From NCBI RefSeq assembly GCF_000184745.1, contig NC_014931.1, positions 5,270,001-5,334,000 on the forward strand: DNA of 64,000 bases, read 5' to 3'. Positions 1 through 64,000 of this stretch are shown here, in pieces. The stretch is from Variovorax paradoxus EPS. Its GTDB lineage: Bacteria > Pseudomonadota > Gammaproteobacteria > Burkholderiales > Burkholderiaceae_C. Position 1 is the first letter of the stretch, and each line of letters starts with the position of its first letter. Position numbers and translations under genes: made by a program. The notes under the pieces are model-generated. The model made no database searches, was not told the DNA's origin, and worked only from the letters and a program-made list of their open reading frames with translations.

Positions 1-165
1 GAGCGGGGCCTGGTGGTGCGCCGGCTGTCGATCGACGTGCACTTCACCTGCATCCTGGCGCTGCCGGCGGGCAAGGTGCTCTCGGCCACGGCACGCGACT
101 TTCTCTCGCTCATGCGCCTGCAGCTGGCCGAGGACGAGAAGCGCATGCAGCGCTATCTGCGATAG
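1..165 (+). CDS. LysR-family regulator, C-terminal fragment
   Basis: The reading frame is open from the first base and ends at TAG 163-165, giving the last 54 residues of a protein that begins outside the window. The stretch VVRRLSIDVHFTCILAL followed by a hydrophilic helix ending in RYLR looks like the end of a LysR substrate-binding domain: a return beta strand, a conserved small-residue turn, and the final helix containing FLSLMR. The family call rests on this short tail only. LysR proteins are DNA-binding regulators that respond to a small-molecule ligand. The target cannot be read from the window; the next gene is convergent and only 7 bp away. Confidence 0.6.
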   Translation, partial: ERGLVVRRLSIDVHFTCILALPAGKVLSATARDFLSLMRLQLAEDEKRMQRYLR

Positions 166-172
166 GGCCTGT

Positions 173-910
173 TCACTTCCAGCTGAACTCGTGGTTCAGC
201 CCGACCACGAACCCGGTTACGCCCCTCCCGCCCACCGGCCGGCTGCGCGAGGCGCTGATGTCCACGCTGATCAGCGGCGTGAGGCTGAAGCGCCCACCGA
301 TGCGCGAGGTCCAGATGCCCGAGGCGCGACTGCGCTCGGCGATCAGCGACACGGCATCGTCGAGCGCCCACTCGGCGGCCAGGCCACCGCGCGGCGTGCG
401 CACGCCGGTGCCGAGCGCCCAGTCGGCGCCGAGGTTGGCGTGCAATTGCAGGCTGTCGACGGGCCGCCAGGTCACCGGCACCACGAACTGCCCACCCATG
501 CGGCCACCGCGCCGGAGATCGGACACGGTGCCCATCGACACCGCCGCGCTGAGCGGCGCATCTGCGGCTTGGCCCAGGAACGTCCACTTGAGCTGCGGCC
601 CGGCGCTGATCGTGTGAACGCGTTGTACGTCCTGAACCGAGAGGCGGTCGACGTTCAGCCCCAGCTCGACAGGCCCGACGCGGCACGACGGCCCGATGTG
701 AAAACCCGTGACCGGCTCGACCCCGGTGCGGCCCCACCAGGTCTCGTACTGGCACTGGCCCGGATCGAGCGTGCCCGCGTCGTCGACGTCGAAATGCCCC
801 GCGGCCTCGGCGCCCATGCTCACCAGCGCGCAGGAAGCCATCCACAGCCAGCCGGGATGCCAGCAGCGGCTCGTTCGTCGGATTGTTGTTCTCTTGCTGC
901 TGTTCTTCAT
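173..910 (-). CDS. Secreted protein of unknown function, possible beta-barrel
   Basis: A 245-residue product from the ATG at 910; a TTG four codons upstream is the alternative. The N-terminus is strongly basic (KRTTIRRTSR) and is followed by a hydrophobic core (LWMASCALVSMGAEA) with a plausible signal peptidase site after AEA, so export is likely. The mature part alternates hydrophobic and polar residues in short strands (QLHANLGADWALG, GRFSLTPLISVDISASRS) and ends in an aromatic-rich strand, NHEFSWK, a pattern seen in outer-membrane barrels. I do not recognise a named family. It converges on the LysR fragment and lies downstream of the LuxR-type regulator on the same strand after an 83-bp gap. 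Confidence 0.6.
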   Translation of the reverse strand: MKNSSKRTTIRRTSRCWHPGWLWMASCALVSMGAEAAGHFDVDDAGTLDPGQCQYETWWGRTGVEPVTGFHIGPSCRVGPVELGLNVDRLSVQDVQRVHTISAGPQLKWTFLGQAADAPLSAAVSMGTVSDLRRGGRMGGQFVVPVTWRPVDSLQLHANLGADWALGTGVRTPRGGLAAEWALDDAVSLIAERSRASGIWTSRIGGRFSLTPLISVDISASRSRPVGGRGVTGFVVGLNHEFSWK

Positions 911-993
911 CGCGCACCCCAAGGCCCTCGGACCATTCTAGGGAGGCGGAAAGTCGGCGCGGTGACGCACCGCAGCACGGCTGCGAAGCCTTC

Positions 994-2016
994 TCAGATT
1001 TCGAACTGCGGCTGCAGCTCGCGGATGCGCTTGATCGCCACGCCGGCCGCGGCGGTGCGCGTCTCCACACCCAGCTTCACGTACACCCGCTCCAGGTGCT
1101 TCTTGGCCGTGGCCGGGCTGCTGCCGAGGATCTCGCCGATGTCCTTGTTGGTCTTGCCCTTGACCACCCAGTACAGCACCTCGGCCTCGCGTGCGGTGAG
1201 CTTCAGGCTCAGGCTCATCGCCTCGATCACCCCGGTGTCGGACACCTCGCGCATGATGATCATCCACTCGTCGCCGTCGTCGTCCTGCCCGGTCTGCTGG
1301 TGCAGGCGCAGCGTGAGGCTGTTCGCGCCCTGCGCGATCGAAAGCGCCGGCGGCTCGATGCCGCGCTGGCGCGCATCGGGCGTGTGGCGCAGCAGCCATT
1401 CGAGCACCGCGGGCGGCGTCTCGGGGGCACGCGTCTCGCAGTAGCGGTGCAGCAGGTCGCGCGCGAGCGCCGTCTGCCAGATGAGGCGCCCCTCGGGCAG
1501 CCGCACGGTGATGCTCGCGTAGCCGAAGGCATCGAGCGCATTGCGCGCCTGGCCGGCCTGCCGCGCGTCCTGCCGCGCGCGGCGCGCGCCCTGCAGGTGC
1601 ACGTTCATGCGCGCGAGGACTTCCTTGGGCTTGATGGGCTTGGTGACGTAGTCGACGCCGCCGGCTTCGAGCGCGGCCACGAGGTGCTCGGTTTCGGTGA
1701 GGCCGGTCATGAACACGATGGGAATGTGCGCGGTCGCAGCATCGGCCTTGAGCCGGCGCGCCACCTCGAAGCCGTCGATGCCCGGCATCATCGCGTCGAG
1801 CAGCACGATGTCGGGCCGCGCCTGCGCGGCGCGCTGCAGCGCCTGCTCGCCGTTGGTGGCGATGAGCACGGTGTATCCCGATTCGTCCAGCGCGTCGTGC
1901 AGCACCGCGAGGTTGTCGGGCACGTCGTCCACGATGAGCACGAGGTCGGCGTTGACGCCCTCGTCGCGCAAGCTTCGTGCGAGGGGCGATGGTTCGGGAG
2001 GCGGGGTGGTTGTCAT
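994..2016 (-). CDS. LuxR/NarL-type response regulator
   Basis: A 340-residue regulator. Residues about 25-145 form a receiver domain with the phosphoacceptor in IVLLDAMMPGIDG (Asp74), the acidic pair VDD near 30-31 and the lysine in TKPIKP. A middle region of about 120 residues resembles no domain I can name. The C-terminus is a LuxR-type helix-turn-helix: LTAREAEVL, then KGKTNKDIGEILGSS and AKKHLERVYVKLGV. The ATG overlaps the TGA of the upstream hybrid kinase by four bases, so the two are translationally coupled and very likely form a pair. A role in urea or nitrogen control is inference from the urease genes on the far side of the kinase. Confidence 0.88.
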   Translation of the reverse strand: MTTTPPPEPSPLARSLRDEGVNADLVLIVDDVPDNLAVLHDALDESGYTVLIATNGEQALQRAAQARPDIVLLDAMMPGIDGFEVARRLKADAATAHIPIVFMTGLTETEHLVAALEAGGVDYVTKPIKPKEVLARMNVHLQGARRARQDARQAGQARNALDAFGYASITVRLPEGRLIWQTALARDLLHRYCETRAPETPPAVLEWLLRHTPDARQRGIEPPALSIAQGANSLTLRLHQQTGQDDDGDEWMIIMREVSDTGVIEAMSLSLKLTAREAEVLYWVVKGKTNKDIGEILGSSPATAKKHLERVYVKLGVETRTAAAGVAIKRIRELQPQFEI

Positions 2017-5000
2017 GGCGCACTCACTGCTTCGGCCAGCGCCCGGCTCATGGCCTCGAACTGGAACTGGCGCGCCAGCACGCGCTGCGCCTCGGTCCAT
2101 GCCATGCACTCGGGCTGTTCGGTGTCGATGTCGTCGAGCTGGTTCATGATGCCGCGGAAGTAGCCCAGGCTCACCGCTTCGTCGAGTGCGCGCAGGCGCT
2201 CGCGCGAGGGCGGTTGCATCGTCTTCGGCGCGGCCGGCGCGGGCAACGCGGCTGCGGTGTCGGTCCACTTGAGGCCGAGCCGGCGTTCGAGCCAGTCGAG
2301 CAGTTCGGTGTGGCGCACGGGTTTCACGAAGAAGTCTTCGGGCGCGATGCCCACGTCGTTGTCCAGGCCCTTGTCGAACGCATTGGCCGAGACGATGGCC
2401 ACGGCCTCGTCGGTCAGGCCGAGCTTGCGCGCGCGGCGGATCGTTTCCCAACCATCGATGCCGGGCATCGCGAGGTCGACGAACATCGCGTCGGGCCGGT
2501 AGCCGGCGGCGATGAGGTCCAGCGCATCGTGGCCGCTGGCCGCAGTGCGCAGCTCGAAACCCAGCGGCGCGAGCACGTGCTCGAGCAGGTCGCGGTCGGC
2601 CTCTTCGTTGTCGACCACCAGCAGACGTCGGCGCGCACCTTCATAGCCGCGGCGAGCGCGCGCCACAGGCACCGGCCGGCTCGCGCCCACCGCCGTGTCG
2701 TGCACGCGCGGCAAGAAGAGCCGCACGCAGAAAAGCGAGCCCACGCCCGGCGTGCTCTGCACTTTCATCTCGCCGCCCATCAGGTCGGTCAGCATCTTGG
2801 CGATGGTGAGGCCGAGGCCCGCACCCGGCGCCGACGAGGCCGCCGCGTTGCCGCGCGCGAAGGGCTCGAAGATGCGGTCGATGTCCTCGGTCGTCATGCC
2901 CGGCCCGGTGTCCTCGATCTCGATGGCCGCGAACTCACGTGCATACGCCAGGCGCAGCGTGACCTGCCCCGCCGCTGTGAACTTGATCGCGTTGCCCAGC
3001 AGGTTGATGAGGATCTGCCCCACCCGCTTCTCGTCGGCGCGCACCACCTCGGGCAAGGCGCCTCCGGCTTCGAAGCGGAACTGCAGCCCCTTCTCGGCGG
3101 CCTGCAGCTCGAACATGTCGGCCAGCTCCCGCATGGTGTCGGCAAAGCGCATCGGCCGCGCATGCAGCGTGAGCTTGCCGGCCTCGATGTGCGCGATCGC
3201 CAGCGTGCCTTCGATGAGCGACAACAGATGCTCACCGCCGCGCTTGATGACCGCCACCGCCTGCTGGCGATGCGGCGGCACCGAGTGGTCTTCGCCCATC
3301 AGCTGCGCATAGCCGAGGATGCTGTTGAGCGGCGTGCGCAGCTCGTGGCTGATGGCGCTGATGTAGCGGCTCTTGGCCTGGTTGGCCTGGTCGGCGGCGC
3401 GCTGGGCCTGCTCGGCGACGGCCCTCGCCTCTTCGGCCGTTTGCTTGGCAGCCTGCAGGGCGCGGTCGGTTTCGCGGTGCAGCTCGATCTCGCGCAGCAG
3501 CAGGTGGGTCTGGCGGTTCGACTCTTCCTGCGCGACCTTGCGGCTCTGGTGCGCGAGCACCAGCCACCACGCCACGATGCCAGCGATGACCAGGAGCGCC
3601 ATGTACGCCTTGAGAAACCCCGAGCGCAACGCCGACTGCTGCACGCCTGCCCAAACCTCGGACACGCCGGCCTGCGACGCGAGCTCGACCGCACTCTCGG
3701 CCAGCGCCCGCAGCTCCTGCTGATAGAGCACGCCGAACACCACCGCCAGCAGCGGCACGATGATCAGCATCAGCAGCAGGAAGTGCCCCAGGCCGGTGTC
3801 CAAGTAGCGCCAGCTGCGCCGTGGCAGCAGCCAGCGCAATGCGGCCGACCACTGCGACGACAGGCTCGCATGCGGCTTGCACAGGTCGCCGCAGCGCGCA
3901 TCGAGCGTGCAGCACAGCGAGCAGATCGCGCCCTGGTAGGCCGGGCAATGCGCCATGTCCGGCCCTTCGTACTCGCGCTCGCAGATCACGCAGTGCTGCA
4001 CCTTTAGGCGCTGGTAGTTGCCGCTTTCGTCCGATTCGACCTTCGCCCAGCGCACCGCGCGGCCACCCGCTGCCGGGGTGAACGGCACGGCGCCCGTCGC
4101 ATCGGAGGCCCGCGCCAGGTAGTACTTGCCGCCGGTCGCCCACGCCAGCAGCGGCGAGGCGATGAGCGCGGTGCCCAGCGCGATCAGCGCCGAGAACGCT
4201 TGCGCCAGCGGCCCGAACACGCCCAGGTGCGCGGTGATCGACAGCACCGAAGCCAGCGCCATCGCGCCCACGCCCACCGGGTTGATGTCCCACAGGTGCG
4301 CGCGCTTGAACTCGATGCCCGGCGGCGAGAGCCCCAGCGGCTTGTTGATGACCAGGTCGGCCACCACCGACATCATCCAGGCGATGGCGATGTTGGCGAA
4401 GAGGCCGAGCACATCGCCCAGCGCCTCGAACACGTTCATCTCCATCAGCATGAAGGCGATGAGCGCGTTGAACACCACCCACACCACCCGCCCCGGATGG
4501 CTGTGCGCCACGCGTGAGAAGAAATTGCTCCAGGCCAGCGACCCCGCATAGGCGTTGGTCACGTTGATCTTGAGCTGCGAGATCACCACGAACAGCGCCG
4601 TCGCGGCCACTGCCCAGCCGTAGTTCGGAAACACGTACTCGTAGGCCGCGAGGTACATCTGGTTCGGATCGACCGCGCGCTCCACCGGCACCATGTGCGT
4701 GATGGCCAGGTAGGCCAGCAGCGCCCCGCCCAGCATCTTGAACACGCCCAGCACCACCCAGCCCGGGCCGCCGGCCAGCACGCCCGCCCACCAGAGCCGC
4801 CCGGTGGTGGCGGTGCGCGCGGGCATGAAACGCAGGTAGTCGGCCTGCTCACCCATCTGGGTGATGAGCGCGATGCCGACCGTCAGGGCCGCGCCAAACA
4901 GGTGCAGATCGAAGCCCTTGGTGCCGGTCTTGACCCCGTTGTAGTGCACGATGCCAGCGAACGCACCAGGATCGCGCACGAGCACGAACACAAAAGGCAC

Positions 5001-5618
5001 CACCAGCATCAGCAGCCAGAGCGGCTGCGTCCAAAGCTGCAGCCGGCTGATGGCCGAAACGCCATGCGTGACCAGTGGAATGACCACCAGCGCGCACACC
5101 AGATACCCCCAGACCGGCGGAATGCCCAGCGCCAGCTCCAGCGCATAGGCCATCACGGCCGCTTCGAGCGCGAAAAAAATGAAGGTGAAGCTCGCGTAGA
5201 TCAGCGAGGTGAGCGTCGAGCCGATGTAGCCGAAACCGGCGCCGCGGGTGAGCAGGTCCATGTCGACGCCGTAGCGCGCCGCGTACACGCTGATCGGCAG
5301 CCCCGCCAGGAAAATGATGAGCCCGGTGACCAGGATCGCCCAGAAGGCATTGGCAAAGCCGTACTTCACCAGCAGCGTGGCGCCCACCGCCTCGAGGATC
5401 AGGAACGACGCCGCCCCGAAAGCCGTGTTGGCCACCCGCCATTCGGACCACTTGCGAAAGCGCTGCGGCGTGTAGCGCAGCGCATAGTCTTCGAGCGTTT
5501 CGCTCGCGACCCAGCTGTTGTAGTCGCGCCGGACCTTGACGATGCGCTGGGGGGCGTCATCGGGGGTGGTTGGCGTATCGGCAGCGTTCACACCGTTTCG
5601 GTGCATCTTTCGTGCCAT
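2013..5618 (-). CDS. NCS1 permease - hybrid histidine kinase - receiver fusion
   Basis: A 1201-residue protein read from ATG 5618; ATG 5606 is equally possible, and longer versions would run into ureA. Residues about 55-525 match the NCS1 cytosine/purine permease fold, with a dozen hydrophobic segments and motifs such as WRVANTAFGAASF. Residues about 541-579 hold a cysteine cluster. Two further membrane segments follow (about 609-686), then a coiled coil, HisKA with SHELRTPLNS (His758), HATPase with NLLGNAIKF and GAGLGLTI, and a receiver domain with FVDLAMPGIDG (Asp1048). The C-terminal 80 residues contain no histidine, so they are not an HPt domain. The layout recalls CbrA, where an SLC5 transporter is fused to a kinase. 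It probably senses or carries a nitrogenous solute; its neighbour urease suggests urea or a purine product. Confidence 0.88.
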   Translation of the reverse strand: MARKMHRNGVNAADTPTTPDDAPQRIVKVRRDYNSWVASETLEDYALRYTPQRFRKWSEWRVANTAFGAASFLILEAVGATLLVKYGFANAFWAILVTGLIIFLAGLPISVYAARYGVDMDLLTRGAGFGYIGSTLTSLIYASFTFIFFALEAAVMAYALELALGIPPVWGYLVCALVVIPLVTHGVSAISRLQLWTQPLWLLMLVVPFVFVLVRDPGAFAGIVHYNGVKTGTKGFDLHLFGAALTVGIALITQMGEQADYLRFMPARTATTGRLWWAGVLAGGPGWVVLGVFKMLGGALLAYLAITHMVPVERAVDPNQMYLAAYEYVFPNYGWAVAATALFVVISQLKINVTNAYAGSLAWSNFFSRVAHSHPGRVVWVVFNALIAFMLMEMNVFEALGDVLGLFANIAIAWMMSVVADLVINKPLGLSPPGIEFKRAHLWDINPVGVGAMALASVLSITAHLGVFGPLAQAFSALIALGTALIASPLLAWATGGKYYLARASDATGAVPFTPAAGGRAVRWAKVESDESGNYQRLKVQHCVICEREYEGPDMAHCPAYQGAICSLCCTLDARCGDLCKPHASLSSQWSAALRWLLPRRSWRYLDTGLGHFLLLMLIIVPLLAVVFGVLYQQELRALAESAVELASQAGVSEVWAGVQQSALRSGFLKAYMALLVIAGIVAWWLVLAHQSRKVAQEESNRQTHLLLREIELHRETDRALQAAKQTAEEARAVAEQAQRAADQANQAKSRYISAISHELRTPLNSILGYAQLMGEDHSVPPHRQQAVAVIKRGGEHLLSLIEGTLAIAHIEAGKLTLHARPMRFADTMRELADMFELQAAEKGLQFRFEAGGALPEVVRADEKRVGQILINLLGNAIKFTAAGQVTLRLAYAREFAAIEIEDTGPGMTTEDIDRIFEPFARGNAAASSAPGAGLGLTIAKMLTDLMGGEMKVQSTPGVGSLFCVRLFLPRVHDTAVGASRPVPVARARRGYEGARRRLLVVDNEEADRDLLEHVLAPLGFELRTAASGHDALDLIAAGYRPDAMFVDLAMPGIDGWETIRRARKLGLTDEAVAIVSANAFDKGLDNDVGIAPEDFFVKPVRHTELLDWLERRLGLKWTDTAAALPAPAAPKTMQPPSRERLRALDEAVSLGYFRGIMNQLDDIDTEQPECMAWTEAQRVLARQFQFEAMSRALAEAVSAP

Positions 5619-5650
5619 CCGTACGACGTTTGGCGAACAGGGCACGACTG

Positions 5651-5677
5651 TTGCAAAGAAGAAGGCTTGCCCATAAT
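5651..5677 (+). promoter_or_regulatory. Candidate ureA promoter
   Basis: TTGCAA (5651-5656) and CATAAT (5672-5677) lie 15 bp apart in the 94-bp gap between the divergent kinase and ureA starts. The match to a sigma-70 promoter is moderate and the spacing is short, so this is only a candidate. No clear Shine-Dalgarno sequence precedes the ureA ATG. The same gap must also hold the kinase promoter. Confidence 0.3.
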
Positions 5678-5712
5678 GGCCGACCCTTCCCCAGCCACCC
5701 GATGCCGCTCCC

Positions 5713-6015
5713 ATGGAACTGACCCCGCGCGAAAAAGACAAGCTGCTGATCTTCACCGCGGCGCTGCTCGCCGAACGCCGCAAGGCCCGCGGCCTGAAGC
5801 TCAACTACCCTGAAGCCATCGCGCTGATTTCCGCCGCCGTGATGGAAGGCGCCCGCGACGGCAAGAGCGTCGCCGAACTCATGAGCGACGGGCGCTCGGT
5901 GCTGACCCGCGCCGACGTCATGGACGGCATCGCCGAGATGATCCCGGACATCCAGGTCGAAGCCACCTTTCCGGACGGGACCAAGCTGGTCACCGTCCAC
6001 CAGCCCATCGTCTGA
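5713..6015 (+). CDS. ureA: Urease subunit gamma
   Basis: A 100-residue protein, the usual length for UreA. It starts [14 protein letters not shown] and carries the family signatures [12 protein letters not shown] and LVTVHQPI. Urease is a cytoplasmic nickel enzyme that splits urea into ammonia and carbamate; UreA forms the trimer core with UreB and UreC. It is the first gene of the rightward urease run and is followed after 23 bp by the HupE/UreJ membrane protein. No ureD lies upstream, where many beta-proteobacterial clusters place it; the position is occupied by the divergent kinase gene. Confidence 0.97.
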
Positions 6016-6038
6016 CCCGACCGCAAAAAAGAACCGTC

Positions 6039-6638
6039 ATGCGCCAAACCACTTCCAAGACCCTCGCCCTGCTCGCCCTCCTCTTGCCGCTCGCGGCCAG
6101 CGCCCACACAGGCGTCGATGGCGGCCTGCATCACGGCTTCACCACCGGCTTCCTGCACCCGCTGACCGGCGCCGATCACCTGGCCGCCATGGTCGCGGTC
6201 GGTTTCTGGAGCGCACTGGCCGCGCGCCGCGCCTGGCCCGACCTGCTGTGGGCGCCGCTGGCGTTCGCCGGCATGCTGCTGGTGGGCGCGCTGATGGGCC
6301 TCGCCGGCGTTCAACTGCCAGCCGTCGAACCGATGATCGCGGCCTCGCTGCTGGTGCTGGGCCTGCTGGTGGTCACGCGCACTCACCTGCCGGCGGCTGT
6401 TGCGATGGCGGTGGTCGGCGTGTTCGCCGTCTTCCACGGCGTGGCCCACGGTTACGAGCTCGCAAGCGAGCAAGGCGCCGCACTCACGCTGGCCGGCATG
6501 GTCAGCGCGACCGTGCTGCTGCACCTCGCCGGCATCGCGTTCGGCTGGGCCTTGCGCCACGCCAACGCCTGGTTGCCCCGCGTAGCGGGCGCCGCCGTGG
6601 TGGTGCTGGGTGCAACGCTTTTGGCGCAAGCCGTCTGA
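6039..6638 (+). CDS. ureJ: HupE/UreJ-type membrane protein, likely nickel uptake
   Basis: A 199-residue membrane protein with a cleavable-looking signal (ending ASA-HTG) and about six hydrophobic helices. The signature [21 protein letters not shown], split here as [11 protein letters not shown] and GADHLAAM, is that of the HupE/UreJ family, whose histidines are thought to bind Ni2+ during transport across the membrane. A second conserved stretch, AVFHGVAHG, is present. It sits between ureA and ureB, as in other Burkholderiales clusters, and its stop is 5 bp before the ureB ATG. Nickel transport is family knowledge, not shown by the sequence. Confidence 0.92.
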
Positions 6639-6643
6639 TCGCA

Positions 6644-6949
6644 ATGACCCCCGGCGAACTCCTCACCGACAACGGCGACCACACGCTCAACCCCGGCCGC
6701 CGCACCCTCACCCTGGTGGTGCAGAACACCGCCGACCGGCCGATCCAGGTCGGCTCGCACTATCACTTCGCCGAGACCAACGGCGCCCTCGGTTTCGACC
6801 GCGAAGCCGCGCGCGGCATGCGCCTGAACATCGCCTCGGGCGCCGCGGTGCGCTTCGAGCCGGGGCAGCAGCGCACGGTCGAACTCGTCGATTACTCGGG
6901 CGATCGCATCGTCTACGGCTTTCGCGGCCTGGTTCAAGGAAAGCTCTAA
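6644..6949 (+). CDS. ureB: Urease subunit beta
   Basis: A 101-residue protein starting MTPGELL and containing the family motifs [17 protein letters not shown] and [11 protein letters not shown], with the end FRGLVQGKL. Length and sequence are standard for a stand-alone bacterial UreB. The start at 6644 is chosen because it fits the family N-terminus and leaves a 5-bp gap after ureJ. A Shine-Dalgarno-like AAGGA for the next gene lies inside its last codons. UreB packs on the outside of the UreC active-site subunit and stabilises the trimer. Confidence 0.96.
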
Positions 6950-6952
6950 AAC

Positions 6953-8671
6953 ATGGCCACCATCGGGCGACGCGCCTATGCAGAAATCTTCGGCCCCACC
7001 GTGGGCGACCGGGTCCGCCTTGCAGACACCGAGCTGCTGATCGAAGTCGAGGCCGACTACACGCTGCGTGCCGGCGGCTACGGCGAAGAAGTGAAGTTCG
7101 GCGGCGGCAAGACGATTCGCGACGGCATGGCGCAATCGCAGCGCACCCGCGCGCAAGGCGCCGTCGACACCGTGCTCACCAACGCGCTCATCCTCGACCA
7201 CTGGGGCATCGTGAAAGCCGACATCGGGCTCAAGGACGGCCGCATCGCCGCCATCGGCAAGGCCGGCAACCCCGACGTGCAACCGGGCGTGGACATCGTC
7301 ATCGGCCCGGGCACCGAAATCATCAGTTGCGAAGGCAACATCGTCACCGCGGGCGGCATCGACAGCCACATCCACTTCATCTGCCCGCAGCAGATCGAAG
7401 AGGCGCTGTCTTCCGGCGTGACGACGATGCTCGGTGGCGGCACCGGCCCCGCCACCGGCACCTTCGCGACCACCGCCACGCCCGGCCCCTGGCACATCGA
7501 GCGCATGCTGCAGGCGGCCGATGCGTTCCCGATGAACCTGGGCTTCCTCGGCAAGGGCAATGCGAGCCTGCCGGATGCGCTGCACGAGCAGATCGAGGCC
7601 GGCGTCATCGGCCTGAAGCTGCACGAGGACTGGGGCACCACGCCCGCGGCCATCAGCAATTGCCTCGATGTGGCCGACGCCACCGACACGCAGGTGGCGA
7701 TCCACAGCGACACGCTCAACGAATCGGGCTTTGTCGAGAACACCATCGCCGCCGTGGGTGGCCGCGCGATCTGCGCGTTCCACACCGAAGGCGCGGGTGG
7801 CGGCCATGCACCGGACATCCTGCGCGTGGTGGGCGAGGCGAACTTCCTGCCGTCGTCCACCAACCCCACGATGCCCTACACCGTGAACACGCTCGACGAG
7901 CACGTCGACATGCTCATGGTGTGCCACCACCTCGATGCAGGAATCGCCGAAGACCTGGCCTTCGCCGAGTCGCGCATCCGCAAGGAAACCATCGCCGCCG
8001 AAGACGTGCTGCACGACCTCGGCGCAATCAGCATGTTCAGCTCCGACAGCCAGGCCATGGGCCGCGTCGGCGAGGTGATCATCCGCACCTGGCAGACCGC
8101 GCACAAGATGAAGGTGCAGCGCGGCACGCTCCCCGAAGACAGCGAACGCAACGACAACTTCCGCGCGAAGCGCTACGTCGCCAAGTACACGATCAACCCG
8201 GCGATCGCGCACGGCATCGCGCACGAGGTGGGCTCGCTGGAAGTCGGCAAGTGGGCCGACATCGTGATCTGGAAGCCCGCCTTCTTCGGCGTGAAGCCCT
8301 TCACCATCCTGAAGGGCGGCACGATTGCGATGGCCGCGATGGGCGACCCGAGCGCGTCGATCCCGACGCCGCAGCCGGTGCACTTTCGCCCGATGTTCGG
8401 CGCGTACGGCGGCTCGCTCGCGAAGAGCTCGCTCACCTTCGTCTCGCAGGCCGGGCTCGCCTCGGGCATCAAGGAGCGCTACGGTTTAGCCAAGCACCTC
8501 TGCGCGGTGAAGAACATCCGCAACGTGCGCAAAGGCGACCTGATCCACAACGGCTATACGCCGAAGATGGAAATCGATGCGCAGACCTACGCGGTGCGCG
8601 CCGACGGGCATCTGCTGACCTGCGAGCCGGCGAAGCTGCTGCCGATGGCGCAGCGGTATTTCCTGTTCTAG
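6953..8671 (+). CDS. ureC: Urease subunit alpha, catalytic
   Basis: A 572-residue amidohydrolase with a full set of urease active-site motifs: GGIDSHIHF (nickel-binding histidines), GLKLHEDWG (the lysine that is carbamylated to bridge the two nickel ions), [10 protein letters not shown], and the mobile-flap region [10 protein letters not shown]. The end [12 protein letters not shown] is typical. It follows ureB by 3 bp and is clearly co-transcribed. The accessory genes ureE, ureF and ureG continue after an interruption of about 690 bp that holds a toxin-antitoxin pair on the other strand, so transcription must pass through that insert or restart after it. Confidence 0.98.
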
Positions 8672-8683
8672 ATGCTGCGGGCC

Positions 8684-9076
8684 TCAGGGCGAGCGAGGTG
8701 CCATGTGGCCTCGGATCCAATTGGCGAAGCTGCTCTCGTTCATGGCGCTGGCGGCGACGTCGAGCATCACCAGCGTAGCCTCGGCCTGCGTCGCCACCAG
8801 TCGCTGGCCGTTCAGGGCAAGGAACAGACCAACGGACAGGAATGCCGCGCGCTTGTTGCCGTCGATGAACGGATGGTTCTTGGCCAGTCCCACGCCGTAA
8901 GCGGCCGCGAGGTCTGCCGCGTCGGGCGACTCGTAGCTCACGAGGTTGAGCGGACGCGCAAGCGCGGACAGCAGCATCGTTTCGTCGCGCAGGCCGGAAG
9001 CTCCACCATGCTCGGCGAGGCTTTCGTCATGCAACAGGATCAAGGTGCGCCTGTCGATCCAGCGCCAAGTGCTCAT
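8684..9076 (-). CDS. doc: Doc-type toxin (Fic fold)
   Basis: A 130-residue protein with the Doc/Fic core HPFIDGNKRAAF, matching HxFx(D/A)GNKR at about residues 68-79. Doc toxins of the Phd-Doc type phosphorylate elongation factor Tu, whereas most Fic proteins AMPylate their targets; the short Doc-like form and the Lys in GNK favour Doc. The N-terminal LILLHDESLAEHGGASGLRD is also the standard Doc start. Its ATG overlaps the end of the antitoxin gene by four bases. Its stop lies 12 bp from the ureC stop, tail to tail. The partner is an AbrB-type protein rather than Phd, a combination known for other Doc loci. Confidence 0.9.
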   Translation of the reverse strand: MSTWRWIDRRTLILLHDESLAEHGGASGLRDETMLLSALARPLNLVSYESPDAADLAAAYGVGLAKNHPFIDGNKRAAFLSVGLFLALNGQRLVATQAEATLVMLDVAASAMNESSFANWIRGHMAPRSP

Positions 9077-9297
9077 TTGGCGAGCTGGTGGAAGGTGTCG
9101 CGGAATTCGCGCATGAATTCGCGGCCAAGCTTCAGTTGTTCTTCGATCTCGGGGTCGTATGGCGTCAGGGTAACGCCGTTGGCGGCCTCGGTCAGGAACA
9201 GCGTGTCGCCCTTTTCTACCTTGAGCCGCGCCAGCACTTCCTTGGGAAGAATCACACCGACGGAGTTGCCGATCTGGGTCAATTTGAGTGCCGACAT
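9073..9297 (-). CDS. AbrB/MazE-type antitoxin
   Basis: A 74-residue protein. Residues about 3-45 form a SpoVT/AbrB swapped-hairpin DNA-binding domain (KLTQIGNSVGVILPKEVLARL, EKGDTLFL), and the acidic C-terminal tail (DPEIEEQLKLGREFMREF) is the likely toxin-neutralising part. A Shine-Dalgarno GGAGG lies a few bases before the ATG. Such antitoxins usually repress their own promoter together with the toxin; a TATAAC/GTTATA dyad sits just upstream. The gene ends within the toxin start, the standard order antitoxin then toxin. Confidence 0.9.
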   Translation of the reverse strand: MSALKLTQIGNSVGVILPKEVLARLKVEKGDTLFLTEAANGVTLTPYDPEIEEQLKLGREFMREFRDTFHQLAK

Positions 9298-9310
9298 GAA
9301 GGCCTCCGAA

Positions 9311-9330
9311 GTTATAACAGACGTTATATT
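9311..9330 (-). promoter_or_regulatory. Candidate operator/promoter of the TA pair
   Basis: TATAAC (9313-9318) and GTTATA (9323-9328) form a dyad with a 4-bp centre, and GTTATA also occurs at 9311-9316, giving a direct repeat 12 bp apart. On the minus strand the dyad offers TATAAC as a possible -10 box ahead of the antitoxin. AT-rich sequence is rare in this GC-rich region. AbrB-type autoregulation at this site is inference. Confidence 0.5.
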
Positions 9331-9361
9331 ACCGACGTCTCACCGCTAAAAGCAAGTCACC

Positions 9362-9979
9362 ATGCTCACCGCCAACAAACTCATGCCACAGGGCCGGGGC
9401 CTCGCGCCCGTGCTGCTCAAGCGCGCCGCCACCATCGAACTCGAATGGGACGTCCGCCAGAAAAGCCGCTTCGACGCCACCGACTCGCAGGGCCGGCAGA
9501 TCGGCATCTTCCTCGCGCGCGGCACCGCGGTGCGTGGCGGCGATGTGCTGGTGGCCGAAGACGGTTCGCTGATCCGCGTCATCGCAGCACCGCAGCCCGT
9601 GCTGCGCATCACGCACTGCACGGCCCACGGCACGCCCTTCGACCTGACGCGCGCGGCCTATCACCTGGGCAATCGGCACGTGCCGATCGAGCTCAAGCCC
9701 GACCACCTGAAGATCGAACCCGACCACGTGCTGGCCGACATGCTGCGCTCGATGCACCTGATCGTCGTCGCCGTGGAGGAAGCCTTCGAGCCCGAGGGCG
9801 GCGCCTATGGCTCGCACGAGCATTCGCATGGCGGCGGTCATGACCATGCCCACGATCACGGCCATTCGCACGGCGCCAGCAAAGGCCCGAAGCCACTCGT
9901 GCTCGCGCCGGAATTGCTCGACGACCATGCCGACCATCCGCACGGTCACGACCACAGCCACCACGGCCACTCCCACTGA
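9362..9979 (+). CDS. ureE: Urease accessory protein UreE, nickel chaperone
   Basis: A 205-residue UreE. The N-terminal peptide-binding half contains [19 protein letters not shown] and the C-terminal half the metal site region [16 protein letters not shown] and [10 protein letters not shown] long tail after about residue 150 is extremely histidine-rich ([19 protein letters not shown], then [18 protein letters not shown]), the classic nickel reservoir of many UreE proteins; here it comes in two blocks separated by a non-histidine linker. UreE hands nickel to the UreDFG-urease complex. It resumes the urease run 64 bp after the antitoxin start, so it may have its own promoter in that gap. Confidence 0.96.
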
Positions 9980-9980
9980 C

Positions 9981-10661
9981 ATGCCCGAACCGGCCAGCGC
10001 CCACAGCCTCCTGCAACTCATCTGGCTGGCCTCCCCCGCCCTGCCCGTGGGCGGTTTCTCGTACTCCGAGGGCGTCGAGGCAGCGGTCGAATGGGCCGGC
10101 ATCGACTCCGAAGCCAAGGCCGCCGAATGGCTCGCCGACCAGCTGCACCTGAGCTTCGCGCGCGGCGACCTCGCGCTGGTCGCGCAGGCCATCCCCGCTT
10201 GGCGGGCGAACGACACACCGCGCATCCGTCAGCTCAACGAATGGGTCATGACCACCCGCGAATCCGCCGAGTTCTTCCTGCAGACCGAGCAGATGGGCCG
10301 CTCCTTCGTCGAGTGGCTCAAGCTGCATCACGCGGACACGGCCGAGGTCTTCAAGGACCTGCCCGCGAGCTACCCCGTGGCCTTCGCCTTCGCGCTCGGC
10401 CGCAGCGGCGCCACGGTGCACGACGGCTGCCTCGCCTTCGCCTTCGGCTGGGCCGAGAACATGGTGGCCGCCGCCGTAAAAGCCGTGCCGCTCGGCCAGA
10501 GCGCGGGCCAGCGCATCCTCGCGCGGCTGGCAAACGAAATCCCCGCGGCCGTCGACCGTGCGATGCAACTGGGCGACGACGAACGCCAAGCTTTTGCGCC
10601 CCTCCTGGCCGTGCTCTCGGCCCGCCATGAAACACAATATTCCCGCCTCTTTCGAAGCTGA
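9981..10661 (+). CDS. ureF: Urease accessory protein UreF
   Basis: A 226-residue protein with the UreF hallmarks [22 protein letters not shown] and the later [11 protein letters not shown] and QSAGQRIL stretches. UreF bridges UreD and UreG and controls fidelity of nickel insertion. The ATG at 9981 lies one base after the ureE stop, which supports this start over in-frame upstream codons inside ureE. The length is normal for the family. Because UreF acts only together with UreD, the missing ureD must be elsewhere in the genome. Confidence 0.96.
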
Positions 10662-10679
10662 CCGAACCGGACAACGCCC

Positions 10680-11330
10680 ATGACCTCCGCCCTGCACCAC
10701 ATCCCCCACCGCACCAAGAGACTGCCCCCGCTGCGCGTGGGCATCGGCGGCCCCGTCGGCTCGGGCAAGACCACGCTGCTCGAAATGCTCTGCAAGGCGA
10801 TGCGCGACAAGTACGACCTCGTGGCCATCACCAACGACATCTACACCAAGGAAGACCAGCGCCTCCTCACAGTGGCCGGCGCGCTGCCCGCCGAACGCAT
10901 CATGGGCGTGGAAACCGGCGGCTGCCCGCACACCGCGATCCGCGAAGACGCATCGATCAACCTCGAAGCCATCGACCGCATGCTCGAGGACTTTCCGGAT
11001 GCCGACGTGGTGTTCGTCGAATCCGGCGGCGACAACCTCGCGGCCACCTTCAGCCCGGAGCTCTCGGACCTCACCATCTACGTGATCGACGTGGCGGCCG
11101 GCGAAAAGATTCCGCGCAAGGGCGGCCCCGGCATCACCAAGAGCGACCTCTTCGTGATCAACAAGATCGACCTTGCACCCTACGTCGGCGCGAGCCTGGA
11201 AGTGATGGAGCAGGACACGCAGCGCATGCGCCGCCAGCGGCCCTACGTGATGACGAACCTCAAGACCCACACCGGCGTGGCCGAGGTGGTGGCCTTCATC
11301 GAGCAGCGCGGCATGCTCACCGAAGGCTGA
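10680..11330 (+). CDS. ureG: Urease accessory GTPase UreG
   Basis: A 216-residue SIMIBI-class GTPase with the P-loop [13 protein letters not shown], the metal-site region [17 protein letters not shown] (the CPH motif that binds nickel), FVESGGDNL, and the guanine-specificity motif [10 protein letters not shown]. UreG uses GTP to deliver nickel into urease. It is the last gene of the run, 18 bp after ureF, and a convergent gene follows. The sequence is standard for the family with no defects seen. Confidence 0.97.
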
Positions 11331-11346
11331 CAGGCTCTTTCAGCGC

Positions 11347-11874
11347 TCAGAGTTCGCTGCCGTCCCGCAACTGCCGCGCCTTGTAGACGAGCCGCACGCT
11401 CGCACGGCGCGGGTCGCTGACCTGCTGCACATAGACATCGGCGTCGCCGCTCGTCCACGCGGCGTAAGCGCTGCCCGGATCGCGCGACGCGAGTTCGTTG
11501 CCGAACACGCCGCGGCCCCATTGCACTAGCTGCCCGAATGCGGAGGCGCCGCTGTCGGGCGCGGACTGCGCCGTGGCCACGTATTCGACGCGCCGCAACT
11601 CCGACGCCGCAAAGAAGAAGGTCGGCTCGAACATCAACCCCGCCATCTCCACGGGCGCTGCGCGCCAGCTTCCGAGCAGGCCACCGGTCAGCCGCTTCGG
11701 GCGGTGCACGCGCTCGGCGGCGGGTAGTGCCGCCTGCAGTTCATCGGCCGTCATGCCGAGCCGCACGCCTGGCGGCAAGGCTTGCGCATGCAGCGCGCCG
11801 GTAGCGAGAAAAATCGCGCTCGCGGCGAGCAGACGAAGAAGAGACAAGGGGGCTGAAATTCGCACGTTCGGCAT
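11347..11874 (-). CDS. Secreted hypothetical protein
   Basis: A 175-residue product from ATG 11874; a GTG 7 codons earlier is the alternative. The N-terminus MPNVRISAPLSLLRLL has a basic start and a hydrophobic core ending at ALHAQA, a clear signal peptide. The mature protein begins LPPGVRLGMTADELQAALP, a pattern seen in small periplasmic proteins where a GMT-xxEL helix compares or binds a partner, as in BamE/SmpA-like folds. That resemblance is weak. I cannot assign a function. It converges with ureG, leaving 16 bp between the stops. Confidence 0.6.
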   Translation of the reverse strand: MPNVRISAPLSLLRLLAASAIFLATGALHAQALPPGVRLGMTADELQAALPAAERVHRPKRLTGGLLGSWRAAPVEMAGLMFEPTFFFAASELRRVEYVATAQSAPDSGASAFGQLVQWGRGVFGNELASRDPGSAYAAWTSGDADVYVQQVSDPRRASVRLVYKARQLRDGSEL

Positions 11875-11947
11875 CGAAAGGAAAAGCGGCGGCACCGTGG
11901 GACCGCGAGTATGACGCGGAGTTCCACGGCGCGGCAGCGCACGCCCT

Positions 11948-12541
11948 TCAAGCCCCAGCGATGGACTCGTGCAAAGGCAGCCGCAGCGTCAGGCCCAGTG
12001 CGCCATCGGCGTGCGGCGCCGAATAGATCCGCCCGCCATGGCGGCTCGCAATGCGTTCGCAGGCGCGCGCACTGGCTTGCGACGCGGCGTCGAGGGCATC
12101 GAAGAACCGCGCGAGCGGCGGCCGCACATCGTCTGCATCGAGATCGCGCCAATGGACGACGGCATGCCCTCGCTCCACGCGCGCAGAGACCTGCAGCGTG
12201 GCACCGGCACGCATCACGCTCGCCGCATGCGCCGCGACCTTGGACAGCAGTTCGCACAACTCCGCCTTGATGGCGAAGACGTGCACGGCTTCAGGCGGAA
12301 GCTGGATGTCGAAGCGGATGCCCGCCAAGTCCGGCGCCACACCGAGCAGCGGCCGCAGGTCCTGCACGCTGCTGGCCAGCAGCTTCTGCCTCACATCGTC
12401 GCGCGCCTGCTGCGCCATGGTGCGGGCCGATGCGCCCGCCCGCATGTTCACGACGAAGAGAGAACCCATCATCGCGACCACGCCGGCAAGGCCCAGCGCA
12501 ATGGCCACCGCAATGAAGAACCCAAGACTGCCGGAATACAT
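11948..12541 (-). CDS. Membrane-anchored protein with degenerate HATPase-like domain
   Basis: A 197-residue product from ATG 12541. One hydrophobic helix at about residues 8-31 is followed by a soluble part that resembles the ATP-binding domain of sensor kinases: ELLSKVAAHAASVM lies where the N-box helix would be, and RIASRHGGRIYSAPHADGALGLTLRLPL matches the end of such domains. The N-box asparagine and the DxG loop are missing, and there is no HisKA histidine. It may be a non-catalytic relic or a pseudo-kinase. The fold call is tentative. Its start is about 20 bp before the end of the upstream lipoprotein gene. Confidence 0.5.
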   Translation of the reverse strand: MYSGSLGFFIAVAIALGLAGVVAMMGSLFVVNMRAGASARTMAQQARDDVRQKLLASSVQDLRPLLGVAPDLAGIRFDIQLPPEAVHVFAIKAELCELLSKVAAHAASVMRAGATLQVSARVERGHAVVHWRDLDADDVRPPLARFFDALDAASQASARACERIASRHGGRIYSAPHADGALGLTLRLPLHESIAGA

Positions 12542-12558
12542 GTGTGTGCGGCCTTTCC

Positions 12559-12855
12559 TCAACGCGGCCCGGGCGCACGAAACTCGAGCGCGCCCGAGGC
12601 ACCGCGCTCGCAGCTTCCCGGCAATGCATCCGCACGCGGCCCCGGCAGCGCAGGCCGCGCACCTTCGGGCTGGCCTTCGCACAGATCCCATCGCGCCATC
12701 GGCGGCCCGTGATGCTCTAAGGACATCGGGAAAGGCGGCGGTCCGCCGCGAAACATCGGCGGCGGCCGGAGTGGCATGGGCGGCGGCAGCATGATGCAGC
12801 CCGACAGGCCGGCCGCTGCCAGCGCGCCCGCGAAGTGATGGATTCGTCGCGTCAT
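12559..12855 (-). CDS. Small proline-rich lipoprotein
   Basis: A 98-residue product. MTRRIHHFAGALAAAGLSGC has a basic start, a hydrophobic core and a lipobox LSGC (Cys20), so it is likely acylated and anchored in an envelope membrane. The next residues are unusually rich in proline and methionine (MLPPPMPLRPPPMFRGGPPPFPM); no family is recognised. The ATG at 12855 is only 2 bp from a perfect 16-bp palindrome, which implies tight control of transcription or translation at this start. The next gene on the same strand starts 17 bp after its stop. Confidence 0.5.
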   Translation of the reverse strand: MTRRIHHFAGALAAAGLSGCIMLPPPMPLRPPPMFRGGPPPFPMSLEHHGPPMARWDLCEGQPEGARPALPGPRADALPGSCERGASGALEFRAPGPR

Positions 12856-12857
12856 TT

Positions 12858-12873
12858 TTTGAATCGATTCAAA
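12858..12873. promoter_or_regulatory. Perfect 16-bp palindrome at the lipoprotein start
   Basis: TTTGAATCGATTCAAA is a perfect dyad with a central CG, the shape bound by LacI-type and some other dimeric repressors. It ends 2 bp from the ATG of the lipoprotein gene, so bound protein would block initiation directly. The regulator is unknown. Confidence 0.55.
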
Positions 12874-12883
12874 GCGTTGGCCG

Positions 12884-12927
12884 CCCGGCCGGTGCGACAG
12901 GGCGAACGCCCCGTCGCACCGGCCGGG
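12884..12927 (-). terminator. Long GC hairpin after the porin gene
   Basis: A 15-bp perfect inverted repeat (12884-12898 with 12913-12927) encloses a further GGGCG/CGCCC pairing, making one long hairpin that begins 7 bp beyond the porin stop. It probably ends the porin transcript or protects its 3' end. No uridine run follows directly on the minus strand, so a classical intrinsic terminator is not certain. Confidence 0.6.
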
Positions 12928-12934
12928 CCCGTCG

Positions 12935-14092
12935 TCAGAACGCGTGGCGGATGCCGAAGTCGTAGCCCGTCGACGAGCGAGGCAGGCCCGTGTAGCCCAC
13001 GCCCGTGCTGCCGTAGCCCGTGGTGGCCGCGGCCGTCAGGCTGCCGGTGTAGGCCGCGTCGTTGCGGTTGTTCACGCGTGCAACGGTGGCGTACAGCGCG
13101 GTGCGCTTGGAGAGGTTGTGCACATAGCCGATCGCGAACTTGTTGACGCGCGGGTCGTCGCCGGTGATGCCGACGGCGCCTTCGTTGTATCGCACCGTGG
13201 AGTACGACGCGCGGACGAGGCCCGCGCCCACCGGCATGCTCGCACCGATGAGGTAACCGTTGTAGCTGTCGTGGCTGTTGCCCACGGCGAGCGCGAACTT
13301 GTTCTGCACGTTCGAGAGTTCGCCGAAGAGCTTGACGGGCCCGAAGTCATACGACGCGCCGAGGTTGATGGTCTGCACCTTGCGCGTGAGCGAAGTGGTG
13401 TCGACCGCGACGTTCTGGCCCACCGCCAATGCGACATCGAGCGGTCCGTTCGCGTAGCCGAAGCGTCCACCGACGTAGCGGCCCGCGCTGCTGCTGGTCG
13501 CGGCGGTCGTGTCGGTGGCGCTGGTCTTTGTGTTCTCGTTCAGGCTGTACTGGACCTGGCCATAGAAGCCACCGAGGTTCGGCGGCAGGAAGTAGCCGAC
13601 CATGTTGCTCGCGCGCACATAGTTCGAGTTGGCAAGGCCCGCGCTGCTGCTCACCGAATAGATCGCGCTGGAGCCCGAACCGTTGGTGCCGAACGGATCG
13701 AACACCGTGTCGTTCCAGAAGGTGGCCGTGTAATCGCGGCCCAGCCGCAGCTCGCCGAAGCCACCGGAGAGGCTGACGGTGGAGCGGCGGTTGAAGCTCG
13801 CGATGCCGGTGGCGCCGTCGTCGTTGCTGATCGGCGATTCGAGCCAGAAGCTGGCGGCCAGGCCACCACCCAGGTCTTCCGTGCCGCGAAAGCCGATGCG
13901 GCTGGAGTTGTAGCCGGAGTTGGCAAGACTCCATTGGCTCTGCTTGCTGCTCGCACCCGTGACCGGGGCACGCGACGTGGCGCTCTGGTAGCTCACGCCG
14001 GCATCGATGACGCCGAACAAGGTAACGGACGATTGGGCAGAGGCCAGGCCGGTGACGGCCAGCGCGGCGAGTGCCGTGAGGGATTTCTTCAT
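12935..14092 (-). CDS. Outer-membrane porin, Porin_4 type
   Basis: A 385-residue protein with signal peptide MKKSLTALAALAVTGLASA and a mature start QSSVTLFGVIDAGVSYQS, the standard opening of the trimeric porins of beta-proteobacteria (OmpC/PhoE-like family). Many short amphipathic strands follow, with RIGFRGTEDLGGGLAASFWLE as the typical second block, and the last strand ends in FGIRHAF with the terminal phenylalanine needed for Bam-dependent insertion. It forms a passive channel for small solutes. Its neighbours do not point to a special substrate; a strong hairpin follows it. Confidence 0.93.
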   Translation of the reverse strand: MKKSLTALAALAVTGLASAQSSVTLFGVIDAGVSYQSATSRAPVTGASSKQSQWSLANSGYNSSRIGFRGTEDLGGGLAASFWLESPISNDDGATGIASFNRRSTVSLSGGFGELRLGRDYTATFWNDTVFDPFGTNGSGSSAIYSVSSSAGLANSNYVRASNMVGYFLPPNLGGFYGQVQYSLNENTKTSATDTTAATSSSAGRYVGGRFGYANGPLDVALAVGQNVAVDTTSLTRKVQTINLGASYDFGPVKLFGELSNVQNKFALAVGNSHDSYNGYLIGASMPVGAGLVRASYSTVRYNEGAVGITGDDPRVNKFAIGYVHNLSKRTALYATVARVNNRNDAAYTGSLTAAATTGYGSTGVGYTGLPRSSTGYDFGIRHAF

Positions 14093-14345
14093 TCAGGTTT
14101 CTCCGGGTTTTCAGCTGCTCTACATCGAGCGGCTGAACGGATGGTCTCGTCCAAATTTGGAGGAATCTGGTGGACGCCGCGTGCTTTGCATGCGGTGTTG
14201 TTTTGAGCGCACTCACCACGATGCAAGCGGCCGGCACAGCGGGGTTCGCAGCGCCGCAGCGCAGACCGCGCGCCTCCCCAAAGCAAGCACGTACTAAAAG
14301 TCTCCCAAAAGCCCAGCAATGCTTCGCCATCCCGAAGGAGTCCAC

Positions 14346-15002
14346 ATGACCATTGTTTTGCAAAGCACCCTTGCCGCATCGCTGGGCATACAGCAACTGT
14401 CCAACGCGTTCACACCCGCCTTCTCTCACCTGCGCATTCTTCGCAACCTCATCATCCCGATGCCTTCGGGATGCGCGGTTCCCACAGCGCGCATCGACGC
14501 CGTCATCGTGTGCGAGACCGGCGTGTACCTGTTCGAGATCAAGGCGTGGCGCAACGCCTTCGTCTATCGGAAGAAATCCGACGAAGCCCCGCCGCGCTGG
14601 TTCCTTCGACTCAACGGATGCACGAGAGCACGCGAAGTGAAAGACCCCGCATGGCAAGGCGGCCGCAAGACAACGCAGCTGCGCAGCCTGCTGTCCGACG
14701 ACCTGCGCCTGCAGTACTTCGTGCTCCTGCCCTGCGAAGGCGTGGCGCTCGAAGGCGTCATGCCTGCCGCCGTCATCACGCAGCAAGACCTGCCCTACAT
14801 CGCACGCCTCGTGCGCAACAACGGACGCACCGCGCGCACCTATCCGCTGCTCGATGCCCATGCCGTCGAACGCACCGTGCAGCGGCTGCTCGACATCCAG
14901 GGTGACCTGTCGATGGAGACGCATCTGCAGAACTGCCGCGAAAGAAGCGAGCAGCAACCGCCGATGCGGTGGCCCGTCATGCGTGCAATGGGATTGCAGT
15001 AG
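14346..15002 (+). CDS. NERD-domain protein
   Basis: A 218-residue product. The start at 14346 is set by an excellent AAGGAG six bases upstream. Residues about 50-75 carry ARIDAVIVCETGVYLFEIKAWR, matching the nuclease-related domain (NERD) core in which the acidic residues and the ExK of FEIK correspond to the catalytic motif of restriction-like folds. NERD proteins are predicted to act on DNA, but most are uncharacterised. No helicase, kinase or zinc-finger domain is fused to it. It stands alone upstream of a BamA-type gene, 75 bp away, with no evident functional link. Confidence 0.75.
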   Translation: MTIVLQSTLAASLGIQQLSNAFTPAFSHLRILRNLIIPMPSGCAVPTARIDAVIVCETGVYLFEIKAWRNAFVYRKKSDEAPPRWFLRLNGCTRAREVKDPAWQGGRKTTQLRSLLSDDLRLQYFVLLPCEGVALEGVMPAAVITQQDLPYIARLVRNNGRTARTYPLLDAHAVERTVQRLLDIQGDLSMETHLQNCRERSEQQPPMRWPVMRAMGLQ

Positions 15003-15077
15003 CAGCCTTTACAGGCTTTACCAAAGGCGCTGGGGAGCGTCCCATATTTCTCCGACATTGGCGAAGACCATGCGGCG

Positions 15078-17480
15078 ATGCATCTCCCCAAGTCCCTCGC
15101 GGCCATCGCTGCACTGCTCGTTTCGATGGCCGCCGTCCCCGCATGGGCCGTCGACCCTTTCACCGTTCGCGACATCCGGCTCGAAGGCCTGCAGCGCGTC
15201 GAACCCAGCACTGTTTTCACCACCCTCGGCATCAAGGCCGGCGACAACTACAGCGACGAGCGCGGCAGCGCCGCCATTCGCGCGCTGTTCGAGCTGGGCC
15301 TGTTCAAGGACGTGCGCATCGACGTCGACGGCAACGTGCTTGTGGTCATCGTGGAAGAGCGCCCCACCGTCGCCGATGTCGATTTCGTCGGCACCAAGGA
15401 ATTCGAGAAATCCGCGCTCCAGAAGGCCTTGCGCGAGATCGGACTCGCCGAAGGCCAGCCCTACGACAAGGCGCTCGCCGACCGCGCCGAGCAGGAGCTG
15501 AAACGCCAGTACGTGAGCCGCAGCCTCTACAACGCAGAGGTCGTGACCACCGTCACGCCGCTGGAGCGCAACCGCGTCAACCTCACGTTCACCGTCGTCG
15601 AAGGCGAGTCAGCACGCATCAAGAGCGTGCGCGTCGTCGGCAACAAGGCTTTCAGCGAAAGCACGCTGCTCGACCTGTTCGACCAGGACAGCGGCGGCTG
15701 GCTCGCCTGGTACACCAAGTCGAACCAGTACTCGCGCAGCAAGCTCGCCGCCGACCAGGAAACGCTGCGCTCCTACTACCTCACGCGCGGCTACCTGGAG
15801 TTCCGCATCGACTCCACGCAGGTCGCCATCTCACCGGACCGGCAGTCGCTGGACCTCACGCTCAACATCACCGAGGGCGAGAAGTTCGCAGTCGCCGGCG
15901 TGCGGCTCGAAGGCAACTACTTCGGCCGCGAAGACGAGTTCAAGACCCTCGTGACAGTGCGCCCCGGCGCGCCCTACAACGGCGAGGACGTGGCCGCCAC
16001 CACCAAGGCCTTCACCGACTACTTCGGCACCTTCGGCTACGCGTTTGCGCGCGTGAAGGCCGAGCCCGAGATCGACCGGGCCAACAACCGCGTGACGTTG
16101 GTGCTGAAGGCCGAGCCCGCGCGCCGCGTGTACGTGCGGCGACTGAACATCGGCGGCAACGCGCGCACGCGCGACGAGGTGATCCGTCGCGAGTTCCGGC
16201 AGTTCGAAGGCGCCTGGTACGACGGCAACAAGATCAAGCTCTCGCGCGACCGCGTCGACCGGCTCGGCTACTTCACCGAAGTGAACGTGGAGACCACCGA
16301 AGTACCCGGCAGCAACGACCAGATCGACCTCACGGTCAACGTGGCCGAGAAACCCACCGGCTCGCTGCAGCTGGGCGCGGGCTATTCGTCGACCGACAAG
16401 GTCTCGCTCACCTTCGGCATCACGCAGGAGAACGTGTTCGGTTCGGGCAACTACCTCGGGCTGCAGGTCAACACCAGTTCGTACAACCGCACGATCTCGC
16501 TCACCGCGACCGATCCGTACTTCACGAAGGACGGCATCTCGCGCACGCTCAACGTCTTTCACACCACCACGCGGCCCTACTACGAGGCCGACGGCAACTA
16601 CAAGCTCGCGAGCGATGGCGGCTCCGTGCGCTTCGGGCTGCCGGTGGGCGAGCTGGACACGGTGTTCCTGGGCATCGGCGTGGAGCGCTATTCGTTCACG
16701 CCCGGCACCAACGGTTCGTACACGCTGGTCGATGGCTCCTACGTCTACACCGGCACGCCGCAGGCTTATCTCGACTACTTCAAGTGCACCGGCACCGCGC
16801 CGAGCGTGGTGTGCACCGGCAGCAACGTGGTGGGCATTCCCGCGACGGTGGGCTGGTCGCGCGACGACCGCGACAGCGCGCTTGTGCCGACCACCGGGCG
16901 CCTGCAGCGCGCGAACCTCGAAGTGGGCGTGGGCAGCGCGCTGCGCTACCTGAAGACCGACTACCAATACCAGCAGTACTTCGCGCTTTCCAAGCAGTAC
17001 ACGCTGGCCGTCAACGGCCAGCTCGGCTATGCAAAGGCGCTGGGCGGCAGCACCTTCCCGATCTTCAAGAACTTCTACGCGGGCGGGCTCGGCTCGATCC
17101 GCGGCTTCGAGCAGAACTCGCTCGGGCCGGTCGATGCGGTCACGGGCGGTTCGCTCGGCGGTACGCGCAAGGCGATCTTCAACATGGAGTTCAGCACGCC
17201 CTTCCCCGGGGCGGGCAACGACCGGTCGCTCAGGCTCTACACCTTCATCGATGCGGGCAACGTGTTCGCCGACCGCACGGCCAGCATGACCGATGCGCAG
17301 TGGAAAGCGCAGAACCGCATCCGCGCCTCGGCGGGCCTGGGCATCAGCTGGATCTCGCCGCTGGGGCCGCTGCGGCTCGCGTATGCGGTGCCGCTGGCGT
17401 ACCAGAAAGCGGACACCGCCAACGGCATCGCGGCGGACCGCACGCAGCGCTTCCAGTTCCAGATCGGCACCTCCTTCTGA
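15078..17480 (+). CDS. bamA: BamA/Omp85-type outer-membrane assembly protein
   Basis: An 800-residue protein with a signal peptide ending AWA-VDPFTVRDIRLEGLQRV. About five POTRA domains (residues 25-420) precede a 16-strand barrel, whose lid loop carries GLGSIRGFEQNSLGP, equivalent to the VRGF motif; the last residue is Phe. BamA folds and inserts barrel proteins into the outer membrane. The length equals that of housekeeping BamA. The usual neighbours (rseP, skp/ompH, lpxD) are absent, so this is probably a second copy; whether another bamA exists lies outside the window. The barrel contains a cysteine pair (FKCTGTAPSVVCTG) in an outer loop. An OmpR-type regulator follows by 19 bp. Confidence 0.88.
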   Translation: MHLPKSLAAIAALLVSMAAVPAWAVDPFTVRDIRLEGLQRVEPSTVFTTLGIKAGDNYSDERGSAAIRALFELGLFKDVRIDVDGNVLVVIVEERPTVADVDFVGTKEFEKSALQKALREIGLAEGQPYDKALADRAEQELKRQYVSRSLYNAEVVTTVTPLERNRVNLTFTVVEGESARIKSVRVVGNKAFSESTLLDLFDQDSGGWLAWYTKSNQYSRSKLAADQETLRSYYLTRGYLEFRIDSTQVAISPDRQSLDLTLNITEGEKFAVAGVRLEGNYFGREDEFKTLVTVRPGAPYNGEDVAATTKAFTDYFGTFGYAFARVKAEPEIDRANNRVTLVLKAEPARRVYVRRLNIGGNARTRDEVIRREFRQFEGAWYDGNKIKLSRDRVDRLGYFTEVNVETTEVPGSNDQIDLTVNVAEKPTGSLQLGAGYSSTDKVSLTFGITQENVFGSGNYLGLQVNTSSYNRTISLTATDPYFTKDGISRTLNVFHTTTRPYYEADGNYKLASDGGSVRFGLPVGELDTVFLGIGVERYSFTPGTNGSYTLVDGSYVYTGTPQAYLDYFKCTGTAPSVVCTGSNVVGIPATVGWSRDDRDSALVPTTGRLQRANLEVGVGSALRYLKTDYQYQQYFALSKQYTLAVNGQLGYAKALGGSTFPIFKNFYAGGLGSIRGFEQNSLGPVDAVTGGSLGGTRKAIFNMEFSTPFPGAGNDRSLRLYTFIDAGNVFADRTASMTDAQWKAQNRIRASAGLGISWISPLGPLRLAYAVPLAYQKADTANGIAADRTQRFQFQIGTSF

Positions 17481-17499
17481 AGAAAGAAAGGACAACGCC

Positions 17500-18183
17500 A
17501 TGAGCCGCATCCTGATGGTCGAAGACGGGCGCGACAGCGCCTTTGCGCTGCTGGACCACCTCTGCAACGCGGGCCACGAGGTCGAGCACATCGGCGACGG
17601 CGCGGCGGCGCTCGACCGCATCCTGAGTTCGCCGCCTGCGCTGACCTTGCTCGACGTGGTGCTGCCTCGAATCGACGGCCTCGAGGTGCTGCAGCAGGTG
17701 CGCTCGCACAGCGACCATCCGATCATCATGCTGACGGCGCGCACGCGCGAGGTCGATCGCCTGCGCGGGCTCGACCTGGGCGCCGACGACTATGTCTGCA
17801 AGCCGTTTTCGCCGCGCGAAGTGGTGGCGCGCGTGCACACGGTGCTGCGCCGGCATGCGCAACGCGATGGCGCTTGCGGGGCGCCGTCGAAGTCGGTGTC
17901 GTTCCGGGACGCGCACGGCGGCGCGCACCTGGAGGGGCACGCGCTCGATCTCACGCGCCGCGAACTCCTGCTGCTGCGCACGCTGTCGCGGGATCCAGGG
18001 CGGGTGTTCACGCGCTCGAAGCTGCTGGAGGCGGCGTTTCCGGAAGCGTTCGATGTGAACGAGCGCGCGGTCGACGGGCACATCAAGAACCTGCGCAAGA
18101 AGCTCACCGCCGTGGCCCCCTCGCACGGCTGGATCCGCTCGATCTACGGCGTGGGCTTCAGCTTCGCGGACCGGCCGGCCTGA
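17500..18183 (+). CDS. OmpR-type response regulator without adjacent kinase
   Basis: A 227-residue regulator. The receiver domain has MVED, Asp52 in LLDVVLPRIDG and the lysine of VCKPFSP; the winged-helix domain contains LTRRELLLLRTLSRDPGRVFTRSKLL and ends HGWIRSIYGVGFSF. It is close in sequence to the BaeR-type regulator 2.3 kb downstream. It lies 19 bp after the BamA-type gene on the same strand and is likely co-transcribed with it, which points to an envelope-related role. No kinase gene is next to it; BaeS downstream could serve both. This is inference. Confidence 0.9.
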   Translation: MSRILMVEDGRDSAFALLDHLCNAGHEVEHIGDGAAALDRILSSPPALTLLDVVLPRIDGLEVLQQVRSHSDHPIIMLTARTREVDRLRGLDLGADDYVCKPFSPREVVARVHTVLRRHAQRDGACGAPSKSVSFRDAHGGAHLEGHALDLTRRELLLLRTLSRDPGRVFTRSKLLEAAFPEAFDVNERAVDGHIKNLRKKLTAVAPSHGWIRSIYGVGFSFADRPA

Positions 18184-18428
18184 GCACGGCACACGGCATC
18201 GCGCGGTGTGGCGGGGCCGGTGCGCATGATCGGCGCGAGGGTCGAGAGACTCGCGCTGCGCCCCTCGGCCGGATGGCGCTCGCTGCATCCCCCACGCGCG
18301 GCGATGCAGGCGCCCAGCGCCAGGCCGCCGAAGGCCAGCAGGCCCATGAAGCGCTGCATCAGCGGCAACCCGCCAGTTGATGGTGTCGCCACGGGATGCA
18401 CCCAGGCGGTTTCGCTGTGAGACGGCAT
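18144..18428 (-). CDS. Possible small membrane protein
   Basis: An open frame of 94 codons from ATG 18428. It contains one hydrophobic segment (MGLLAFGGLALGACIAARGGC) that could be a membrane helix or a lipoprotein signal if translation begins at the internal ATG 18359. It overlaps the 3' end of the response regulator by 40 bp on the opposite strand and has no good ribosome-binding site, so it may not be real. It follows another small membrane-protein gene on the same strand. Confidence 0.3.
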   Translation of the reverse strand: MPSHSETAWVHPVATPSTGGLPLMQRFMGLLAFGGLALGACIAARGGCSERHPAEGRSASLSTLAPIMRTGPATPRDAVCRAQAGRSAKLKPTP

Positions 18429-18472
18429 CGCGGTGTGCAACGCTCAGTCTTCGGTGGATTGCGCGAAGCCAC

Positions 18473-18748
18473 TCATGCGCTTTCCTTCTCGGCTTCGGCG
18501 CCCGGCTCCACCGCGCGCGTGGCGCGCGCCTCCGCCCAGACGACCAGCAGCGTCCACACATGGGTGACCACCCAGAAGATCGCCGTGAGCCACAACAGGA
18601 CCAAGCCCATGCCGTCCTCGGACCAGGCATCGGCCCACGACCAGGCGGGGCGCGTCGGCGCGCAGTGCGCCGGGCTGGCCCAGGCCAGCACGGCGGCCGC
18701 GAAGGCGGGGAGGAACTTTTTCGGTGAGCTAAAGGTGGCCGGGTTCAT
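18473..18748 (-). CDS. Small membrane protein of unknown function
   Basis: A 91-residue product with a likely signal or first helix (FLPAFAAAVLAWASPAHC) and a second membrane helix rich in tryptophan (GLVLLWLTAIFWVVTHVWTLLVVW), ending in a charged tail. The family is not recognised. It is divergent from baeS, and the 175-bp gap between them contains two BaeR-box-like sites in inverted order, so it may belong to the same envelope-stress regulon. Confidence 0.55.
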   Translation of the reverse strand: MNPATFSSPKKFLPAFAAAVLAWASPAHCAPTRPAWSWADAWSEDGMGLVLLWLTAIFWVVTHVWTLLVVWAEARATRAVEPGAEAEKESA

Positions 18749-18773
18749 GGGCCCGCATCGTGCGTTTCGAATC

Positions 18774-18842
18774 GGGAGAAATGTGGGAGGGCCACACCAC
18801 CGGATTCCATCCGGATTCCTCCCAGATTTCTCCCCATTTGGC
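18774..18842. promoter_or_regulatory. Inverted pair of BaeR-box-like sites
   Basis: Two 17-bp arms (18774-18790 and 18818-18834) are reverse complements with one mismatch. Between them lies a second dyad, CCGGAT-TCC-ATCCGG (18800-18814). The right arm runs into TTTCTCCCCATTTGGC (18827-18842), which resembles the E. coli BaeR box TTTTTCTCCATNATTGGC. The pair sits between the divergent small membrane protein and baeSR, so autoregulation is likely. Confidence 0.55.
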
Positions 18843-18923
18843 CGCCATGATCCGCCGCTTGCCTATGACGCCCGCCTGCCCGAAACGCATGTCGCAGAAT
18901 GCGGCCATGCCTGCCCAGAGCCC

Positions 18924-20516
18924 ATGCCGCGTCTGACACTCTCCCGCAAGATCTTCCTGGCGCTGGCCGCCTTGCTGGTCGTGTTGCTGCTCAGCTTCGT
19001 GGGCTTTTCCATCATCGCGCTGCAGCGGGGCCTGGGCGCCTACGTCGCCGAGATCGAGATCCGGCGCATGGACTGGCTCTCGCAACTTCTCTTGAAGCAC
19101 TACGCTGCCAACGGCGACTGGAAGAAGCTGCGCGACAACGACGAGGCCTGGCATCGCCTCCGCATGGGCCAACTGGCGGGTGTGCTCGATGGCGCGGCCA
19201 GCCCCGACGACCGGCGGCTTCCGCCCTGGTACGAGCGCCGCGCGCCAGGCACGGGCCGGGTCGAAGGCGATGCCGACAACGGCGCACCGCCGCCGGCTCC
19301 GGCTTCCTCGTCGCCCACCGGCTCGCCGCAACTCGATCTTCTGCCACGGCGCTTCTCGATGCCGCCGCCGCCCTGGTTCTTTCCCGACCCGCGCGGTGCG
19401 GCCGATTCGATCTACCAGCGCCTGGCCGTGCTCGATGCGCAAGGCGCATTGGTGGTCGGCGCCTCCATCGATCTGGAGAATGCCGCGCGCATGCCGATCC
19501 GCCGCGGGCGCTCGGTCGTCGGCTATCTCGCGCTTGCGCCGATGGAAGGCCTCGAGAGCGAGGCCGACCGCGCCTTCATCGCGCGCCAGTCGGGCGTGAT
19601 CGCGCTCACCGGCCTGTGCGGACTCGCCTTCGCGCTCGTGCTGTCGTGGCTGCTCGCGCGCCGCTGGTTCAAGCCCATCGACGCGCTGACGCAGGCCGCG
19701 CAGGACGTGGCGCGCGGGCGGCTCTCCACGCGCGTGGCCGTGCATGGTTCCGACGAACTCGCGCTGCTGGGCAAGACCTTCAACGACATGGCGCAGCGCC
19801 TGGACAAGGTCGAGGCCTCGCGGCGCGCGTGGCTCGCCGACGCGGCGCACGAGCTGCGCACACCGCTCGCTGCGATGCGCGCGGAAATCGAAGCGCTGCA
19901 GGACGGCGTGCGCACCTTCGACGAACGCACCGCCCTGCGCATGCACCGGCAGGTGATCCGCCTCGGCCAGCTGGTCGACGACCTGCGCAGCAGCATGCGC
20001 GAGCCGCAGAACGATCTGCTCACCACCGCCGTGTTTCCGCTCACGCTGCTGAAGGAGGCGCTGGACCACACGCGCGACCGCTTCGCGCAGCGCGGCATCG
20101 CGGTCGACCGGGAAGCGATCGACCGCATCGCCGCATCGGCCCAGCCGGTGATCGACGGCGACGCGCACCGGCTGCACCAGGTCTTCATGAACCTGCTGGA
20201 GAACACGCTGGCCTACACCGACGCGGGCGGCCGGCTGCGCATCGACGTGACCATCGAAGGCGCGTGGACCGGCAACTGCCTCACGCTGCTGTTCGATGAC
20301 AGCGCGCCGGGCGTGTCCGAAGAAGAAATCCCGCGGCTCTTCGACCGCCTGTTCCGCGGCGAAACCTCGCGCAGCCGCGCGCTCGGCGGCTCGGGCCTCG
20401 GCCTCTCGATCTGCCGCGCGACCATCGAGGCGCACGGCGGCAGCATCGAGGCCGCCCCATCGCCGCTCGGCGGACTGCGCATGACCCTCACCCTTCCACT
20501 GGCGGCATCCGCATGA
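18924..20516 (+). CDS. baeS: Sensor histidine kinase BaeS
   Basis: A 530-residue kinase. Two membrane helices (about 10-32 and 228-250) enclose a periplasmic region that contains a proline-rich stretch (PPPAPASSSP, later MPPPPWFFPDP) not usual for BaeS. HAMP follows, then HisKA with AAHELRTPLAAM (His309), the N-box NLLENTLAYTD, and DDSAPGVSEEE plus GGSGLGLSI, which match BaeS closely. BaeS senses envelope damage and some antimicrobials and phosphorylates BaeR. The ATG at 18924 is chosen because it gives MPRLTLSRKIFLALAAL, a normal kinase start. The stop overlaps the baeR ATG by four bases. Confidence 0.9.
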   Translation: MPRLTLSRKIFLALAALLVVLLLSFVGFSIIALQRGLGAYVAEIEIRRMDWLSQLLLKHYAANGDWKKLRDNDEAWHRLRMGQLAGVLDGAASPDDRRLPPWYERRAPGTGRVEGDADNGAPPPAPASSSPTGSPQLDLLPRRFSMPPPPWFFPDPRGAADSIYQRLAVLDAQGALVVGASIDLENAARMPIRRGRSVVGYLALAPMEGLESEADRAFIARQSGVIALTGLCGLAFALVLSWLLARRWFKPIDALTQAAQDVARGRLSTRVAVHGSDELALLGKTFNDMAQRLDKVEASRRAWLADAAHELRTPLAAMRAEIEALQDGVRTFDERTALRMHRQVIRLGQLVDDLRSSMREPQNDLLTTAVFPLTLLKEALDHTRDRFAQRGIAVDREAIDRIAASAQPVIDGDAHRLHQVFMNLLENTLAYTDAGGRLRIDVTIEGAWTGNCLTLLFDDSAPGVSEEEIPRLFDRLFRGETSRSRALGGSGLGLSICRATIEAHGGSIEAAPSPLGGLRMTLTLPLAASA

Positions 20517-21217
20517 CACGCATCGTCGTCGTGGAGGACGAGATCGACATCGCCTCGGTGGTGCAGGACTACCTGCGCCACAGCGGCTACGAGACCGCGC
20601 ACTTCGCCGACGGGCAGAGCGCGCTCGAAAGCATCGTCGCCGCGCCGCCCGACCTGACGCTGCTGGACATCATGCTGCCGCGGCTGGACGGCATCGAGGT
20701 GCTGCGCCGCGCGCGCGAGCACACGGCGCATCCGATCATCATGCTCACCGCGCGCATCGAGGAGGTCGACCGCCTGCTCGGCCTGGAGCTCGGCGCGGAC
20801 GACTATGTGTGCAAGCCCTTCTCGCCGCGCGAACTGGTGGCGCGCGTGCGTGCCGTGCTGCGGCGCACGGCACCAGGGAATGTGCCGGGGGTGCCCGGGC
20901 AAGCCCCGCAGAGCGAAGGCCCGGGCCTCGTGCTCGACGACGTGCACTGGCGTGCATCGCTCGAAGGCACGCCGCTGAACCTCACGCGCCGCGAGTTCGG
21001 ACTGCTGCAGGTGCTGTCGCGGCACCCGGGGCGCATCTTCTCGCGTGCGCGGCTGCTGGAGCTTGCCTACGACGACACGGTGGACGTGACAGAGCGTGCC
21101 ATCGACAGCCATGTGAAGAACCTGCGCCGTAAGCTCGGTGCGGTGTCGCCTGCGCACGACTGGATTCGCTCGGTGTATGGCGTGGGGTTTGCTTGGGAAG
21201 CGCCGCCACAGCCCTGA
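20513..21217 (+). CDS. baeR: Response regulator BaeR
   Basis: A 234-residue OmpR-family regulator: acidic pocket VVEDE, phosphoacceptor Asp52 in LLDIMLPRLDG, lysine in VCKPFSP, and winged helix ending HDWIRSVYGVGFAWE. The ATGA overlap with baeS shows coupling. In E. coli BaeR activates drug-efflux genes including an RND pump. An RND adaptor/pump pair lies about 4.4 kb downstream on the same strand, but I see no BaeR-like box directly upstream of it, so a link is only suggestive. Confidence 0.92.
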   Translation: MTRIVVVEDEIDIASVVQDYLRHSGYETAHFADGQSALESIVAAPPDLTLLDIMLPRLDGIEVLRRAREHTAHPIIMLTARIEEVDRLLGLELGADDYVCKPFSPRELVARVRAVLRRTAPGNVPGVPGQAPQSEGPGLVLDDVHWRASLEGTPLNLTRREFGLLQVLSRHPGRIFSRARLLELAYDDTVDVTERAIDSHVKNLRRKLGAVSPAHDWIRSVYGVGFAWEAPPQP

Positions 21218-21272
21218 CTGAACGGCCTGGACGTTCGCGGCCTCGTGGCATGCATCGTGCAAGATCGCAGCC

Positions 21273-23483
21273 ATGCTCCCCCTGTCTTCCGATGCGCTGC
21301 GCCAGCGCCTGCGTTCCTTTGCCTCCCGCGCGCAGCCGCTGCGCATTCTTCTCACCCTTGGCAGCCTGATGGCGGTGTGCAGCTACACCGGCCACACCGA
21401 TGCGGTGATCCCCTTGTTCCTTGGCGCCATCGCCAGTGCGCTCGCCGAAACCGACGACAGCTGGCGCGGCCGCTTTCGCGCGCAGCTCGTGACGCTCGCC
21501 TGCTTCGCGGTGCTGTCGTTCTCGGTGGAGACGCTGTTCGGCCGGCCGGTGCTCTTCATCGCCGGGCTGGCGTTCGCGGCCTTCTGGCTCACGATGCTGG
21601 GCGCGGTGGAAGCGCGCTACAAGGCCATCGCCTACGCGACGCTGATCCTCGCGATGTACGCCACGCTCGGCATCGAGAACCAGGGCGCGCACGGCCACGA
21701 CAGGGGGCGCGAATCCTTGTTGCTGCTGGCCGGTGCCGCTTGGTACGGCGTGTTCTCGGTGCTCTGGTGCGCGGCCTTTCCGGCGCAGCCGGTGCAGGCG
21801 CGGCTGGTGACGCTGTTCACCGTGCTCGGCAACTTCGTGCGCTTCAAGGCGTCGCTCTTCGAGCCGCTGCGCGGCATCGACATCGAACAGAAGCGGCTCT
21901 CGCTCGCGCAGCTCAACGCCGAGGTGGTGAGCGAGCTGAACGCCGCGAAGGAAAGCATCTTCCGCCGCATCGGCGCGCGGGCGCCGACCGGTCGCATCTC
22001 GCGCTACCGCGGGCTCTACCTGATCGCACAGGACGTGCACGAGCGCGCAAGCTCCTCGCACGACGACTACAACGCGCTGGCCGACGCCTTCTTCCACAGC
22101 GATCTGCTCTACCGCTGCCAGCGCGTGCTCGGCCTGCAGGGCCTGGCCTGCCAGCGGCTTGCAAGCTCGATCGCGCGGCGTGAGCCTTTCGAGGTGGGCG
22201 AGGAAACCGTGCAGGCGCTGGCCGACCTGCGCGGCGCCATCGAACACGAGCGGGCACGGGCGACCACGCCGGAGCGCCTCGCGCTTCTTGCATCGGTGGA
22301 AGCGCTGGCGCGCAACCTCGCGCAGCTCGACGGGCAACTCGCTGGAGCAAGCCAGCCATCCGCCCGCGCCGGACGGACCGAGATGGGCCTCTTCAACCGC
22401 TCGCCGCGTTCGTGGCGGGACGCGGTAGAGCGCGTGCGGCGGCAGCTCACGCCGCGCTCGCCGCTGTTCCGCCATGCGCTGCGGCTGGCGATTGCGCTTG
22501 CCGTGGGCTACAGCGTGATGCACGTCATCCATCCCGCGCAGGGCTACTGGATCCTGCTGACCACGCTGTTCGTGTGCCAGCAAAGCTTCGGCGACACCAT
22601 CTCGCGCATGGGCCAGCGCATCGCAGGCACCGCGCTGGGCGTGGTTGCGGGCTGGGCGCTGTTGCAGCTCTTTCCGCAGCCGCTGGTGCAGTCGGTGATC
22701 GCGGTGGCGGCGGGCGTGCTGTTCTTCGCGACGCGCGCCACGCGCTACCTGCTCGCGACGGCCGCGATGACGCTGCTGGTGCTGATGTGCTTCAACCAGG
22801 TGGGCGACAGCGGCTTGCTGCTTGTGCCGCGGCTGGTCGACACCGCCATCGGCAGCGCCATCGCCGGCCTCGCGGTGCTGCTGGTGCTGCCGCACTGGCA
22901 GGCGCGGCGCATCAACGAACTGGCGGCCACGGCGATGCGCAGCCATGCGGGGTATCTGCGCCGGATCGTCGAGCAGTACGGCACGGGGCCGCGCGACCAC
23001 CTCGACTACCGCCTCGCGCGGCGCAACGACCACAACGCCGATGCGGCGCTGTCGACGGCGGTGTCGGACATGTTCCGCGAGCCGGGCTATGTGCGGCCGC
23101 GCGCGGGCATCGCGCTGCGCTTTCTTATCCGGTCGCACACGCTCCTGAGCTATCTGTCGGCGCTCGGCGCGCACCGCGCCGCGTTGCCCGATTCGCCGCA
23201 CATGGCGGTGCTGCGCGACGCGGCCGAAGCTGCGGCTGCGGCGCTCGATGCGCTGGCCGGCGGGTTGCAGGGCGGCGCGATCGGGGACGACCCTGCTAAC
23301 GAACCCGCCGTCCGCGCGGCCCTCGCGGCGGCCGTGGCCCCGGCCGGCGATGCCGGCGCGGCTGAACGCACCATCCACACCGAACTGGCCCAGGTCTGGC
23401 TGCAGATCGACGCGCTGCGCATCCATGCGCGCGAGTGGCTGCAGCCGGGCGACGACGCGGCGCCCGCCACCCTGGAAACCTGA
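21273..23483 (+). CDS. yccS: YccS/FUSC-family inner-membrane protein
   Basis: A 736-residue protein with two similar membrane blocks of about six helices each (residues about 20-180 and 405-545), each followed by a long cytoplasmic helical part. This is the YccS/YhfK arrangement of the FUSC (fusaric acid resistance-like) superfamily. Signatures include YSVMHVIHPAQGYWILLTTL and FVCQQSFGDTISRM. The role of YccS is unclear; related proteins export aromatic acids. The gene starts 55 bp after baeR and is on the same strand, so joint transcription is possible. Confidence 0.85.
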   Translation: MLPLSSDALRQRLRSFASRAQPLRILLTLGSLMAVCSYTGHTDAVIPLFLGAIASALAETDDSWRGRFRAQLVTLACFAVLSFSVETLFGRPVLFIAGLAFAAFWLTMLGAVEARYKAIAYATLILAMYATLGIENQGAHGHDRGRESLLLLAGAAWYGVFSVLWCAAFPAQPVQARLVTLFTVLGNFVRFKASLFEPLRGIDIEQKRLSLAQLNAEVVSELNAAKESIFRRIGARAPTGRISRYRGLYLIAQDVHERASSSHDDYNALADAFFHSDLLYRCQRVLGLQGLACQRLASSIARREPFEVGEETVQALADLRGAIEHERARATTPERLALLASVEALARNLAQLDGQLAGASQPSARAGRTEMGLFNRSPRSWRDAVERVRRQLTPRSPLFRHALRLAIALAVGYSVMHVIHPAQGYWILLTTLFVCQQSFGDTISRMGQRIAGTALGVVAGWALLQLFPQPLVQSVIAVAAGVLFFATRATRYLLATAAMTLLVLMCFNQVGDSGLLLVPRLVDTAIGSAIAGLAVLLVLPHWQARRINELAATAMRSHAGYLRRIVEQYGTGPRDHLDYRLARRNDHNADAALSTAVSDMFREPGYVRPRAGIALRFLIRSHTLLSYLSALGAHRAALPDSPHMAVLRDAAEAAAAALDALAGGLQGGAIGDDPANEPAVRAALAAAVAPAGDAGAAERTIHTELAQVWLQIDALRIHAREWLQPGDDAAPATLET

Positions 23484-23544
23484 AACGTCCGACCGCTTGG
23501 CTGGGCGAAACAACCCGCCAGGAGGCTGGTCAGGTTGCGCCGGG

Positions 23545-23550
23545 TAAAAT
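23545..23550 (+). promoter_or_regulatory. -10 box close to a start codon
   Basis: TAAAAT ends 9 bp before the ATG at 23560. Transcription from this box would begin within a few bases of the start codon, giving a leaderless or nearly leaderless message; no Shine-Dalgarno sequence is present. No convincing -35 box is seen. Confidence 0.4.
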
Positions 23551-23559
23551 CGCGGCTTC

Positions 23560-23925
23560 ATGTCACGCTGGTTCGCCGCTACTGTCCTCACCCTCATGTT
23601 GTCCTGCTACGGCCTTGCCGTGTTCGCGCAGGGCCTGATGGGCGCCGGGCATCACGCGCATGCGGGCGCCGACATGCAGACCTGTGCAACCACCAGCATG
23701 TCGTTCTCCGATGCATTCGTGAGCGACGCCATGGACCTGGCGGACGAACTCCCCTCCCATGACGAGGCGGGTTCCGAGCACGTCGAACTGGTCGATGCCC
23801 GGCATCCCCTGGCCGTGCCCCTTTTCCTCTCTGAGCAGCCGCGCGGACTCGCCCTGACGCCCGCGCTCTCACCGCTCCTCGATCGGCCCAAGCGGCCACC
23901 CCGCGCCGCCGCCCTGGTCGCCTAA
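23560..23925 (+). CDS. Small exported protein, unknown function
   Basis: A 121-residue product with a signal peptide (WFAATVLTLMLSCYGLAVFAQG). The mature part carries GAGHHAHAGADMQTCATTSMSFSD, rich in histidine and methionine, which could bind metal, and an acidic stretch DELPSHDEAGSEHVE. The C-terminus is Pro/Arg-rich. No family is recognised. A TAAAAT box lies just before the ATG, and overlapping hairpins begin at the stop codon. It stands between yccS and a BI-1 family gene. Confidence 0.6.
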   Translation: MSRWFAATVLTLMLSCYGLAVFAQGLMGAGHHAHAGADMQTCATTSMSFSDAFVSDAMDLADELPSHDEAGSEHVELVDARHPLAVPLFLSEQPRGLALTPALSPLLDRPKRPPRAAALVA

Positions 23926-23957
23926 GGCTCCGCCGCGACTGGAGCCTTTGCGGCTCC
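23924..23957 (+). terminator. Overlapping hairpins after the small exported protein
   Basis: AAGGCTCC (23924-23931) pairs with GGAGCCTT (23941-23948), a stem of 8 bp that begins at the stop codon and ends in TTT. The same GGAGCC can instead pair with GGCTCC at 23952-23957, so the two structures exclude each other. A weak terminator or attenuator before the BI-1 gene is possible. Confidence 0.35.
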
Positions 23958-24081
23958 TGCCTTTGTCTCGATTCGACCGCGTCGCCGCATTCCGGCAACC
24001 GAGCTCGCATCGCGAACACACCGCTTCTCCCGTGCCACACCGCGTTCCCGCACCGCCGGAACGCCCGATCAAGGAATCAGA

Positions 24082-24780
24082 ATGAACAACGGACAACCCA
24101 CCTACCACCCCGGCTTCGACGCACCCATCGCATCGGCCCAGGAACGCAACCGCGTTCTTCGCAACACCTACTGGCTGCTCGCGCTGTCGATGTTGCCCAC
24201 CGTGCTCGGCGCCTGGATCGGCGTTACCACCGGCCTCGCACGCGCCATGTCCCCGGGCATCGGCCTCATGGTGTTCCTCGGGGGCGCCTTCGGCTTCATG
24301 TACGCCATCGAGAAGACCAAGAACTCGGCCGCCGGCGTGCCGGTGCTGCTGGCCTTCACCTTCTTCATGGGGCTGATGCTCTCGCGCCTCGTGGGCTCGG
24401 TGCTGGGCCTCTCGAACGGCGCGAACCTGGTGATGACGGCCTTCGCCGGCACCGGCGCGATCTTCCTGGGCATGGCGACGCTGTCGTCGGTCATCAAGCG
24501 CGACCTGTCGGCCATGGGGAAGTGGCTCTTCATCGGCGCCGTGCTGCTCTTGGTGGCGGGCATCGCCAACTTTTTCATCCAGTCGAGCGCGCTGATGATG
24601 ACGCTGGCCGTCGCCGCCATCGGCATCTTCTCGGCCTTCATCCTGCATGACCTCAAGCGCGTGAAGGACGGCCTGGAGACCAACTACATCTCCGCCACGC
24701 TGGGCGTCTATCTCAGCATCTACAACGTGTTCCAGGCACTGCTCGCCCTCTTGGGCATGGGCGGCGGCCGGGACGAGTAA
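24082..24780 (+). CDS. Bax inhibitor-1 family membrane protein (YbhL/YccA type)
   Basis: A 232-residue protein with seven hydrophobic segments and the family marks ERNRVLRNTYWLLALSMLPT near the N-terminus, FFMGLMLSRLVG, and a C-terminal SIYNVFQALLALLGMGGG. Bacterial BI-1 proteins such as YccA and YbhL bind or modulate FtsH and act in calcium or proton leak; the sequence fits the beta-proteobacterial form in length. A Shine-Dalgarno-like AAGGAA lies before the ATG. A Rrf2-type regulator follows after 20 bp and may share the transcript. Confidence 0.9.
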   Translation: MNNGQPTYHPGFDAPIASAQERNRVLRNTYWLLALSMLPTVLGAWIGVTTGLARAMSPGIGLMVFLGGAFGFMYAIEKTKNSAAGVPVLLAFTFFMGLMLSRLVGSVLGLSNGANLVMTAFAGTGAIFLGMATLSSVIKRDLSAMGKWLFIGAVLLLVAGIANFFIQSSALMMTLAVAAIGIFSAFILHDLKRVKDGLETNYISATLGVYLSIYNVFQALLALLGMGGGRDE

Positions 24781-24800
24781 CGTCAAGAAGGGAGCCTTCC

Positions 24801-25346
24801 ATGCGCCTCACCACCAAGGGCCGCTTCGCGGTCACCGCGATGATCGACATCGCCCTGCACGGCCGCTCGGGCCCGGTCACGCTGGCCTCGATCAGCCTGC
24901 GCCAACGGGTCTCGCTGTCGTACCTGGAGCTGCTGTTCGCCAAGCTGCGCCGAAACGATCTGGTCGAATCGACCCGCGGTCCGGGCGGCGGCTATTCGCT
25001 CAGCCGCAAGGCCGCGCTCATCAGCGTGGCGGACATCGTGCTGTCCATCGAGGACCACGGTAACGAGACCACGCGCCGGCGCGCCGGCGCGGATGTGGAC
25101 GACAGCGGCCGCTGCGAGGTCGAGGAGCTCTGGGCCTCGGTCAACCTGCGGGCGGTCGAGTTCCTGAAATCGATCTCGCTGCAGAGCCTGGTCGACGAAC
25201 AAAAGGCCAAGGGCGTGCAGGCCGCCACCAGCGTGGCCGGCAGCAGGCGGACCACCGTGGTCGGCACGCCGGTGCGCAAGCCGTTCGTCGTGGACGCGCC
25301 GAACTCGGTGTTCGCACTGGGCCGGCGCCAGCAACGCGCCGGTTAG
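24801..25346 (+). CDS. IscR-like Rrf2 regulator lacking the Fe-S ligands
   Basis: A 181-residue protein. The winged-helix half is very close to IscR (MRLTTKGRFAVTAMIDIAL, SLSYLELLFAKLRRNDLVESTRGPGGGY), and the C-terminus keeps the DAPNSVFALG end seen in beta-proteobacterial IscR. The [2Fe-2S] site is not kept: E. coli IscR uses Cys92, Cys98, Cys104 and His107, while this region reads RRRAGADVDDSGRCEVEELW with a single cysteine, Cys105, and no matching histidine. It therefore cannot hold the usual cluster and may act like apo-IscR or sense something else. No iscS, iscU or hscA gene is nearby. Confidence 0.88.
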   Translation: MRLTTKGRFAVTAMIDIALHGRSGPVTLASISLRQRVSLSYLELLFAKLRRNDLVESTRGPGGGYSLSRKAALISVADIVLSIEDHGNETTRRRAGADVDDSGRCEVEELWASVNLRAVEFLKSISLQSLVDEQKAKGVQAATSVAGSRRTTVVGTPVRKPFVVDAPNSVFALGRRQQRAG

Positions 25347-25623
25347 TTACAGTTCTGCCTCGCCTCGCGAGCGGCGAAGCCGAAGTACCCCATAGCCAGA
25401 CCGCCGGCCACCGCGCCGGCGCCCCCGCCAACGATCCGGGCAGCCGCAAGGCTGTGCCAGCGTTGGCTTTTTTTCGTTTGCTTGCCTCTACAGAAAGCCG
25501 AGCCATGCGGCGTATCGCGCCGCGGCACCCCAGGCAGAATGCACCATTAAGGTGCGAAATCGATGCGCAACCGGGGGTTCCTGGCCTGCGCCGGACAGCG
25601 TCGCACCGCGATTCCAGACACTC

Positions 25624-26778
25624 ATGACCTCCAAGCTCCTGCTCTCCCTTTCCCTGCTCGCCTCCCTCGCGCTCGCGGCCTGCGGCGGCAAGCCGGCCCC
25701 CGCAGCCGCCGACGCACCGGGCGAAGTCGGCGTGGTGACGCTGCACGCGCGCGACGTGCCGGTGCTCACCGAACTGGCCGGCCGCACGGCCGCATTCCGC
25801 GTGTCGGAGGTGCGTCCGCAGGTCAACGGCATCGTGCGCAAGCGCCTCTTCGAGGAAGGCGGCATGGTCCGCGCAGGGCAGGTGCTCTACGAGATCGAGC
25901 CCGGCCCCTTCGAGGCCGCGCACGAGCAGGCCGAGGCCTCGCTGGCCACCGCGCAGGCCGGCATCGCGAGCCTGCGCAGCAAGGCCGAGCGCCATGGCGA
26001 GCTCGTCAAGGCCAATGCGGTCAGCCGGCAGGAGCACGACGAGGCCCAGGCCGCGCTGGCGCAGGCCCAGGCAGGCGTGAAGGCCGCGCAGGCGGCGGTG
26101 AAGGCGGCGCGCATCAACCTCGAATTCACCCGCATCACCGCGCCCATCGCGGGGCGCATCGGGCGCTCGGCCATCACCGAAGGCGCGCTCGTCGCGCCGG
26201 GGCAGGCGACGGCGCTGGCGACGATCCAGCGGCTCGATCCGATCTACGTCGACGTCATCCAGTCGAGCCTGGAACTCACGAAGCTCAAGCGCCGTTTCAT
26301 CTCGGGCGACATGGCGCCGGCCAGCACGCGCGTGACGCTGCGCATGGAAGACGGCCTGCCCTATCCGCACGAAGGCATGCTGAAGTTCACCGAGGTCGGC
26401 GTCGATGCCGCGACGGGTTCGGTCACGCTGCGCGCGGAATTTCCGAACCCGCAAGGGCTGCTGCTGCCCGGCATGTACGTGCGCGCACAGGTGGAGGCCG
26501 GTGTGGAGCGCCACGCCATCCTCGCCCCGCAGCGCGGCGTGGGCCGCAACGAGAAAGGCGAGCCGACCGCGCTGGTGGTCGGCGCGGGCGACAAGGTCGA
26601 GCTGCGGCCGCTCGAAGTGCGCGGCGCGTCGGGCGACCAATGGATCGTGAGCAAAGGCCTGCGCGAAGGCGACCGCCTCGTGGTCGACGGCCTGCAGCGC
26701 GCGCACCCCGGCGAGAAGGTGAAGCCTGTGCCGGTGTCCCTCGAGGCGGCCACGGCTGCCACCACGGCCGCCGAATGA
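25624..26778 (+). CDS. RND efflux periplasmic adaptor, AcrA/MexA type
   Basis: A 384-residue lipoprotein from ATG 25624: the signal ends in LALAAC, a lipobox. It follows the adaptor order of beta-barrel, lipoyl and hairpin parts, with VRPQVNGIVRKRLFEEGGMVRAGQVLYEIEP (first lipoyl half), an alanine-rich coiled-coil hairpin (about 95-165), then TRITAPIAGRIGRSAITEGALV (second lipoyl half). Adaptors link the inner pump to an outer channel. The pump gene starts 22 bp downstream. Upstream in-frame codons exist but would precede the signal peptide, so they are not used. Confidence 0.92.
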   Translation: MTSKLLLSLSLLASLALAACGGKPAPAAADAPGEVGVVTLHARDVPVLTELAGRTAAFRVSEVRPQVNGIVRKRLFEEGGMVRAGQVLYEIEPGPFEAAHEQAEASLATAQAGIASLRSKAERHGELVKANAVSRQEHDEAQAALAQAQAGVKAAQAAVKAARINLEFTRITAPIAGRIGRSAITEGALVAPGQATALATIQRLDPIYVDVIQSSLELTKLKRRFISGDMAPASTRVTLRMEDGLPYPHEGMLKFTEVGVDAATGSVTLRAEFPNPQGLLLPGMYVRAQVEAGVERHAILAPQRGVGRNEKGEPTALVVGAGDKVELRPLEVRGASGDQWIVSKGLREGDRLVVDGLQRAHPGEKVKPVPVSLEAATAATTAAE

Positions 26779-26800
26779 AACACAAGACAAGCAGACAGCA

Positions 26801-29800
26801 GTGATCGCGAATTTCTTCATCCAGCGCCCGGTCTTCGCCTGGGTCATTGCCATCCTCATCATGCTGGCCGGCGGCGTGGCCATTCGCACCCTGCCGGTGT
26901 CGCAGTACCCGGACATCGCGCCGCCCACGGTCGTGGTCTCCGCCAACTACCCCGGCGCCTCGGCGCAGGCGCTGGAGACCAGCGTCACGCAGGTCATCGA
27001 GCAGCAACTCAAGGGCATCGACGGCCTGCTGTACTTCAAGTCGACCAGCAGCTCCGCCGGCTGGGCCGAGATCAGCGTCACCTTCCGCCAAGGCATCGAC
27101 CCCGACACCGCGCAGGTGCAGGTGCAGAACAAGGTCAGCCAGGCCACGAGCCGCCTGCCGCAGGCGGTGCAGCAGCAGGGCCTGACGGTAGCGAAGTCGC
27201 AGAACAACTTCCTCCTGATCGTGGCGCTCTACGACCAGACCGACCAGCGCACCGACACCGACATCGCCGACTGGATGGCCAGCAACCTGCGCGACCCGAT
27301 CAGCCGTGTGGACGGCGTGGGCTCGGTGCAGGCCTTCGGCGCCGCGTATGCGATGCGCATCTGGCTCGATCCGCACCGGCTCGCGAGCTACCAGTTGATG
27401 CCCTCGGACGTGACGGCCGCCATCGCCGCGCAGAACACGCAGGTGTCGGTGGGCGAGATCGGCGCGCGGCCCTCGTCGGCGAAGCAGCAACTCAACGCCA
27501 CGGTCACCGCGCTCTCGCGGCTGCAGACGCCCGAGCAGTTCCGCGACATCGTGCTCAAGACGCAGGCCGACGGCGCCGTGGTGCGGCTGGGCGACGTGGC
27601 ACGCGTGGAGATCGGCAGCGAGTCGTACACCGAAACCACGCGCCTGAACGGCCATCCGGCCGCGGGCTCGGCCGTGATGCTGGCGCCGGGCGCCAATGCG
27701 CTCACCACCGCGAACGCGGTGAAGGCGCGCATCGCCGAACTCGAGGCCTCGCTGCCCGCGGGCCTGCGCGTGGCCTATGCGGAAGACACGACGCGCTTCG
27801 TGAAAATCTCGATCCAGTCGGTCATCAAGACGCTGCTCGAAGCCGTCGCGCTGGTGGTGGTCGTGATGTTCCTGTTTTTGCAGAACTGGCGCGCCACGGT
27901 GATTCCCGCGATCACCGTTCCGGTGGTGCTGCTCGGCACCTTCGGCGTGCTCGCGGCCTTCGGCTACTCGATCAACGTGCTGACGCTGTTCGGCATGGTG
28001 CTGGCCATCGGCCTGCTGGTGGACGACGCGATCGTGGTGGTGGAGAACGTCGAGCGCGTGATGCATGAAGAAGGGCTCGACGCGAAGGCGGCCACGATCA
28101 AGTCGATGGGCGAGATCACCGGCGCGCTGGTGGGCATCGCGGTGGTGGTGTCGGCGGTGTTCCTGCCGATGACCTTCTTCGGCGGCTCGGTGGGGGTGAT
28201 CTACCGGCAGTTCTCGGTGACGATCATCGCGTCGATGGCGCTCTCGGTGGTGGTCGCCATCGTGCTGATTCCCGCTCTGTGCGCGCGCTTCCTGAAGGCG
28301 GGCACGGCGCCGCGCACACGCGGCTTCCTCGGTGCGTTCAACCGCCGATTCGACGCGGCGCAGGGGCGCTATGTCGGGCTCTTGGGCCGCATGCTCGGCA
28401 AGCCCTGGCGCTTTGCCGCCATCTACCTGGCCATCGTGGCCGGCATGGGCGCGCTCTATCTCAGCCTGCCCGGCGGCTTCCTGCCCGAGGAAGACCAGGG
28501 CAGCGTGATGGTGCAGCTGACGCTGCCGGCGGGCGCCACGCACGGTCGCACCGATGCGGTGAACCGTGCCGTGGAGAAGCACTTTCTCGAAACCGAGAAG
28601 GACACCACCGACACGATCTTCACGATCTCGGGCTGGAGCTACAGCGGCTCGGGGCAGAACCAGGGCATGGCCTTCGTCTCGCTCAAGGACTGGTCGGAGC
28701 GGCGCGATGCAAGCAAGCGCGCACAGGCCATCAGCGAACGCGCCGGCACCGCGCTCTCGGCGCAACAGCGCGACGCCGAGGTCCATGGCATGGTGCCGCC
28801 GCCCATCGAAGGGCTGGGCGAATCCAACGGCTTCGAGTTCTGGCTGCAGGACACCTCCGGCATGGGCGCCACGCGGCTCGTGCAGGCGCGCGAGAAGCTC
28901 GTGCGCGACGCGAAGAAAGACACGCGTCTTCAGTCCGTGCGCGCCAACAGCATCGCCAACACGCCGCAGTTGCAGGTCGACATCGACCAGCTGAAGGCCT
29001 CGGCGCTGCGGCTCTCGCTGGACGACGTGAACAGCACACTGGGCACGGCCTGGGGCGGCAACTACGTGAACGACTTCATCGACCGCGGTCGCGTGAAGCG
29101 TGTGTACGTTCAGGCCGATGCACCCTACCGCTCGGCGCCGGAAGACATCCGCCAGTGGTCTGTGCGCGGCGCGACCGGCGCGATGACGCCGTTCTCCGCC
29201 TTCGCCACCACGCGCTGGAGCCAGGGTGCTTCGCAGCTGGAGCGCTACAACGGCGTGCCGGCCGTGCAGATCCAGGGCGCCGCCGCGCAGGGCATGAGCT
29301 CTGGCACGGCCATGGCCGCCATCGAGACGGTCGCGAAGAAGCAGAGCGGCACGGGCTACGCATGGAGCGGGCTCTCCTACCAGGAGCGCCTGTCGGGCGG
29401 GCAGGCGCCACTGCTGTTCGCGCTGTCGATCCTCGTGGTGTTCCTGTGCCTCGCGGCGCTCTACGAGAGCTGGTCGGTGCCGTTCTCGGTGATGCTGGTC
29501 ATTCCGCTGGGCGTGCTCGGCGCGGTGATCGCGGCGGCGCTGCGGGGGCTGTCGAACGACATCTACTTCCAGGTCGGCCTGCTCGCGACCATCGGGCTGT
29601 CGGCCAAGAACGCGATTTTGATCATCGAGTTCGCGGAAGCGGCGCTGCGGCGCGGCGTGCCGCTGCTCGAAGCGGTGGCCGAAGGCGCGCGCCTGCGGCT
29701 GCGGCCCATCCTGATGACATCGCTCGCCTTCCTGGCCGGCGTGATTCCGCTGGCGCTCGCCACCGGCGCGGGTTCGGGCAGCCAGACGGCGATCGGCACC

Positions 29801-29929
29801 GGCGTGTTCGGCGGCGTGCTCGCGGCGACGGCGCTGGGGATCTTCTTCGTGCCGCTGTTCTATCTGCTGGTGAAGCGGGCGGCTGCGCGATGGGGCAGGC
29901 CGAAGACGAAGGCGGTGCCTGCGGGCTGA
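26801..29929 (+). CDS. RND efflux pump, AcrB/MexB type (HAE1)
   Basis: A 1042-residue transporter starting at GTG 26801 with the family N-terminus IANFFIQRPVFAWVIAILIML. Twelve membrane helices and two large periplasmic loops are present; the proton-relay acids lie in LAIGLLVDDAIVVVENVERV, and the second half carries GLSAKNAILIIEFA. HAE1 pumps export drugs, dyes and detergents using the proton gradient. It is paired with the adaptor gene upstream. No TolC-like outer-membrane gene follows, so the pump must borrow one. The frame is intact over its full length. Confidence 0.95.
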   Translation: MIANFFIQRPVFAWVIAILIMLAGGVAIRTLPVSQYPDIAPPTVVVSANYPGASAQALETSVTQVIEQQLKGIDGLLYFKSTSSSAGWAEISVTFRQGIDPDTAQVQVQNKVSQATSRLPQAVQQQGLTVAKSQNNFLLIVALYDQTDQRTDTDIADWMASNLRDPISRVDGVGSVQAFGAAYAMRIWLDPHRLASYQLMPSDVTAAIAAQNTQVSVGEIGARPSSAKQQLNATVTALSRLQTPEQFRDIVLKTQADGAVVRLGDVARVEIGSESYTETTRLNGHPAAGSAVMLAPGANALTTANAVKARIAELEASLPAGLRVAYAEDTTRFVKISIQSVIKTLLEAVALVVVVMFLFLQNWRATVIPAITVPVVLLGTFGVLAAFGYSINVLTLFGMVLAIGLLVDDAIVVVENVERVMHEEGLDAKAATIKSMGEITGALVGIAVVVSAVFLPMTFFGGSVGVIYRQFSVTIIASMALSVVVAIVLIPALCARFLKAGTAPRTRGFLGAFNRRFDAAQGRYVGLLGRMLGKPWRFAAIYLAIVAGMGALYLSLPGGFLPEEDQGSVMVQLTLPAGATHGRTDAVNRAVEKHFLETEKDTTDTIFTISGWSYSGSGQNQGMAFVSLKDWSERRDASKRAQAISERAGTALSAQQRDAEVHGMVPPPIEGLGESNGFEFWLQDTSGMGATRLVQAREKLVRDAKKDTRLQSVRANSIANTPQLQVDIDQLKASALRLSLDDVNSTLGTAWGGNYVNDFIDRGRVKRVYVQADAPYRSAPEDIRQWSVRGATGAMTPFSAFATTRWSQGASQLERYNGVPAVQIQGAAAQGMSSGTAMAAIETVAKKQSGTGYAWSGLSYQERLSGGQAPLLFALSILVVFLCLAALYESWSVPFSVMLVIPLGVLGAVIAAALRGLSNDIYFQVGLLATIGLSAKNAILIIEFAEAALRRGVPLLEAVAEGARLRLRPILMTSLAFLAGVIPLALATGAGSGSQTAIGTGVFGGVLAATALGIFFVPLFYLLVKRAAARWGRPKTKAVPAG

Positions 29930-30106
29930 TCGACTGCGCAGGTCGGCGCAGGTCGGCGCGGTCTCAGCGCGGCCGGGCTGCGGCGGCACCGCGTGACAAA
30001 CCGGGCAGTTGCCATCCGAACGTCAACCATTGCGAGGCGGCTGCCGCCGCTGAGGCCGCCGGAGATTCCCGGCCGCTGAACGCCGCCGCGCCTGCGGCGA
30101 GGGTCA

Positions 30107-31096
30107 TCAGGGCGCGAAGCCCGAGCGGCGCACCACCGGCTCCCATTGCTGGCGGTAGGTCTTGAGCATCTGCGCGGTCTCCGCGGCGGTGCTCACGACC
30201 GGCGTGATGTAGAGCGCATCGGCCGCCTTCTGCAGGCCCGGGTCCTGCATGACTTCGCGGATCTTCGTGGCCAGCAGTTGCACCTTCGGCTGCGGCATCG
30301 TGCTCGGCGCAAAGAAGGTGTTCCAGCCGTCGGCATCGATCTTCATGCCGGCCTCGCGAAAGGTCGGCACGTTGGGCGCGAAGCTCGCGCGCTTCTTGCC
30401 CGACACGGCCAGGATGCGGATCTTGCCGGCCACGTGCTGCGCGTAGAGCGAGTCCATGGTGTCGATGGCGATCGGCAGCGAGCCGCCGCTCAGGTCGGCC
30501 GCGAGCGGCGCCGAGCCGCCGTAACCCTTGATCTGCGGCTGCACGCTCAGCGCATCGCCCACCATGAGGCCGAAGAAGTGCGGCAGGCTGCCGGTGGCCG
30601 GAACGCCGAAGACCGCTTCTTCCGGATGCGCCCAGAGCCGGCCCACGAGGAACATCGCGCGGTCGAGCTGCAGCTTGTTGCCCACGGCCAGCGCGAAGTC
30701 GTAGCTGCTGACCTGGGAGACCGGCACGAAGTCCTTGTCGGGGTCGTAGCCCAGGTCCTTGAACACCAGGGGCGCCACCACCATCACCGCGGGGTTGCCG
30801 AGCATCAGCACGTTCTCGCCGGCGGGTGCGCGCTTGATCTGCTTGGCCGCGAGCCGGCCGCCTTCCCCGGGGCGGTTCTCGACCGTCACGGGCACGCCGA
30901 GCTTGGGGCTCAGGCGCTCCGCGATGAGCCGCGCCATGCGGTCGGTGCTGCCGCCGGGCGCATAGCCGACGACGAGCACGAGCGGTGCATCCAGGTTTTC
31001 CGCATGCGCGGGCACGAAGGCGCCGCAAGCCGCGAAAGAGGCAAGAGCGGCGACGCACCATGCGGTGATTTTTCGCCGGGAAAAAAGAATGGCCAC
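30107..31096 (-). CDS. Bug/TctC-type periplasmic solute receptor
   Basis: A 329-residue protein from GTG 31096, chosen because AGGA lies 6 bp upstream and a good signal peptide follows (ITAWCVAALASFAACGAFVPAHA). The Bug family pattern is complete: LVVGYAPGGSTDRMARLIAERL, VENRPGEGGRLAAK, LGYDPDKDFVPVSQV and NVPTFREAG. Bug proteins bind carboxylates in the periplasm, mostly for TctAB-type transporters, which are not in the window. It is divergent from a MarR regulator, which is likely to control it through an inverted repeat in the gap. Confidence 0.9.
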   Translation of the reverse strand: MAILFSRRKITAWCVAALASFAACGAFVPAHAENLDAPLVLVVGYAPGGSTDRMARLIAERLSPKLGVPVTVENRPGEGGRLAAKQIKRAPAGENVLMLGNPAVMVVAPLVFKDLGYDPDKDFVPVSQVSSYDFALAVGNKLQLDRAMFLVGRLWAHPEEAVFGVPATGSLPHFFGLMVGDALSVQPQIKGYGGSAPLAADLSGGSLPIAIDTMDSLYAQHVAGKIRILAVSGKKRASFAPNVPTFREAGMKIDADGWNTFFAPSTMPQPKVQLLATKIREVMQDPGLQKAADALYITPVVSTAAETAQMLKTYRQQWEPVVRRSGFAP

Positions 31097-31125
31097 GAGA
31101 TGTCCTGCTTCCGGCGACAGACCGG

Positions 31126-31160
31126 TTTCTGTTACTTTGTTTATACGCAGGTAACAAATA
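31126..31160. promoter_or_regulatory. Inverted repeat between Bug gene and marR-type gene
   Basis: TGTTAC (31130-31135) and GTAACA (31151-31156) form the core of a longer imperfect dyad (8 of 10 positions per arm) centred in the 124-bp divergent gap. The AT-rich sequence stands out from its surroundings. It is a likely operator of the MarR-type regulator, possibly also carrying promoter elements. Confidence 0.5.
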
Positions 31161-31220
31161 GTTGATCTAATCCACCATCGACCGCCGAGGCGGCGCAGCC
31201 ACAACCCTTGCGATCTCCCC

Positions 31221-31766
31221 ATGTCAGTTTTTCCCGATGCGGGCGCGTTGCGCGCTCCCCGTTCCCTGGACGACCTGCTGCTCTATCGGCTGTCGCGTGC
31301 GGCGCGCGCCGGCAGCGGCATGGTGACCCGCATGGTCGAGGGCGGCTTCGGCATCACGCGCCGCGAATGGGGAATGATCGGCACGCTCGCGGAGGTCGGC
31401 GAAATCACGCCCTCGGCGCTCGCGCAGCGGCTCGACCTGGACCGCGTGCGCACCTCGCGGGGCCTGCGCAGCCTCACCGAAAAGAAGCTCGTCGAGCGCC
31501 GCCAGGACACCGAGGACCGCCGCGAAGTGCATGTGCGCCTGAGCCCTTCGGGTCGGCAACTCTTCGGCGAGCTGTTTCCCCGCGTCGCAAGCCTCAACAG
31601 CGAACTGCTCGAAGGCATCGATGCCGCGCACATCGATATCTTTCTCCAGTGCCTGCGGCGGCTCGAAGTGCGCGGCACCGAACTGAGCGCGCAAGGCGTG
31701 GTGCCCGAAAAGGCCGACCGCCGCGCGGGCGGCACGCGCCACCACTGGCCCAAGCGCGGCAATTGA
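31221..31766 (+). CDS. MarR-family regulator
   Basis: A 181-residue protein with the MarR winged helix: FGITRREWGMIGTLAEVGEITPSALAQRLDLDRVRTSRGLRSLTEKKLVERRQD, shown here as the segments TRREWGMIGTL, SALAQRL, TSRGLRSL and the wing DTEDRREVHVRLS. MarR proteins are dimeric repressors released by small aromatic or other ligands. Placement divergent to a Bug receptor suggests it senses the carried substrate. The C-terminal tail is basic (HHWPKRGN). Confidence 0.9.
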   Translation: MSVFPDAGALRAPRSLDDLLLYRLSRAARAGSGMVTRMVEGGFGITRREWGMIGTLAEVGEITPSALAQRLDLDRVRTSRGLRSLTEKKLVERRQDTEDRREVHVRLSPSGRQLFGELFPRVASLNSELLEGIDAAHIDIFLQCLRRLEVRGTELSAQGVVPEKADRRAGGTRHHWPKRGN

Positions 31767-31844
31767 GCGGCGCGCGTTCGCGCCCGAAGCCTCGCGCGCC
31801 TGCTCATGCACCGGCACATCCCGGTGCTGGTGCTGCTTCAGACC

Positions 31845-32924
31845 TTAGGCGACGGCCTTTCCAAGCGCCGCCACCACCGCATCGCCCATCTCCTCGGTGC
31901 CCACGCGGGTGCAGCCCGGCTGGAAGATGTCGCCGGTGCGCAGACCGTCGGCCAGCACGCGGCGCACCGCGCCTTCCACGCGCTGTGCATTGCCGGGTTG
32001 ATCGAACGAGAAGCGCAGCATCATCGCCATCGACAGGATCGAGGCCAGCGGATTCGCGAGGTTTTTCCCCGCGATGTCGGGGGCGGTGCCGTGCACCGGC
32101 TCGTACAAACCGAAGCTGCCTGCCGCCATCGACGCCGAAGGCAGCATGCCGATGGAACCGGTGAGCATCGCGGCGGCGTCCGAGAGGATGTCGCCGAAGA
32201 TGTTGCCGGTGACGATCACGTCGAACTGCTTGGGCGCGCGCATCAACTGCATCGCGGCCGCATCGACGAAAAGATGCGTGAGCTCGACGTCGGGATATTC
32301 CTTGCCCACGCGCGTGACCACCTCGCGCCAGAGCTGCATCACCTCGAGCACGTTCGCCTTGTCGACCGAACAGAGCTTCCGGCCGCGCGTGCGTGCGGTG
32401 CGGAATGCGACGTGCGCGATGCGCTCCACCTCGGGTTCCGAATAGCGCATCGTGTTGAAGGCTTCGCGTTCGCCGTCGGCATTGAGGCCGCTGCCGCGCG
32501 GCTCGCCGAAATACACGTCGCCGGTGAGTTCGCGCAGGATCATCAGGTCGAGCCCATCGACCACCTCGGGCTTGAGGGTCGAGGCGCCGATCAGCTCGGG
32601 GAACAGGAAGGCCGGGCGGAAGTTGGCGAAGAGGCCCAGTTCCTTGCGCAGGCGCAGCAGGCTCGCACCGGGCCGCATCATGAACGGGATCTCCTCGTCG
32701 CCGGGCATGCCCGCCGAGCCGAACAGGATGGCATCGGCCTTCTGCGCAATCTCGCTCGTGGCCGCGGGCAGCGGATCGCCGGCGGCATCGATGCCGGCCT
32801 GCCCGATCGCCGCTTCCACCAGTTCGAGCGATTGGCCATGGCCCACCACTGCCTTGAGCACCTTCACGGCCTGCGCCGTGACCTCGCGGCCAATGCCGTC
32901 GCCCGGCATCACTGCAATCTTCAT
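31845..32924 (-). CDS. leuB: 3-isopropylmalate dehydrogenase-like beta-decarboxylating enzyme
   Basis: A 359-residue member of the isocitrate/isopropylmalate dehydrogenase family: [34 protein letters not shown], the catalytic region [16 protein letters not shown], and [13 protein letters not shown]. The N-terminal part ([18 protein letters not shown]) differs from housekeeping LeuB of this order, so it is probably a paralogue with its own substrate. It is the last gene of a four-gene leftward run, Bug receptor, leuC, leuD, leuB, with gaps of 24-26 bp. Leucine synthesis cannot be excluded, but the receptor and LysR neighbours favour catabolism of a substituted malate. Confidence 0.85.
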
Positions 32925-32948
32925 TTCAAACCTTTCAGGATCACTGCT

Positions 32949-33554
32949 TCAAAGAGGAGCCGCGCCGCGTGCGCGGCCTTGCTCGAATGCGTCGATGGCG
33001 GCGTGCTGCGCCAGCGTGTAGTCGATCTCGTCCAGCCCTTCGAGCAGGCACTGGCGCGGAAACGGATCGATGTGGAAGGGCTCGACGCGGCCGCCCGGAC
33101 CGGTGACGGTCTGCGTGCGCAAATCGACGGTCATGCGGGTGCCCGGCGCCGCGAGCAGGTCGTCGAGCATCCGCTGCACCACGGCTTGGGGCAGGCGCAC
33201 CGGCAAGAGCCCGTTCTTCAATGCGTTGCTGAAGAAGATGTCGCCGAAGCTCGGCGCGATCACCGCGCGAAAACCGCCGTCGTACAGCGCCCAGACCGCG
33301 TGCTCGCGCGATGAGCCGCAGCCGAAGTTGGGCCCGGCCACCAGGATGCGCGCATCGGCATACACCGGCGCGTTGAGCACGAATTCGTCGCGGCGACGGC
33401 CGTGCACGTCGTGCCGCACGTCGTGGAAAAGATAGTCGCCGAAGTTGTCGGACCGCGGCTTCTGCAGGTAGAGCGCGGGCACGATCTGGTCGGTGTCGAT
33501 GTTGGCGCGCGCCAGCGGCACCGCCAGCGCGTCGAGTCGTGTGAAGGCTTCCAT
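32949..33554 (-). CDS. leuD: Isopropylmalate isomerase-type small subunit
   Basis: A 201-residue swivel-domain protein. It has IDTDQIVPALYLQKP near the N-terminus and the substrate-loop motif GPNFGCGSSREHAVWAL, both diagnostic for LeuD. It pairs with the LeuC-type subunit to interconvert a 2-alkyl and a 3-alkyl malate through an alkene intermediate. The gene lies 25 bp after leuC and 24 bp before leuB. The C-terminus is alanine/arginine-rich (RGAAPL). Confidence 0.9.
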   Translation of the reverse strand: MEAFTRLDALAVPLARANIDTDQIVPALYLQKPRSDNFGDYLFHDVRHDVHGRRRDEFVLNAPVYADARILVAGPNFGCGSSREHAVWALYDGGFRAVIAPSFGDIFFSNALKNGLLPVRLPQAVVQRMLDDLLAAPGTRMTVDLRTQTVTGPGGRVEPFHIDPFPRQCLLEGLDEIDYTLAQHAAIDAFEQGRARGAAPL

Positions 33555-33579
33555 GGGAGTTGCTGTTCGGTGTTGTCTG

Positions 33580-34998
33580 TCAGTGCGCGGCGAGCAGGCT
33601 GCGCACGTCGGTCAGCCGTCCGGTGATGGCGGCGGCCGCGGCCATCGCCGGGCTCATGAGGTGCGTGCGCGAACCCGGCCCCTGGCGGCCGACGAAGTTG
33701 CGGTTGGAGGTCGAGGCGCAGCGCTGGCCCGCGGCCACCTGGTCGCCGTTGGTGCCCAGGCACATCGAGCAGCCGGCATGGCGCCACTGCAGGCCCGCCG
33801 CCAGGAACAAGGCATCGAGCCCCTCGGCCTCGGCCTGCTGCTTCACGAGGCCGGAGCCGGGCACGACCCAGGCTTCGACGCCCTCGGCCACGCGCCGCCC
33901 GCGCACCACCTCGGCGGCGCTGCGCATGTCCTCGATGCGGCCGTTGGTGCACGAGCCGATGAAGACGCGATCGACCGCCACCTCGTCGAGCATCTGCCCC
34001 GCTTCAAGGCCCATGTAGGCGAGCGTGCGCTGCATCGATGCGCGGCGCTCGGCGGTGGCGGCTTCGGCCGGGTCGGGCACGCGGCCGGTGATCGGCAGTG
34101 CGTCCTCGGGGCTGTTGCCCCAGGTGACCATCGGCGCGATGTCGCCGGCGGAAAGACGCAGTTCGGTGTCGAACACCGCGCCCTCGTCGCTGGGCAACTG
34201 GCGCCAGCGCGCGACCGCCTCGTCCCACGCGGCACCCTGCGGCGCCTCGGGCCGGCCGGCCAGCCATTCGAAGGTGGTGTCGTCGGGCGCCACCATGCCC
34301 GCCCGCGCGCCGGCCTCGATCGACATGTTGCACACCGTCATGCGCCCGGCCATCGAGAGCGCGCGGATCGCCTCGCCCGCGTACTCGATGACGTGCCCCG
34401 TGCCGCCCGCGGCGCCGAGCCGCGCGATCACCGCGAGGATGATGTCCTTGGCCGAGACGCCGTCGGACAAGCGCCCATCGATCGTCACGCGCAGCGTGCG
34501 GGGCTTGCGCTGCCACAGCGTCTGCGTGGCGAGCACGTGCGCCACTTCAGAGGCACCGATGCCGAAGGCCAGTGCACCGAGCGCGCCATGCGTGGCGGTG
34601 TGGCTGTCGCCGCAGACGATCACGCTGCCCGGCAGGCTCAGGCCCTGCTCCGGCCCCACCACGTGCACGATGCCCTGGCGCAGGTCGTCGAGGCCGAAGA
34701 AGCGGATGCCCGCGGCCGCGCTGTCGTCCCGCAGCGCCTCGGCCATCGCGCGCTTCTCGGGGTCGGCAATGTCGGCGAGCGCGCGCGAACCTGTCGGCAC
34801 GTAGTGGTCGGGCGTGGCGAAGGCGCGGTCCGGACGGCGCACCGGAAGGCCGCGCTGGCGCAGCATCTCGAAGGCGGGCGCGGAGCCGTCCTGCACCAGG
34901 TGGCGGTCGACGTACAGCAGGCTCTGGCCGTCGTCGCGCTGCATCACCACGTGCGGCTGCCAGATCTTGTCGAAGAGGGTGCGGGGAGCGAGGGACAT
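33580..34998 (-). CDS. leuC: Isopropylmalate isomerase-type large subunit
   Basis: A 472-residue aconitase-family protein from ATG 34998. The [4Fe-4S] cysteines are all present, one in [14 protein letters not shown] and two in [13 protein letters not shown]. Other marks are [30 protein letters not shown] and [28 protein letters not shown]. Length is normal for LeuC. It starts 26 bp after the Bug receptor stop, an unusual partner for a leucine-biosynthetic gene, which suggests this set acts in uptake and breakdown of a branched dicarboxylate. The substrate is not visible from the sequence. Confidence 0.9.
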
Positions 34999-35024
34999 GG
35001 GGAAAGAAAGAGATGAAGGAGTGA

Positions 35025-36023
35025 TCAGTCGAGCTTCACGCCGGAGATGCGCACGATCTCCGCATAGCGCCTGGTCTCGCTCGCCATGAAGCGCCCGAAG
35101 TCCTCGGGCGTGCCGCCGCCGACCTCGGCGCCGAAGGCGGCCATGCGCTTGTGCAGCTCGGGCGACTTGAGCACCGCATTGGCCTCGGCGTTGAGCTTGT
35201 CGATGATGGGACGCGGCGTGCCGGCCGGCGCCGAGAGGCCGTACCACGACGAGGCGTAGACGCCCTTGAGGCCCACCTCGTCGAAGGTCGGCACGTCGGG
35301 CAGCGCGGGGTTGCGCATCTTGGATGCCACGGCCAGCGCGCGCATGCGGCCGCCGGCGATGAAGGGCAGGCAGGTGGTGGTGTCGAGCATCAGCGACACA
35401 TGGCCCGCCGCGAGGTCGGCCTCGGCCGGCGCGGTGCCCTTGTAGGGCACGTGCACGATGTCGATCTTCGCGGCCGCGGCGAACTGCACGGCAGCCAGGT
35501 GCTGCGACGAGCCGATGCCGCCCGAGCCGTAGTTGAGCTTGCCCGGGTTCGCGCGCGCCGCATCGATCACGTCCTTGACGGTCTTGAACGGCGAGTTGGC
35601 CGGCACCACGAGGATGTTGGGCACGGCCGAGACGTAGACGATCGGCTCGAAGTCCTTCACCGGATCGAAGCCGAGCTTGGTGTACAGGCTGATGTTCACC
35701 GCGTTCGGGCTGATCGAGGACATCAGCAGGTTGTAGCCATCGGGCTTCTGCCGCGCCGCGAGCTCGGTGCCGATGTTGCCGCCCGCCCCTGCGCGGTTGT
35801 CCACCACGAAGGGCTGGCCGAGGCGATGGCCGAGCAGCTCGGACACGATGCGCGCGGTGGTGTCCACGCCGCCGCCGGCGGGCCACGGCACCATCAGCTT
35901 GATGGGCTGCGAGGGATAGTTCTTCACGGCCGCGTCGTCGGCCGACGACGCGGCGTGCGCGCCGAGCAGCACGGCGGTCATCAGGCAAGAACGCATGCAG
36001 GCATGCAGTTTCTTCATCGTCAT
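35025..36023 (-). CDS. Bug/TctC-type periplasmic solute receptor
   Basis: A 332-residue protein starting [21 protein letters not shown] with a signal peptide. The family pattern is [75 protein letters not shown] and DVPTFDEVG. It heads the run Bug-leuC-leuD-leuB and is divergent from a LysR regulator 101 bp away, so its ligand is probably the substrate of the LeuCDB-type enzymes or a precursor. No TctA or TctB gene is present. Confidence 0.92.
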
Positions 36024-36124
36024 GGCGGTGTCTCCTGTCTTTGTAATGAGCGCATGCTATGCCTCGACCCACCCGCCTCGCAATCACAATAAAGGCATGC
36101 AGGCATGAGTAAACTTCATACCCC

Positions 36125-37024
36125 ATGACACGCAAACTGCCCCCGCTCAACGCCCTGCGCGCCTTCGAGGCGGCGGCGCGCTGCGGCAACTTCACGCGCG
36201 CCGCGCAGGAGCTGTTCGTGACGCAGGGCGCCGTGAGCCGGCACATCGCCACGCTGGAGGACTGGCTCGGTGTGCAGCTCTTCGAGCGCGGACGGCACGG
36301 CATCCGCCTCACGCCCGCCGGCGAGCGCTATTTCGCGAGCATGCGGGTGGCGCTCGACCAGATCGAGCACGGCACCCGCCAGTTGCAGCAGCAAAGTCCC
36401 GACGAATGGCTGCTCCGCATCAAGCTGCCGCCGACCTTCGCGATTCGCTGGCTGATTCCGCGGCTCGCGCGCTTTCATGCGCTGCATCCGCGCATCGATG
36501 TACAGATCACCACTTCGCACAAGCCGACCGACTTCGACCGCGACGACATCGACGTGAGCATCCATTCGGAGCCGAGCCCGCCGGTCGGTCCGGGCTACCG
36601 GCTGCTGTTCCGCGAGACGCTGCTGCCGGTGTGCGCGCCGGCGCTGCTGCGGCGCGAACCGCCGCTCGAGCAGCCGAGCGACCTCGCGCACCAGGCGCTG
36701 CTCAGTTCGCTCAACCGGCCGAACGACTGGCAGACCTGGCTCGCGGCCGCCGGCGCGCCCGGCATCGACACGCGGCGGGGCCTGCAGTTCGAGAACGCCG
36801 CCATGGCCTACCAGGCGGCCGCCGAGGAGCTGGGCGTGATGGTCGGGCTGCTCGCCTTCGTGCGCGACGATCTCGCCAGCGGCCGGCTGGTCGCGCCCTT
36901 CGACCTGCGCGTTCCCACCGAGGGCGGCTACTTCATGGCCTGGCGCGCAGACCGGCCGGTGCCGCAGCGGGTGCGGGATTTCGAGAGCTGGATCGCAGCG
37001 GAAGCGGCGACCAGCGAGGCTTGA
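36125..37024 (+). CDS. LysR-family regulator, GcvA type
   Basis: A 299-residue protein beginning [47 protein letters not shown], here in short: a winged helix typical of the GcvA group ([23 protein letters not shown]). The C-terminal ligand domain has [21 protein letters not shown]. GcvA-type regulators often control a divergent operon; here that is Bug-leuCDB. The 101-bp gap holds repeated CATGC elements (ATGCTATGCC, GGCATGCAGGCATG) that may be its binding sites. Confidence 0.92.
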
Positions 37025-37034
37025 GCGACCTGCG

Positions 37035-37574
37035 CTACGAGGAGATGCCCGGCGCCTTCATGTCGTAGGAGATCCGCCCCGCCGGCAGGTAGAACAGCGC
37101 GATGACCGCGCCGCCCTTCGCCTCCGGATAGTGATGGCTCCCCGGCGCGGGCGCGGTCCATCCGCCGTAGCACCATCCGTTGGGGCCCGCCAGGGCGGCG
37201 CCGTCATTGAGCGGCACCACCATGTTGAATTCGCCGTAGGGGTGCGCGTGGTAGTCGCCGCGAAAGCTCTCTTCGGGGTTGCCTTGCGTGTTGCCGGTGC
37301 TGTCCATGTAGACCGCGGTGATGCTGAAGTTGAACGTGCGCGCGGATGGATCGCACAGCCGCGCGCGCCGGTACTTGCGTCCCTGAATCTCGAGATTCGC
37401 GGCCCAGCCGTCGCGCACGCCGGCCTTCACCAGCCTGGCCAGCTCGTCGTAAAGCGGCGAGCCCGGTGGATACGTGGCGTTGAGCCATTGCTCCACCTCG
37501 GTCCCCGTGGTCATGTTCTGGATTTCCGCGAGAAACGGGAGGCTGGCTTCGATCAGTTGTTCCTGGTCGGTCAT
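37035..37574 (-). CDS. PnbB-like (DUF4863) 4-hydroxylaminobenzoate lyase family protein
   Basis: A 179-residue cupin-like protein starting MTDQEQLIEASLPFLAEIQ. The centre carries GDYHAHPYGEFNMVVPLND and the later PGSHHYPEAKGGAVIALFYLPAGRISYD, which I recognise as the DUF4863 family that includes PnbB, the lyase turning 4-hydroxylaminobenzoate into protocatechuate and ammonia in nitrobenzoate degraders. His and Glu residues in HAHPYGE could bind a metal. It lies 44 bp after a Bug receptor gene on the same strand; a LysR regulator and a nitroreductase are on the other side. Family assignment is from memory of sequence features. Confidence 0.7.
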   Translation of the reverse strand: MTDQEQLIEASLPFLAEIQNMTTGTEVEQWLNATYPPGSPLYDELARLVKAGVRDGWAANLEIQGRKYRRARLCDPSARTFNFSITAVYMDSTGNTQGNPEESFRGDYHAHPYGEFNMVVPLNDGAALAGPNGWCYGGWTAPAPGSHHYPEAKGGAVIALFYLPAGRISYDMKAPGISS

Positions 37575-37618
37575 GGGTGGTTTTTCCTTTTTTGCTTCGA
37601 GAGTTCTTCTTGGCTGCT

Positions 37619-38614
37619 TCACTCGTCGGCCCGGAATCCGGAGGCCGCGACCACCGGCTTCCATCGCTCCCGCTCGGTGGCGATGAGGCGGGTGCAGTCG
37701 GCCGGCCCGAGGTAGGCGGCTTCCAGGCCGATCTGCGACAGGCCCGCAATGAGCGTGCTGTCGCGCGATGCGGTTTGCGTGGCTTCGGCGAGCGCCGCCA
37801 CGGTTTTCTCCAGCGTGGCGGCGGGCGCGTAGACGCCATAGCTCTCGAGCCCGGTCACGGTGTCGAAGCCCTGCTCCGCGAAGGTCGGCACGCTCTTCAA
37901 GAAGCGCGAGCGGCGCTCGCTGCTCGCGGCCAGGAGGCGCAGCTTGCCGCTCTCCAGGTACTGGAGAAAGTCGCCCACGAAGCCGATGTAGGCGGGGATC
38001 TGTCCGCCGAGCAGGTCCTGCACCGCGGGCGCGGAACCGCGATAGGCCACATGCGTGAGCGGCACGCCGGCCGCCTGCGAGAAGCGATAGCCCAGGAACT
38101 GCGCGAGCGAGCCGGCCGCGGGCGATGCGTAGGTGCGACCCGTCTCCGTTTTCTTGAGCCAGCGCACGTAGTCGGCCAGCGTCTTCACTTCGGGCGGCAC
38201 GGCCGTGCTCACGGCCAGCACGCAGGTCGCGGAGGCCAGCAATGCGACGGGCCTGAAATCCTTCGCGGGGTCGTATGCGAGGTTGGCGTAGACGTGCGGG
38301 TAGATCGTCATCGCCGAGGTGTGCGTGCACAGCAGCACGCTGCCGTCCGGTTTCTCGCGCTTGAGCTGCGCATTGGCGATGCGTCCGGCAGCGCCGGGCC
38401 GGTTGTCCACGAGGTACGGCCGGCCCTGCGTGCGCCACGATTCGGTGAGGCGGCGCGCGGTCTGGTCGAGCGTGCCGCCGGGCGGATAGCCGACGATGAG
38501 CCGCCCCATCGCTGCATCGGTCTGCGCGATTGCAAGTGCCGGCAACAGCGCCGCGCCCGGCACGAGGCACGCGGCGCGCGCTGCGAAAGTCCGCCGTGAA
38601 ATGTGATGCACCAT
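37619..38614 (-). CDS. Bug/TctC-type receptor with Tat-like signal
   Basis: A 331-residue protein from ATG 38614, supported by GGAG 7 bp upstream. The signal MVHHISRRTFAARAACLVPGAALLPALAIAQ contains a twin-arginine motif (SRRTF), unlike the two other Bug proteins in the window, so Tat export is likely. Family marks: LIVGYPPGGTLDQTARRL, LVDNRPGAAGRIANAQL, LAYDPAKDFRPVALL, HVAYRGSAPAVQDLLGGQIPA and SVPTFAEQG. It precedes the PnbB-like gene and is divergent from a LysR gene, so an aromatic acid such as nitrobenzoate is a reasonable but unproven ligand. Confidence 0.88.
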   Translation of the reverse strand: MVHHISRRTFAARAACLVPGAALLPALAIAQTDAAMGRLIVGYPPGGTLDQTARRLTESWRTQGRPYLVDNRPGAAGRIANAQLKREKPDGSVLLCTHTSAMTIYPHVYANLAYDPAKDFRPVALLASATCVLAVSTAVPPEVKTLADYVRWLKKTETGRTYASPAAGSLAQFLGYRFSQAAGVPLTHVAYRGSAPAVQDLLGGQIPAYIGFVGDFLQYLESGKLRLLAASSERRSRFLKSVPTFAEQGFDTVTGLESYGVYAPAATLEKTVAALAEATQTASRDSTLIAGLSQIGLEAAYLGPADCTRLIATERERWKPVVAASGFRADE

Positions 38615-38751
38615 GATCGATTGCTCCAGTTGTTTGTCTCGCCCATGTCCCGCCAGGAACGCATGGACGAACGGTGCCACCGCGCATCTGCCACTGGAAG
38701 CGATCAATCTGCAACACGACAATGCAGCGCGTGCAACATGAGGAGAAAAAG

Positions 38752-39753
38752 ATGGCCACAGTGAATCCGAACCGCATGGACCTCAATCTGCTTCGCGTGT
38801 TCGACGCCGTCTTCGAGGACCAGAACCTCCTGCGTGCCGGCAAGCGCCTGCACCTGAGCCAGTCCGCCATCAGCCATGCGCTGGCGCGCCTGCGCGAAGC
38901 GCTGCAGGACGAGCTGTTCATCCGCACCGCCCGCGGCATGGAGCCCACCGCGCGCGCACTCGCAATGGCCGCGCCGCTGCGGGAGGCGCTGCGCAGCATC
39001 CACGACACGCTAGGCGTGCAGCCCTTCGACCCCGCGACGGCCTCGCGCACCTTCGTGCTGGCCGCGAACGACTACGTGACCTCGGTGCTGCTCGTCGGCC
39101 TCAGCCGCCGTGTGGCCTCCATCGCGCCGGCGGTGAACCTCGTCGTGCGGCCGTCCACGCGGCTGGACCTCGCCGAACAGATCGACGTGGGCCGCATCGA
39201 CCTGGCCATCGGCATCTTCGCGGAGGTGCCGCCGCGCTTCCAGAGCGGCCCGGTGTGGACGCAGGAAGACGTGCTGGTCATGCGCAAGGGCCATCCGCTG
39301 CGGCGGCGCCGGCTGCGCGTCGACGACCTCGCGGAATTTCCGCTGGTGACCGTGTCGCTCGGCGGGCAGGAGGAAGGCGCGGTCAGCGGCTACATCGTCG
39401 AGCGCGGGCTCGCGCGGCAGTCCGAGATGTTCGACCGGCAGGCGCTGGAAGATGCGCTCGCGGCCATTGGCCAGCGTCCGCGCTACCGCGTCACCGTGCC
39501 GCATTCGCTCGCGGTGCCCGAGCTCCTCGTGGACAGCGACATGCTTTCCATCGTGCCGGCACCGCTCGCACAAGCCTTCGCAAGCCGCGGCGACGTGCAT
39601 GCGAAGCCGCTGCCCTACGAGGTGGCGAACGTGAGCCTGCGCGCCATATGGCATCGGCGGCACGAGCACGATCCGGCCCATGTCTGGCTCCGGGAACAGC
39701 TCGCGCAAATCGCGGAATCGACACGCGGCGAGCAAGGCGCGCGTCAGGGCTGA
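38752..39753 (+). CDS. LysR-family regulator, NodD/PnbR-like
   Basis: A 333-residue regulator from ATG 38752 with AGGAG 7 bp upstream. The DNA-binding half reads RMDLNLLRVFDAVFEDQNLLRAGKRL, then LSQSAISHALARLREAL and LFIRTARGMEPTARA, the NodD/PcaQ-like LysR group. The ligand domain includes RIDLAIGIFAEVP and HPLRRRRLRVDDL. It sits between the divergent Bug/PnbB-like pair and the co-directional nitroreductase, the place of PnbR in known nitrobenzoate clusters. It probably activates both sides in response to the aromatic substrate. Confidence 0.9.
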   Translation: MATVNPNRMDLNLLRVFDAVFEDQNLLRAGKRLHLSQSAISHALARLREALQDELFIRTARGMEPTARALAMAAPLREALRSIHDTLGVQPFDPATASRTFVLAANDYVTSVLLVGLSRRVASIAPAVNLVVRPSTRLDLAEQIDVGRIDLAIGIFAEVPPRFQSGPVWTQEDVLVMRKGHPLRRRRLRVDDLAEFPLVTVSLGGQEEGAVSGYIVERGLARQSEMFDRQALEDALAAIGQRPRYRVTVPHSLAVPELLVDSDMLSIVPAPLAQAFASRGDVHAKPLPYEVANVSLRAIWHRRHEHDPAHVWLREQLAQIAESTRGEQGARQG

Positions 39754-39835
39754 CCCACCCAAATCCGACGCCGTGCATACCCATGCTGCGCAAGTTTCAA
39801 TGGGCAGCCGCGCACCTGCGTGCGAGCATCGCGCC

Positions 39836-40555
39836 ATGATGAAAGCATCCCCTAAGGACGGCGCAGCGCGAGACGCCGTCGACGCGGTCATCCGCTCGCG
39901 CGCGGCGGTTCGCGCCTTCCAGCCGACGCCGGTTCCCAAGGCGCTCGTCGTGGAAATGCTCGAGGTCGCGCGTTGCGCGCCGAGCAACTCGAACACGCAG
40001 CCGTGGTTCGTGCACGTGCTCGAAGGCGACGCCAAGCGCCGGTTCAGCGAGGCGCTGCTGCGCTCGCACGAACGCGACGAACTCCCCGCCTCACAGCACT
40101 TTCCACCCGAGTTGCCCGCCGAATGCAAAACGCGGCAGGCGGACTTCGGCGCGCGCTACTACGCGGCCCTGGGCATCGACCGCGCGGATGCGGCGGCTCG
40201 CTACCGGCAGACGGCGCAGAACTACCTGTTCTTCGACGCGCCGGTGGGCCTGATCTTCACGATCGACGCGCGGCTGATGCCGCACAGCTGGGCCGACTTC
40301 GGCATGTTCCTGCAGACCTTCATGCTCGCCGCGAGAGCGCGCGGGCTCGACACCTGTCCGCAGGTGTCGTTCGTGCGGCACGAGCCGGTCATCCGCGAAT
40401 GCCTGCCGTTGCCTGAGGGCCAGACCGTGGTGTGCGGCATGTCGCTCGGCTGGGCGCAGCCGGGTTCGGCATTGCACCGTCTCGGGATGCCGAGGGAGCC
40501 GGTGGAAGCGTTCACCGTTTTCCACGGCTTCGATGGCGGCGCAACCGAGGCATGA
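39836..40555 (+). CDS. Nitroreductase-family flavoprotein, PnbA-like
   Basis: A 239-residue protein from ATG 39836 or the adjacent ATG 39839. The FMN-binding marks are IRSRAAVRAFQPTPVP, MLEVARCAPSNSNTQPWFVHVL, and SWADFGMFLQTFMLAARARGLDTCPQ, with GMSLGWAQPGSALH near the end. Members reduce nitroaromatics with NAD(P)H. With the PnbB-like lyase and the LysR gene nearby it could reduce a nitrobenzoate to the hydroxylamino form. Other substrates of the family (quinones, flavins) remain possible. It follows the LysR gene by 82 bp. Confidence 0.85.
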   Translation: MMKASPKDGAARDAVDAVIRSRAAVRAFQPTPVPKALVVEMLEVARCAPSNSNTQPWFVHVLEGDAKRRFSEALLRSHERDELPASQHFPPELPAECKTRQADFGARYYAALGIDRADAAARYRQTAQNYLFFDAPVGLIFTIDARLMPHSWADFGMFLQTFMLAARARGLDTCPQVSFVRHEPVIRECLPLPEGQTVVCGMSLGWAQPGSALHRLGMPREPVEAFTVFHGFDGGATEA

Positions 40556-40641
40556 ATCGGGACTGAAAACGCGTGGAGATTCGGGCAGGCGCCTTCGGAC
40601 GGACAATCGCAGGAGCCCCATCCGAAATCAAAGCCACGACC

Positions 40642-41766
40642 ATGCCCCGCCTCGACGACCCCCTCCACGACGCCGAAATCGGCTCCCGCGACAGCACGCT
40701 CGACACCACACGCATCGACGACGTGCGCATCGGCGCCGTTCGCCCGCTCATGACCCCCGCGCTGCTGCAGGAGCGCGTGCCGGTGCGCGACAACACGCTG
40801 GCGCTGGTCGAGAGCAGCCGCGCGGCGATCGCCGATGTGCTGCACGGCCGCGACGACCGGCTGGTGGTCGTGGTCGGCCCCTGCTCCATCCATGACCACG
40901 ACCAGGCCATCGAATACGCACAGCGCCTGAAGAAGGTCGCCGACTCGCTGCAGGACGACCTCGTCATCGTGATGCGCGCCTACTTCGAGAAGCCGCGCAC
41001 CACCGTCGGCTGGAAGGGCTACATCAACGACCCGCACCTGGACGGCAGCTTCGCGATCAACGAAGGGCTGGAGCGCGCGCGGCGCCTGCTGCTGGAGCTG
41101 ACCACGCTGGGCCTGCCGACCGGCACCGAGTTCCTCGACCTCTTGAGCCCGCAGTTCATTGCCGACCTGATCGCCTGGGGCGCCATCGGCGCGCGCACCA
41201 CCGAGAGCCAGAGCCATCGGCAACTGGCCTCGGGCCTGAGCTGCCCGGTCGGCTTCAAGAATGGCACGGACGGCAGCGTCAAGGTGGCGGCCGACGCCAT
41301 CCTCGCGGCCCGCGCGCCGCACGCCTTCATGGGCATGACCAAGATGGGCATGGCCGCGATCTTCGAGACGCGCGGCAACGACGACTGCCACGTCATCCTG
41401 CGCGGCGGCAAGGCGCCCAACTATTCGGCCGCGGACGTGGAGTCCAGCTGCCAGGCGCTGCTGGCGAACGGCCTGCGGCCGCAGGTGATGATCGATGTCT
41501 CGCACGGCAACAGCAGCAAGCAGCACCAGCGCCAGATCGTGGTCGCCGAAGACGTGGCGGCGCAGATCGCGGGCGGCGAGCATCGCATCACGGGCCTCAT
41601 GATCGAGAGCCATCTCGAGGAAGGCCGGCAGGACCTGAAGCCCGGCGTTGCGCTCAAGCACGGCGTGTCGATCACCGATGCCTGCATCGGCTTTGCGCAG
41701 ACGGTGCCGGTGCTCGAGGGACTGGCTTCGGCGGTCAAGGCGCGGCGCAAGCTGTCGAAGGCTTGA
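40642..41766 (+). CDS. DAHP synthase, class I (AroFGH type)
   Basis: A 374-residue enzyme from ATG 40642. It condenses phosphoenolpyruvate and erythrose 4-phosphate, the first step to aromatic amino acids. Signatures: VVVVGPCSIHDHDQAIEYA with the metal cysteine, MRAYFEKPRTTVGWKGYINDP, GARTTESQSHRQLASGLS, VGFKNGTDG, RGGKAPNYSA and MIDVSHGNSSK. The N-terminal extension of about 50 residues (DDVRIGAVRPLMTPALLQE) is where feedback inhibitors bind in AroF/G/H. Which amino acid inhibits it cannot be told. It is monocistronic or shares a transcript with the small gene 14 bp downstream. Confidence 0.95.
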   Translation: MPRLDDPLHDAEIGSRDSTLDTTRIDDVRIGAVRPLMTPALLQERVPVRDNTLALVESSRAAIADVLHGRDDRLVVVVGPCSIHDHDQAIEYAQRLKKVADSLQDDLVIVMRAYFEKPRTTVGWKGYINDPHLDGSFAINEGLERARRLLLELTTLGLPTGTEFLDLLSPQFIADLIAWGAIGARTTESQSHRQLASGLSCPVGFKNGTDGSVKVAADAILAARAPHAFMGMTKMGMAAIFETRGNDDCHVILRGGKAPNYSAADVESSCQALLANGLRPQVMIDVSHGNSSKQHQRQIVVAEDVAAQIAGGEHRITGLMIESHLEEGRQDLKPGVALKHGVSITDACIGFAQTVPVLEGLASAVKARRKLSKA

Positions 41767-41780
41767 GACCGAAGGCCTGA

Positions 41781-42110
41781 ATGGAAGAAGTCGTTCGCGG
41801 AGTCAGCGTGATGTGGGCCGACGAGAGCCTGCGTCCACTGCTGCTGGGCGCCATCGCGACGGCCATGGTGATCGGCGTCCTGGTGGCCGCCATGCGTCTG
41901 TGGGCACAGCACAGAGACCTGGACGATGCGATCGGACACCGGGTGCATCCCGCCATACGTTTTGCGATATCGCTGCTGCTCGGACTGGGGTGCGCCGCGG
42001 TGCTGGTACGCGGCGATGTAGCGTGGCCGATCCCCGTGGCCGGCATTGCGCTCTCGCTCTGCTTCATGGCGTATTTCGGACTCAGGGCCTTGCGCGGCCA
42101 ACCTGAGTAG
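41781..42110 (+). CDS. Small three-helix membrane protein
   Basis: A 109-residue product with three hydrophobic segments (LLLGAIATAMVIGVLVAAM, AIRFAISLLLGLGCAAVLV, IPVAGIALSLCFMAYFGL) joined by short charged loops. The start is ATG 41781, 14 bp after the DAHP synthase stop. No family is recognised and nothing in the sequence suggests an enzymatic role. It converges with the aminopeptidase gene, 21 bp apart. Confidence 0.6.
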   Translation: MEEVVRGVSVMWADESLRPLLLGAIATAMVIGVLVAAMRLWAQHRDLDDAIGHRVHPAIRFAISLLLGLGCAAVLVRGDVAWPIPVAGIALSLCFMAYFGLRALRGQPE

Positions 42111-42131
42111 AAGCGGCCGGACCGACGCGCG

Positions 42132-42923
42132 TCAGATCGGCGCGTAGCTGCCCGTGCCGCCGGGCCAGGCCGTCAGCACGTCGTATCCCTCGGGGGTTAC
42201 CGCCACCATGTGTTCCCACTGGGCGGACAGGGACCTGTCCTTCGTCACGACGGTCCACCCATCGGGCAATTGCCTGACGTCACGCTGGCCCGCGTTGAGC
42301 ATCGGTTCGATGGTGAAGACCATTCCCGCTTCGAGCCTGAGCCCCTCCCCGCGCCGCCCGTAGTGCAGCACCTGCAGGTCCTCGTGATAGACCCGGCCGA
42401 TGCCGTGGCCGCAGTATTCGCGCACCACGCTGAAATGCTCCCGCTGCGCGACCGACTGGATGGCATGACCCACATCGCCCAGCGTCGCTCCGGGCCTGAC
42501 CTGGCGGATGCCCGCGAGCATGGCTTCGTAGGTCGTCTCCACCAGGCGACGGGCCAGCACGCTGGGAGAGCCGACGAAGTACATGCGGCTGGTGTCGCCG
42601 AACCAGCCGTCCTTGATGACCGCGACATCGATGTTGACGATGTCGCCCTTCTTCAAAATCTTGTCGGGCGAAGGAATCCCATGGCAGACCACCTGGTTGA
42701 CGGAAGTGAGGATGGTCTTCGGATACCCCTGGTAGCCCACGTTGGCCGGTATGGCGCCCTGCACATTCACGATGTGGTCGTGGCAGATGCGGTCGAGCGC
42801 TTCCGTGCTCACACCCGGCACGACGTGGGGCTCGATCATGGCGAGCACCTCCGCGGCCAACTGGGCGGCCCGCCGCGACATCTCGATGTCCTCGGCGGAC
42901 TTGATGACGATGTCGCGCGCCAT
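42132..42923 (-). CDS. map: Type I methionine aminopeptidase
   Basis: A 263-residue pita-bread metallopeptidase. Metal ligands are in VNIDVAVIKDGWFGDTSRMYF (two aspartates), GHGIGRVYHE (His), MVFTIEPML (Glu) and the final Glu in SAQWEHMVAV. It removes the initiator methionine from new proteins. It is not next to rpsB, the usual place of the housekeeping map, and its ATG overlaps the stop of a ParD-like gene by one base (TGATG), so the two are coupled. It is probably a second, specialised copy. Confidence 0.93.
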   Translation of the reverse strand: MARDIVIKSAEDIEMSRRAAQLAAEVLAMIEPHVVPGVSTEALDRICHDHIVNVQGAIPANVGYQGYPKTILTSVNQVVCHGIPSPDKILKKGDIVNIDVAVIKDGWFGDTSRMYFVGSPSVLARRLVETTYEAMLAGIRQVRPGATLGDVGHAIQSVAQREHFSVVREYCGHGIGRVYHEDLQVLHYGRRGEGLRLEAGMVFTIEPMLNAGQRDVRQLPDGWTVVTKDRSLSAQWEHMVAVTPEGYDVLTAWPGGTGSYAPI

Positions 42924-43183
42924 CAGCGTTTTCCGTTCGCAGCCGCAGGTGAGCGAGGCTTGCCGGCCTGGGCCGTGACGGCCGAGGCGATGTCCAGCCC
43001 TCCGGCGAGTTCAGCCTGTATGAGCAGTTGGCAGACTTCCCGGTAGTCCAGTTCCGGGTGCATCTCGGTCAGCATGCCGACGCGCATCCAGTGCTCGGCC
43101 TGCGAGTTGATGGACCGGCTGAGGGCGTTGCCGGCCACTCGCAGGTTCTCGTGCATCAGGTCTGAAATCTTTACGATGCCCAT
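42923..43183 (-). CDS. ParD-like family protein
   Basis: An 86-residue protein starting MGIVKISDLMHENLRVAGNALSRSINSQAEHWMRVGMLTE, the signature of the ParD-like family: a short ribbon-helix-helix-type DNA-binding segment (KISDLMHENLRVA, SINSQAEHWMRVG) followed by a helical tail with an alanine-rich, disordered end. ParD-like proteins are classed as antitoxins by similarity, yet the partner here is a methionine aminopeptidase, not a ParE toxin. A dyad with GTATAT repeats upstream may be its own operator. GAGG precedes the ATG at weak spacing. Confidence 0.8.
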   Translation of the reverse strand: MGIVKISDLMHENLRVAGNALSRSINSQAEHWMRVGMLTEMHPELDYREVCQLLIQAELAGGLDIASAVTAQAGKPRSPAAANGKR

Positions 43184-43208
43184 CGGCGGCCTCTATATGG
43201 AATATGCG

Positions 43209-43230
43209 CGAAGTATATATGCTTCGTATA
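43209..43230 (-). promoter_or_regulatory. Candidate operator/promoter of ParD-like/map pair
   Basis: CGAAG (43209-43213) and CTTCG (43222-43226) enclose TATATATG, and GTATAT occurs twice, at 43213-43218 and 43226-43231, 13 bp apart. This AT-rich island lies 26 bp before the ParD-like ATG and offers TATATAC-like -10 boxes on the minus strand. Autoregulation is inference. Confidence 0.45.
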
Positions 43231-43386
43231 TCCCTGGCGTGCTCCAGACACCGGGGGTGTTTGTGCCTACAGGGGAGCGCGCCGACACACCCATTGCATC
43301 TTCATGAACACCTTCTCGCGGCGTCGGACGACACACGCCAGGCACCACCGCGGGCACCTTCCACGCAAGAAGGAGCAACGTCATTC

Positions 43387-43812
43387 ATGGATCGCCTGTT
43401 CGCCTTGTTCGCCAACAAGACCGCGCATGTCGCGGGCAGCCCGCTCACCTTCCTGGTGTGCGTGGCCGTGGTCGTTGCCTGGGCGGTGGCCGGACCGTTC
43501 TTCGGCTTCTCGGAAACCTGGCAGCTGGTCATCAACACCGGCACCACCATCGTGACCTTCCTCATGGTGTTCCTGATCCAGAACACCCAGAACCGCGATG
43601 GCGTGGCGCTGCAGACGAAGCTCGACGAGTTGATCCGCTCGTCCAACGCCCAGAACGAATTCATGGGCATCGAGAAGCTCACCGACCATGAACTGACCGC
43701 GCTGCACGAGAAATGCGAGGCGGCGGCCAGGAGCAACCAGGCCACGCTGGATCGCACCCGCGCCGAGCGCCGCCGACGCGGTCACGACGGCGAAGCCGCG
43801 ACCAAGTCCTGA
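43387..43812 (+). CDS. Low-affinity iron permease family membrane protein
   Basis: A 141-residue protein with two membrane helices (FLVCVAVVVAWAVAGPFFG, WQLVINTGTTIVTFLMVFLIQNTQNRD) and a charged, helical C-terminal half. The second helix with the QNTQNRDG end and the following LDELIRS is diagnostic of the family named after the yeast Fet4-type low-affinity iron permease (PF04120). Bacterial members are far shorter than Fet4 and no iron transport has been shown for most; the function is therefore uncertain. The ATG at 43387 is preceded by AAGGAG at somewhat long spacing. Confidence 0.85.
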   Translation: MDRLFALFANKTAHVAGSPLTFLVCVAVVVAWAVAGPFFGFSETWQLVINTGTTIVTFLMVFLIQNTQNRDGVALQTKLDELIRSSNAQNEFMGIEKLTDHELTALHEKCEAAARSNQATLDRTRAERRRRGHDGEAATKS

Positions 43813-43829
43813 GGCCCGATCCGGCCTGC

Positions 43830-44838
43830 CTATGACACGGAGGTGACGGGGACGCCCGGCCTCTGGCACTCCGCGCGAAATTCACCCGGCGTCATGCCCT
43901 TGATCCGCCGGAAGTGCCGGTTGAAGTTCGAGATGTTGTTGAAGCCCACCTCGTAGCAGATGCTGCTCACCTGCTGGCGCGTCGATGCCAGCAGGCGGCA
44001 GGCACGCGCCACGCGCAGGCCAATCACGAAGTCGGTGAAGGTCTGGCCCGTGGCACGGCGAAAGCTGCGAGAGAAAGCGTTCTCGCGCATGCCCACGATC
44101 GCGCCGACCTCGGCGAGCGAGAGTTCGTCCACGTAGTTGTCGCGGATGTGGTCGAGCGCCTTGTGGATGCGCGTCGCAGCCATGTGCTCGCCCAGCGAAT
44201 CGTCGGTGAACGCGGCATCGGCCAGCAGCCGGTACTCGGACCATTGCGAGAGCTCGTTGAGCAGCACGGTGAATTCCGCGAAGCGTGCGAGGCCTTGCAG
44301 CATCTCGATGCGCCGCAGCCGCGAAACGATGCCTTCGTTCAGTCCCACGAACTGCACGCCCTGGCGCGCGCGCCAGGAGCGGCGCCGCGTCGCGAAGCTC
44401 GGGAAACAGCTCCATGCCGCGGCGCAGCGGCTCGTCGCCGAAGCGCAGCACCAGGCTGCCGGCATTGCCCGCGCCATGCAGCGGGCGGTGCTCGAACACA
44501 AGGCTGTGCGGCAGCCGCGGGCCCAGCAGCACCACGGTGCCAGGCGCGAAGCGGTGGGTTTCCTCGTCGATGCCACTGCCCACGCGCAGGCGCGCCGGCG
44601 CGGCCCCGATCAGGTGCAGCTCGTGCTCGTGCAGGCAGTTCGTCTCGTTGCCGCGCACCGAGGCCGCAGGAGAGGTCTCGCAGTGGATGGTGGCCCGGGT
44701 CTCCTCCGGTGCGGGCACCGCGGGCTCGGATGCCGCGCCGCGCCGCGCATCGAGTGGGCGGGGACGCGCGTTCGTGTACGAGCGCGCGGCGGCCGCATGC
44801 GTGCGGGAGGCGGAGGCCGGCGGGATCGTGTTCTGCAA
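43830..44838 (-). pseudogene. AraC-family regulator, frameshifted
   Basis: Two reading frames together make one AraC protein. The upstream frame, probably from TTG 44838 with GGAG 8 bp before it, encodes a cupin sensing domain (NCLHEHELHLIG, GTVVLLGPRLPHSLVFEH, VLRFGDEPLRRGMELFPELRDAAPLLARA). The downstream frame continues RQGVQFVGLNEGIVSRLRRIEML and the two helix-turn-helix motifs (LSLAEVGAIVGMRENAFSRSF, SSICYEVGFNNISNFNRHF). The switch falls in a GC tract at about 44360-44377; one base too many or two too few explains it. Either a sequencing slip or a true mutation. It lies just downstream of the gluconate kinase gene. Confidence 0.8.
44360..44377. repeat. 18-bp GC palindrome at the frameshift
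   Basis: CCTGGCGCGCGCGCCAGG is a perfect palindrome containing an alternating GC run of five units. Such tracts are prone both to polymerase slippage and to sequencing compression. The AraC-type gene changes frame exactly here. Confidence 0.8.
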
Positions 44839-44885
44839 GACCAAATCTCCAACGGACGACAACGATGAACGGTGGGTGGCGGGCG

Positions 44886-46445
44886 TCAGCTCTTGCGGGC
44901 CGGCGGCGGCATCGCCGTCTGCTGCTGGAACGCGGCGAGCAGCCGGTATTCCTCGCCGAGCTTGCGAGGCAGCGACAGGTACACCGGCAGCAGCTGCCGG
45001 TAGAGCGCCGCGTTCTTCGCATTGGGCGTGTGGCGGTGCGTGGCGCCGACCATGCCCGCGACCACGTCGAGCGAATCGACATGGCCCAGCGCATAGAGCC
45101 CGAGCACCGCGGCGCCCAGGCACGAGCTCTCGAAGCTCTCGGGCACCACCACCTCGCGGTCGAACACGTCGGCCATCATCTGGCGCCACATGCCCGAGCG
45201 CGCGAAGCCGCCGGTGGCCTTGATGTGGGCGCTGCGCCCGGCAATCGATTCGACCGCCGGCAGGATGCTGTAGAGGTTGAAGATCACGCCCTCGAGCACC
45301 GCGCGGATCATGTGCTCCTTGCGGTGGTGGATGCCCAGCCCGAAGAAGGAACCGCGCAGGTCGGCGTTCCAGTAAGGCGCGCGTTCGCCGGTGAGGAAGG
45401 GATGGAACACCAGCCCCTCGCTGCCGGCCGACACGCGCTCGGCGATGCGCGTGAGCACCTCGTAGGTGTCGATGCCCAGGCGCTTGGCGGTCTCGGCCTC
45501 GGCCGAGGCGAATTCGTCGCGCACCCAGCGCAGGATGATGCCGCCGTTGTTCACCGGACCGCCCACCACCCAGCGCCGCTCGGCGAGCGCATAGCAGAAG
45601 GTGCGGCCCTCGGGGTCGGTCATCGGGTGGTCGACCACGGTGCGCATCGCGCCGCTGGTGCCGATGGTCACGGCCACCTCGCCGGGCGCCACCGCGTTCA
45701 CGCCGAGGTTGGAAAGCACGCCGTCGTTGGCGCCGATGACGAAGGGCGTGTCGGTTGCCAGGCCCAACTGCGCCGCGACATCGGCCGCAAGGCCCTCGAT
45801 GTGCCAGGTGGTCGGCACCGGGCGCGACAACTGGTCGGCGCGCACGCCGGCCAGCGCGAGCGCGCCTTCGTCCCAGTCGAGCCGCTCGATGTTGAAGAGC
45901 CCCGTGGCCGAGGCGATCGAATGGTCGACCTGCCACTGGCCGAAGAGCCGGAAGAACACGTATTCCTTGATGCCGACGAAGCGCGCCGCACTCGCGAAGA
46001 GTTCGGGCCGCTCGTGGCGCAGCCACACCAGCTTGACCAGCGGCGACATCGGGTGGATCGGCGTGCCGGTGCGGCGGTAGATCGCCAGCCCGTCCCATTC
46101 GTCGCGGATGCGCTCGGCCCAACGCGCAGCGCGTTGGTCGGCCCAGGTGATGCTGGCGGTCAGCGGCGCGCCCGCACCGTCGACCAGGATCAGGCTGTGC
46201 ATGGCCGCGCTGAAGGACACGGCGAGCACGTCGGCGGGCGCGGCCTTGCTCTCCTGCACGCAGCCCGCGATGGCCGCGAGCACCGCCTGGAAGATCTGCT
46301 CGGGATCCTGCTCGGCGGCGCCGGCTTCGGGCTGCAGCAGCGGGTAGTCCACCGCGTGGTGGGCCAGCACACGCCCCGCGGGCGTGAAGGCCACCGCCTT
46401 GGTGCTGGTGGTTCCGATGTCGACGCCGATGACGGTGCGGCCCAT
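44886..46445 (-). CDS. gntK: Gluconokinase, FGGY family
   Basis: A 519-residue carbohydrate kinase. GVDIGTTSTKAVAF is the N-terminal phosphate-binding motif, and TIGTSGAMR, FHPFLTGERAPYWNADLRG and IKATGGFARSGMWRQMMADVF are the FGGY marks. FGGY gluconokinases (Bacillus GntK type) form 6-phosphogluconate from gluconate and ATP. The substrate is inferred from the GntP permease gene next to it and the LacI-type regulator beyond; xylulose or glycerol kinases share the fold. AAGGAG lies before the ATG. It follows gntP by 39 bp on the same strand. Confidence 0.88.
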   Translation of the reverse strand: MGRTVIGVDIGTTSTKAVAFTPAGRVLAHHAVDYPLLQPEAGAAEQDPEQIFQAVLAAIAGCVQESKAAPADVLAVSFSAAMHSLILVDGAGAPLTASITWADQRAARWAERIRDEWDGLAIYRRTGTPIHPMSPLVKLVWLRHERPELFASAARFVGIKEYVFFRLFGQWQVDHSIASATGLFNIERLDWDEGALALAGVRADQLSRPVPTTWHIEGLAADVAAQLGLATDTPFVIGANDGVLSNLGVNAVAPGEVAVTIGTSGAMRTVVDHPMTDPEGRTFCYALAERRWVVGGPVNNGGIILRWVRDEFASAEAETAKRLGIDTYEVLTRIAERVSAGSEGLVFHPFLTGERAPYWNADLRGSFFGLGIHHRKEHMIRAVLEGVIFNLYSILPAVESIAGRSAHIKATGGFARSGMWRQMMADVFDREVVVPESFESSCLGAAVLGLYALGHVDSLDVVAGMVGATHRHTPNAKNAALYRQLLPVYLSLPRKLGEEYRLLAAFQQQTAMPPPARKS

Positions 46446-46484
46446 GGCTTGTCTCCTTAAGTGATCACATTCAGGCGAACACGA

Positions 46485-47837
46485 TCAGACGAACATGCTC
46501 AGCAGCATGATGAACGCAAGGGCCACGACCGAGATCAGCGTTTCCATCACCGTCCAGGTCTTGAAGGTCTCTGCCACCGTCATGTTGAAGTATTGCTTGA
46601 CCAGCCAGAAGCCCGCGTCGTTGACGTGCGAGAGGATCAGCGACCCCGCGCCCGTGGCCAGCACCAGCAGCTCGAGGTTCACGCCCGGCACCAGGGTGGC
46701 GAGCGGCGCGACGATGCCCGCGCCGGTGATGGTGGCGACCGTGGCCGAACCCGTCGCGATGCGGATCAGCCCCGCCACCAGCCAGGCCAGGAGGATCGGC
46801 GAGACCTGCGCATTCAGCGCCATGTGCCCGATGGCATTGCCCACGCCGCTGGTCACCAGCATCTGCTTGAAGCCGCCGCCCGCGCCGATGATCAGCACGA
46901 TGGCCGCGGTCGGTGCGAGGCTGTCGTCCACGAACTTCATGATCTGCTTGCTGGTGAAACCGCGCGCAAAGCCGAAGGTGTAGAGCGACAGCAGCAGTGC
47001 CGCCAGCAGCGCGGTGATCGGGTGGCCGATGAAGTCCAGCCACTGGCGCACGACGTTCTTGTCGTCGAGCGCCACGTCGGCAAAGGTCTTCAAGAGCATC
47101 AGCGCGACCGGCAGCAGGATCGTGACCAGCGTGATGCCGAAGCCCGGCAGCTCGCGCGCCTCGGGTTCGCGCGCCAGTTGTTCCATCAGTTCGGGCGAGG
47201 CCTCGCCCGGCACGTACTTGGAGATGTACTTGCCGAAGATCGGGCCCGCGATCATCGCGGTGGGCAGGCCGACAAGCAGGCCGTAGAAGATGGTCTTGCC
47301 GATGTCGGCGCCGAACACGCCGATGGCCAGCAGCGGCCCGGGATGCGGCGGCACCAGGCCGTGCACCACCGACAGGCCCGCCAGGAGCGGAATGCCGATG
47401 CGGATCAGCGACACGCCGGTGCGCCGCGCCACGATGAACACCAGCGGAATCAGCAGCACGAAGCCGATCTCGAAGAAGAGCGGAATGCCCACGAGGAAGG
47501 CCGCGGACATCATGGCCCAGTGCACGCGCTCCTTGCCGAAGGCATCGATCAGCGTGCGCGCGATGCGGTCGGCGCCGCCCGACTCGGCCATCATCTTGCC
47601 GAGCATGGTGCCCAGGCCGAGCACGATGCCCACGAAGCCGAGCACGCCGCCGAAGCCCTCCTGGAAGGACTTCATCACCAGGTCCACCGGCATGCCCGAG
47701 GTGAGGCCGAGGAAGCCCGCGGCCAGCGTCAGCGCAATGAAGGGGTGCACGCGCCAGCGCGTGATCAGAAGGATCAGCCCGAGGATCGCCACCAGGGCGT
47801 CGACGAGCAGGAAAACCTCTTTGCTCATTCCGAACAT
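46485..47837 (-). CDS. gntP: Gluconate:proton symporter, GntP family
   Basis: A 450-residue transporter from ATG 47837 with about 12-14 hydrophobic segments. Signatures: GFGGVLGFVGIVLGLGTMLGKMMAESGG (given in parts: VGIVLGLGTMLGKMM), GIPLFFEIGFVLLIPL, HGLVPPHPGPLLAIG, and IGAGGGFKQMLVTSGVG. GntP proteins take up gluconate and related sugar acids with protons. It is the first gene of the leftward pair gntP-gntK. Three GGACAGCGCT-type operator copies lie upstream, shared with the divergent regulator gene. Confidence 0.93.
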   Translation of the reverse strand: MFGMSKEVFLLVDALVAILGLILLITRWRVHPFIALTLAAGFLGLTSGMPVDLVMKSFQEGFGGVLGFVGIVLGLGTMLGKMMAESGGADRIARTLIDAFGKERVHWAMMSAAFLVGIPLFFEIGFVLLIPLVFIVARRTGVSLIRIGIPLLAGLSVVHGLVPPHPGPLLAIGVFGADIGKTIFYGLLVGLPTAMIAGPIFGKYISKYVPGEASPELMEQLAREPEARELPGFGITLVTILLPVALMLLKTFADVALDDKNVVRQWLDFIGHPITALLAALLLSLYTFGFARGFTSKQIMKFVDDSLAPTAAIVLIIGAGGGFKQMLVTSGVGNAIGHMALNAQVSPILLAWLVAGLIRIATGSATVATITGAGIVAPLATLVPGVNLELLVLATGAGSLILSHVNDAGFWLVKQYFNMTVAETFKTWTVMETLISVVALAFIMLLSMFV

Positions 47838-47886
47838 GTGTGTGTCTCCTGAAACCGGCTGCCGCAACAGGGGCCGCCGGCGAGTG

Positions 47887-47900
47887 GGACAGCGCTATCC
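47887..47900. promoter_or_regulatory. GntR-type operator, copy 1
   Basis: GGACAGCGCTATCC, a near-perfect dyad, lies 49 bp upstream of the gntP ATG. It is identical to copy 2 and differs from the perfect copy 3 at one base. The position fits repression of gntP. Confidence 0.7.
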
Positions 47901-47963
47901 TGCGCGGTCCAAAAAAACAGCACTCTGGGCGCGCTCGGGTTTGTCCCGAATCGGCGCAGGGCT

Positions 47964-47977
47964 GGACAGCGCTATCC
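47964..47977. promoter_or_regulatory. GntR-type operator, copy 2
   Basis: GGACAGCGCTATCC, identical to copy 1 at 77 bp distance (about seven helical turns), which would allow a DNA loop between bound dimers. It lies only 2 bp from copy 3. Confidence 0.7.
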
Positions 47978-47979
47978 TA

Positions 47980-47993
47980 GGACAGCGCTGTCC
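47980..47993. promoter_or_regulatory. GntR-type operator, copy 3
   Basis: GGACAGCGCTGTCC is a perfect 14-bp palindrome, 35 bp before the regulator ATG and next to copy 2. It is probably the strongest site and the one for autoregulation. Confidence 0.75.
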
Positions 47994-48028
47994 AATTCAA
48001 ACTTGGTAATAACCCTTAGAAATCGCCC

Positions 48029-49060
48029 ATGGCCGACGCCCCCGACCGACCCCGCCCCCGTTCCTCCAGCCAGGTGACGCTCGACGATGTGGCCCGCGCC
48101 TGCGGCGTGAGCCCGATCACGGTGTCGCGCGCCTTGCGCGGCGCGCGCAATGTGGCGCCCGAGCTTCAGGCGCGCGTGCAGGCGGCGGTCGACCAGCTCG
48201 GCTACATCCCCAACGTGGCGGCCCGCGCGCTGGCTTCGGCGCGCAGCTCGCATGTGGCGGTGCTGATCCCGTCACTGACCAACCAGCTCTTCGTGGAACT
48301 GCTGGAGGCGGTGCAGGACGCGCTCTCGCCGCACGGTTTCCAGTCGCTCATCGGCGTGACCCACTACGACCCTGCGCAGGAAGAAGCGCTGCTGCGCAGC
48401 TACCTCTCGCAGCGGCCGGCGGGCGTGCTGCTGACCGGCTTCGACCGCAGCGAGGCGGCCCTGCGAATGCTCGAGCGCAGCAATACGCCCTGCGTGCACC
48501 TGATGGAAACCTCCGACGCGCCCGGCGTCTACAGCGTCGGCTTCTCGCAGCGGGACGCGGGCCGCACGATCGTCGAGCACCTGCTGCAGCGCGGCCGCCG
48601 GCGCATCGCCTATGCCGCCGGCCAGCTCGATCCGCGCGTGATGATGCGGCTGGAGGGCTATCGCGAGGCATTGCGCGCGGCCGGCTGCCACGACCCGGCG
48701 CTCGAGCTGCTGGTGCCCGGCCCGACCTCCATTGCGCTGGGCGGCCGGCAGTTCGAGGACCTGCTCGCGCGCCACCCCGACGTGGACGCCATCTTCTATT
48801 GCAACGACGACCTCGCCCAGGGCGCGCTGCTCGCCGCGCTGCGCACCGGCGTTCCGGTGCCGCAGCGCGTGGCCATTGCGGGCTTCAACGACCTGGGCGG
48901 CAGCGACCAGATGCTGCCGCCGCTGACCACGGTGCGCACCCCGCGCCGCGAGATCGGCCGGCGCGCAGCCACCATGCTCTTGGCGCTGATGCGCGCGGCG
49001 CCGGTGCCCGAGCGCACTGTCGACCTGGGCTTCGACCTGGTGGTGCGGCGCAGCAGTTGA
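48029..49060 (+). CDS. gntR: LacI-family regulator of gluconate genes
   Basis: A 343-residue repressor. The N-terminal helix-turn-helix reads VTLDDVARACGVSPITVSRALRG, followed by the hinge helix VAARALASARS, then a periplasmic-binding-protein-like sensor domain (VAVLIPSLTNQLFVELLEAVQ, GVLLTGFDRS, AIFYCNDDLAQGAL, IAGFNDL). The sequence and divergent position to gntP-gntK identify it as the gluconate repressor GntR. Three copies of GGACAGCGCT-type palindromes in the 191-bp gap are its likely sites; LacI-type proteins usually prefer a central CG, here the centre is GC. Confidence 0.9.
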   Translation: MADAPDRPRPRSSSQVTLDDVARACGVSPITVSRALRGARNVAPELQARVQAAVDQLGYIPNVAARALASARSSHVAVLIPSLTNQLFVELLEAVQDALSPHGFQSLIGVTHYDPAQEEALLRSYLSQRPAGVLLTGFDRSEAALRMLERSNTPCVHLMETSDAPGVYSVGFSQRDAGRTIVEHLLQRGRRRIAYAAGQLDPRVMMRLEGYREALRAAGCHDPALELLVPGPTSIALGGRQFEDLLARHPDVDAIFYCNDDLAQGALLAALRTGVPVPQRVAIAGFNDLGGSDQMLPPLTTVRTPRREIGRRAATMLLALMRAAPVPERTVDLGFDLVVRRSS

Positions 49061-49090
49061 GGCGAAGGGCGGCGCGCCGCAGCCTCAGCC

Positions 49091-50311
49091 TCAGCGCGTT
49101 TTTTCCATCAACGTGTTCGACGGCAGCGTCTCGTCCAGCAGCTTGCGCGCCGTCTCCACGCCCGCGACCGGCAGCAGCTTCGGATCGAGCAAGCCGACCT
49201 GCACCAGCACGCTCGCCTGGTCCCAGTAGATGTGCTCGTGATAGAGCTTGTCGCCGCGGAACTTGATGACCGCGAGCAGCGGAATCTCCACGCGTTTGCC
49301 GGTCGGCGCCACGCCGGGAAGCATCCACGGGATTTCGGTCGTGTGCGTGAAGCAGAACAGCATTTCGTCGACCACTTGCGAGGCGCCCACGGTGCGCGAG
49401 ATCGGCACCAGCGAGGTGTCGGGCGGGTTGCTGTTGACGAAGTGGTTCGTATAGAAGGCGTGCAGCGCCTTGTAGCCCACGCCGCCGGTCATGGTCGGGA
49501 TGTGGTTCACATACGGCTCGGCCACCATGGTGCCCATCGTGTCGTCGACGTTGCGCGTGCCGAACTCGTACTCGCAATGCTTGTCCCAGAGCGCCGACAG
49601 GTCGTAGTTCGGGCCGATCGCGCCTTTCAGCGCCGCGATGCTGCGCTCGTGCGCCATCAGCGCCGAAGGCTTGTGGAAGTGCTCGCCGCCGTGGCGTGCG
49701 AAGGCGTGGTCCATGCCGGGGTACACGTAGAGCGAAACACCCGGGCGGCCCTGCAGCGCCTGCACGATGCGGTCGCGCGCCTCGGGCGGGCAGAACTTGT
49801 CGAGCTCGGCGATGTGCAGCGTGAGCGGGCGCTTGATGTGGTCGGCTTCGCCAAGCGCGGCATCGATGCCCACGCCGTAGTAGCCGACGGCCACGTCCGC
49901 ATCGGTGCGGCACGCAGCCAGGTACGCGAGCTTGCCGCCGAGGCAGAAGCCGAGCACGCCGACCTTCTTGTCCTGCACCTCGGGCCGCTGGCGCAATGCG
50001 GTGATCGCGGCCTGCATGTCTTCCATGCCCTTGGCCTCGTCGAAGCCGCCGTAGAGCGCGAAGGCGCGCTGCCAGTCGGCCTCGCTGTAGCCGAGTTCGA
50101 CATCGGGCTCCTGGCGCCAGAAGAGGTCGGGCACCAGCACCACGTAGCCTTCTTCCGCGTAGTAATCGGCCACCTCGCGCATCGTGTAATTGATGCCGAA
50201 GATTTCCTGCGCGATCACGAGGCCGGGGCCGCTGCCGGCTTTGGGCAATGCGAGGTAGCCGTTGAAACTGCCGCTGCCGTCGGTGGCCTGGATGCGGATT
50301 TTTTGCTGCAT
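49091..50311 (-). CDS. Dienelactone hydrolase fused to an NTF2-like domain
   Basis: A 406-residue protein. Residues 1-235 are a dienelactone hydrolase: Glu36 in AQEIFG, nucleophile Cys123 in GFCLGGK, Asp170 in ELDKF and His201 in MDHAF complete the triad. Residues about 245-405 form a SnoaL/NTF2-like alpha+beta domain (LWDKHCEYEFGTRNVDDTMGTM, HTTEIPWMLPG, HEHIYWDQASVLVQVGLL). Dienelactone hydrolase opens lactones in chloroaromatic breakdown, while many paralogues have unknown substrates. The fusion places a possible second binding or isomerase pocket behind the hydrolase. The styA2B gene ends 47 bp upstream on the same strand, so they may be co-transcribed. Confidence 0.9.
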   Translation of the reverse strand: MQQKIRIQATDGSGSFNGYLALPKAGSGPGLVIAQEIFGINYTMREVADYYAEEGYVVLVPDLFWRQEPDVELGYSEADWQRAFALYGGFDEAKGMEDMQAAITALRQRPEVQDKKVGVLGFCLGGKLAYLAACRTDADVAVGYYGVGIDAALGEADHIKRPLTLHIAELDKFCPPEARDRIVQALQGRPGVSLYVYPGMDHAFARHGGEHFHKPSALMAHERSIAALKGAIGPNYDLSALWDKHCEYEFGTRNVDDTMGTMVAEPYVNHIPTMTGGVGYKALHAFYTNHFVNSNPPDTSLVPISRTVGASQVVDEMLFCFTHTTEIPWMLPGVAPTGKRVEIPLLAVIKFRGDKLYHEHIYWDQASVLVQVGLLDPKLLPVAGVETARKLLDETLPSNTLMEKTR

Positions 50312-50358
50312 GTGAACTGCTCCGTGGATGAGGTGGGGTGGTGAAGCGGGCCGCGTGC

Positions 50359-52095
50359 TCACTGCTGCATGCATTCCGGATGCCTTGTCGTCACCTGGTA
50401 ATAGCCTGAATGAAAGACCAGCGGCTCGCCGTCGAAGCGATCGTAGCGCTCGACCTCGCCAATGAAGATCAGATGGTCTCCGCCGTCGTACTGCTTCACG
50501 TTGCGGCAGGTGAAGCGGGCGATGACGCCGTCCAGCAGCGGCACGCCGGCTGTGCCCTCACAGCAGTCCACACCGCCGAACTTGTCGGCTTGCGGTGTGG
50601 AGAACTGCCGCGACAGGTGATGCTGGTTCGCGGCCAGCACATTGATCGCGAAGTGGCTGGCACCGGTGAAGTCGGCCAGGCTCGGCGCTTGTCGCGCGAG
50701 GCTCCACAGCACCAGCGGCGGATCGAGTGACACCGACGAGAACGAATTGGCGGTCATGCCCACGCGGCGGCCGTCGATGGCTCGCGTGGTGATGACAGTG
50801 ACGCCGGTGCTGAACTGGCCGAGCGCCTTGCGGAAGTCACGCCGGTCGAAGCGGTCGACCACGGCCTCGCGCGCCCGCGCCTCCAGGAAGCGGTCGGCCT
50901 CGGCGGCGTCGAACCACCAGGGCGCGAAAGCGCGCGGATCGTCGAAGCCGTTGACGATGGTGCTCGCCACCGCGGGCATGTGGGTCGCGCTCTGCAGCAG
51001 CTTCAGGAGGTGCGGCTTCGGCGGTGCGAGCAGGCTGTTCGTCCAGTCGGTGGCCCAGCGCGCATAGCCTTCCCAGTAGCGGTCGAAGGTCTCCTGCATC
51101 CATGCGGCATCGAACGGTGCGTCGCCGTGTTCGAGGATGCGCTTGAGGTAGATGTCCGCGCACTTGGCCGCGTTGTTCGCCCCCTGCCCCGTGATCGGAT
51201 CGTTGAGCACCACCGCATCTGCCAGGCCCAGTACCTGGCGACCCGAGGGCAGCGTGGCGACGGGCTTGCGCACCGTGGGCGTGAAGCGTCCGGTGAGGAT
51301 GCCGTTGTCGTCGGTCAACTCGATGTGGGTGCAGCGCTCGGCCTCCCACGGCAGGAAAGTTTCGAGAATCCATTTGCTGCGCGCGAGGTGTTCCTGCGGC
51401 GTCTTCACGTCAACCCAGCAATCCATCGGCCCGCCGGGCACGCCTTCGAACACCATGATCTCGCACGGCCCCGAGGTGGTCAGCGCCGGGAACACGAAGT
51501 ACTCGCCCACGCCCGGAATCAGGTTGAAGCACACGCGCGCATACGGCTCGGCGGGCTTCATGCCCTTCACATAGGTGAGCGCCAGCGCGCGCTGCGGCTG
51601 GTCGCACGGGGAGCGCGCCTCGTCGCGCTCGAACAGTTTCGAGATCTCGCCCTTGCCGCTCGCCACGACCACGAGGTCGTGCAGTGGCGCGCAGGTCTCC
51701 AGGTCGTCGAGGCCCACGTCCTTCAACACCAGCCGGCCGCCGCGTTTCTCGAACTCGTCCATCCACGCGGGAATCTTCAGCCGCTGGTCGACTGACTGCG
51801 CCGGCCCGTCGAGCCGCGAGTGCCATTCGATCGCCTTGCCGCCTTCGGGGTTGCGCACCGCGATGCCGATGCCTTCGATGGCGGGGCATTCGTCTGCCCA
51901 CCCGTCCAGGCCGAGTTCGCGCTCGGTCTGCAGCGCGGTCTCGAACATGCACTGGCTGGACATCACCGGCCCTTCGAGGATCTCCCGCGCCGAGCGGTTC
52001 GAAAAAACCGTCACCTCGTGCCCCGCGCGCTGCAGGCCGAGCGCGAGCTGCATGCCGGACTGTCCGGCGCCGACGATGGCCACGCGTTGCTTCAT
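50359..52095 (-). CDS. styA2B: StyA2B: FAD monooxygenase-flavin reductase fusion
   Basis: A 578-residue natural fusion. Residues 1-410 are a StyA-type flavin monooxygenase with the FAD fold RVAIVGAGQSGMQLALGL, SSQCMFETALQ, VASGKGEISKLFERD, NLIPGVGEYFVFPAL and LNDPITGQGANNAAKCAD. Residues about 420-575 are a StyB-type flavin reductase (FRKALGQFSTGVTVITT, VGMTANSFSSVSLDPPLVLWSL, HFAINVLA, FIGEVERY). Such StyA2B proteins are known from Rhodococcus opacus 1CP and Variovorax paradoxus EPS; they supply reduced FAD to StyA1 and oxidise sulfides or styrene-like alkenes poorly on their own. It follows styA1 with 14 bp between genes. Confidence 0.95.
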   Translation of the reverse strand: MKQRVAIVGAGQSGMQLALGLQRAGHEVTVFSNRSAREILEGPVMSSQCMFETALQTERELGLDGWADECPAIEGIGIAVRNPEGGKAIEWHSRLDGPAQSVDQRLKIPAWMDEFEKRGGRLVLKDVGLDDLETCAPLHDLVVVASGKGEISKLFERDEARSPCDQPQRALALTYVKGMKPAEPYARVCFNLIPGVGEYFVFPALTTSGPCEIMVFEGVPGGPMDCWVDVKTPQEHLARSKWILETFLPWEAERCTHIELTDDNGILTGRFTPTVRKPVATLPSGRQVLGLADAVVLNDPITGQGANNAAKCADIYLKRILEHGDAPFDAAWMQETFDRYWEGYARWATDWTNSLLAPPKPHLLKLLQSATHMPAVASTIVNGFDDPRAFAPWWFDAAEADRFLEARAREAVVDRFDRRDFRKALGQFSTGVTVITTRAIDGRRVGMTANSFSSVSLDPPLVLWSLARQAPSLADFTGASHFAINVLAANQHHLSRQFSTPQADKFGGVDCCEGTAGVPLLDGVIARFTCRNVKQYDGGDHLIFIGEVERYDRFDGEPLVFHSGYYQVTTRHPECMQQ

Positions 52096-52109
52096 GGGTT
52101 CGCTCCGGG

Positions 52110-53348
52110 CTACGCGACAGCCGCGCAAGTGGCGATGTAGCGCTCCGATTCCGCGGCATCCGCGAACCACGGGAAGAAGGTGCGCGGATCGTCGAAGCCG
52201 TTGGCGAAGGCGCTCGCCAGCGGCGGCACCGCGCCGGCACTGCCGAGCAGGTTGAGCACATGGGGCGGCGGCGGCGCGAGCAGCATGTTGGTCCACTGCG
52301 TGACCCACTGCGCATAGCCGAACCAGTAGCGGTCGAAGGTCTGCTGCATCCAGGCCGCATCGGCCGCGCCGTCGCCGCGCGCGAGGATGCTCTTCAGATA
52401 GGTGTCGGCGCACTTGGCCGCGTTGTTGGAGCCCTGCCCCGTGATCGGATCGTTGAGCACCACCACATCGGCCAGGCCCAGCACCTTGCGGCCCGAGGGC
52501 AATGTCGCGACGGGCTTGCGCACCGTCGGCGCGAAGCGGCCCGCGAGGATGCCGTTGTCGTCCGTCAGCTCGATGTCCTTGCAGCGCTCGGCCTCCCACG
52601 GCGTGAAGGTGTCGAGGATCCACTTGCTGCGCGCGAGATGCTCCTCGGGTGTCTTCACGTCGGCCCAGCAGTCCATCGGGCCGCCAGGCACGCCTTCGAA
52701 CACCATGATCTCGCACGGCCCCGTCGTGGTCAGCGCCGGGAACACGAAGTACTCGCCCACGCCCGGAATCAGGTTGAAGCAAACCGCCGAGAACGGCTCG
52801 CGCGGCGCCATGCCCTTCACATAGGTGAGCGCCAGGGCACGCTGCGGCTTGTCGTAGGGCGACTTGTGCGCATCGCGTTCGAAGAGCTTCGAAATCTCGC
52901 CCTTGCCGCTCGCCACCAGCGTGAGGTCGTGGCTCTGCGTGCAGGCTTCGAGCTCGTCGATGCCCGCATCCTTGAAGACGAGCTCGCCGCCCTTTTTCTG
53001 GAACTCGTCCATCCACGCCGGGATCTTCAGGCGCTGGTCGACCGACTGCGCGCTCGCGTTCAGCCGCGCGGCCCAGTCGATGACCTTGGCGCCCTTCTGC
53101 TCGGGATGCGGCACGGCCAGGCCGATGCCGTCCACCGTGGGGCAGTCGCTCGCCCAGTGGTCCAGGCCCAGGTCGCGCTCGATCTGCAGCGAGGTGTCGA
53201 ACATGCACTGGCTCGACATGACCTTGCCGCGGCGGATGTCCTCCCCCGTGCGGTTGCTGAACATCGTGACCTCGTAGCCTGCCGCGAGCAGGCCGAGACC
53301 CAGTTGCAGGCCCGACTGGCCCGCGCCGACGATGGCGATTCGCTTCAT
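52110..53348 (-). CDS. styA1: StyA1: FAD-dependent styrene/indole monooxygenase-type oxygenase
   Basis: A 412-residue single-component oxygenase from ATG 53348 (GGAG 7 bp upstream). KRIAIVGAGQSGLQLGLGLL binds FAD; SSQCMFDTSLQIERDLGLDHW, VASGKGEISKLFERD, GGPMDCWADVKTPEEHLARSKW and DPITGQGSNNAAKCAD follow the StyA pattern. It uses FADH2 made by a reductase, here the C-terminal half of StyA2B next door. It adds one oxygen atom to alkenes, indole or sulfides. It is very similar to the StyA half of StyA2B, showing an old duplication. The full styrene pathway (styC, styD) is not present. Confidence 0.95.
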   Translation of the reverse strand: MKRIAIVGAGQSGLQLGLGLLAAGYEVTMFSNRTGEDIRRGKVMSSQCMFDTSLQIERDLGLDHWASDCPTVDGIGLAVPHPEQKGAKVIDWAARLNASAQSVDQRLKIPAWMDEFQKKGGELVFKDAGIDELEACTQSHDLTLVASGKGEISKLFERDAHKSPYDKPQRALALTYVKGMAPREPFSAVCFNLIPGVGEYFVFPALTTTGPCEIMVFEGVPGGPMDCWADVKTPEEHLARSKWILDTFTPWEAERCKDIELTDDNGILAGRFAPTVRKPVATLPSGRKVLGLADVVVLNDPITGQGSNNAAKCADTYLKSILARGDGAADAAWMQQTFDRYWFGYAQWVTQWTNMLLAPPPPHVLNLLGSAGAVPPLASAFANGFDDPRTFFPWFADAAESERYIATCAAVA

Positions 53349-53377
53349 TGCTTTGCTCCTTGATGCTCCGCGAGGAG

Positions 53378-54169
53378 CTAGTCCATCAACAGGGGAATGG
53401 CGGGCGCGGCCTGCTCGGGGCCCATGGCGGAATAGCCGCCGTCCACCGCGTAGTCGGCGCCGGTCACGAAGCTCGCGTGGTCGGAGCACAGGAACAGCAC
53501 CACCTGCGCCACCTCGTCCGGATCGCCCACGCGCCCGAGCAGATGGAAGGGCGCGGCCACGCGGTCGGTCTTGGCGCGGTCGTTGCCGCTCAGGCGCTCC
53601 ATCACGGCCGACCAGGTCCAGCCCGGCGACACGCTGTTCACCCGGATGTTGTCCTGCGCGAGGTCCATCGCCATGTTGCGGGTGAGCTGCGCCATCGCGG
53701 CCTTACTCACCGGGTAGAGCCAGCGCCCCGTCTGCGCCACGCGCGACGAGATGCTCGTGAAATTGACCACCGCGCCGCCCCCGGCCGCCACCATGTGCGG
53801 GTGCGCCGCCTGCAGCATCGCCACCGCGCTCGCCACGTTCACGTTGAACGAGGTGAGCCAGTCGGCACGCGGCGACTTGAAGCCGTCGTCCACGTACGAG
53901 CAGGCGAGGTTGACGAGAAAGTGCACGCCGCCGTGCCGCTCGGCCGCCTCGGCGACGCAGGCGTGCACCTGTGCGTCGTCGGTGATGTCGGTGCGCACGA
54001 ACCGCACGCCCGCGCCGAGCGAATCGGCGAGTGCCTGGCCGTTGTCGGCATCGATGTCGGCGACGACGACCTTCACGCCGGCCGCGTGCAGCGCGCGCAC
54101 CACGCCCACGCCTATCAATGTGGCGCCGCCGGTGACGATGGCGCTCTTGCCTGCGAGTCCGTTGAACAT
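53378..54169 (-). CDS. Short-chain dehydrogenase/reductase
   Basis: A 263-residue classical SDR. The cofactor site is SAIVTGGATLIGVGVVRAL with the acidic strand end VVADIDAD, which favours NAD(H). The catalytic Ser is in FTSISSR and the Tyr/Lys pair in YPVSKAAM; the C-terminus has VTGADYAVDGGYSAMG. It is the first gene of the leftward run SDR-styA1-styA2B, 29 bp before styA1, so it probably oxidises an alcohol or diol formed downstream of the oxygenase, or prepares its substrate. Specific substrate unknown. Confidence 0.9.
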   Translation of the reverse strand: MFNGLAGKSAIVTGGATLIGVGVVRALHAAGVKVVVADIDADNGQALADSLGAGVRFVRTDITDDAQVHACVAEAAERHGGVHFLVNLACSYVDDGFKSPRADWLTSFNVNVASAVAMLQAAHPHMVAAGGGAVVNFTSISSRVAQTGRWLYPVSKAAMAQLTRNMAMDLAQDNIRVNSVSPGWTWSAVMERLSGNDRAKTDRVAAPFHLLGRVGDPDEVAQVVLFLCSDHASFVTGADYAVDGGYSAMGPEQAAPAIPLLMD

Positions 54170-54355
54170 GACGCTTGCTCTCCTCGGTGGGTCGATCGGG
54201 CAGACCCGGTGGGCCTGTGTGTGGAGCGAACGTTACGAGGGGGCGGGCCTTGGGAGCATCCCGCAAACGCAGGCGATGTCCCTGGCGCGCAGGTTTTTCC
54301 GAGGGGAGGCCCGAATTGTGGGCGGGGATGGTTTTTGCTACGGTGCCTTCGCCCC

Positions 54356-55363
54356 ATGGAAACCCTCACCACCCCCTCGTTGCCGCTGCAGCGCTACCGG
54401 CTGTTCGAGAGCCACGACATGGACGAGGCACGCGAAAGCGTCGCCCGCGTGTTCTGTCCGCACGGGCTGGTGATGCTCAAGCCGCGCACCGAGTTGGACG
54501 CCTGCCACCACAGCGCGCGGCTGCACCGGGACGTGAGCCTCAACTACGTGCAGTACGGGCCCGGCGTGCAGATCGACCCCGGGTACCTGCAGGAATTTTT
54601 CCTGCTGCAGATTCCGCTGCGCGGCGGCGCGGAGATCCGCTGCGGCGCGCAGCAGGTGGACGCCACGCCACGGCTCGCGTCGCTGCCCTCGCCCACCGAA
54701 CCGCTCTCGATGCGCTGGGCCGACGACAGCCCGCACCTGATCGTGCAGCTCGCGCGCTCCGCGCTGCTCTCGCGGCTCGAATCGCTGCTGCAGGCGCCCG
54801 TCGGGCAGGCGCTGGTGTTCGACCTCGGCGTGCCGCTGGACAACCCTGTGCTGGCGCCGCTGGTGCATTTCATCGACTACCTGCGGCTCACGCTCGATGC
54901 GGGGAATGCGCTGCAGGCTGGCAGCCCGCTGGCCGAGCATGCCGAGGCTTATTTGATGTCGAGCCTGTTGATGTCGGCAGGGCACAACCACTCGCGCGCG
55001 CTCGCTGGCGATGCGCAGCGGCGACTATTGCCGCGCGTGGTGCGCAGGGCCCAGGAATACATGGCCGCGCATGCACAGGAGCCGCTGTCGCTGGCCGACG
55101 TGTGCCGGGAAGTCGGGTGCAGTGCGCGTGCGTTGCAACTGGCGTTTCGCCAGCATGCGGGGCAGGGGCCGATGGAGTTCCTGCGGGAGATGCGGCTGGA
55201 CAGGGTGCGGGCCGAGCTGCGGTCGTCGGCCGGCGTCGCCGGAACCGGCGTGCGCGAGGTGGCGCAGAAGTACGGCTTCCTTCACCTGGGGCACTTCGCG
55301 GCGCAGTACCGTGCGCGCTTCGGGGAGCGGCCGTCCGAGACGCGGGGACCGCGCGGCGCCTGA
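54356..55363 (+). CDS. AraC/XylS-family regulator
   Basis: A 335-residue regulator from ATG 54356. Residues about 1-220 form an AraC-binding-like sensing domain of the XylS/FeaR kind (GVQIDPGYLQEFFLLQIPLRGGAEI in parts: FFLLQIPLRGGAEI, VDATPRLASLPSP). The C-terminal helix-turn-helix pair is LSLADVCREVGCSARALQLAFRQHAGQGPMEFLREMRL and VREVAQKYGFLHLGHFAAQYRARFGE, shown in key parts as SARALQLAFRQ and FLHLGHFAAQYR. It is divergent from the SDR-styA1-styA2B operon, with a 186-bp gap, and most likely activates it in response to the aromatic substrate. Confidence 0.92.
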   Translation: METLTTPSLPLQRYRLFESHDMDEARESVARVFCPHGLVMLKPRTELDACHHSARLHRDVSLNYVQYGPGVQIDPGYLQEFFLLQIPLRGGAEIRCGAQQVDATPRLASLPSPTEPLSMRWADDSPHLIVQLARSALLSRLESLLQAPVGQALVFDLGVPLDNPVLAPLVHFIDYLRLTLDAGNALQAGSPLAEHAEAYLMSSLLMSAGHNHSRALAGDAQRRLLPRVVRRAQEYMAAHAQEPLSLADVCREVGCSARALQLAFRQHAGQGPMEFLREMRLDRVRAELRSSAGVAGTGVREVAQKYGFLHLGHFAAQYRARFGERPSETRGPRGA

Positions 55364-55411
55364 TGCGCACGCCCCTGCGCACAGGCGGAGGGGCAGGTCA
55401 GCGCCCGGAAA

Positions 55412-56161
55412 TCAGGAGCCCGGCATGTGGGGCGGATGCAGTTCCACTGCCTTGGCCGCCTTCTTGCGCATCCGGATGTTGAGCAGCTCCACGCCCACCG
55501 AGAAAGCCATCGCGAAGTACACGTAGCCCTTGGGCACATGATGGTCGAAGCCCTCAGCGACCAGCACGACACCCACGACCACGAGGAAGGCCAGCGCCAG
55601 CATCTTGATGGTGGGATGGGCGGACACAAAGCGCCCGATCGGGCCCGCGAACACCATCATCAGCAGCACCGAGACCACCACCGCGGCGATCATGACGCGC
55701 ACGTCGTCCACCATGCCGACCGCAGTGATGATCGAGTCCAGCGAGAACACGAGATCGATCACGATGATCTGGAGCATGACGGAGGTGAAGGTCGCCTTCG
55801 CCACGCTCGCCTTCTGTTCGTGCGCGCCCTCCAGCGACTGATGCACCTCGGTCGTGCTCTTCCAGATGAGGAACAGGCCGCCCAGGATCAGGATGAGGTC
55901 CCGCCCCGAGATCTCCTGGCTGAACACCGAGAACAGCGGCGCGACCAGCCCGACGATCCAGGCCAGCACCAGCAGCAGCCCGATGCGCATGAACATGGCC
56001 ATGAACAGCCCTATCCGGCGCGCGAACTCGCGTTTGTCGGGCGGCAGCTTGTCGACCAGGATGGAGATGAAGATGATGTTGTCGATGCCCAGCACGAGCT
56101 CGAGCGCCGTCAGGGTGGCAAAGGCAATCCAGACCTGCGGGTCTGTCAGGAGTTCAAGCAT
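55412..56161 (-). CDS. TerC-family membrane protein
   Basis: A 249-residue protein from ATG 56161 with seven or more hydrophobic helices. The TerC marks are LTALELVLGIDNIIFISILV and LQIIVIDLVFSLDSIITAVGMVDD, each with acidic residues inside membrane helices that could bind a metal ion. TerC-family proteins take part in tellurite resistance, manganese export or metal loading of exported proteins. It is not linked to ter genes here. The C-terminal tail is basic (RMRKKAAKAVEL). It faces the AraC gene tail to tail. Confidence 0.92.
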   Translation of the reverse strand: MLELLTDPQVWIAFATLTALELVLGIDNIIFISILVDKLPPDKREFARRIGLFMAMFMRIGLLLVLAWIVGLVAPLFSVFSQEISGRDLILILGGLFLIWKSTTEVHQSLEGAHEQKASVAKATFTSVMLQIIVIDLVFSLDSIITAVGMVDDVRVMIAAVVVSVLLMMVFAGPIGRFVSAHPTIKMLALAFLVVVGVVLVAEGFDHHVPKGYVYFAMAFSVGVELLNIRMRKKAAKAVELHPPHMPGS

Positions 56162-56268
56162 CGGGGTTCTTTCAGACGGCCCCACCGGAGGGCGAAGCTG
56201 CGCGGATTCTCACCTGCGAGGGCGCATGCGGCAACGAAGAAGGGCCGCAGGTTTTCGGGGTAATTCCG

Positions 56269-57456
56269 TCAATGAACGAAGCGCCCTCCGGTGCCGATCA
56301 TCGTCATCTCGACGAAGCGCGAGCCGCTGTGGTTGTCGGGGGTGAAGGACACGAAGAAGCCGCCCGCGTCCCACTTGTTCATCGTTTCCAGGGCGGCCAG
56401 AAGCCTCGCGCGCGTGAGATCGCGGCCCGTGCGGCGCAGCCCTTCGACCAGCGTCTTCGCGGCAAGGAATCCTTCCATCGATCCGAAGCTCATGTGCGGC
56501 ACGCCGGCCTTCTGCATGGCCTGCGCATATTCGTTCTGCAGCACGGACGCCCGGCCCCATGGAAAGGGAACGACTTCGGAAACCATCACGCCCGCGCCCA
56601 GGGTGCCCAGCGCGTCGGCCAGTGCCTTGCCGCCAACGAAGGACACGCTGACGAAGCGCCCGGTGTAGCCGGCCTTCTTCATTTCCTTGATGAGTGCCGC
56701 GCTGGACACGTAGGAGCTGATCAGCGCCACGGCATCGGGACGCGCCGCCTGGAGCGCCTTGGCGGCAGCCGCCACCTCGGTGCTGTGCCGCTCGATGGCG
56801 GTGGTCGCGACGATCGGAAAGCCGCGCTTGGCCGCTGCCCTGGTCATCGCCTCGAGCCCCGCCTTGCCGTAGGCATCGTTCTGGAATAAGACCGCGACGT
56901 TCTTTGCACCGGTGACCGCCAACTGCTCGAGGATGTTTTCCGACTCGTCGAAATAACTGGCCCTGACGTTGAAGACCACGCGATTGAACGGCTGGCGCAG
57001 TGCCTCGGCACCGGTCACCGGTGCAAAGAACGGCACCTGCGCAGCCACGGCCAGGGGCAGCGCCGCCAGGGTGGTGGAGGTGCCGACATAGCCGAACAGC
57101 GCCACGGCGCGGTCCTGCTCCAGCAGGTCGGCCGTGTTGCTCGCGGTCATCTTCGGGTCGTAGGCGTCGTCCTTGGCGTGCAGCTCGATCTTTCGTCCGT
57201 GGACGCCGCCCGCCTCGTTGACCATCTGGAAGTAGACGCGCGCACCCACGTTGAACTCCGTGCCCAGTTGCGCGGAAGGGCCGCTGAACGGCGCGGACTG
57301 GCCGATCACGATGGTCGCGTCTTCCACTACCTTGTCCTTGGCGACACCCGGCAGGCTGGCAAGCCCCAGCGAGGCGGCTACGCCGGACACCAGGAGGAAA
57401 CGGCGGGTCCGTGAAGCAGACGGCTTCTCAGGAAAGGGGATACGGCTGGAAGGCAT
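56269..57456 (-). CDS. Amino-acid/amide-type ABC transporter binding protein
   Basis: A 395-residue periplasmic protein with a long signal region containing RTRRFLLVSGVAASLGLASLPGVA; the twin arginines are not in a full Tat motif. The mature part is a LivJ/UrtA-like type I binding protein: IVIGQSAPFSGPSAQLGTEF, NEAGGVHGRKIELHAKDDAYDP, ALFGYVGTSTTLAALPLA and FVSVSFVGGKALADALG. It would deliver a branched-chain amino acid, amide or aromatic acid to an ABC importer. No permease or ATPase gene is adjacent, so it is an orphan in this window. Confidence 0.88.
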   Translation of the reverse strand: MPSSRIPFPEKPSASRTRRFLLVSGVAASLGLASLPGVAKDKVVEDATIVIGQSAPFSGPSAQLGTEFNVGARVYFQMVNEAGGVHGRKIELHAKDDAYDPKMTASNTADLLEQDRAVALFGYVGTSTTLAALPLAVAAQVPFFAPVTGAEALRQPFNRVVFNVRASYFDESENILEQLAVTGAKNVAVLFQNDAYGKAGLEAMTRAAAKRGFPIVATTAIERHSTEVAAAAKALQAARPDAVALISSYVSSAALIKEMKKAGYTGRFVSVSFVGGKALADALGTLGAGVMVSEVVPFPWGRASVLQNEYAQAMQKAGVPHMSFGSMEGFLAAKTLVEGLRRTGRDLTRARLLAALETMNKWDAGGFFVSFTPDNHSGSRFVEMTMIGTGGRFVH

Positions 57457-57715
57457 GAGATGGCAGTTGGGTTTTCGAAAGGGAATTCAGCCACTGCCTC
57501 ATTGCGTGTGGGGCAGGGCATGCATGCGGCGCTACCAGCGCGCCCGCAGGCCGGCAGCCCCTTGCAGCGAGGAACGTGCGAGCGCGTTGCCGCCCAGCGC
57601 AAGAAGACGGCCCAGCTAGCCATAAACGCTCGCGACCGGCGAAAGCGGCCAGGTGGAACCACCCGCCAGCGCCACGCTTCGCAGCGTGTTTTTCGATGGT
57701 CCGGGGGTGCGGTGC
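57457..57715. other. Intergenic region, 259 bp
   Basis: Between the binding-protein gene and the end of the second roadblock gene. I see no convincing gene. Short open frames here overlap on both strands without ribosome-binding sites. A promoter for the binding-protein gene is expected here but no clear boxes can be named. Confidence 0.5.
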
Positions 57716-58075
57716 TCAGAAGTCCAGTTGCTTGTCCGCGTCCTGCGTCTTGCGGCGAGCCAGCGCGAGGTTGGAGCGCAGCTTGTCCAGCACGACGTAG
57801 ATGAACACGCCTTCCTTGGAGACCGAGGGGCGGATGATGTGGTACTGCTTCCCGAGGGTGATCAGGATGTCTTCGACGACGTCGTTCAGGCCGAGGGCCC
57901 GCATCGTCTTGAGCTTGGTGCGCACGACCTCGGTGTTGCCGGCCGCGGCGATTTCCAGGTCCAGGCCCGAGCCCGCGGAGCCCAGGATCATTCCGCTGCC
58001 GGAATCGACGATCGCCGCGCACATGGCGCCGTCCAGCGACAGGATTTCTTCGAGGGTTTGCTTGATGGATGCCAA
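57716..58075 (-). CDS. Roadblock/LC7-domain protein B
   Basis: A 119-residue protein starting at TTG 58075, chosen because GGAG lies 6 bp upstream and no ATG fits. It has one roadblock/LC7 fold: IKQTLEEILSLDGAMCAAIVDSGSGMILGS, in parts LDGAMCAAIVDSGSGMILG, then AAAGNTEVVRTKLKTM and EDILITLGKQYHIIRPS followed by FIYVVLDKL. Such proteins bind small GTPases, as MglB does with MglA. It is the last gene of the leftward run that contains a GTPase and a second roadblock gene; the gap to that gene is 47 bp. The C-terminal tail is charged (KTQDADKQLDF). Confidence 0.88.
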   Translation of the reverse strand: MASIKQTLEEILSLDGAMCAAIVDSGSGMILGSAGSGLDLEIAAAGNTEVVRTKLKTMRALGLNDVVEDILITLGKQYHIIRPSVSKEGVFIYVVLDKLRSNLALARRKTQDADKQLDF

Positions 58076-58122
58076 TTCGTTCTCCAGTTAAAAATAAAAA
58101 AGTCTCAGAAAAAAATCAGGTG

Positions 58123-58533
58123 TCAGGCATGAAAGGGGGACGCGTCGGCAAGCGTCCTGGCGAGCTGGGCGGTCCGGTACGACACCAGCGCCAGCACAGC
58201 CGAGTCGCGGGCGATCACGTTGATGACCAGTTCGACATCGCGCCGGTACACGCTGCAGAAAACCGCGAAGCCCGACTCGGTCTGCACGATCACGCTCTTT
58301 TGGCGCCCGAGGCGCGCCTCCTCGGACACCACCTCGCTGATCGCCACGATGGAACTGGCCATGGCCGCTACGCGGGCGGGGTCCACGTCGCCGGTGACCG
58401 CGGAGGCCACGCTGAATCCGTCGATGGTGGCGATCACCGCGGCGGTCACGCCGTTCAGTTCGTCGACCAGCTTGCGCGCCTCGCGCTGCGCGAGCGCAGT
58501 GGCGGTCTTCGACAGGCCATGTGAAACAGTCAT
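58123..58533 (-). CDS. Roadblock/LC7-domain protein A
   Basis: A 136-residue protein with a roadblock/LC7 core: LVDELNGVTAAVIATIDGFSVASAV, AAMASSIVAISEVVSEE, KSVIVQTESGFAVFCSV and DVELVINVIARDSAVLALV. It resembles MglB-type and other GTPase-regulating roadblock proteins. Its ATG overlaps the stop of the GTPase gene by four bases, and GGAGAA precedes it, so the pair is translationally coupled and likely to form a complex at the cytoplasmic face of the membrane. Whether it acts as a GTPase activator cannot be told from sequence alone. Confidence 0.88.
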   Translation of the reverse strand: MTVSHGLSKTATALAQREARKLVDELNGVTAAVIATIDGFSVASAVTGDVDPARVAAMASSIVAISEVVSEEARLGRQKSVIVQTESGFAVFCSVYRRDVELVINVIARDSAVLALVSYRTAQLARTLADASPFHA

Positions 58534-59072
58534 TCGTTCTCCCCTCCCAGATCGGCTTCGAGTTGCATGAGCAGCGTGTCGAGCAACAGGATCACGTCGC
58601 TGCTGTTGCGCACGTCCACGCTCAAGATCGGAAACACCCGGCCCGTGCCGGCGATCGCCTGCGCGTAGTCGTCCAGGCTGGGCACCGGATGGGTCTCCAT
58701 GCGGCCCACGCCGACGGTGCAGGGAATCGTGCGCAGCGCCTCGGAAAAGCCGTTCATGTAGAGGGCCAGGTCGGCCAGCGGATCGGGGCGCGAGTTGTCG
58801 ATGAGGACGACCAGGCCCAGCGCGTTGCGAACGAGGATCTTCCAGAGAAACGCGAAGCGCTCCTGCCCGGGCGTGCCGAACATGCGAACGCGGTCTCCGT
58901 TGTCCAGCGTGAGTTCGCCGAAATCCAGGCCGACGGTGGTGCGCTCCTTGGCGATCGACGTGTCGGAATTCCGCACGTCGGTCATGACCGGCGGCACATC
59001 GCTCACGCTCCCGATCGCCGTGGTCTTGCCGGCACCCACGGTGCCGGTGAAAAGGATCTTGTATTCCCTCAT
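58530..59072 (-). CDS. Small Ras-like GTPase of the COG2229/MglA-like type
   Basis: A 180-residue GTPase. The P-loop is FTGTVGAGKTTAI. The switch region has TTVGLDFGEL and FGTPGQERFAFLWKIL, where the usual DxxG aspartate is replaced, as also in MglA (TVPGQ). The usual N/TKxD guanine motif is not kept; VGVGRMETH occupies the place. These features fit the COG2229 group, whose members are often paired with roadblock proteins. Overlaps of four bases with both neighbours show a tight operon. A role in switching pilus activity or polarity is inferred from pilY1 upstream and from MglA/MglB in Myxococcus. Confidence 0.88.
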   Translation of the reverse strand: MREYKILFTGTVGAGKTTAIGSVSDVPPVMTDVRNSDTSIAKERTTVGLDFGELTLDNGDRVRMFGTPGQERFAFLWKILVRNALGLVVLIDNSRPDPLADLALYMNGFSEALRTIPCTVGVGRMETHPVPSLDDYAQAIAGTGRVFPILSVDVRNSSDVILLLDTLLMQLEADLGGENE

Positions 59073-59767
59073 GACGTACCCAGCCCCAGGTGCCGGCGGA
59101 TGCCGCTGATGAGGCTGCGCGCGAACGCGCCGCGCACCGGCGCGGACAACCCCTGGGCGCGCGGCAGGTGGTCCGCATGCAGCCGCGCGCTGGACGGCAC
59201 CACGTGCAGCTCCAGCACGCCCGCCGAGCGCAGCGTCTGAAGAAAGGTGACGCAGCGCGACAGCGGGATCTCGCCCAGGTCGGACAGTTCGGTCGCACTC
59301 AATGCACGGCGCACCAGCAGGCTGGCCATCCGCACTTTTTCGGGGTCGTTGCGCAGCAGCAGGGCCGAGGGCCAGCGGCGCAGCGTGAAGCGCACCGACT
59401 CGGAGACCTCGATCTTCGGCACCATCTGCTCGGGCGTTACCGCTGGCACGGGCGGCACCGCCAGCAGGGTGCGCTCGGTGCTCTTCAACCATTGCTGCAG
59501 CCGGTCGGCGCGTATCGGCCGCTCCAGCGTGTGCGCATGGCTGCCGGAGTTCCTGCGCGTGAGGGTGAGCAGCGAGCCGGCCATGCGGGCAAAGCCGGCG
59601 CGCTCGGCCGCGGTTGCGCTCTCGTCGACGAGCAATGCGTCGTACGGCGGCGCGGTGACGAAGGTCCACGGAAAGGAAAGGTCGCTCGCGTAGAGCTGCA
59701 CGATGGTCCGGATCACGGCGGCCTCGGCCGCCGGCAATCCGTACACACCCATTCTCAGAACGGACAT
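59069..59767 (-). CDS. Unknown protein of the GTPase/roadblock operon
   Basis: A 232-residue protein from ATG 59767. The N-terminal 60 residues (MSVLRMGVYGLPAAEAAVI, YDALLVDES) look like an alpha/beta half-receiver. The C-terminal part (RRALSATELSDLGEIPLSRCVTFLQTLRSAGVLEL) resembles a winged helix of the kind found in DUF4388-type proteins that accompany such GTPases. I do not recognise the whole. Its stop overlaps the GTPase start by four bases, and it begins 31 bp after pilY1, so it links the pilus gene to the GTPase module. Confidence 0.7.
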   Translation of the reverse strand: MSVLRMGVYGLPAAEAAVIRTIVQLYASDLSFPWTFVTAPPYDALLVDESATAAERAGFARMAGSLLTLTRRNSGSHAHTLERPIRADRLQQWLKSTERTLLAVPPVPAVTPEQMVPKIEVSESVRFTLRRWPSALLLRNDPEKVRMASLLVRRALSATELSDLGEIPLSRCVTFLQTLRSAGVLELHVVPSSARLHADHLPRAQGLSAPVRGAFARSLISGIRRHLGLGTS

Positions 59768-59798
59768 GTCTTGCCCCCCGGTTGCATGAGGGTTCGCA

Positions 59799-63616
<3,818 letters not shown>

Positions 63617-63620
<4 letters not shown>

Positions 63621-64000
63621 GGGGATGCGGTGCTTTCGTGCTCTGGCTTGGTGAACGTCGATTGCGTGAACACCTGCGTGTCGCGCGGGCCGGTGACGCG
63701 CAGGCTCAGGCGGTAGATCGTGGCGGTGGGTGGCGTCGGGGGCGGCGTGGGACTGGCCGTGCCGCCGGCCGGAGCCGCGGACGACTGCACGCAGCCGGTG
63801 CTGGTGGCCGGGCCGGTGCTGGTGCAGAGGCGGTCGATCACGTAGCGGATGCTGATCTGCGCCGCCGCGTCGGTGATGTCGTTGGAATCCTTGCCCACGG
63901 CGCCGAAGGCCTTGTCGTCCAGCAACGCCAGCGGTACGCCCTGCGTGTTGGTGTCGAGCTTGGTCGCCTTGAAGTTTTCGCCCGGCAGATCGTCGGTCGC
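63617..64000 (-). CDS. pilX: PilX-like minor pilus assembly protein, C-terminal part
   Basis: The frame is open from the right edge, giving the last 127 residues. It has TDAAAQISIRYVIDRLC, a proline-rich linker (GGTASPTPPPTPPTATIY) and the end YRLSLRVTGPRDTQVFTQSTF, which matches the C-terminal PilX domain (YRVTVRVTGPRN-type). PilX is a minor pilin-like protein acting with PilY1, PilV and PilW in pilus priming. The stop overlaps the pilY1 ATG by four bases, as in other pilVWXY1 operons. The N-terminal methylation motif lies outside the window. Confidence 0.88.

Follow-up and report, generated by a model that had tools for sequence, protein, structure and literature searches.

An NCS1-fold permease fused to a hybrid histidine kinase beside the urease genes of Variovorax paradoxus EPS is a candidate urea sensor

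Organization of the locus

The window is a stretch of 64,000 nucleotides from Variovorax paradoxus EPS (NC_014931.1, positions 5,270,001 to 5,334,000, forward strand), and its features are listed in Table 1. One reading frame encodes a permease, an eight-cysteine module, a transmembrane hairpin, and the catalytic and receiver domains of a kinase. All elements of a hybrid histidine kinase are present, namely a HisKA domain with SHELRTP, a HATPase_c domain, a receiver, and a partner regulator, whose helix-turn-helix (HTH) has the recognition segment SPATAKKHLE. Domain and fold analysis thus bears out the layout given in the preliminary description: permease, cysteine cluster, HisKA, HATPase, and receiver in one frame, a LuxR-type regulator coupled through an ATGA overlap, and a kinase gene divergent from ureA. 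An amide-type paralogue, stand-alone permeases, and sigma-54-like elements go beyond that description. As the ATG at 5618 overlaps a conserved sigma-54-like element, automatic start calls for the family are possibly too long here, and the true start of the fusion kinase is probably further downstream, perhaps at GTG 5591-5589.

Table 1. Features of the locus in window coordinates.
Feature	Position	Strand	Remarks
Response regulator gene	994..2016	-	receiver 26-137, middle region, LuxR/GerE HTH 273-326
ATGA overlap	2013..2016	-	kinase stop/regulator start
Permease-kinase-receiver fusion	2013..5618	-	1,201 aa if read from ATG 5618
Receiver of fusion kinase	2295..2621	-	residues 1000-1108, DLAMPG at 1048-1053; Pfam
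HATPase_c	2712..3035	-	residues 862-969; Pfam
HisKA	3177..3377	-	residues 748-814, phospho-acceptor H758 within SHELRTP; Pfam
Transmembrane hairpin, short loop, then long helix	3543..3791	-	about residues 610-692
Eight-cysteine module	3879..3992	-	C543-C580
NCS1-fold permease domain	4110..5495	-	about residues 42-503
Sigma-54-like element toward kinase gene	5602..5617	-	TGGCACGAAAGATGCA
Degenerate operator-like palindrome	5622..5637	.	two mismatches to TACGYNNNNNNRCGTA; weak
Sigma-54-like element toward ureA	5640..5655	+	GGGCACGACTGTTGCA
ureA	5713..6015	+	divergent from kinase gene
HupE/UreJ-family gene	6039..6638	+	
ureB	6644..6949	+	read from frame; tblastn matches at equivalent place in related loci
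ureC	6953..8671	+	
ureE	9362..9979	+	
ureF	9981..10661	+	start taken from frame
ureG	10680..11330	+	CobW/HypB/UreG domain

A Fic/DOC-family gene lies between ureC and ureE (8684-9076), on the strand opposite to both, and tblastn finds relatives at the equivalent place in five other urease clusters (L061, L065, L068, L085, and L195). The sole UreD match of the genome, at 5011952-5012557, is separated from the urease genes by about 260 kb. Downstream of the cluster, the window has more kinase and receiver matches at 17449-20848 (genome 5287449-5290848).

Fold and family of the permease domain

Structure comparison gives the entire permease domain the NCS1 version of the LeuT fold. NCS1, not SLC5, is the best structural match, and the nearest solved structures are those of CodB (cytosine) and Mhp1 (hydantoin), with an identity of 14-17%. 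A sequence search of the permease against the PDB returned nothing useful. In the Pfam profile search, the NCS1 profile PF02133 did not match the fusion protein itself; it matched one of 21 relatives and none of the three stand-alone proteins P0123, P0224, and P0241. The stand-alone relative L056 matches it with 31.8 bits (cut-off 23.5) over profile positions 3-408 of 440. Because the direct match fails and a match is reached only via a homologue, we place the domain in a separate clade with the NCS1 fold and do not count it as a canonical member. The protein had been taken for an NCS1 purine/cytosine-type permease, and its public annotation is purine-cytosine permease-like. Direct profile comparison did not assign the protein to NCS1, and the family was settled only by structure plus the relative L056. 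Amt is absent among the Pfam matches up to E 0.01. STAC is not among the Pfam matches either, where Pfam may hold no STAC model, and the NCBIfam comparison covered 25 of 129 matches. Similarity is higher in the permease than in the kinase part for 77 of 78 close loci, and the permease contributes 92 invariant columns to a 21-row alignment.

Cysteine module and stand-alone permeases

The 73 fused sequences compared have the eight cysteines without exception; this count is used here since alignment A5 was selected by the cysteine pattern, which makes invariance there uninformative. Stand-alone permeases of about 540-560 residues consist of the permease and the cysteine signature, and then end. 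Six of them sampled from the match list (P0123, P0136, P0174, P0183, P0224, and P0241) have eight cysteines each, and the urease-cluster stand-alones L056 and L292 keep four, the first C-x2-C and C-S-L-C. As stand-alone permeases carry the cysteine tail, in reduced form in the urease-linked copies, we regard it as part of the permease unit and not of the kinase. The tail probably binds zinc. Modeled alone, the module reached a poor pLDDT of 68.5 and pTM of 0.46, and Foldseek with this model gave a RING/PHD/FYVE-like list with no match below E 0.39.

In L056, the stand-alone permease gene comes after ureG in a ureD-ABC-EFG cluster; in L292, an Acinetobacter lwoffii permafrost plasmid, it directly precedes ureE, ureF, ureG, a HupE/UreJ gene, ureD, and ureABC; in L044, it adjoins a fused kinase and precedes fmdA. 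Since stand-alone members occur in urease and formamidase operons, the clade appears to be a permease turned into a sensor. Two proteins of about 895 residues (L154 of genome G446 and L164 of G548) combine the same permease, cysteines, and hairpin with a different kinase part, and each has a formamidase gene nearby.

Gene neighborhoods of homologues

In a phylum sample of 398 Pseudomonadota genomes, 53 have a family match. The 60 listed matches comprise 56 frames of 1,026-1,365 residues, two of about 895 residues, a distant 552-residue protein, and a 94-residue fragment (G586). Fifty-six of the 60 were fetched for the flank survey, a set outside which fall the matches of G000 and G107 and the G586 fragment, and the neighborhood count rests on the 55 fetched homologues with the family domain. 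Fifty-three of these 55 lie beside urea or amide genes: the formamidase gene fmdA is near 36, of which 34 also have a Urt-like ABC transporter; ure genes or UrtA are near 16; and a Urt-like ABC transporter alone is near one. The two without such genes lie on short contig fragments, 4.8 and 11.4 kb long. A class sample of 369 genomes has 18 with a match, and its 18 loci include nine with urea or amide genes, two with the ABC transporter alone, and seven with none; a nineteenth locus (L057) has the kinase part only, near ureEFG. The neighbor survey had been set beforehand as the refuting test of a nitrogen link, and it found the homologues mostly near nitrogen genes (53/55; class sample 11/18).

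The named loci are the best 80 of 575, every one a close relative. Urea genes flank 65 of them, with a divergent ureA within 1.5 kb in 55. The fetched flanks of the other 15 have no urea gene, and three of these extend fewer than 110 bases on the ureA side. As a control, 22 further kinase regions from the V. paradoxus genome were scored at equal thresholds, and none lies beside urea or amide genes; these are 20 regions for ranks 3-26 of the kinase match list plus two initially omitted, one of which overlaps the paralogue locus. A kinase at 19.7-20.5 kb of the window, some 8 kb away from ureG, falls outside the control. The flank search covered the ure, urt, and fmdA families and a few clusters. 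UrtA-E, FmdA, FmdB, and UreD were verified on representatives by NCBIfam or Pfam, and the other assignments are tblastn matches to these; in L043, L049, L052, and L055, genes were counted from tblastn matches only. Plasmid records with relatives of the permease number 520, of which Klebsiella contributes 340, and 303 of the 520 are predicted to be conjugative. One such plasmid, p69-1 of Klebsiella pneumoniae (L290), carries urtABCDE, formamidase, and an exact copy of the operator described below.

Urea-type and amide-type systems

The V. paradoxus genome has a second copy of the fusion protein, 52% identical, whose gene is divergent from a Urt-like ABC operon with fmdA and fmdB (L039). The binding protein of this ABC transporter passes the UrtA model TIGR03407 with 516.9 bits (cut-off 492.75), so the model does not separate the two types. 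The name amide type, used here for these loci, refers to the formamidase gene and to the nitrogen use of Pseudomonas veronii Yu15, a strain with an amiE-fmdA-fmdB-urtABCDE cluster that is reported to use formamide and acetamide as its only nitrogen sources (PMC13209695). In a quick permease tree, six changes between urea and amide are required to explain the labels of 76 rows, stand-alones included; the labels are grouped, and there is more than one clade of the urea type.

Residues 317, 416, and 288 divide urea from amide types. Most amide types have Glu317 and Gly416, and most urea types have Asp and other residues, respectively; with only four to five independent pairs, significance is unreachable for these positions. 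The stand-alone L056, which lies in a urease operon, is an exception with Glu at 317, and Glu/Asp at 317 is a possible marker of type. Overall, the data support urea as the signal of the window copy and short amides as that of the paralogue, both as presumed ligands.

A palindrome upstream of urea and amide importers

The gaps between kinase and ABC genes share the palindrome TACGYNNNNNNRCGTA, which is exact in 32 of 40 and within one mismatch in 37 of 40, with 0.0 and 1.2, respectively, in shuffles (mononucleotide throughout); the motif was discovered in 39 gaps largely identical to the 40 scored. A separate set upstream of urtA has it exact in 28 of 42 loci and with one mismatch in seven more (35/42), compared with 0.0 exact and 1.4 within one mismatch in shuffles. 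Motif search in the urea-locus gaps gave sigma-54-like elements first, and the operator emerged from the amide loci.

The V. paradoxus genome has four exact palindromes. One is between the paralogue and its ABC operon. Another, at genome positions 5071257-5071272, precedes the called start of a urtA gene by 91 bases; this gene, at 5.07 Mb, heads a row with urtB, C, D, and E and is about 200 kb from the kinase. Two sites thereby precede the two genes above the TIGR03407 cut-off; the remaining two have no urea link by ORF calls. Where urtA and kinase are unlinked, the presence of the operator tracks the type of kinase in 40 urtA genes. Of 20 such genes picked from a longer list for genomes that lack the kinase, none has a site within one mismatch; of 16 from genomes whose only family member is of the amide type, none has an exact site and one has a one-mismatch site; and all four from genomes with a urea-type kinase have an exact site.

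A further set of 17 genomes with an unlinked kinase comprises 11 of 15 named loci and six class-sample genomes. UrtA was found in 12 of these. Within 500 bases of urtA, six of the 12 have an exact site and another has a site with one mismatch; five have none. In G137 and G240, the kinase is present and UrtA was not found at the cut used. In G128 and G197, an exact site is about 1.4 kb upstream of urtA (L280 position 4005 and L287 position 4030), as seen post hoc. A porin-like gene sits between operator and urtA in L053 and L054, and may do so likewise in L280 and L287. One Klebsiella and one Sinorhizobium plasmid each have an exact site upstream of urtA, between urtA and the kinase. Genome-wide, the strict pattern matches in 46 of 398 genomes, many of which have no kinase, and many kinase genomes have no match; the pattern alone is a poor detector.

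The recognition segment of the regulator covaries with the site in the 49 loci where both are readable. TVNKH is paired mostly with TACGT. Regulators with TVKKH or with THKH- or TTKH-type segments have TACGC in most cases, and for those with TVDKH a G or A comes after TACGC. Base 5 of the operator is T in at least one half-site for 22 of 24 regulators with N and for 4 of 25 others (p 7e-8), and over 31 distinct regulator-site pairs for 13 of 15 and 3 of 16 (p 2.4e-4); both p values take loci or pairs as independent, uncorrected for relatedness. Exceptions include L196, L197, and L217.

In the window, a degenerate palindrome stands between the two sigma-54-like elements, and the kinase-ureA gaps of the Variovorax-group loci L058 and L211 likewise have a palindrome two mismatches away. 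Across kinase-ureA gaps, 12 of 62 have a site within one mismatch, compared with 0.8 in shuffles or about 1.3 with extended gaps. The control of urease proposed in the preliminary description is therefore only hinted at. As the palindrome is strong before urtA and degenerate before ureA, urtABCDE is the better-supported direct target.

Sigma-54-like promoters

When the 62 kinase-ureA gaps are lengthened by 75 bases on the kinase side, elements of the -24/-12 type occur toward ureA in 56 and toward the kinase in 51 (1.9 and 1.1 in shuffles); without the extension, the counts are 50 and 35 (shuffles 1.2 and 1.4). Of 46 kinase-ABC gaps, 24 have an element directed at the kinase and three have one directed at the ABC operon (shuffles 1.85 and 1.55), and the amide ABC operon has the operator in place of the sigma-54-like element. 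Judged from these counts, the kinase genes of both types and urease look sigma-54-dependent, and the amide ABC operon does not. The distribution of promoters and operators suggests a two-step control, in which nitrogen limitation would lead to the sensor and the sensor to the matching importer. NtrC-like sites within one mismatch are only mildly enriched, with 3/57 urea gaps (0.1 in shuffles) and 5/40 amide gaps (0.0 in shuffles) having one. LuxR-type regulators are unable to open sigma-54 promoters on their own, which makes an action at ureA uncertain; direct control of urease by the regulator is a possibility.

Proposed mechanism and alternatives

From the architecture, the fold, the neighborhoods, the operator with its covariation, and the sigma-54-like elements, all of which are read from sequence, we propose with a probability of roughly 0.72 that the locus encodes a transceptor-type two-component system for urea that regulates urtABCDE through the palindrome. 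The NCS1-fold permease, with its own cysteine-rich tail, is fused to the transmembrane hairpin, kinase, and receiver, and urea binding to, or passing through, the permease would set the kinase. Phosphate would then pass to the LuxR-type regulator from the overlapping gene, which would bind TACGCC-N4-GGCGTA and switch on urtABCDE, the distant urea ABC importer, with the promoter of urease as a possible secondary target. Divergent sigma-54-type promoters for kinase and urease, presumably with NtrC as activator, would probably confine production of the system to nitrogen limitation. The paralogue would do likewise for its Urt-like ABC transporter and formamidase, with a TACGT half-site.

A reading that we consider unlikely, though not negligibly so, accepts the proposed regulon and puts the sensor in the hairpin loop, the cysteines (through metal or redox), or the kinase domain, so that the permease transports or anchors. 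Such a division has been reported for CbrA, in which uptake proceeds without the kinase and perception of the signal without the SLC5 domain (PMC9100948), and the invariance of the eight cysteines in the fused proteins, set against the four that urease-operon stand-alones keep, points the same way. However, conservation is higher in the permease than in the kinase part, the permease is what the stand-alones in urease and formamidase operons have in common, and the six sampled stand-alones with all eight cysteines indicate that these are not kinase-specific. The nearest folds and the public annotation would instead suit a nucleobase or allantoin permease and a system sensing purine breakdown upstream of urea, but this is quite improbable, as the recurrent neighbors are ure, urt, and fmdA genes (the families, with a few clusters, for which the flanks were searched), the clade is so distant from nucleobase permeases that PF02133 misses it, and the formamidase neighbors have no purine link. 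Urea, allantoin, or a pyrimidine had been suggested as the sensed compound; the ure and urt neighbors favor urea, and the recurrent neighbors lend no support to the other two. Slightly less probable still is that another regulator of urea or amide uptake binds the palindrome and the kinase-regulator pair controls urease only. The frequent linkage of the kinase to ureA in close relatives and the distance of 200 kb to the best operator of the genome are in line with this, but the operator tracks the kinase type at unlinked urtA genes, its bases covary with the recognition helix, and the amide-locus site lies in the kinase-ABC gap.

Relation to known systems and implications

The closest kinds of known proteins are the SLC5-STAC kinases and an Amt-kinase fusion, and we therefore place the preferred reading, a urea transceptor, beside the known transporter-kinases. 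CbrA, CrbS, and RpuS are SLC5-STAC histidine kinases with a transporter fused to a kinase, and such kinases are reported to control uptake or use of the sensed compound, as proposed here (PMC9100948, PMC13022988). The same sources give CrbS and RpuS a fused receiver and a LuxR-family regulator next door (CrbS/R and RpuS/R), which is also the arrangement in the window. The SLC5-STAC kinases respond to acetate, pyruvate, or histidine in these accounts, whereas urea and amides would be the ligands here. Unlike them, the window protein has NCS1 as the best fold match, no PAS in the Pfam scan, and a cysteine module with a transmembrane hairpin. Ks-Amt5, an ammonium transporter fused to a histidine kinase, is likewise reported to use a nitrogen-compound transporter as kinase input (PMC5764959), but has the Amt fold, for which the window protein has no profile match. 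From CodB and Mhp1, the window protein differs by its fused kinase, its cysteine tail, and its urea or amide gene neighborhood.

The P. veronii Yu15 cluster resembles the amide loci in combining a Urt-like ABC transporter with formamidase; the term "histidine kinase" is absent from the main text of that paper (PMC13209695), whereas such clusters carry a fused kinase and the operator here. GrtK of Burkholderia glumae was rejected as a relative, as it is described as PilS-like, with no transporter (PMC12918730). A hybrid kinase of Pseudomonas pseudoalcaligenes, BN5_0597, which a published gene list places in the vicinity of ABC and allophanate hydrolase genes (PMC6368324), was a further possible relative that was set aside. 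Among the listed matches in the open-licence literature, judged by title and start of abstract, there was neither an NCS1-type kinase nor a urea-sensing transporter-kinase.

UreR is an AraC-type, urea-responsive regulator of some enteric ureases, a soluble one-component protein with no membrane sensor. The window system is like it in urea-dependent control and differs by its membrane sensor. To our knowledge, bacterial sensing of external urea is known mainly for soluble regulators such as UreR.

The wider proposal, for which we see even odds, is a class of transporter-kinases defined by an NCS1-fold clade, a zinc-type cysteine tail (possibly of the cross-brace type), urea or amide substrates, a sigma-54-expressed phosphorelay, one palindrome through which urtABCDE or amide ABC operons are controlled, and several switches between amide and urea types. 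The family predicts substrates for a permease clade that lacks assigned ones and supplies an exact operator, and its natural specificity switches are material for studying the change from transporter to receptor.
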